Shown here: one piece after another, positions 1 through 20,065 of the stretch
How the letters are laid out: each line of letters opens with the position of its first letter
Position numbering within the stretch: position 1 is the first letter of the stretch
IMG/VR virus record: IMGVR_UViG_3300048834_000160
Span: 1-20,065 of that record
Length of the DNA: 20,065 bases
Direction: 5' to 3' (one strand)
Origin: a virus
Made by a program: the position numbers and the translations under genes
Notes under the pieces: generated by a model
What the model saw: the letters and a program-made list of their open reading frames with translations, nothing else
Databases searched by the model: none
Told to the model about the DNA's origin: nothing

Positions 1-207
1 GGCGCTCTTGGCCTCGGTCTCCAGGGTGCCCGCCTTGGCCTGCACCTGCTTGAGCTGGCCGGTCATTTCCTGCAACTGCTGCTCGAGTTGGCCCAGCTTG
101 GTCTTCTGGGCGGTGAGCCGACGGGTTGCCGCATCCTGCCGGGTCCGCAGCCCGCGAACCTGCTGCTCCAGCAAAAAGAGCTGGTACATCTTCTCTTGAA
201 CCGACAT
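1..207 (-). CDS. Host coiled-coil protein, N-terminal fragment (runs off left edge)
   Basis: The first 69 codons of a gene that continues beyond the left edge. The start is the ATG at 207, preceded by a strong Shine-Dalgarno AGGAG (214-218) six bases upstream and a possible -10 box further up. The protein begins MSVQEKMYQLFLLEQQVRG and is almost entirely charged and Gln-rich heptad sequence (LGQLEQQLQEMTGQLKQVQAK), so it is a soluble coiled coil. The opening resembles N-termini of COG1579-type proteins (coiled coil followed by a C4 zinc ribbon), but the diagnostic C-terminus lies outside the window. It sits outside the prophage, beyond the tRNA fragment and its terminator, so I take it as chromosomal. 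Function unknown. Confidence 0.7.
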   Translation of the reverse strand, partial: MSVQEKMYQLFLLEQQVRGLRTRQDAATRRLTAQKTKLGQLEQQLQEMTGQLKQVQAKAGTLETEAKSA

Positions 208-213
208 ACGCGT

Positions 214-233
214 CTCCTGTCCAAACGACTATA
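214..233 (-). promoter_or_regulatory. Candidate promoter -10 box and ribosome binding site of the host coiled-coil gene
   Basis: Reading the minus strand, TATAGT (228-233) is a good -10 hexamer, 20 bases before the ATG at 207, and AGGAG (214-218) is a strong ribosome binding site. No convincing -35 hexamer is seen at the usual distance. The gene therefore appears to have its own promoter downstream of the tRNA terminator, as expected for a host gene next to an integration site. Confidence 0.45.
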
Positions 234-261
234 TCACGTTTGGGGCCTCAGGGGACAGGCG

Positions 262-296
262 GCGTGGACAAAGGCAAAATCCCGGCAGGTCCACGC
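262..296. repeat. 8-bp perfect inverted repeat, 19-bp spacer
   Basis: GCGTGGAC (262-269) and GTCCACGC (289-296) are perfect inverted copies, lying between the tRNA terminator and the promoter of the host coiled-coil gene. It could be an operator half-site pair or a hairpin. There is no T-run, so it is not a terminator by itself. Meaning unknown. Confidence 0.3.
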
Positions 297-311
297 TGCG
301 AGCACTCAATG

Positions 312-346
312 AAAAAAGGCGAGATGCGTGTTCCGCATCCCGCCTT
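312..346 (-). terminator. Rho-independent terminator of the interrupted tRNA gene
   Basis: On the minus strand an 11-bp stem GGCGGGATGCG / CGCATCTCGCC (one G-U pair) with a five-base loop GAACA is followed at once by six T residues (312-317). It lies 45-75 bases after the tRNA 3' end in the same orientation, so it is the natural terminator of the host tRNA gene and marks chromosome, not phage. Confidence 0.85.
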
Positions 347-362
347 CTTGCTCCAGCGTCGA

Positions 363-380
363 GCGGGCTTTTCAACCCGC
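363..380 (-). other. GAAA-tetraloop hairpin just after the tRNA 3' end
   Basis: In the RNA, GCGGGUU-GAAA-AGCCCGC forms a seven-pair stem (one G-U) capped by a stable GNRA loop, nine bases downstream of the tRNA discriminator. It has no U-tract. It may help 3' processing of the tRNA precursor; this is inference. Confidence 0.5.
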
Positions 381-389
381 GTTCCGCAA

Positions 390-431
390 TGGAGGTGAGG
401 GGAGTCGAACCCCTGACCTCTTCCATGCCAT
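390..431 (-). tRNA. 3' half of tRNA-Ala(GGC): prophage attachment-site scar
   Basis: The minus strand reads as the 3' half of a tRNA. It has an anticodon loop ATGGCAT (425-431, anticodon GGC with T33 and A37), a 3' anticodon stem GGAAG (420-424), a variable loop AGGTC (415-419), a T arm AGGGG-TTCGACT-CCCCT (398-414), an acceptor strand CACCTCC (391-397) and a discriminator A (390). The segment through the anticodon loop and variable loop (ATGGCAT..AAGAGGTC) is what E. coli tRNA-Ala(GGC) carries. The 5' half is missing. The bases before the loop (GCTGGC) do not pair with GGAAG, and no GGAGGTG acceptor 5' strand is found upstream. This is the classic scar left when a tyrosine integrase recombines at a tRNA anticodon loop, with the phage supplying a replacement 3' half at the other end. 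CCA is not encoded. Confidence 0.75.
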
Positions 432-495
432 GCCAGCCTTCTCTGGATCAGTCCCGTGAGCCGGTTTCTGCGGTGATCGGGGGATGCCTGCCAAC

Positions 496-539
496 AAAAA
501 ACCGCGGCCTGGGCTCGGGTGGTGAGCGTCAGACCGCGG
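496..539 (-). terminator. Terminator at the end of the phage late operon
   Basis: On the minus strand CCGCGGTCTG (530-539) pairs with CAGGCCGCGG (502-511) over ten positions with one G-U. An 18-base loop separates the arms, and TTTTTT (496-501) follows. It lies 24 bases past the stop of the last phage gene and just before the attachment scar, so it should stop late transcription before it enters the host tRNA and chromosome. The 65 bases between it and the tRNA fragment contain nothing recognisable. Confidence 0.7.
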
Positions 540-562
540 CCGCAAGGTTCCGGAGTTGTGCA

Positions 563-871
563 TCAGCGCTCGGGATCAATGGGCGGGTGCTCAGGCATGG
601 GGTAAGGCAGCAGCGTGTTAAGCCTGGCCTGGCGGGCCGCGCAGCCGCAGTCCTTGGCGCCTACAGCCGTGGCCACCGCCTGGGCCACGCGGTCCATGCC
701 CGTGGCCTTGGCCAGCCTCGCGACGGTGTCGCCCAGGCCGCGGTCGGGGTGCCGCAGCTCGAGCTCCGACGACAGCAGGCGGCCGTCGGCGTCCCACTCG
801 ACGCGGTAGCGGCCGTAGGGCGTTACGCCCTCAGCGACGCGGCCGCCGGCGGGCGTGGGGTAGAACTTCAA
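563..871 (-). CDS. Small conserved phage protein with DCGC motif (unknown function)
   Basis: Last gene of the late operon, 102 residues. The start is TTG at 871, four bases after the upstream stop, with GGAG about a dozen bases before it; no in-frame ATG precedes the conserved-looking opening MKFYPTPAGGR. The N-terminal 40 residues look like a small beta unit (YGRYRVEWDADGRLLSSELEL). A helical stretch follows (GDTVARLAKATGMDRVAQAVATAVG), then KDCGCAARQARLN, a short CxC-containing basic motif. I have an impression of similar DCGC..RQ..LN tails in phage hypothetical proteins, but no function is known to me. Position next to the tail-tip genes suggests a virion or tail-associated role. Chosen because of the operon spacing and the terminator immediately downstream. 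Confidence 0.65.
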   Translation of the reverse strand: MKFYPTPAGGRVAEGVTPYGRYRVEWDADGRLLSSELELRHPDRGLGDTVARLAKATGMDRVAQAVATAVGAKDCGCAARQARLNTLLPYPMPEHPPIDPER

Positions 872-875
872 GGGC

Positions 876-1454
876 TCAGCACTCCGGGGTGATGGTGAAG
901 GTGCCGCCGTAGACGTAGTAGAACCAGGACGCGCAGCCCGACGTCAGCAGCGGCCCGGTGCGGATGTTGTCGGCTGTGCGTTCGGCCAGGCAGTCATAAG
1001 GCGCCGTGAGCTGGATCTCGCCGTACATCTGGAAGCCGTTGCCGCTGGGATTCGACTGGCCCACGCCGTCGCCGATGATGATCTTGTCAGCCTGGAACAG
1101 CACCGCCACCTTGAACACAATGTTGAACGTGCCGAACACCGGATCACCCCCACTGCAGGTGGAGGTCGGGCCCAGGAACACCGTGTAATTGACGGTGAAG
1201 ATGGACTGAGCTGTGTAGAGGCAGCGGTTGACGGCGGACTGCGTGGCCACGTAGGAGCCATTGGGCCCGCTGGTGATGCTGTTGACCTTGAAGCAACTGC
1301 CGGCCGACGGGCAGCCGGGGATGTTCTGATGGCAGACGCACCCGGACGTGAGCGTGAAGTCCGCCAGCGTCACGACGATCTGGCTGGGCGTCTTGCCGCT
1401 GCAATGGGTGCAGGGCGGAGCGCAGCCGCAACAGCAGGCGCGGTGAATGCTCAT
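876..1454 (-). CDS. Cysteine-rich tail-tip-region protein (unknown function)
   Basis: 192 residues, starting at the ATG at 1454 whose ATGA overlaps the stop of the preceding gene. A longer reading starting at 1865 is out-of-frame shadow of that gene. Fifteen cysteines (about 8%) are present, ten of them in the first 55 residues: RACCCGCAPPCTHCSGKTP, then SGCVCHQNIPGCPSAGSC. The C-terminal two-thirds is beta-rich with Ser/Thr/Gly (FTVNYTVFLGPTSTC, ASWFYYVYGGTFTI) and ends in Cys. No signal peptide. The N-terminal cluster looks like a metal site (paired CxxC-like ligands); the rest could form disulfides once the virion is outside the cell. Placed after the tape measure in the tail-tip position, so probably a virion component; this is inference. 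Confidence 0.7.
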   Translation of the reverse strand: MSIHRACCCGCAPPCTHCSGKTPSQIVVTLADFTLTSGCVCHQNIPGCPSAGSCFKVNSITSGPNGSYVATQSAVNRCLYTAQSIFTVNYTVFLGPTSTCSGGDPVFGTFNIVFKVAVLFQADKIIIGDGVGQSNPSGNGFQMYGEIQLTAPYDCLAERTADNIRTGPLLTSGCASWFYYVYGGTFTITPEC

Positions 1455-2023
1455 GCGTCGCAGGTGCCGTCGTGGCTGCCCATGGCTTCGAAGGTGTAGA
1501 ACGTGGTGGTGCCATTGGCCGTGGCCTGGGTGATCCGCACGATGGGCGAGGTCTTGAGCGTGCCGCTGGTGCCGCCGCCGCCCACGGGCCGCGGTGCGAA
1601 CCCAGCCGGGTAGTCGTCGCCATAGACGTCGACGCCCCAGACGTACCAGTGCCCGCTGCCAGGATCGGCGACGTGCTCGAGCTCGCGCAGGTTGATCGCC
1701 GTGCCGCTGCGGCCGCCGTCTACGGTCGCGACGACGCCAGGGGCGGTCCAGGCCACCTCCTCGAAACCGTAGTCCCAGCGGGCCGCGTGGCCGCTCTGCA
1801 GGGCCACGCTGGTGATCCGGGCCAGGAAGGTCACGGGCGGCCGGATCAGCGGCCCGCCGATCCAACGGACGCCCAGGGCGCCGCCCTGCAGGCTGACCGC
1901 GATGTAGCGGCCGTCGCCGGCGGCGCTGCGCAGGGCGTTGCGGCTTTCGGTGACCTCGGCGTAGTGGGCCGCCGGCACAGGCTGGCCTGGCTTGAGGATG
2001 GGCAGCCGGGTCTGGGTGGGCAT
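1451..2023 (-). CDS. Tail-tip-region protein (unknown function)
   Basis: 190 residues, ATG at 2023 only one base after the upstream stop (TGACATG), and its own stop overlaps the next start. It opens with MPTQTRLPILKPGQPVPA and has an early helix (AAHYAEVTESRNALRSA). A beta-rich middle follows (VTFLARITSVALQSGHAARWDYGFEEVAW), then a Gly-rich linker near residues 150-155 and a final strand-rich segment (SPIVRITQATANGTTTFYTFEA). No membrane segment and no catalytic motif are visible. I do not recognise the family. Its position in the run of genes after the tape measure makes a structural role at the tail tip likely. Confidence 0.65.
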   Translation of the reverse strand: MPTQTRLPILKPGQPVPAAHYAEVTESRNALRSAAGDGRYIAVSLQGGALGVRWIGGPLIRPPVTFLARITSVALQSGHAARWDYGFEEVAWTAPGVVATVDGGRSGTAINLRELEHVADPGSGHWYVWGVDVYGDDYPAGFAPRPVGGGGTSGTLKTSPIVRITQATANGTTTFYTFEAMGSHDGTCDA

Positions 2024-2024
2024 G

Positions 2025-2780
2025 TCAGAGCCCCAGCCCGGCGAAGTTGGCCGTCGGGTACCAGTCCACCGTCACGATGCCGACGTCGGCCACCAGCGCG
2101 GCGGGAGGTTGGCCAGTCTCAGGATCAACGAACACAGCCCGCGGCGACCAGCCGCCGGCGCGTTTCTGGAAGCGGTAGGTCATCTTCCAGGTCTCGCCGC
2201 CGTCGTTGCTCGTGCCGTCGACCTCCACACACTTCCATTCGCCGGCCAGACCGCCCTGCCACGGCACGCTGTTGACGTGGTTGGCATAGGCCTGGGTGAT
2301 TTCGCCGGGCGTGATGTTGGTCTCGGTCCTGGACACTTCCAGCACGCTCTCGGCGTTGGTCACGGCGACCTGGGCCCCCTGGGTCACGCTGTTGTGCGTG
2401 ACGGTGATCTGCGTGCCCTGGCGGTTGACCTCGGTGGTGACCTCAACCGAGCTGGTGGCAACGCGGTAGGCCACCGCCTCGTCTTCGCCGCCGGCAGGGT
2501 TGGCGCCCGCAGGCTCCTCAGTGGCATAGCGGATCGTCACGCTGACCTTGTCGGCATCGACGCAACGGGCAGCCAGCTCCACCACCTTGAGCCGGGCCAG
2601 CAGGCCCGAGGCGCCCAGGGCGTCGCCGTGCTCGGGGATGCCGTTGGTGGTGAGGGCGTCATACTCGCGTTCGGCGTCGGTGCCGCTGACGCTGTTGACG
2701 TGGGCCACGCGGATCTTCTCCGCGCCGTCCTTGCGCCAGGTCAGCGCCGATCCGTCCACCAGGTCGATCAGTACACCCAT
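2025..2780 (-). CDS. Probable distal tail / tail-tip structural protein
   Basis: 251 residues, ATG at 2780, nine bases after the tape measure stop. In siphophages the gene directly after the tape measure normally encodes the distal tail protein that caps the tube and starts the baseplate, and this is the main reason for the call. The sequence is beta-rich throughout (VEVTTEVNRQGTQITVTHNS, WKMTYRFQKRAGGWSPRAVF), has no membrane segment, and contains VSGTDAEREYDALTTNGIPEHGDAL near residues 32-56, a segment that reads like a structured loop region. I do not recognise a named domain, so the role is inferred from gene order. Confidence 0.5.
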   Translation of the reverse strand: MGVLIDLVDGSALTWRKDGAEKIRVAHVNSVSGTDAEREYDALTTNGIPEHGDALGASGLLARLKVVELAARCVDADKVSVTIRYATEEPAGANPAGGEDEAVAYRVATSSVEVTTEVNRQGTQITVTHNSVTQGAQVAVTNAESVLEVSRTETNITPGEITQAYANHVNSVPWQGGLAGEWKCVEVDGTSNDGGETWKMTYRFQKRAGGWSPRAVFVDPETGQPPAALVADVGIVTVDWYPTANFAGLGL

Positions 2781-2789
2781 GGGATTCTC

Positions 2790-4547
2790 TCAGACCAGCA
2801 CGGCCGGCAGGCCACGCTGCAGGGCGTCGCGGATCTGCTGCTGCACCTTGAGCTGTTCGTCGGCTTTCTTGAGGGCCTTGTCGGCGTCGTCGCGGCCCGC
2901 GCCCTTGGCCATCTGCGGCGTGCTGGCCTTGGCCGTGCTGATGAACTCGAACTGCCCGAGCTCCCGGCCCTGGCCCGTCTTGGCCATGCGATCGACAGCG
3001 TCGGCGGCGCCCTCGGCTTCCCGCCGCAGCTGCTCCATCCGCTGGTTGAACACGTCCTGGGTGATCAGGCCGCGGGCCAGGGCCGCCTCCAGGTTGGTCG
3101 TAAACTCGATGCGCTTCTGTTCGGGCGTCATCACGTCCTGCTTGACCTGGGCCGCGAACTGCTCCAGCTTGGCGGTTTCGGCGGCGGCCTCGCTCAGCTC
3201 GCGCTGCTGGGCCAGCAGCAGCTTGTAGGTATTGAGCTGCTCCTGGGTGGCGCCCAGGCCCTGCAGGCGGGCGATGTTGACCGCGTCCTCCCCGAGCTGC
3301 AGCCGTTGAATCTGCTCGCGCACCTGGGCGATCATCTTCTCCGCCTGCTCGATGCCATCGATGTCGACGGGGGCGGCGCTGCTGGCCTTGGCCATAGCGG
3401 CGGCGTTGGCGGCGATCGCCTGAGCGCTTGCCTCGGCGTCCCGCTCCACCTGCCGAAAGAACGCGCTGACTTTTTCAGCGGAAGACGGCTTGAGCAGGTC
3501 AGCTTCCATCTGAGCCGACAGCTTTGCAATTTCGGCGTTGACCTCAGCGGCAAAAGTCTTGTACCGCCTCGCGCTGAGCTCGGCCTGCTCCCCCACCTGG
3601 CCGGGAATGTAGGCCAGAACGTTGCCCATGGCTTCCAGCGCAGACGACACGCCGGAGACGAACGCCAGACCCAACATGCGCGCCGCGTTGAAGGCAAAGG
3701 CGATCGCATCAATGCCGTCGGCAACGTAGGCTGCACCCAGAGCGACCAGCTCCATGCCCCGGCGGACTGTCTTGGCAATGCGCTCTCCCTCGGTGCCGGC
3801 TTCCGTCAGGCGCCGTGCAAAGGCGTCGACAGAGGGCGACACTGCGATGGCCAACTGATTCCCGACGCCAACCAGAGCGGCCTGCATGCGACTGATGGAA
3901 TCGTTGGCGGCTTCGACCTTGGCCGCGTCGATGCGGCTGTAGGTCAAGCCCAGTTTTTCGGCTTCGGCGATGTTCGCCTGCAGCCCGGCCGCCCCCTGAT
4001 TCAGGAACGCCAGCAGGGTTTGGCCTGACTTCCCAAACATCTCGTACGCGGCGACGGCACGAAGCGCTGGATCTTCGATCTCCGACATGCGCTGGGCGAC
4101 CAGTTCCAGCGCCTGCTGGGTGCCCATGCCATTAAGATCATCCGAGGCGATGCCCAGCCTGCTGAATGCCCCGACGGCGCCAGCCGCCCCGTCCCGCGCT
4201 TCGGCGATCTGGCGTACGAAACGCTGCAGGCCCTTGGTCAGGTCTTCCTGGCTTGCTCCGGCAAGGCCCGCGCCGTGAGTGAAGCCGGCCAGGGCCTCGG
4301 TGGAGAGCCCCAGCTGATCGGCCATCTTCGCGGCGTTGTCGATCGACTGCATGGAACTGGCCGCCAGGGCCGTGGCCGCAGCCAAGCCGGCAGCAGCCAC
4401 GCCTGCCCCGAACGTCGCCACCTGGCTGCCGATCTTCACAGCGCTGGCGCCGAAACTGGCGGCCTGCTTCCGCGCCTTCTCCATGCCGGCCTCGAACGCC
4501 GACGTGGAGGCCGCCAGCTTGACGATGAGCGAGCCGATCAGGGCCAT
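2790..4547 (-). CDS. Tail tape measure protein
   Basis: 585 residues, the longest tail gene. ATG at 4547, four bases after the stop of the frameshifted tail chaperone, which is the expected order. It opens MALIGSLIVKLAASTSAFEAGMEKA, the usual tape measure opening, followed by a small-residue hydrophobic helix (43-64) and a second hydrophobic helical stretch (about 264-316). The rest is long Ala/Glu/Gln/Arg helices and coiled coils (QAEKMIAQVREQIQRLQLGE, RMEQLRREAEGAADAVDRMA). The protein sets the length of the tail and passes into the host envelope on infection. At roughly 0.15 nm per residue, a value known for this family, the tail would be about 85-90 nm, short for a siphovirus. No lytic transglycosylase or peptidase motif is seen. 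Confidence 0.92.
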   Translation of the reverse strand: MALIGSLIVKLAASTSAFEAGMEKARKQAASFGASAVKIGSQVATFGAGVAAAGLAAATALAASSMQSIDNAAKMADQLGLSTEALAGFTHGAGLAGASQEDLTKGLQRFVRQIAEARDGAAGAVGAFSRLGIASDDLNGMGTQQALELVAQRMSEIEDPALRAVAAYEMFGKSGQTLLAFLNQGAAGLQANIAEAEKLGLTYSRIDAAKVEAANDSISRMQAALVGVGNQLAIAVSPSVDAFARRLTEAGTEGERIAKTVRRGMELVALGAAYVADGIDAIAFAFNAARMLGLAFVSGVSSALEAMGNVLAYIPGQVGEQAELSARRYKTFAAEVNAEIAKLSAQMEADLLKPSSAEKVSAFFRQVERDAEASAQAIAANAAAMAKASSAAPVDIDGIEQAEKMIAQVREQIQRLQLGEDAVNIARLQGLGATQEQLNTYKLLLAQQRELSEAAAETAKLEQFAAQVKQDVMTPEQKRIEFTTNLEAALARGLITQDVFNQRMEQLRREAEGAADAVDRMAKTGQGRELGQFEFISTAKASTPQMAKGAGRDDADKALKKADEQLKVQQQIRDALQRGLPAVLV

Positions 4548-4551
4548 GGTG

Positions 4552-5243
4552 TCACCGTTTCTTGTTGCGGCTCAGGGCCCGCTGGATCGCGGCCACGCGG
4601 GACTTGAGCGTCTCTTCGGTCGCGACGGGGGTCACGGACGGGCGGCGGAAAAACCGCAGCACGAAGTCCCCCACCTTGGCGGCGGCGCCACGCCGGCCGG
4701 GCTGCAGGTTCACCAGCGTGCTGGCCACGATGCCGGCCTGCAGGTCGCCGCGAACCTGGCCGAACGGGTCGAGCTGGTCGTAGGCCATCCACTCGGCGAA
4801 CTCGCGGGCGTCGATGCGCTGCTGGGCTTCGGCGACCGGCAGCCCCAGGTGCAAGGCGAGCTTGAACCAGAAGCGCCGCTCCGGTCGCCTGATCAGTTTT
4901 TTGCCAGGTCCTCAACGTCCCGGTCGGTCAGGCCGTTGAGCTTCTGGGCCAGCTCCGCCAGCCTGGCAATGACCGCCGCGGACTTGGTCCCCAGCAGCTC
5001 GGCGTCGCCGTCGGAGAAGATGCGGGCGCCGTCGTCGGTGACGAGCGTCCGCACCAGCAGCTGGGCCCGGATGCCGCGGGCGTCGGTGAGCTTGCCGTCC
5101 TTCATGCGGCTCACCACCAGCTGTTCGTACTGGTCGCGATCATCGCCGCTCATGACAGCGATGTGGACGGTGCAGTCCCACTCGGGCACGTGCACGGGCT
5201 GGCGCTGGCGGTCGTTGGCCGCCATGATCTTGTCTCTGAGCAT
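4552..5243 (-). CDS. Tail assembly chaperone GT fusion made by -1 ribosomal frameshift
   Basis: Product expected when ribosomes slip back one base on the A AAA AAC heptamer (4896-4902), bypassing the stop at 4893-4895. The first 116 codons (5243-4896) are the short chaperone. Reading then continues from the C at 4896 in the -1 frame for 114 codons to the stop at 4552, giving about 230 residues. The added part begins LIRRPERRFWFKLALHLG and contains VAEAQQRIDAREFAEWMAYD followed by QLDPFG, matching the DUF4035-like gpT domain (..EL.EWMAYY.LEPFG). Its end, SRNKKR, is basic. In lambda, G and GT act in a fixed ratio to coat the tape measure and recruit tail tube subunits. The separate ATG reading at 4854 lacks a ribosome site, so I regard this part as made only as a fusion. 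Confidence 0.85.
4893..5243 (-). CDS. Tail assembly chaperone (G-like)
   Basis: 116 residues, ATG at 5243 with AAGGA about ten bases upstream. The pattern MLRDKIMAANDRQRQPVHVP, then EWDCTVHIAVMSGDDRDQYE, and the end LAQKLNGLTDRDVEDLAKN is that of the small acidic tail assembly chaperone family of siphophages. It is encoded directly between tail tube and tape measure, where lambda has gene G. It is not part of the finished virion; it binds the tape measure during tail assembly. Its last sense codons AAA AAC, followed by TGA, form the frameshift site that yields the longer GT product. Confidence 0.88.
   Translation of the reverse strand: MLRDKIMAANDRQRQPVHVPEWDCTVHIAVMSGDDRDQYEQLVVSRMKDGKLTDARGIRAQLLVRTLVTDDGARIFSDGDAELLGTKSAAVIARLAELAQKLNGLTDRDVEDLAKN
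4896..4902 (-). other. -1 ribosomal frameshift slippery heptamer A AAA AAC
   Basis: In the chaperone frame the codons read GCA AAA AAC TGA. A AAA AAC fits X XXY YYZ exactly, with the stop codon as the next codon. Eleven bases downstream the RNA can form CCGGAG-CGGCGC-UUCUGG (4867-4884), a six-pair stem with two G-U pairs, a possible modest stimulator. The -1 frame is open for 114 codons and encodes a recognisable gpT domain, which is the strongest support. Confidence 0.85.
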
Positions 5244-5286
5244 CGGGAAAAATCCTTGCGTGGTGAAAGCGTGGGCGTCAGCGGGC

Positions 5287-5622
5287 TCAGTTGGTCGGGC
5301 GCAGGGTCAGCTTGGTCTCGATGCGGCCGTCGACGGCGCCGGAGGTTTCCTTGGAGCCCACCACCATGCTGCCCAGGGTGTCGGACCCGCCGCTGTTCCA
5401 GGCGATCACGACGTTGCCGGTGTCGCCGCGGTCGATGGTCGACTCGCCGACGACGGTGGCGCTCACCTCGATGTCGTCCTGGCCGACCTCGTATTTCTTG
5501 ACGGTGTCAGCCAGGTCGGACACGTCGACCCAGGCGCCGCCGACCTTGAGGCCGATGTCGGCCAGCTCGCCGACGTTGGCGGACGCGAAGCTGAGGGTGG
5601 AACCGTTGGCAACCTTGGCCAT
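5287..5622 (-). CDS. Major tail tube protein
   Basis: 111 residues, ATG at 5622 with AGGAG in the correct place. All beta-strand composition with N-terminal MAKVANGSTLSFASANVGEL, a central VGQDDIEVSATVVGEST and a final DGRIETKLTLRPTN. There is no helix-rich or membrane segment. It lies between the tail terminator gene and the tail chaperone, exactly the tail tube position in HK97- and lambda-like gene order. Small tube proteins of about 110-200 residues stack as hexameric rings around the tape measure. The call rests on gene order, size and beta content; I see no diagnostic motif. Confidence 0.72.
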   Translation of the reverse strand: MAKVANGSTLSFASANVGELADIGLKVGGAWVDVSDLADTVKKYEVGQDDIEVSATVVGESTIDRGDTGNVVIAWNSGGSDTLGSMVVGSKETSGAVDGRIETKLTLRPTN

Positions 5623-5638
5623 GATCGAATCTCCTGAG

Positions 5639-6058
5639 TCAGGGGTTGAGGGAGGTCCAGATGAGGTAATCGGCTTGCTGGCCGAAGATGAAGCCGTCGC
5701 GGCCGGGCACCTGCTGAGCCGGCACGTCGCGCTGGTCGACGCGGTGGCACGAGTCGATCCGCGGCGTCAGGGCGGTGTTGCGCCAGCCGGCCAGCAGGCC
5801 GTTGACCACGGTCATGAGGGCCGCGGCCGCGGCGCTGCTGTCGGCCCAGGCCGTGACCTGAAACCGGCAGGCCTGGTCATCGTCGTCGGTCGGGCCGGTG
5901 AGCGTGTTGGTCGGATCGGTCGAGATCCGCTCGAAGGTCACGAAGGGCCGGGCGGCGGCCTGCGGCGCGAACTGCTCATAGCAGCGCGTGCCGGCCAGGG
6001 AGGTGAAGCCCGCGGCGGTCGTGAGCCTGGTGACGATCTGCTGTTCGACCGTGCTCAT
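5639..6058 (-). CDS. Tail terminator / tail completion protein (DUF3168-like)
   Basis: 139 residues, ATG at 6058 overlapping the preceding stop (ATGA). It opens MSTVEQQIVTRLTTAAGFTS with LAGTRCYEQFAPQAAARPFVTFERIS, the usual start of DUF3168 tail proteins: an N-terminal helix, then strands with the conserved P.V.. pattern. ACRFQVTAWADSSAAAAALM and TVVNGLL follow, the family's amphipathic helix that packs in the hexameric ring. This protein caps the tail tube at its head-proximal end and joins it to the head closure proteins. Neighbours (gp10-like upstream, tube downstream) agree. Confidence 0.82.
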   Translation of the reverse strand: MSTVEQQIVTRLTTAAGFTSLAGTRCYEQFAPQAAARPFVTFERISTDPTNTLTGPTDDDDQACRFQVTAWADSSAAAAALMTVVNGLLAGWRNTALTPRIDSCHRVDQRDVPAQQVPGRDGFIFGQQADYLIWTSLNP

Positions 6059-6522
6059 CGCTTGGCGGCCTCTTTCTCGATGCCTTCGGCGACGCGGCGC
6101 TGGATCACGGCCAGGGCCTCGTTTTTCTTCGTGTCCCAGGCGGGCCGCATGAAGGGTTGCTGCCTGGAGCCCGGATGGATCACACCGCCGCGGTCGGGCT
6201 GCACGTGCGGCCGGGTTCCAAACTCCACCAGGTGGGCGATCTTGGTGGGCACCTGGCGGCGGCCGTCGCTGCCGGTGCCGACGGCGAAGTGATCGGGCCC
6301 GATGATTGCCACGATGGTGCCGCCGTAGGCCTTGACCTTGGACTTGAGGCTGCGGGCCAGCACGCCGCTGTCGCCGATCCGCTTGGCCAGGCCCTTGGCG
6401 GCTTTCAGGATCGGGCTGCCGGCACTCCGCACCGCCGCCCGCATGACCTTGCGGGCAGACTTCTTGCCCAGTTCCACGAGCTTCTGGTCCAGTTCCTTGA
6501 GGCCCTGCACTTCGAAGCTCAT
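6055..6522 (-). CDS. HK97 gp10-like tail/neck protein
   Basis: 155 residues, ATG at 6522 overlapping the upstream stop. The opening MSFEVQGLKELDQKLVELGK with KSARKVMRAAVRSAGSPILK is the signature of the HK97-gp10-like family (an N-terminal G...L...L..L segment and a helix rich in Lys/Arg/Ala). The C-terminal part contains KIAHLVEFGTRPH and MRPAWDTKKNEAL, again typical (..E.GT..........RPA...). Family members act at the head-tail joining or tail completion step. Tightly coupled on both sides. Confidence 0.88.
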   Translation of the reverse strand: MSFEVQGLKELDQKLVELGKKSARKVMRAAVRSAGSPILKAAKGLAKRIGDSGVLARSLKSKVKAYGGTIVAIIGPDHFAVGTGSDGRRQVPTKIAHLVEFGTRPHVQPDRGGVIHPGSRQQPFMRPAWDTKKNEALAVIQRRVAEGIEKEAAKR

Positions 6523-6842
6523 CAGACCACCTCGTGACAGAGCAGCTCGTACTCTTCGCCGCGCTCTTCGACGTTGATCACGCGATCGATGGCCAGGTGG
6601 CGGCTGCCGAACAGCAGGCGGTGCCGCGGCGTGAGCGTGAGGCCCGGGGCCCGCAGCCGCACGCGGTGGGTGACGTCGGCCGCCACCTGGTCGCCGCGCA
6701 GCAGCTCGCGGCCGCTGATCGGCTCCACCGAGGCCCAGACGGTGGTCACGGTGGACCAGCTCTGGGTGGTGGAGCCGCGGCCGTCGGTGGTGTCGGTGGC
6801 GCTCTGCACGCTCACCTGGTGGCGCAGCTTGCCGGCACGCAT
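6522..6842 (-). CDS. Head closure / head-tail adaptor protein (Phage_H_T_join-like)
   Basis: 106 residues, ATG at 6842 overlapping the connector stop. It begins MRAGKLRHQVSVQSATDTTD and continues GRGSTTQSWSTVTTVWASVE with PISGRELLRGDQV. This is the standard pattern of the SPP1 gp16 / HK97 gp7 head closure family: a basic N-terminus, W....W..V.P..G.E.......... and a small beta barrel. It seals the portal-connector channel after DNA packaging and docks the tail. Identification is firm from sequence and gene order. Confidence 0.9.
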   Translation of the reverse strand: MRAGKLRHQVSVQSATDTTDGRGSTTQSWSTVTTVWASVEPISGRELLRGDQVAADVTHRVRLRAPGLTLTPRHRLLFGSRHLAIDRVINVEERGEEYELLCHEVV

Positions 6843-7426
6843 CAGGCGATCTCCATCACGCGATGCATCCAGAGCAGCGAATCGACGGCCATCGGCAGCT
6901 CCGCCTCGCGGCCGCCGTCGCTGACGGCCTCGCGGTGCTCGTACCAGTGCCCGACCAGCAGCAGCAGGGCCTGCTTGATCGTGGTGGGCACGGTGCTGGC
7001 GGCGCCGTAGCCGGCCACGAACCGGATCACCACTTGGTCGGGCAGGCCCAGCCGGGTGGTGGGCCAGTCCTCGTCATACGCCGGCCAGATGCGGCCCTGC
7101 ACGTTGGCCGTCTCCACGATGTAGTCGTCAGAGCTCAGCGTCTGGGCCTGGCCCTGGTCATCGGTGTACGTGATCGACGTCACCGACTGCAGCGGCGGCC
7201 GCGGGATCAGCAGCGGGCAGGGCATCACCGGGAAGGTCGGGAGCTTGAGGTCCCAGGTTGCGGTGACAAGCTGGCGGCCCAGGAACTGCTCGGCGTAGCC
7301 GCGCGCGGCCACGATCAGCGAATCGATCAGGGTGTCTTCGGCCGTGTGCGTCACCCGCAGGTGCGCCTTGGCCTCAGTCCTGCTGATCGGCTCTTCGCTT
7401 GGGGCGGTGACGAGCGCGAGACCCAT
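6842..7426 (-). CDS. Head-tail connector protein (HK97 gp6-like)
   Basis: 194 residues. I choose the ATG at 7426, which has AAGGACAAGG just upstream and begins MGLALVTAPSEEPISRTEAK; longer readings to 7636 only add shadow sequence. AHLRVTHTAEDTLIDSLIVA is followed by ARGYAEQFLGRQL. This is the classic connector pattern: S..EAK.HLRV....DD..I..LI.AA....E...... The C-terminal helix ALLLLVGHWYEHREAV is also conserved in this family. It forms the ring below the portal. It overlaps the upstream gene by 53 bases, and its own stop overlaps the next start by one base. Confidence 0.9.
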   Translation of the reverse strand: MGLALVTAPSEEPISRTEAKAHLRVTHTAEDTLIDSLIVAARGYAEQFLGRQLVTATWDLKLPTFPVMPCPLLIPRPPLQSVTSITYTDDQGQAQTLSSDDYIVETANVQGRIWPAYDEDWPTTRLGLPDQVVIRFVAGYGAASTVPTTIKQALLLLVGHWYEHREAVSDGGREAELPMAVDSLLWMHRVMEIA

Positions 7427-7655
7427 GGGCCTTGTCCTTTGCTGCTGGATCGAGCACGGCGGTCTCATCGGCCTCGGGCAGCGTGGCGGTTTCCGGGGGC
7501 GGGGGTTGCTCGCTCGCCGGCACCGCCCGGCCGCGGCGGATCCACCGTTCGGCGGATGCCTCGGACAGGTCGGCGACCTGACCCTTGCTGTACTGCTGCT
7601 CGATTTCGCCCCGGTGGTCGCAGACCACCACGTCAACGAGGAAAAGGATCTTCAT
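7374..7655 (-). CDS. Small head-region protein (unknown function)
   Basis: 93 residues from the ATG at 7655 (MKILFLVDVVVCDHRGEIEQ); the 24 upstream codons open in the same frame have no good start signal. The first 45 residues follow a pattern seen in small phage proteins between capsid and connector genes: a short beta hairpin, then Q.Y..GQVADLSEASAERWIRRGRAV, a loop-helix ending in G.A. The rest is Pro/Glu-rich and finishes with a very basic tail (KDKAHGSRARHRPKRRADQQ). No function is known to me. It overlaps the connector gene by 53 bases. Confidence 0.65.
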   Translation of the reverse strand: MKILFLVDVVVCDHRGEIEQQYSKGQVADLSEASAERWIRRGRAVPASEQPPPPETATLPEADETAVLDPAAKDKAHGSRARHRPKRRADQQD

Positions 7656-7707
7656 AACAGACCCGCCGGCCGTTGGGCCCGCGGATCTTTGGGTTGGTGC
7701 TGCTGGA

Positions 7708-8157
7708 TCAGCTGACGATTTCGTCAACGGTGCTGGCGTCGTTGTCGGACGCCGGCTGGGTGCGCGGGTCCAGGCCCAGGATCACGCCGCCCGCGTCACT
7801 GGTGGCGGTCGCCACCGTCATGGACAGGGCGACGTAGCGGAAGCCGTTCGCCAGGTCCAGGTCGCTGTCGATGACGTTGATCAGGGCCTGCTTGTCGCTG
7901 TCGGTGCCGGCCTGGGTCAGCTGGGTGATGGCCTTGCCGGTGATGTCCTTGGCGCCAGCGCCCGCCGAGCTGGTGGCCTGCACCAGCTTGGCGTCCAGCG
8001 TCGCGGAGCTGCCCAGCGTGCCGGCCAGCACGATGGCCAGGGCGCTGCGGAACTTGCCCATGTCGACGTAGGCCGTGACATAGGTGTCCGCCGCGTAGGC
8101 GTCGGGATCGATCACGCCGCCGACGGCGACGCGTTCGGAGGGGAGGCTGTTCTGCAT
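7708..8157 (-). CDS. Capsid-adjacent phage protein, possible head decoration (unknown function)
   Basis: 149 residues, ATG at 8157 with GGAG at about nine bases. Following the capsid gene, it contains TYVTAYVDMGKFRSALAIVLAGTLG, then DKQALINVIDSDLDLANGFRYVALSMTV and GLDPRTQPASDNDASTVDEIV. The last two segments resemble a recurring, functionally unassigned phage protein found next to HK97-type capsid genes. Predicted beta sandwich with no membrane segment. A decoration or head-stabilising role is inferred from position only. It is preceded by the inverted repeat after the capsid gene. Confidence 0.65.
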   Translation of the reverse strand: MQNSLPSERVAVGGVIDPDAYAADTYVTAYVDMGKFRSALAIVLAGTLGSSATLDAKLVQATSSAGAGAKDITGKAITQLTQAGTDSDKQALINVIDSDLDLANGFRYVALSMTVATATSDAGGVILGLDPRTQPASDNDASTVDEIVS

Positions 8158-8233
8158 GATCGGGTCTCCGGTTTGAAACCAGGTGAAAGTCGGATGGAAC
8201 GATGGTTTGAAGTCGTGGGACGGAAGTTGAAGA

Positions 8234-8272
8234 GCGAGCTGGCGCCGCCGTCCCTGGCTGGCGCCAGCTCGC
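8234..8272 (-). other. Perfect 13-bp inverted repeat after the capsid gene
   Basis: GCGAGCTGGCGCC (8234-8246) and GGCGCCAGCTCGC (8260-8272) are perfect inverted copies with a 13-base loop, beginning six bases after the capsid stop codon. There is no T-run on the minus strand after it (CTCTTCAACTTCC), so it is not a canonical intrinsic terminator. A stem of this strength could protect the 3' end of the capsid message or partly attenuate transcription into the tail genes. Confidence 0.75.
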
Positions 8273-8278
8273 CGTGGA

Positions 8279-9634
8279 TCAGGCCCGAGCCGCCAGCGTC
8301 ACGAAGCTCGACAGCGTGCTGCTGCCGTTCTTCGGCGTGATGGTGCTGGCCCGCATCGGGGCGCCGTCCACCCGCATGGTCCAGCGGTAGGCCGTCACGC
8401 CCTGGTCGAACCAGAGGTGGATGCTGGTCTGGTTGCGGATGCCGCCGGACTTGATGGTCGTGAGGTACTGGGCCAGGTCCGCCAGGATGATGTCGCCCTC
8501 ATCGCCCACCGTCGGGCAGCTCTGCAGCGGGATCACGGGCCGCCCCATGAGCGTCGAGAACGGACTGCCGCTGAGGCTGTTGGCCGGCAGGTAGAGCGGC
8601 CAGCCGCCGACGTTCTCGCTGCCGGCAGCGTTCTTGATCAGGATCTTCATGGTCATGAGCTGCGGCAGCGTGTCCTGGTTGATCAGCCACACCGCGCGAA
8701 GCTGACTGGGGCCGTAGAGGCGGGCCCACATCTTGATGATGTTGTCGCTGACGATGGTGTCGGCGGCCTGGCCGCTTTCCTTGGCCACGCTGACGCGGGC
8801 GCCGCTGGCGATGATGCCCAGGGGCTTGCCCACGCCGTCACCGTTGACGATGGCGTCGTTGACCTTGAACTGCAGGACCTCGGGCGCCTTCATCATCAAC
8901 CAGGCTTCCAGGGCGGCCGAGTCCTCCAGCAGTTCCTCGGTCACCGGCACCAGGGCCGTGACCTTGCTGAGCCGGCTGACGCGGGTCTTGAGCACGGGCT
9001 TGCTCTGGGTGGCCGCGGCGGCCTCGCCCTCCCAGTAGCCCTGGACGCCCGCGGTGCCCCAGGGCGTGGTCTCGTCCAGGGGCAGGACCATGGTGTTGCC
9101 GCGGGTGATCGGCATCTGGCTGGTGCGGTTGATGATCGGATCCTCCGCGATCGTCAACTTGACGATGGTGTCGCGGTAGTCGGGCGGGGCCGCGAAACCG
9201 CCGTCAGCGCCGACGCCCTCGTTGCCGTAGGTGCTCAGGCTGGCCCGCTGCTCCTGGCCCAGGCGCGGATCGACGCCGTGGCCCAGAGACGCCGCGCGAA
9301 CCGCCTGGGCGAACTCGCCCATGCCGCGGAAGCCGTGCGTGCCGGTGTTGCGGGCGTCGTTGCGGACGGTGCCGCCGCTGATGCGCGGCTGGTCGCCGGG
9401 CCCGCCCGGCGTGGTCTGGCGGCCGCGGCCGGCCGTGAGCAGGTTGCGCTGCTCTTCCAGCCGCTCCAGCCGCTGGATCTGGGACCGGGTGCTGTCGAAC
9501 TTGGCCAGCAGCTCATCGACCTGCTTCTGTTCGTCGTCGGTCAGGTCGCGGTGCTCGGTTTCGGCCTTGGTCACGATGGCCTCGCTCTGCTGATTGAGGT
9601 CAGCCAGGAGGGCGCGGAGTTCCTCGAGAGTCAT
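8279..9634 (-). CDS. Major capsid protein, HK97 fold, with N-terminal scaffolding (delta) domain
   Basis: 451 residues, ATG at 9634 with AAAGG upstream. Residues 1-70 are charged coiled coil (MTLEELRALLADLNQQSEAI..LERLEEQRN), the delta domain that acts as built-in scaffold and is removed by the protease. A flexible Gly/Pro/Thr-rich stretch (70-105) and a linker lead to the mature capsid domain, which probably starts in the region 115-135. Family features follow: GADGGFAAPPDYRDTIV, the strand TMVLPLDETTPWGTAGVQGY, KVTALVPVTEELLEDSAALE (spine helix), NDAIVNGDGVGKPLGIIASG and LMGRPVIPLQSCP. Directly follows the protease gene, as in HK97. The 120 bases between the two contain only a 6-bp hairpin (9684-9701). 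Confidence 0.95.
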   Translation of the reverse strand: MTLEELRALLADLNQQSEAIVTKAETEHRDLTDDEQKQVDELLAKFDSTRSQIQRLERLEEQRNLLTAGRGRQTTPGGPGDQPRISGGTVRNDARNTGTHGFRGMGEFAQAVRAASLGHGVDPRLGQEQRASLSTYGNEGVGADGGFAAPPDYRDTIVKLTIAEDPIINRTSQMPITRGNTMVLPLDETTPWGTAGVQGYWEGEAAAATQSKPVLKTRVSRLSKVTALVPVTEELLEDSAALEAWLMMKAPEVLQFKVNDAIVNGDGVGKPLGIIASGARVSVAKESGQAADTIVSDNIIKMWARLYGPSQLRAVWLINQDTLPQLMTMKILIKNAAGSENVGGWPLYLPANSLSGSPFSTLMGRPVIPLQSCPTVGDEGDIILADLAQYLTTIKSGGIRNQTSIHLWFDQGVTAYRWTMRVDGAPMRASTITPKNGSSTLSSFVTLAARA

Positions 9635-9754
9635 GGACTCTGCCTTTCAAACGGGTGTTGCAATGGGTTGGAAACGATGCACGCGGCAGGCTCGGCTGCC
9701 GAGGGTCAGCGGCCGCGTCACGGCTCGGCGTGGCGGGTCGCGTGGTTCAAGGGC

Positions 9755-10351
9755 TCAGCGCTTGAGCAGTTCGCGGTTGAGGCGGCAGCGGGCCGCCGCC
9801 AGGGTGCGGCGATCCGCCGGCTGGCGCACCTGGCGGTGTCGGTCCAGGCTGCGCAGGGCAATTTCGGTCTGCGGGTAGGCCGGCTGGCCCACCACGCTCA
9901 CCTCGTTGAGCACCACCTCCTGGAGCGTCCGCACCATGCGCTTGTCCGGATCCTCGTGCCAGGTGTCGCTGATGGTCCGGAATCCGAAGCTCATGCCGCT
10001 GATGTCGCCGCGCTTGACCAGCTCGAGCACGTCGCGGCCGATGGTGGTGTCGGGCGGGGTGATCTCGACCCGCAGGCCGGTCCCGTCCTCCGCCAGCGTC
10101 AGCGTGCCGGCCGTGGCCCGCCCCAGGATCTTGGCCGGGTCGTGCTCGTACAGGGCCCGCACGTCGGGCTTGTTGGCCAGGCTGGTCTTGAACGCGCCGG
10201 GGGCCACGATCTCGACAAACCCGCCTAGGTCGTGGCTGCGGCTGTTGAACTTCGCGGCGTAGCCGACCAGCACGGGCTTGCCGTCTTTGCCCGCGCGCAG
10301 CTCGATCGGCTCCGCCAGGACGCGCAACTCGTTGTCCGTCTGCATTGGCAT
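9755..10351 (-). CDS. HK97-family prohead protease (peptidase S78)
   Basis: 198 residues, ATG at 10351, four bases after the upstream stop. The protein cleaves scaffold domains inside the immature head. Motifs in order: LVGYAAKFNSRSHDLGGFVE and IVAPGAFKTSL (25-58), the catalytic His in RALYEHDP (His70), the catalytic Ser within GDISGMSFGF (Ser118 or Ser121), and the acidic residue in LNEVSVVGQPAYP (Glu150). All three positions of the herpes-type His/Ser/acid site are present, so it should be active. The C-terminal 35 residues are very basic (RHRQVRQPADRRTLAAARCR), likely a self-cleaved or DNA-contacting tail. Gene order portal-protease-capsid is standard. Confidence 0.94.
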   Translation of the reverse strand: MPMQTDNELRVLAEPIELRAGKDGKPVLVGYAAKFNSRSHDLGGFVEIVAPGAFKTSLANKPDVRALYEHDPAKILGRATAGTLTLAEDGTGLRVEITPPDTTIGRDVLELVKRGDISGMSFGFRTISDTWHEDPDKRMVRTLQEVVLNEVSVVGQPAYPQTEIALRSLDRHRQVRQPADRRTLAAARCRLNRELLKR

Positions 10352-10355
10352 GGGA

Positions 10356-10601
10356 TCACCCTTTGAAAGTCGCGATCGCCCAGAGCAGCGCCGGCACGGC
10401 CAGCGTGATGAAGGCGCCGATGGCCAGCCACGTGATGCGCTTGACCGTGGCGACGAACGATTCGACCTGCAGCAGCCGGTGCAGGAGGGAGCGCTCCACG
10501 TCCTTGCCGTTGGTGCCGAAAAGCTGGTGGCTCAGATCGGCCAGGTCCTCACGCAAAGGCGCCAGCTCGGCGCGGATCGCTTCACGAAACTGTTCATTCA
10601 T
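10356..10601 (-). CDS. Small single-span membrane protein between portal and protease
   Basis: 81 residues from the ATG at 10601, which overlaps the portal stop by eight bases and has GGGAG nine bases before it; the TTG seven codons upstream is less likely. Residues 1-45 form an amphipathic, charged helix (MNEQFREAIRAELAPLREDL..DVERSLLHRLLQVESFVATV). A single membrane helix follows, ITWLAIGAFITLAVPALLWA, ending in IATFKG with the C-terminus just past the membrane. The layout (coiled amphipathic helix plus one C-terminal span) resembles haemolysin XhlA-like holin helpers. The position inside the head module is odd for a lysis gene, so I leave the function open. Confidence 0.6.
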   Translation of the reverse strand: MNEQFREAIRAELAPLREDLADLSHQLFGTNGKDVERSLLHRLLQVESFVATVKRITWLAIGAFITLAVPALLWAIATFKG

Positions 10602-12291
10602 GGGCCGCGGCTCCCGACGCAAGCTGCACCACCTGGGTCATGACCGCCTGCGCGGTCGCCTCGATCTGCTGCTCCCATCCGGCGATCGCGGCCGCCACCT
10701 CGCCGGCTGCGGCGGCCCGGGTCAGCTCCGCCCGCGCGGCGTTGACCCGCTGCCCGGCCCAGCCGGCCACGGCCTCGCGGAGCTCGGGCCCGGGCTCCCG
10801 TCCCATCAGCCGGGCCAGGGCGCCCGCCGGCACCAGCACGGCGTCGACCAGCTGCTGGGCGTGGCGCTCGTAGAACCGCTCGGCCCAGCTCTCGAGCTCG
10901 GCGGGGTTATGCCGGGCCGCGGCCCGCTCGATGGCCCGCTGCTCTTTGCGGAGCAGCCGCGCGATCACCTCCCGGAAAATCGGCCCGCTGGCAGCCGTGG
11001 CGAGCTCACGCTGGGCGTCGTCGGCCGGGGTGGCCTGCGGGGGCGTCGGCGCCGCCGACGCGTCCTGGGGCAGCGGCGGGGCTGCTGGCGCGGCGGGCGG
11101 TGCGGGCGGCGGCGCTGTCAGCTTCTCGGGCGTGGTCATGTTGGCCGGCACCAGGTACAGGTCGCCGCCGTCGACCGGGTTGAGATCCTCCAGGCCGCGC
11201 ACGTCGTTAACGGAGAGCCAGCCCCACTGCCGGCCGACGGCGTAGGCGTCGTAGCGGGTCTTCTGGTCGCCGCGGGCCACGGCCGCCAGGTTGATCTTGG
11301 TGTAGGCCGTGCTGGCCTGGCGGCGGCCGTAGAGCTTGCGGTCGGCCTCCTGCTCCAGCCGCACGGCCCAGGGCCCTACCGAACTCGAAATGAAGTCCAG
11401 GCCCTGGTGCTCGATGTTGGCCCAGGTCGCCCGCTCCAGGTCGGCCAGCTTGTGCGGCGGCACGCCGTACCAGCGGCAGATCTCCTGCAGCTGAAACTTC
11501 CGCGTCTCCAGGAACTGGGCATCCTCTGGCGGCACGCTCAGCGCCGTCCAGGTCATGCCCTCTTCCAGCACCGCCACGCGGTTGCCGTTGTTGCCGGTGT
11601 GGGCCTTTTCCCACTCTTCCTTGAGCACCTTGCGGCCGTCGCGATCGAGTTTCTTGGGATGGGTCAGGATGCCGCCGGGCCGGCTGCCGTTGCCGAACCA
11701 CTGCGACCCGAAGCGCTCCGCCGCCAGGCCCAGGCCGATGGCCTCGCGGGCCTGGGCGATCGGGCTCAGCCCCCAGAGTCCGTCGCGGCTCAGGCCCGAC
11801 ACGTGAAACACGTCCTCCGCCCGCAGCGTGACGTGCCGGTTGTCGGCGTTGAGCACGCGGTAGACGATGCCGTCGTCGGTGAGCTGCACGTCCTGGACGC
11901 GGGCCGGGTGGATCGGGTGCAGGGCCACGGGATCCTCGACCACGCTCCATTCAATTTCCGCCAGGCCGTTGCCCCAGGTGAGCGCGTGCGCCATGAGCAG
12001 CTGCCGGAACACGAACGGGGTCTGGTAGCTGTTGGGCCGGCTGTGCAGCAGTCGATCGACCGCGCTGTTGACGGCCAGCTCGCGGCCGTCGGTCGTGCGG
12101 CGGTAGGCTCGCCAGGGCAGCATGGCCAGGGTCTCGCTGAGCACGCGCACGCAGGCCCACACCGCGGAGTAGTTGAGGGCCGAATCCTCATCGACCCAGA
12201 CGCCGGCCGCCGGGCGCATGCCCACGGCCGTCGCGACCTGGCGGGGATGGCCGCCCACCCAGCTGGTTGCCCGCTTGAGCCAGTTGAACAT
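10594..12291 (-). CDS. Phage portal protein, HK97 family
   Basis: 565 residues. The start is the ATG at 12291, with GAAGGA eight bases upstream; a TTG two codons earlier is a poorer choice. It forms the dodecameric ring at the capsid vertex through which DNA enters and leaves. Family motifs: an N-terminal wing with AVWACVRVLSETLAMLPWRA, NSYQTPFVFRQLLMAHALTW and GNGLAEIE, then LRAEDVFHVSGLSRDGLWGL and SPIAQAREAIGLGL, and the stem region with WANIEHQGLDFISSSVGPWA followed by VRLEQEADRKL. The C-terminus carries a Pro/Ala-rich linker (about 396-430) and a long helical tail with many basic residues, as in clip/crown extensions. The gene follows TerL with a ten-base gap. Confidence 0.95.
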   Translation of the reverse strand: MFNWLKRATSWVGGHPRQVATAVGMRPAAGVWVDEDSALNYSAVWACVRVLSETLAMLPWRAYRRTTDGRELAVNSAVDRLLHSRPNSYQTPFVFRQLLMAHALTWGNGLAEIEWSVVEDPVALHPIHPARVQDVQLTDDGIVYRVLNADNRHVTLRAEDVFHVSGLSRDGLWGLSPIAQAREAIGLGLAAERFGSQWFGNGSRPGGILTHPKKLDRDGRKVLKEEWEKAHTGNNGNRVAVLEEGMTWTALSVPPEDAQFLETRKFQLQEICRWYGVPPHKLADLERATWANIEHQGLDFISSSVGPWAVRLEQEADRKLYGRRQASTAYTKINLAAVARGDQKTRYDAYAVGRQWGWLSVNDVRGLEDLNPVDGGDLYLVPANMTTPEKLTAPPPAPPAAPAAPPLPQDASAAPTPPQATPADDAQRELATAASGPIFREVIARLLRKEQRAIERAAARHNPAELESWAERFYERHAQQLVDAVLVPAGALARLMGREPGPELREAVAGWAGQRVNAARAELTRAAAAGEVAAAIAGWEQQIEATAQAVMTQVVQLASGAAAHE

Positions 12292-12301
12292 GAGCAATCC
12301 T

Positions 12302-14029
12302 TCAGAGCACCAGCAGGCCGTCGCCGTCGCCGCGGTAGACCTGGCTGTAGCCGTCGACGCCGCTGGTCGCCATGCCGATGGCCATGATCAAAGCCACGAT
12401 GCCGTCGATCCGCTCGGTGCTGCGCTTCTTGCAGGGCTTGATGTTGCCTGCCGAATCCTGCTCCAGGGCGATGTTGCCCGCCATCCAGCGCAGCACCGGG
12501 TTGCCGCCGTGGGCCAGTTCGCCGGCCAGCATCAGCCGCTCGAGCTCTTTGCTCGGCGGGCTCATTTCCTTCATGCCCTGGCCGAAGCCCATCACGTTGA
12601 ACCCGTCGCCCGTCAGCTGCGACGTGATCTGGGTGGCGTTCCAGCGGTCGATGCCCAGGCTCTGGAACTTGTAGCGCCCGCCCAGCTCGTTGATGTCGGC
12701 CCGCACCACGTCGTAGTCGATGACGTCGCCCTCGGTCAGGGTCAGCAGTCCCTGCCGGGCCCACGTCAGGTAGGGCACCTTGTCCCGCCGCTCGCGCTTC
12801 TCCGCCCGTTCGGCCGGGATCCAGAACTTGGGCAGGGCGATCTTCAAGCCCCGCAGGTCAAACAGCATGACCAGGGCGGTGACGTCGGTGGTGGTGGACA
12901 GGTCCAGTCCCGCGTGGCAGGGCTGGCCCTCGAGCTCCAGCGGATCGACCCGCGTGGCGCAGGCGTCCCAGCGCTCCAGCTGCAGCCAGCGCTTGGCCTG
13001 CTGGGTCCGCATGTTCAGGTGCAGCCGCTTGAAGGTGTTTTCGTACTCAGGGCTCTCCTGGGCCCGCTTGCACTCGCGCTCCAGGTACTCGCGGCTGACG
13101 CTCACGCCCAGGTTCGGGTTGGCGGCCGCCCAGGCCTTCGGGCTCGTCCAGTCAGCGCCCGACGGGCTGGCGTAGATCACGGGCAGAAACGCCCAGTCCG
13201 GAAACGTCCCGTTGGCCACGCGCTGGGCGTAGGCCAGTTTCTCGTTGCAGATGCTGGGCCGATCGATGTCGGCCGTCGTGATGAAGATCAGCAGCGGCTG
13301 CTTGCGGTTCTGCGATGCCATCGACGTCTGCAGCACGTCGACCAGGTCGCGGTTCTCCTGGGCGTGCAGCTCGTCCACAATGACCAGGTGCGAGTTGCCG
13401 CCGTGCTTGGTGTTGGCGTCGGAGCTGATGACCTTGTAGGCGCTGCCCTCGGCTTCGTACACGATGGACCGCTGGCCGACCCCGCCGTAGATCTTGCACC
13501 GGCTGGCCAGGGCCGGCTCGTTCTCAACCATGCCCTTGGCCTGGCGGAACAGGTAGGCGGCCTGCTCCCGGTCGGCCGCCGCGGAGTACATCTGGGCCCC
13601 GATTTCTCGGTCGGTGAAGAGCACCAGGTTGAGGATCCCGGCGGCGAATGGCGTCTTGCCGTTCTTGCGCGGGATGTAGATGAACACCTCGCGGTAGCGC
13701 CTCACCTCCCGCCCGCGTTCGTCGTGCCGCTTCCAGCCGAAGATGCAGCCGATGATGGCCTGCTGCCAGGGCTCGAGCACGAACGGCTTGCCCGCCAGGT
13801 CGCCCTCCACGTGGGTCAACAGCTCGGGGAAAAAGTCCACGGCGAGCTGCGCGGCCTGATCGTCAAACCACTGTCCCGGCGCCGCCGTGGCGATCGGGTC
13901 ATAGCCGGGCAGCAGCCGGAAGAGCTTGCGCCACCTCGCCGGCACGACGGGCGCCGCCGGCTCAACCTGGGCGCTCGAAGAAACGCGCCTTGTTCGGGCC
14001 CTTGCCGGTTTCCTCTTCGCCTTCGCCAT
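12302..14029 (-). CDS. Terminase large subunit (packaging ATPase-nuclease)
   Basis: 575 residues, ATG at 14029 inside the end of terS (68-base overlap). The N-terminal ATPase has the deviant Walker A RKNGKT (121-126), Walker B LVIVDE (215-220) and coupling motif TTAD (251-254). The C-terminal RNase H-like nuclease has three candidate metal-binding aspartates: Asp376 in HAGLDLSTTTDVTA, Asp461 in LGIDRWNA and Asp542 in ERIDGIVALIMA. This is the Terminase_1 (HK97/YmfN-like) family, which pairs with P27-type small subunits and HNH proteins in cos phages. A basic Lys/Arg N-terminus precedes the ATPase. All key residues are present, so it should be functional. Confidence 0.96.
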   Translation of the reverse strand: MAKAKRKPARARTRRVSSSAQVEPAAPVVPARWRKLFRLLPGYDPIATAAPGQWFDDQAAQLAVDFFPELLTHVEGDLAGKPFVLEPWQQAIIGCIFGWKRHDERGREVRRYREVFIYIPRKNGKTPFAAGILNLVLFTDREIGAQMYSAAADREQAAYLFRQAKGMVENEPALASRCKIYGGVGQRSIVYEAEGSAYKVISSDANTKHGGNSHLVIVDELHAQENRDLVDVLQTSMASQNRKQPLLIFITTADIDRPSICNEKLAYAQRVANGTFPDWAFLPVIYASPSGADWTSPKAWAAANPNLGVSVSREYLERECKRAQESPEYENTFKRLHLNMRTQQAKRWLQLERWDACATRVDPLELEGQPCHAGLDLSTTTDVTALVMLFDLRGLKIALPKFWIPAERAEKRERRDKVPYLTWARQGLLTLTEGDVIDYDVVRADINELGGRYKFQSLGIDRWNATQITSQLTGDGFNVMGFGQGMKEMSPPSKELERLMLAGELAHGGNPVLRWMAGNIALEQDSAGNIKPCKKRSTERIDGIVALIMAIGMATSGVDGYSQVYRGDGDGLLVL

Positions 14030-14453
14030 GATCCACCGTGAGCCGGGCCCGGGCCGCCGGCGTCAGCCCGAGCTGCTGCTCCATCTTGCCCAGCTGGTCG
14101 CCCAGCATGGCCGCGATCCGCACCTGGGGGTGGGGCACGTACGTCGTGCCACTGTCGGTTTCAACCTCGGCGACCTCGCCGTTGTCCTGGATCCACTGCT
14201 CCGCGGCTTTCCAGCGTGACCAGGTGATGCAGTAGCGGGTCAGCACGTTGGCGTCGGCCAGCGTCAGCACGCCCATCTGGTGCAGCAGCGGGGCGAGCTG
14301 GTTCCAGGCCGACTTGGCCGCGGCATCCAGCCAGCCGGGGCAGGTTGGGATCTCGCGCGGGGCCTTGGGCTCGCCCTTGCGGGCGTTGGCCCGCCACGAT
14401 CCGCGGAGCTGCAGGACGGCCGTCGGGGTTGGTGCTGGTCCTCGCGCCCCCAT
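13962..14453 (-). CDS. Terminase small subunit, P27 family
   Basis: 163 residues, ATG at 14453. MGARGPAPTPTAVLQLRGSW is the standard P27 opening (GRGPAP.P..l...G). It is followed by PTCPGWLDAAAKSAWNQLAP, then LLHQMGVLTLADANVLTRYC (helical core) and PHPQVRIAAMLGDQLGKMEQ with QLGLTPAARARL, another P27 hallmark. The subunit recognises the packaging site and loads the large terminase on DNA. It lies 78 bases downstream of the HNH gene; that gap is the candidate cos region. Its end overlaps terL by 68 bases in another frame. Confidence 0.95.
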   Translation of the reverse strand: MGARGPAPTPTAVLQLRGSWRANARKGEPKAPREIPTCPGWLDAAAKSAWNQLAPLLHQMGVLTLADANVLTRYCITWSRWKAAEQWIQDNGEVAEVETDSGTTYVPHPQVRIAAMLGDQLGKMEQQLGLTPAARARLTVDHGEGEEETGKGPNKARFFERPG

Positions 14454-14531
14454 GACTGTGGAAACCCGTGAGTGTGTGTGTAACTGGGCGATGCGGTCTA
14501 CAGGGCAAAAGCCAAAAGTCTGCGACCCCCC
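14454..14531. other. Candidate cos packaging region
   Basis: A 78-base gap in an otherwise overlapping operon, between the HNH and terS genes. On the minus strand it starts with a run of seven G spanning the HNH stop, then TCGCAGACTTTTGGCTTTTG with a direct repeat TTTTGGC/TTTTGCC, and later an ACACACACAC tract. In phages with HNH-TerS(P27)-TerL-portal order the cos site is known to lie beside the HNH and terS genes, and HNH proteins assist cos cleavage. The exact nick positions cannot be read from sequence alone. Confidence 0.45.
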
Positions 14532-14837
14532 CTACCCCCGCGGCATGTCTTCGGACGCGGTCTTGCGGCTGTGGCAGGGCTTGCACAGCGGCTGCCAGTT
14601 GCTCGGATCCCAGAACAGCCGCACGTTGCGGCGGTGCGGCCGGATGTGGTCGACCTCGGTGGCGCCGGTCACGCGGCCCTGAGCGGTGCACAGCACGCAC
14701 AGCGGATTCTCAGCCAGGAAGTCGGCCCGTGCCTTTTGCCAGGAGCGACCGTAGCCCCGCTTAGCGGCTGACTCGCGCGGGGCCTGAGCGGGCCCGCCCA
14801 AGGTGCGGGGTCGATAGGCTGGGGCTCGGGTAGGCAT
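14532..14837 (-). CDS. HNH endonuclease (packaging-associated)
   Basis: 101 residues, ATG at 14837, two bases after the preceding stop. The fold is a zinc-stabilised beta-beta-alpha metal nuclease: zinc ligands Cys47/Cys50 (PLCVLC) and Cys85/Cys88 (LCKPCH), catalytic Asp63-His64 in EVDHIRPH, Asn80 in PSNWQPLC and His89. All HNH positions are present. The N-terminus (YRPRTLGGPAQAPRESAAKR) is basic. Directly upstream of terS/terL, it belongs to the class shown to stimulate terminase cutting at cos (as in HK97 gp74), not to a free-standing homing endonuclease. The stop is TAG, within a G-rich stretch. Confidence 0.93.
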   Translation of the reverse strand: MPTRAPAYRPRTLGGPAQAPRESAAKRGYGRSWQKARADFLAENPLCVLCTAQGRVTGATEVDHIRPHRRNVRLFWDPSNWQPLCKPCHSRKTASEDMPRG

Positions 14838-14839
14838 GG

Positions 14840-15706
14840 TCAGACCGTGCAGGTGATGTCACGCGGCCGCACGTGCACGTAGCCCTGGGCGGCGGTGTGG
14901 CAGACGCCGGCGCCGTTCGTGGCCCCGGCGGTGAAGCGGTAGGCGTAGTAGCTGGCCGGGCTGGTGCGGAAGGGGTGCGTGCCGCCTGGGCTCTCCAGGA
15001 AAGCCGCCGTCTGGACCGTCGTCCAGGAGAACACGAACTGCTGGCCCTCGGTGTTGGCGTCGGCCACCGAGGCCGTCACCTCCAGCGTCTCGGTGCCGGT
15101 GCTGCCGCTGAGCCGCTTGATGCCCAGCTTGCCGGTGAAACCCGTCAGGTCGCCCCAGGTGCTGGCCGGCATGGCCAGCGTGTAGCTCTTGGACTCGCCC
15201 TTGAAGACCTCCAGCACCTCGCCATCCACGATCAGGCCGGTGGTGCTGAGCGTGGTGGTGCCGCTGATCAGCACGGCCAGCTTGTCCAGGATGTACTTGC
15301 CCACGCTGCCCGTGGTGGTCAGGGTCGACGTGAGCACCGCCCAGACCGCCGCGGGCAGGTCGCTAAGGCGGTAGGTGTCGAGCTCGTGGTAGGCCGCGAT
15401 CGCCACCATGCCGGTGGCCGATCCGCCGATCGTCACGCCGGTGGCTCCGCTGGCCACGGCGGCATCGGGCAGATCAACGCGACAGTAGCCGTCGCTCACG
15501 TGGATCATGCCGCCGTCGCTGTGCGCGGAGTTGGCGGCCGCCAGGGTGGCCGGCGTGATCGCGACCTTGAGGCCGCCCTCGCGGCGGTACCAGAGGGCCA
15601 TGCCGCTGGTGTTGTACGCCACGCCGGTCTCGGGATCGCCCGTGGTGGAATCCACGAAACGGATCACGGTGCTCTGGTCGGTGGAGCCAGCCTTGATCAA
15701 TCGCAT
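14840..15706 (-). CDS. Virion appendage / baseplate-like protein
   Basis: 288 residues, ATG at 15706 overlapping the previous stop by one base (TGATG). Residues 1-110 (MRLIKAGSTDQSTVIRFVDS, GYCRVDLPDAAVASGATGVT, MVAIAAYHELDTYRLSDLPA) match a pattern common in phage appendage proteins: a beta domain for a parameter and unit description, then a short linker. A coiled helical connector (AAVWAVLTSTLTTTGSVGKY) follows. Residues 160-288 form a second beta domain (VLEVFKGESKSYTLAMPAST, LGIKRLSGSTGTETLEVTAS), recalling Ig-like BppU N-terminal domains. I infer a surface or baseplate protein; no enzymatic motif. Its position before the packaging genes is unusual. Confidence 0.65.
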   Translation of the reverse strand: MRLIKAGSTDQSTVIRFVDSTTGDPETGVAYNTSGMALWYRREGGLKVAITPATLAAANSAHSDGGMIHVSDGYCRVDLPDAAVASGATGVTIGGSATGMVAIAAYHELDTYRLSDLPAAVWAVLTSTLTTTGSVGKYILDKLAVLISGTTTLSTTGLIVDGEVLEVFKGESKSYTLAMPASTWGDLTGFTGKLGIKRLSGSTGTETLEVTASVADANTEGQQFVFSWTTVQTAAFLESPGGTHPFRTSPASYYAYRFTAGATNGAGVCHTAAQGYVHVRPRDITCTV

Positions 15707-15930
15707 CAGAGCATCCCCACGAACAGGCCATGGTGCTGGAGCTGCAGCAGCAGCGAGCCACTCGAGCTGGTCATCGGCTGGCGACGGCGAACACGGCCGG
15801 CGAAGGGCGGCGGCACCGGCACGGGCCGCACCTGGCGGGCCAGTACAAACGGCTCATCGGCCGGCGCCGCGTCGGCGTCCAGGGCCGGCCGGTGAAACTG
15901 TTTGCGGCTCTTGCGCTGCCAGCCCTGCAC
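15706..15930 (-). CDS. Small basic protein (unknown function)
   Basis: 74 residues. The start is GTG at 15930, three bases after the upstream stop, with GAGGAG correctly placed. The sequence begins MQGWQRKSRKQFHRPALDAD and has a Pro/Arg/Val-rich middle (RQVRPVPVPPPFAGRVRRRQ), ending SSSGSLLLQLQHHGLFVGML with a short hydrophobic tail. I recognise no family. The close coupling on both sides (TGATG with the next gene) supports it as a real gene. Confidence 0.55.
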   Translation of the reverse strand: MQGWQRKSRKQFHRPALDADAAPADEPFVLARQVRPVPVPPPFAGRVRRRQPMTSSSGSLLLQLQHHGLFVGML

Positions 15931-15933
15931 GCT

Positions 15934-16380
15934 TTACTCCTCGCCGATCATGCGGGCCACGGCGCTGACGCTGGCGCCCGCGGTGACGCGCAGGCCCAGG
16001 CGGCCGCCGCCCGGCACCACCAGGTCGCCGCCGAACGGCGCCTGCCACGTGTAGCCCGTTTGTGGGTGAACCAACTCGCTCATCAGCACGTTGCCGGCGG
16101 ACGGCTCCGACGTCGACGTGTGCTGGGCGGTGGTCTGCAGCGTCTCGTCGTCGGCGCTGTTGATCTTCACCGGGCTGAGGCTGGTCATGGTGCCGGCGTC
16201 GGTCTGCCGCAACACCTCAACCAGGATCGGGGCGGCGGTGTTGCTCGTGCCCTTGAAGCTGACGCTGATCTCTTTGATCGTGACGCGGTGGTTGCTGGCG
16301 GCCACCACCTGCATGAGCGTCTTGGTGCTCGTGCCCGTGGTGATTTCGCCCGTGACCGCGGCGAAGGCGACTCGGCTCAT
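15934..16380 (-). CDS. Beta-rich virion-associated protein (unknown function)
   Basis: 148 residues, ATG at 16380 with AAAGGA upstream, 13 bases after the stop of the small proline-rich gene. The protein is all-beta: MSRVAFAAVTGEITTGTSTK, RVTIKEISVSFKGTSNTAAP and ILVEVLRQTDAGT, then GYTWQAPFGGDLVVPGGGRL and GLRVTAGASVSAVARM. The alternating polar/hydrophobic strands with a final VPGGGRLGLRVTA look like a jelly-roll trimer domain of head fibres or tail spikes. I do not recognise a named family; the fibre-cluster context makes a structural surface role likely. Confidence 0.6.
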   Translation of the reverse strand: MSRVAFAAVTGEITTGTSTKTLMQVVAASNHRVTIKEISVSFKGTSNTAAPILVEVLRQTDAGTMTSLSPVKINSADDETLQTTAQHTSTSEPSAGNVLMSELVHPQTGYTWQAPFGGDLVVPGGGRLGLRVTAGASVSAVARMIGEE

Positions 16381-16393
16381 GGTGATGGTCCTT

Positions 16394-16549
16394 TCACCAC
16401 ACGACGGCCGCGGCGGGCGGCTGTTGCGGTGGCTTGCTGGTGCGGTGCTGGATCGGGCGAGGCGTGGGGTCCGGCTCAGGCGTGACCGATGCCGTGCCCG
16501 GCAGGGCGGCGATCGGGGCGCTGGAAATCGGGCCTGAGCTGATCGTCAT
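16394..16549 (-). CDS. 51-aa proline-rich small protein
   Basis: ATG at 16549 lies three bases after the upstream stop (TGAGCCATG), and the stop is 13 bases before the next ATG, so it fills the gap exactly. The product starts MTISSGPISSAPIAALPGTA, continues SVTPEPDPTPRPIQHRTSKP and ends PQQPPAAAVVW. About a quarter of its residues are proline, and the N-terminus is a hydrophobic Ser/Ile/Ala stretch. Spacing is the main evidence. The function is unknown; a short virion or fibre linker peptide is possible. Confidence 0.55.
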   Translation of the reverse strand: MTISSGPISSAPIAALPGTASVTPEPDPTPRPIQHRTSKPPQQPPAAAVVW

Positions 16550-16552
16550 GGC

Positions 16553-17077
16553 TCACCAGGTGATGGCGGCGGCGTCCTCGATCGACTCGGCCAGCTGGGC
16601 CTGGGCACGCTTGGCGGCCCGCACGTCAAACAGGGCCTTGAGCGCCAGACCGTAGCCGACCAGCAGGGCCCGCAGCTGGGCGATGGTCAGCGTGTGGGCC
16701 ACGCCCGCGGCATCCACGATCACCTGCTGGGTGGCGTCGTTGACCAGGCCCATTTCCTGGGCCTCGCGCAGCAGCGTCGCCTGGCGGGTGAAGGCGTTCT
16801 GATCGGTTTCAGCGGCCGCCAGGGTGATCTGGCTGCCCTGGGGCGTGATGCCCGCGGCGATTGCGGCGTCGTAGCCGGCCTGCACGCGGGCCACGGCGGC
16901 GGCCCGTGCTTCATGCAGCGGCCAAGCGTCTACCACGGCCTGCGCGGCGGCTCGCTGCTCCGGCGTGGCGTCAACGCGGTAGTCGATGCGATAGGTGCCG
17001 TCGTTCAGCTTCGCCACCCCGTCGATGGGGCAGACTGCAAGGATCGCGGCGTTGAGCTTCGAAGTGCTCATGCTCAT
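16553..17077 (-). CDS. DUF4376-like tail-fibre-associated protein
   Basis: 174 residues from the ATG at 17077, which overlaps the fibre stop (ATGA); a longer reading to 17119 is unlikely. Residues 1-70 (SKLNAAILAVCPIDGVAKLN with GTYRIDYRVDATPEQRAAAQ) are a small alpha/beta unit. The C-terminal part fits the DUF4376 pattern: a long Ala-rich helix (EARAAAVARVQAGYDAAIAA), NAFTRQATLLREAQEMGLVN (helix), VIVDAAGVAHTLTIAQLRAL (turn, D..G..H.LT) and AESIEDAAAITW. DUF4376 proteins are linked with tail fibre genes and may be chaperones or accessory baseplate pieces. Immediately downstream of the fibre gene, as expected. Confidence 0.7.
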   Translation of the reverse strand: MSMSTSKLNAAILAVCPIDGVAKLNDGTYRIDYRVDATPEQRAAAQAVVDAWPLHEARAAAVARVQAGYDAAIAAGITPQGSQITLAAAETDQNAFTRQATLLREAQEMGLVNDATQQVIVDAAGVAHTLTIAQLRALLVGYGLALKALFDVRAAKRAQAQLAESIEDAAAITW

Positions 17078-18246
17078 CCCCACACCGTCACGTACAAGCC
17101 GCTCTGGACCTCGGACCAACCAACGTCACCGTAGAAGTCCGAGCTTCCGGTTTTCAGATTTTCGACGCCCGTGACGTAGTGCAGGCCCACGCCGACATAG
17201 CCGCGGTACGCCGCCACCGCCGGGCCCACCGATGTGCCGTTCCACCACCCGCTTACCCCGGAAAACCCGGTGGTGGTGTCGACGCCCACGCCGACCACCG
17301 CGTTGCCGGTCGCTCCCGGGTTCTGGCAGTTGAGCGCTGAGACTTCCTGCTCGTTGTCGGTCTGCACGAACGTGGCCCGGAAGGTGCTGCTGTTGTTTGC
17401 CGCCCGCCAGGTGTTGCTGTTGTAGGACCAGGAATTCGTGTTGTCGCCGATGAAGCAGGGACGCTGCACCCGGTTGTACTTGTTGCAGAGAAACCGCCGG
17501 GCCTCGGTGCCGCCGCTGCCCACGCCGCCGGCGGTGTCGCAGGTCTTGACGGTGCCGCTGTCGTCAAAGGTGTAGAACGTGCCCAGCAGCCGCCGCGTCG
17601 CGTCGCCGCTCTTGACGGCCACGCCGTCCTGCGTCGTGATCGCCGTGGCCCGCGTCGTGTCGTCGGTCCAGACCAGGGCCTCGATCGCGGCGGCCCCGCT
17701 GCTGAGGTAGGCGAAAACATCATAGGGCTTGCCTGCCGTCAGCCCGGTGGTGCTCAGGCTCAGCTCGGCGAACGCCACCACCTGCCAGCTGTAGCCGTTC
17801 CAAAGGGCGATGCGGTTGCCCTGGTAAGGGGTGAAATACACCGTCGTGGCGGCCGTCACGTCGCTGGTGGTCACCGGCGTGCCGCTGGTCAGCGTCAGGC
17901 GGCCCTGGCAGATGCTCACGTCGGGCAGGGCTTGAGCCGCCGACGTCACCAGGGCCACCAGCTTCGTGCCGGCCGACCAACTCACAGCGCTGCCGCTGTT
18001 GCTGCTGGCCAGGATCACGTCGCGGCTCAGCGTCGTGCCGCTGGCCGTGTAGGTGCCGGCGAACACTTCCCAGTCGCCCGTCGGGGCGCCGTCGCCGTCC
18101 ACCGCCCAGGCGCTGAACGTGCCCGTCTGGCCGTCGGCCATGGTGCCGATGCTGCGGTAGCCGGTCGCCGCCGAGCCGAGCGTAAGCGTGCCCGTGCCCG
18201 TCGTCGTGGTGGCGTTCATGCAGCGATCGAGAGCGACCTGGCTCAT
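17074..18246 (-). CDS. Tail fibre / receptor-binding protein
   Basis: 390 residues, ATG at 18246 overlapping the upstream stop by four bases. The N-terminal part (1-105) has a widely shared phage fibre pattern: RCMNATTTTGTGTLTLGSAA, AWAVDGDGAPTGDWEVFAGT and YTASGTTLSRDVILASSNSG. Next comes a module (110-250) with GRLTLTSGTPVTTSDVTAAT, YFTPYQGNRIALWNGYSWQV and KPYDVFAYLSSGAAAIEAL, ending ATRRLLGTFYTF. After RRFLCNKYNRVQRPC the C-terminal 120 residues (TNSWSYNSNTWRAANNSSTF, GVGVDTTTGFSGVSGWWNGT) look like a jelly-roll receptor-binding tip. It should trimerise and contact the host surface. No chaperone-cleavage or enzyme motif seen. Confidence 0.8.
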   Translation of the reverse strand: MSQVALDRCMNATTTTGTGTLTLGSAATGYRSIGTMADGQTGTFSAWAVDGDGAPTGDWEVFAGTYTASGTTLSRDVILASSNSGSAVSWSAGTKLVALVTSAAQALPDVSICQGRLTLTSGTPVTTSDVTAATTVYFTPYQGNRIALWNGYSWQVVAFAELSLSTTGLTAGKPYDVFAYLSSGAAAIEALVWTDDTTRATAITTQDGVAVKSGDATRRLLGTFYTFDDSGTVKTCDTAGGVGSGGTEARRFLCNKYNRVQRPCFIGDNTNSWSYNSNTWRAANNSSTFRATFVQTDNEQEVSALNCQNPGATGNAVVGVGVDTTTGFSGVSGWWNGTSVGPAVAAYRGYVGVGLHYVTGVENLKTGSSDFYGDVGWSEVQSGLYVTVWG

Positions 18247-18578
18247 GAGTCAATGTCCATGCAGGCGCCGGCCGTCACCTGGTGCACCACGATGGCGACG
18301 TCGCGGCGGTCGTAGCCACGGCGGATGGCTCGCCGGCAGATCCTGGCGATGGCCCGCTGCAGCCGATGCCAGAGCTCGGGCTCGCGGCAGAACATGCGGC
18401 CGTCGTAGATCCGCTGGCCCTCGATATGCAGCTCATGCACCACTGGTGCCGGCGTGAAACCGCTGCAGCGTGGATTGTTGATCGGGTCGGCCGTGCAGAC
18501 GCGGCAGTCGCCGTGCCCGGGCTGGTCAGGCGGCGGGGTCGTCGGACGGCGAAGCTGGTGCAGGCAGACCGGCTGCAT
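18243..18578 (-). CDS. Hypothetical protein with possible CxxC zinc site
   Basis: 111 residues, ATG at 18578, overlapping the end of the HTH gene by 53 bases; its stop overlaps the fibre start (ATGA). It contains HGDCRVCTADPINNPRC, a C-x2-C-x9-C cluster that may bind metal. A two-strand segment (HELHIEGQRIYDGRMFC) and a basic helix follow (HRLQRAIARICRRAIRRGYD), with DVAIVVHQ at the end. I do not recognise the family. The long overlap suggests the true start may be one of the internal codons, but the coding bias and coupling support the gene. Confidence 0.5.
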   Translation of the reverse strand: MQPVCLHQLRRPTTPPPDQPGHGDCRVCTADPINNPRCSGFTPAPVVHELHIEGQRIYDGRMFCREPELWHRLQRAIARICRRAIRRGYDRRDVAIVVHQVTAGACMDIDS

Positions 18579-18789
18579 CCCGCCGCTCCCAATCAGGCGG
18601 CCATAAGCCGCAGGACCTCAGCTTGCCCCTGGCAATTGCCAACCGCTTGGACACGGCCTGACGGCTGATGCGGTGCCGCTGGGCCAGCTCGCGATGCGTG
18701 CGCCCCTGCTGGTAAGCCTCCAGCAGCAGCTCCACGTTGCCGCGGCCCACCAGGGCTTTGATCAGTCTGGCCTGGTCCGCCTCAGTCAT
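18526..18789 (-). CDS. Small HTH protein, sigma-70 region-4-like
   Basis: 87 residues, ATG at 18789 overlapping the upstream stop (ATGA). After a helix (DQARLIKALVGRGNVELLLE) it contains a typical helix-turn-helix: HRELAQRHRISRQAVSKRLA (residues 32-51), with the sequence of a sigma region 4 / Trp-repressor-like DNA-binding unit, followed by basic IARGKLRSC. The C-terminus is a short Pro/Ala-rich tail. Small sigma-region-4-like proteins (ArpU/RinA-like) switch on late genes in many temperate phages, and this gene lies upstream of all structural genes, so a late-operon activator is plausible. A terminase-like DNA-binding role is an alternative. Confidence 0.62.
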   Translation of the reverse strand: MTEADQARLIKALVGRGNVELLLEAYQQGRTHRELAQRHRISRQAVSKRLAIARGKLRSCGLWPPDWERRDAAGLPAPASPSDDPAA

Positions 18790-19289
18790 GTGGTCACGGG
18801 GCTCCCGGTGGCGGCGGCGCCGGATTTCAGGGTGCGGATCACCAGGTCCTTACGCCGGTTGTCCACTGCGAGCCCCGCTCCGCCCAGCAGGCCAAGCAGG
18901 CCCACCACGCTCCCCACTGCGCTGACGGGATCGACCGTGCCGGCGGCCAACTGCGTCACAAACCCGCCCAGCGTCGTGACGATCTGCTGCCGAGCGACCA
19001 GCTTCCGCTCCAGGTCCTGCTGGGCCGCTTCATAGGCCGCCTGGAGCGCGGCGACGTCAATGTTGTAGGCGGCGATCTGGGCGTCCAGGTCCGCCGCCCG
19101 CTTCTCCAGGCTCGCCTTGAGCGCCTGGGCCTGCTGGTCGAGCTGGTGCGAGGTGACCTGGCGATCGTCGGTCAGTCCCTGCGTGGTCACCTCACAGCCC
19201 AGCAGCCAAAGGCTGCAGACCAGCGCGAGGATCAAGCCGAAGACCAGGCCGCGGTTGTAGCTGAGCCAGTTGAGGGCGCTGTGCAGCAT
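18786..19289 (-). CDS. Lipoprotein with coiled coil and C-terminal membrane span; candidate u-spanin
   Basis: 167 residues from the ATG at 19289, which has GGGAG upstream; an ORF extending to 19361 lacks a better start. Residues 1-32 are a lipoprotein signal: NRGLVFGLILALVCSLWLLG then Cys followed by Glu (outer-membrane-type +2). Residues 45-110 are coiled coil (LDQQAQALKASLEKRAADLD, AYEAAQQDLERKLVARQQIV). Residues 120-142 form a second hydrophobic segment, VSAVGSVVGLLGLLGGAGLA, followed by basic DNRRKD. A lipid anchor at one end and a membrane span at the other is the layout of one-piece (u-) spanins such as T1 gp11, which fuse outer and inner membranes in the last lysis step. No endolysin is seen in the window, so the role is inference from architecture only. 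Confidence 0.6.
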   Translation of the reverse strand: MLHSALNWLSYNRGLVFGLILALVCSLWLLGCEVTTQGLTDDRQVTSHQLDQQAQALKASLEKRAADLDAQIAAYNIDVAALQAAYEAAQQDLERKLVARQQIVTTLGGFVTQLAAGTVDPVSAVGSVVGLLGLLGGAGLAVDNRRKDLVIRTLKSGAAATGSPVTT

Positions 19290-19333
19290 CGTGGTGCTCC
19301 CTGTGGTGGTCCGTATACCCATACCCCGAGCAA

Positions 19334-19352
19334 GGCAACCCCAAAGGTTGCC
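19334..19352 (-). other. 7-bp perfect hairpin after the zinc-ribbon gene
   Basis: GGCAACC (19334-19340) and GGTTGCC (19346-19352) are perfect inverted copies with a five-base loop, two bases after the zinc-ribbon gene stop. There is no T-tract, so termination is doubtful. It may be an attenuator or RNA-stability element, and it lies before the ribosome site of the spanin-like gene. Confidence 0.5.
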
Positions 19353-19354
19353 TC

Positions 19355-19741
19355 TCACCACCAGCGGCCCACGCGAGCCACGCCTGGACGCGTCCTGGTC
19401 ATGAGCTGGGCCAAGCTGGGGCGCGAGTGCCAGCCAAGCTCAATGCCGGCCTGCTGCAGCTCCTGAGCCAGCTCGTGCAACCGCTCGAGCTGACACTCTT
19501 CGCACACCTGTCCTGGTCGCGTAGCCATAACCGCGTAGCCGTAGCCGCAACCTGGGCAAACCAGATCCGACACCGGCACCACCAGGTCACCGTCGGCGGT
19601 CTGCGGGATGGCCGCGTTGAGGTACACGTGTTGCCGCCGATCGTGGCCACGGATGCGCAGCAGGTGCGCATCCGCCCGGCGAGCTTGGAACGTCTTCTGG
19701 TACACCGTGCGTTCAGCGATCAGCATGCAGCCCGCTTTCAC
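19355..19741 (-). CDS. Zinc-ribbon protein (unknown function)
   Basis: 128 residues if GTG at 19741 is used. An ATG five codons in (19726) is an alternative, with a slightly better upstream purine stretch. The N-terminal half is alpha/beta and Arg-rich (RRADAHLLRIRGHDRRQHVY). A four-cysteine zinc ribbon follows: VCPGCGYGY (C-x2-C) and QVCEECQLE (C-x2-C), 15 residues apart, then a leucine-rich helix (RLHELAQELQQAGIELG). I do not recognise the family. Zinc ribbons of this type are common in phage accessory proteins of unknown role. The gene lies 14 bases after the 30-codon ORF. Confidence 0.62.
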   Translation of the reverse strand: MKAGCMLIAERTVYQKTFQARRADAHLLRIRGHDRRQHVYLNAAIPQTADGDLVVPVSDLVCPGCGYGYAVMATRPGQVCEECQLERLHELAQELQQAGIELGWHSRPSLAQLMTRTRPGVARVGRWW

Positions 19742-19759
19742 AGATGCTCAGATGCTCAG
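19741..19759. repeat. Short tandem repeat CAGATGCTC x2
   Basis: The plus strand reads CAGATGCTCAGATGCTCAGT, two back-to-back copies of an AGATGCTC unit. It lies between the 30-codon ORF and the zinc-ribbon start. Probably incidental, but noted because it sits exactly at the alternative start region. Confidence 0.4.
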
Positions 19760-19848
19760 TCCCCGGTCCAATCATCGGCAGGCACACGCTTAGCCTCCGC
19801 ATCTTCGGCGGCGCCGCGCAGGTCACGCGATGCGTGCCCGCACATCAT
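19756..19848 (-). CDS. 30-codon ORF coupled to the leucine-rich-repeat gene
   Basis: ATG at 19848 overlaps the stop of the upstream gene as ATGA, and an AAAAGG about ten bases earlier is a possible ribosome site. The translation is MMCGHASRDLRGAAEDAEAK then RVPADDWTGD. It is acidic and soluble, and ends 14 bases before the zinc-ribbon start. It may be a small phage peptide or only a coupling leader. Supported by spacing, not by similarity. Confidence 0.35.
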   Translation of the reverse strand: MMCGHASRDLRGAAEDAEAKRVPADDWTGD

Positions 19849-20065
19849 CCAAGCAAGCCTTTTCGGTTTGACTGCTTCTCAAGTTGGCGTTTCACGACAT
19901 CCGACCCGATCACGCCAGCGGGCAGCGTCGAGCCGCCGTACAGCCGCAGGTCCGTCACCTTCGACAGGTCGACGCCAGCGGGCAGCGTCGAGCCGCCGTC
20001 CAGCCGCAGGTCCGTCACCTTCGACAGGTCGACGCCAGCGGGCAGCGTCGAGCCGCCGTACAGCC
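19845..20065 (-). CDS. Leucine-rich-repeat protein, C-terminal end (starts beyond right edge)
   Basis: The open frame enters from the right edge and stops at TGA 19845-19847. It encodes tandem 20-residue units DLSKVTDLRLYGGSTLPAGV, with Y replaced by D in one copy, followed by a basic tail VIGSDVVKRQLEKQSNRKGL then LG. The L..V..L.L....LP pattern is leucine-rich-repeat-like, and each unit should make one strand-turn of a solenoid. Each unit is 60 bp; adjacent copies differ by only one or two bases, so copy number probably varies. Such solenoids usually bind protein or surface ligands. It is not clear whether the gene is phage or accessory cargo; the coupled small ORF after it suggests it belongs to the same operon. 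Confidence 0.7.
   Translation of the reverse strand, partial: LYGGSTLPAGVDLSKVTDLRLDGGSTLPAGVDLSKVTDLRLYGGSTLPAGVIGSDVVKRQLEKQSNRKGLLG
19911..20065. repeat. 60-bp tandem repeat inside the LRR gene
   Basis: Units 19911-19970 and 19971-20030 plus a partial unit 20031-20065 running off the edge. They are identical except for the first base of the 19911 unit and one base at 19940/20000/20060 (a, c, a), which changes Tyr to Asp. Nearly perfect copies indicate recent duplication or gene conversion. Confidence 0.95.

What the first reader, a model, noticed from the sequence alone, without database searches (positions are those of the whole stretch)
19845..20065. Near-identical 60-bp repeats encode a leucine-rich-repeat solenoid in a phage operon
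Three visible copies differ at almost no positions, and one Tyr/Asp change falls at the same place in the unit (LRLY versus LRLD). LRR proteins are rare in phage late regions. Variable copy number could alter binding length, giving phase- or size-variation of a surface or effector protein.
Basis: partly seen in the sequence, partly recalled or inferred. Interest (0 to 1): 0.6.

Follow-up and report, generated by a model that had tools for sequence, protein, structure and literature searches.

The report
Prophage gene ending in LRR-like repeats
The window ends inside a short run of almost identical 60-base repeats that encode the tail end of a coiled, leucine-rich-repeat-like protein in a prophage; it is real, but only a fragment is visible and the proposed length variation cannot be shown.

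Summary
The repeat is real. A 60-bp tandem array (19912-20065, 2.6 copies, 97% matches) fills the end of the contig. It is read on the minus strand as 20-residue units LPAGVDLSKVTDLRL(D/Y)GGST, followed by a 22-residue tail and a stop. The frame has the codon-position GC profile of neighbouring genes. The only close relative found, another IMG/VR contig identical over 12,386 bp except one base, also stops inside the array. The full gene, its N-terminus and its copy number are therefore not recoverable here. AlphaFold2 on the real frame gives an LRR-like solenoid (pLDDT 81, one strand per 20 residues), while a wrong-frame control gives none. No Pfam, NCBIfam or PHROG family claims it, and the canonical LRR Asn/Cys position is Gly. 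Most likely it is the C-terminal binding solenoid of an accessory protein in a prophage inserted at tmRNA, upstream of a small regulator-like gene rather than among the structural genes. Size variation remains untested. Phage LRR proteins are known, so interest is modest.

The parts
19845..20065 (-). 3' part of the repeat gene (N-terminus beyond the contig end), 72 visible codons, stop TGA at 19845-19847
   Evidence: codon-position GC
19912..20065 (-). 60-bp tandem array, 2.6 units of 20 aa
19848..19913 (-). non-repeat C-terminal tail VIGSDVVKRQLEKQSNRKGLLG, mostly predicted helix
20058..20060 (-). Tyr codon at the contig tip; Asp in the other contig (only difference in 12,386 bp)
19998..20000 (-). 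Asp codon at the same unit position
19938..19940 (-). Tyr codon at the same unit position, last unit
   Evidence: same in L002
19355..19741 (-). next gene downstream, 128 aa, CxxC...CxxC zinc-ribbon-like, no family
18526..18789 (-). small HTH protein, weak matches to sigma-70 region 4 and phage antitermination Q
17074..18246 (-). probable tail fibre/spike protein (34% over 54% to a tail spike of Pseudanabaena phage Pam5)
   Evidence: 75% relative in L090

Best explanation
The array encodes the C-terminal part of an LRR-like solenoid in an accessory protein of a prophage. Each 20-residue unit adds one turn with a short strand (x-L-R-L-x); the Leu/Val/Pro residues pack inside, and Asp/Arg/Asp-or-Tyr line one exposed face, which would be a binding surface for a protein or glycan. 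A short, mostly helical tail ends the protein. The units are nearly identical in DNA, so they arose by recent tandem duplication, or are kept alike by recombination. Shown: the repeat, the frame, the phage context. Predicted: the fold. Inferred: binding function and recent duplication. Not shown: copy-number change, secretion, virion location.
For: Array and frame. AlphaFold2 of L002:2-256 without alignment: pLDDT 81.3, pTM 0.66, strands at 11-14, 31-34, 51-54, exactly one per 20 residues, then a helix at 68-82. Control, another open frame of the same DNA: pLDDT 63.9, pTM 0.29, helices only. Most VIA-align 2 rows are LRR proteins (SHOC2, CCR4, lamprey VLR, T. pallidum TpLRR, TLR2, SspH1), Z 2 to 4.7. 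Phage genes on the same strand.
Against: No LRR family matches by sequence, even for an eight-unit repeat of the unit. Foldseek gives no significant hit. Z values below 5 are within what unrelated models give. The consensus Asn/Cys position is Gly. The AlphaFold model used a single repetitive sequence. The N-terminus is unseen.
Confidence: 0.6

Rival explanations
1. Variable-length or hypervariable receptor: unit number and the Asp/Tyr residues on the exposed face change between phages to alter binding.
For: Every difference seen between units or contigs (three in all) is GAC/TAC, is non-synonymous, and lies at one of the two positions flanking the L-R-L strand. The only base that differs between two contigs over 12,386 bp lies in the array.
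Against: Three differences only, and two of them lie within about 35 bases of a contig tip, where assemblers err. Copy number is not measured in any genome.
Confidence: 0.15
2. The array is a different beta-solenoid (for example hexapeptide- or ice-binding-like), not an LRR.
For: No LRR profile match; NosD, ice-binding and hexapeptide proteins also appear among weak Foldseek rows.
Against: One strand per 20 residues and the V-x-x-L-x-L-x-x-G-x-x-L spacing fit LRRs better; LRRs dominate the structural re-alignment.
Confidence: 0.15
3. The last copies are an assembly artefact at a contig end and the true gene has fewer or different units.
For: Both contigs stop inside the array and disagree at the tip.
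Against: Two contigs agree on about two and a half units joined to unique downstream DNA.
Confidence: 0.1

Closest known systems
LRR-like tandem gene family in a 206-kb IMG/VR contig (L105/L122, IMGVR_UViG_3300036770_006296)
   Same: Virus-contig-encoded 20-residue units with LPxGV at the same phase (e.g. TLPPGVEFKNGGDVYLRSLK), two to eight units per protein, short C-terminal tail.
   Different: Asn 9, Gly 11 and Leu 18 of that unit are absent here; its profile does not recognise the window array (best domain 1.9 bits; 28 of 5000 shuffled repeats score as well), and it was found by a pattern that pre-selected the shared positions. Analogy, not shown homology.
Bacterial-class LRRs of type III effectors (YopM, SspH1, IpaH), PMC5976695
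   Same: 20-residue unit, Leu-Pro in the unit, solenoid with one strand per unit; some LRR effectors are phage-encoded (GogB, PMC3386239; SspH1 from general knowledge).
   Different: One Leu-Pro, not two; no Asn in the conserved segment; no secretion signal or effector domain visible.
LRR-like protein in the tail module of vibriophage P. lipares (PMC10945359)
   Same: Phage protein with an LRR-like segment, reported as diverse in its population.
   Different: Authors give only 10% HHpred probability; different host; sequences not compared here.
FNIP/FGxxFN LRRs of giant viruses (PMC9525666)
   Same: Viral repeat solenoids with regular units; FNIP proteins appear among weak viral fold hits.
   Different: 22-residue FNQ-containing consensus, absent here.

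Membership tests
Leucine-rich repeat (LRR) | Tandem units of 20-30 residues | tested here: met
   20-residue units, about 2.6 in the window and about 3.2 in L002
Leucine-rich repeat (LRR) | Hydrophobic positions of the conserved segment LxxLxLxx(N/C)(x/-)L (definition from PMC5976695) | tested here: met
   VTDLRLDGGSTL: V1, L4, L6, L12
Leucine-rich repeat (LRR) | Asn/Thr/Ser/Cys at position 9 of the conserved segment | tested here: not met
   Gly in every unit
Leucine-rich repeat (LRR) | Match to a curated LRR profile | tested here: not met
   No LRR family in Pfam or NCBIfam; none for an eight-unit synthetic repeat in Pfam
Leucine-rich repeat (LRR) | Solenoid with parallel sheet, one short strand per unit | tested here: inconclusive
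   Predicted with pLDDT 81 from one sequence; weak but mostly LRR structural matches
Bacterial-class LRR (YopM/SspH type) | Two Leu-Pro motifs in the variable segment, xxLPxLPxx or xxLPxxLPxx | tested here: not met
   Single LP per unit
20-residue phage LRR-like family of L122 | Recognised by the profile of its units | tested here: not met
   i-Evalue 43; 28 of 5000 shuffles as good

The most novel reading that the evidence does not exclude
A prophage receptor or effector whose LRR-like binding face is diversified by unit gain and loss and by Asp/Tyr switching at the two exposed positions beside each strand.
Probability: 0.1. Interest if true: 0.65.

Novelty: new variant of a known kind. Interest (0 to 1): 0.25.

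Why it matters
If the array really varies, it would be a simple way for a temperate phage to retune a binding surface. As it stands, it adds one more LRR-like phage protein with a unit not covered by current family models.

Tried and rejected
Relatives in phage and plasmid records: none in phages; one plasmid hit (Cupriavidus, FNRLNGG repeats) judged unrelated by its different motif. A degenerate DNA pattern in viral contigs gave two chance hits with a stop inside. A genome-contig scan with a pattern widened by synthetic rows found none; those rows only widened the search and are not evidence. A second genome scan with the flanking host-like gene to name the host found none, so the host is unknown; genome relatives cannot be drawn for a virus record. 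A related fibre-bearing contig (L090) has no detectable repeat. The pairwise BLAST E of 1e-7 to L105 was not used as proof of homology, because L105 was selected by a pattern fixing the same residues, and the profile test failed. Foldseek gave no significant hit in PDB or BFVD.

Full report
What is there. The window is a 20,065-bp IMG/VR virus record. Its last 154 bases are a 60-bp tandem array. On the minus strand, in the direction of the main phage genes, it encodes 20-residue units and then a unique 22-residue tail and a stop. Only this frame has the GC profile by codon position of the neighbouring genes; a plus-strand frame has the same GC3 but an unusual second position.

Only one close relative was found. 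IMG/VR contig 3300048930_000197 (L002/L005) matches the window over 12,386 bp with a single mismatch. It also ends inside the array, 38 bases further on, as expected when assemblers meet repeats longer than their k-mers. The single mismatch is the outermost D/Y codon, 6 bp from the window's end. The observed variation is thus three GAC/TAC differences: two between units of L002 and one between the contigs, all at the two positions flanking L-R-L. This is suggestive, but too few and, for two of them, too near contig tips to argue diversification.

Fold. AlphaFold2 on the 85 visible residues of L002, from one sequence, gives one strand per unit with mean pLDDT 81. A different open frame of the same DNA gives a poor helical model. 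VIA-align 2 aligns the model mostly to LRR proteins, but with Z of 4.7 or less, and Foldseek finds nothing significant. The conserved-segment definition in PMC5976695 is met at its hydrophobic positions and not at position 9 (Gly). I therefore call it LRR-like, not an LRR family member.

Context. The phage has TerL, portal, HK97-type capsid and tape-measure genes. The left end carries the 3' end of a tmRNA on the minus strand (below the gathering score) followed by a non-phage-looking gene, which suggests a prophage inserted at ssrA; this is an inference. The repeat gene lies upstream of a small HTH protein with weak Q/sigma-region-4 matches and of the fibre genes, so it looks like an accessory gene near the start of the late block rather than a structural gene with known role.

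Comparison. A spacing-only pattern scan of viral contigs found 23 stretches, most of them chance or unrelated. One, in a 206-kb contig, belongs to a tandem cluster of about nine genes with 20-residue LPxGV-type units, several with clearly repeated units. It shows that viral contigs carry such proteins with different unit numbers, but its profile does not recognise the window array. Published phage and viral LRR proteins exist (PMC10945359, whose reference list holds a paper on LRRs in double-stranded DNA viruses that I could not read; PMC9525666).

Verdict. A real repeat and a likely LRR-like solenoid, seen only in part. The proposed phase or size variation is untested.

Noticed in passing
window 387-455, minus strand: 3' end of a tmRNA (T-arm and acceptor end...AGGGGTTCGACTCCCCTCACCTCCA) just past the last phage genes, followed by a terminator-like hairpin and a coiled-coil gene (1-207): probable prophage attachment site at ssrA with host flank (below gathering score).
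   Followed up: partly
L122 (G002:C1:77300-81900): Tandem cluster of about nine paralogous short genes in a 206-kb viral contig, with a shared N-terminus (MTREEFIEILEEKGYSYEI...), a variable number of 20-residue LPPGVEFKNGGDVYLRSL units and a shared C-terminus (WEGNIEGIDSKRLLNLMIKRGLFI); no Pfam or PHROG match for one member.
   Followed up: partly
L090: Viral contig with a fibre gene 75% identical to window 17074-18246 and a 47% relative of the next gene, but none of the other window genes tested matched: fibre module shared between otherwise different phages.
   Followed up: no
window 16553-17119, minus strand: Weak DUF4376 / tail-fibre PHROG match beside the fibre gene.
   Followed up: no
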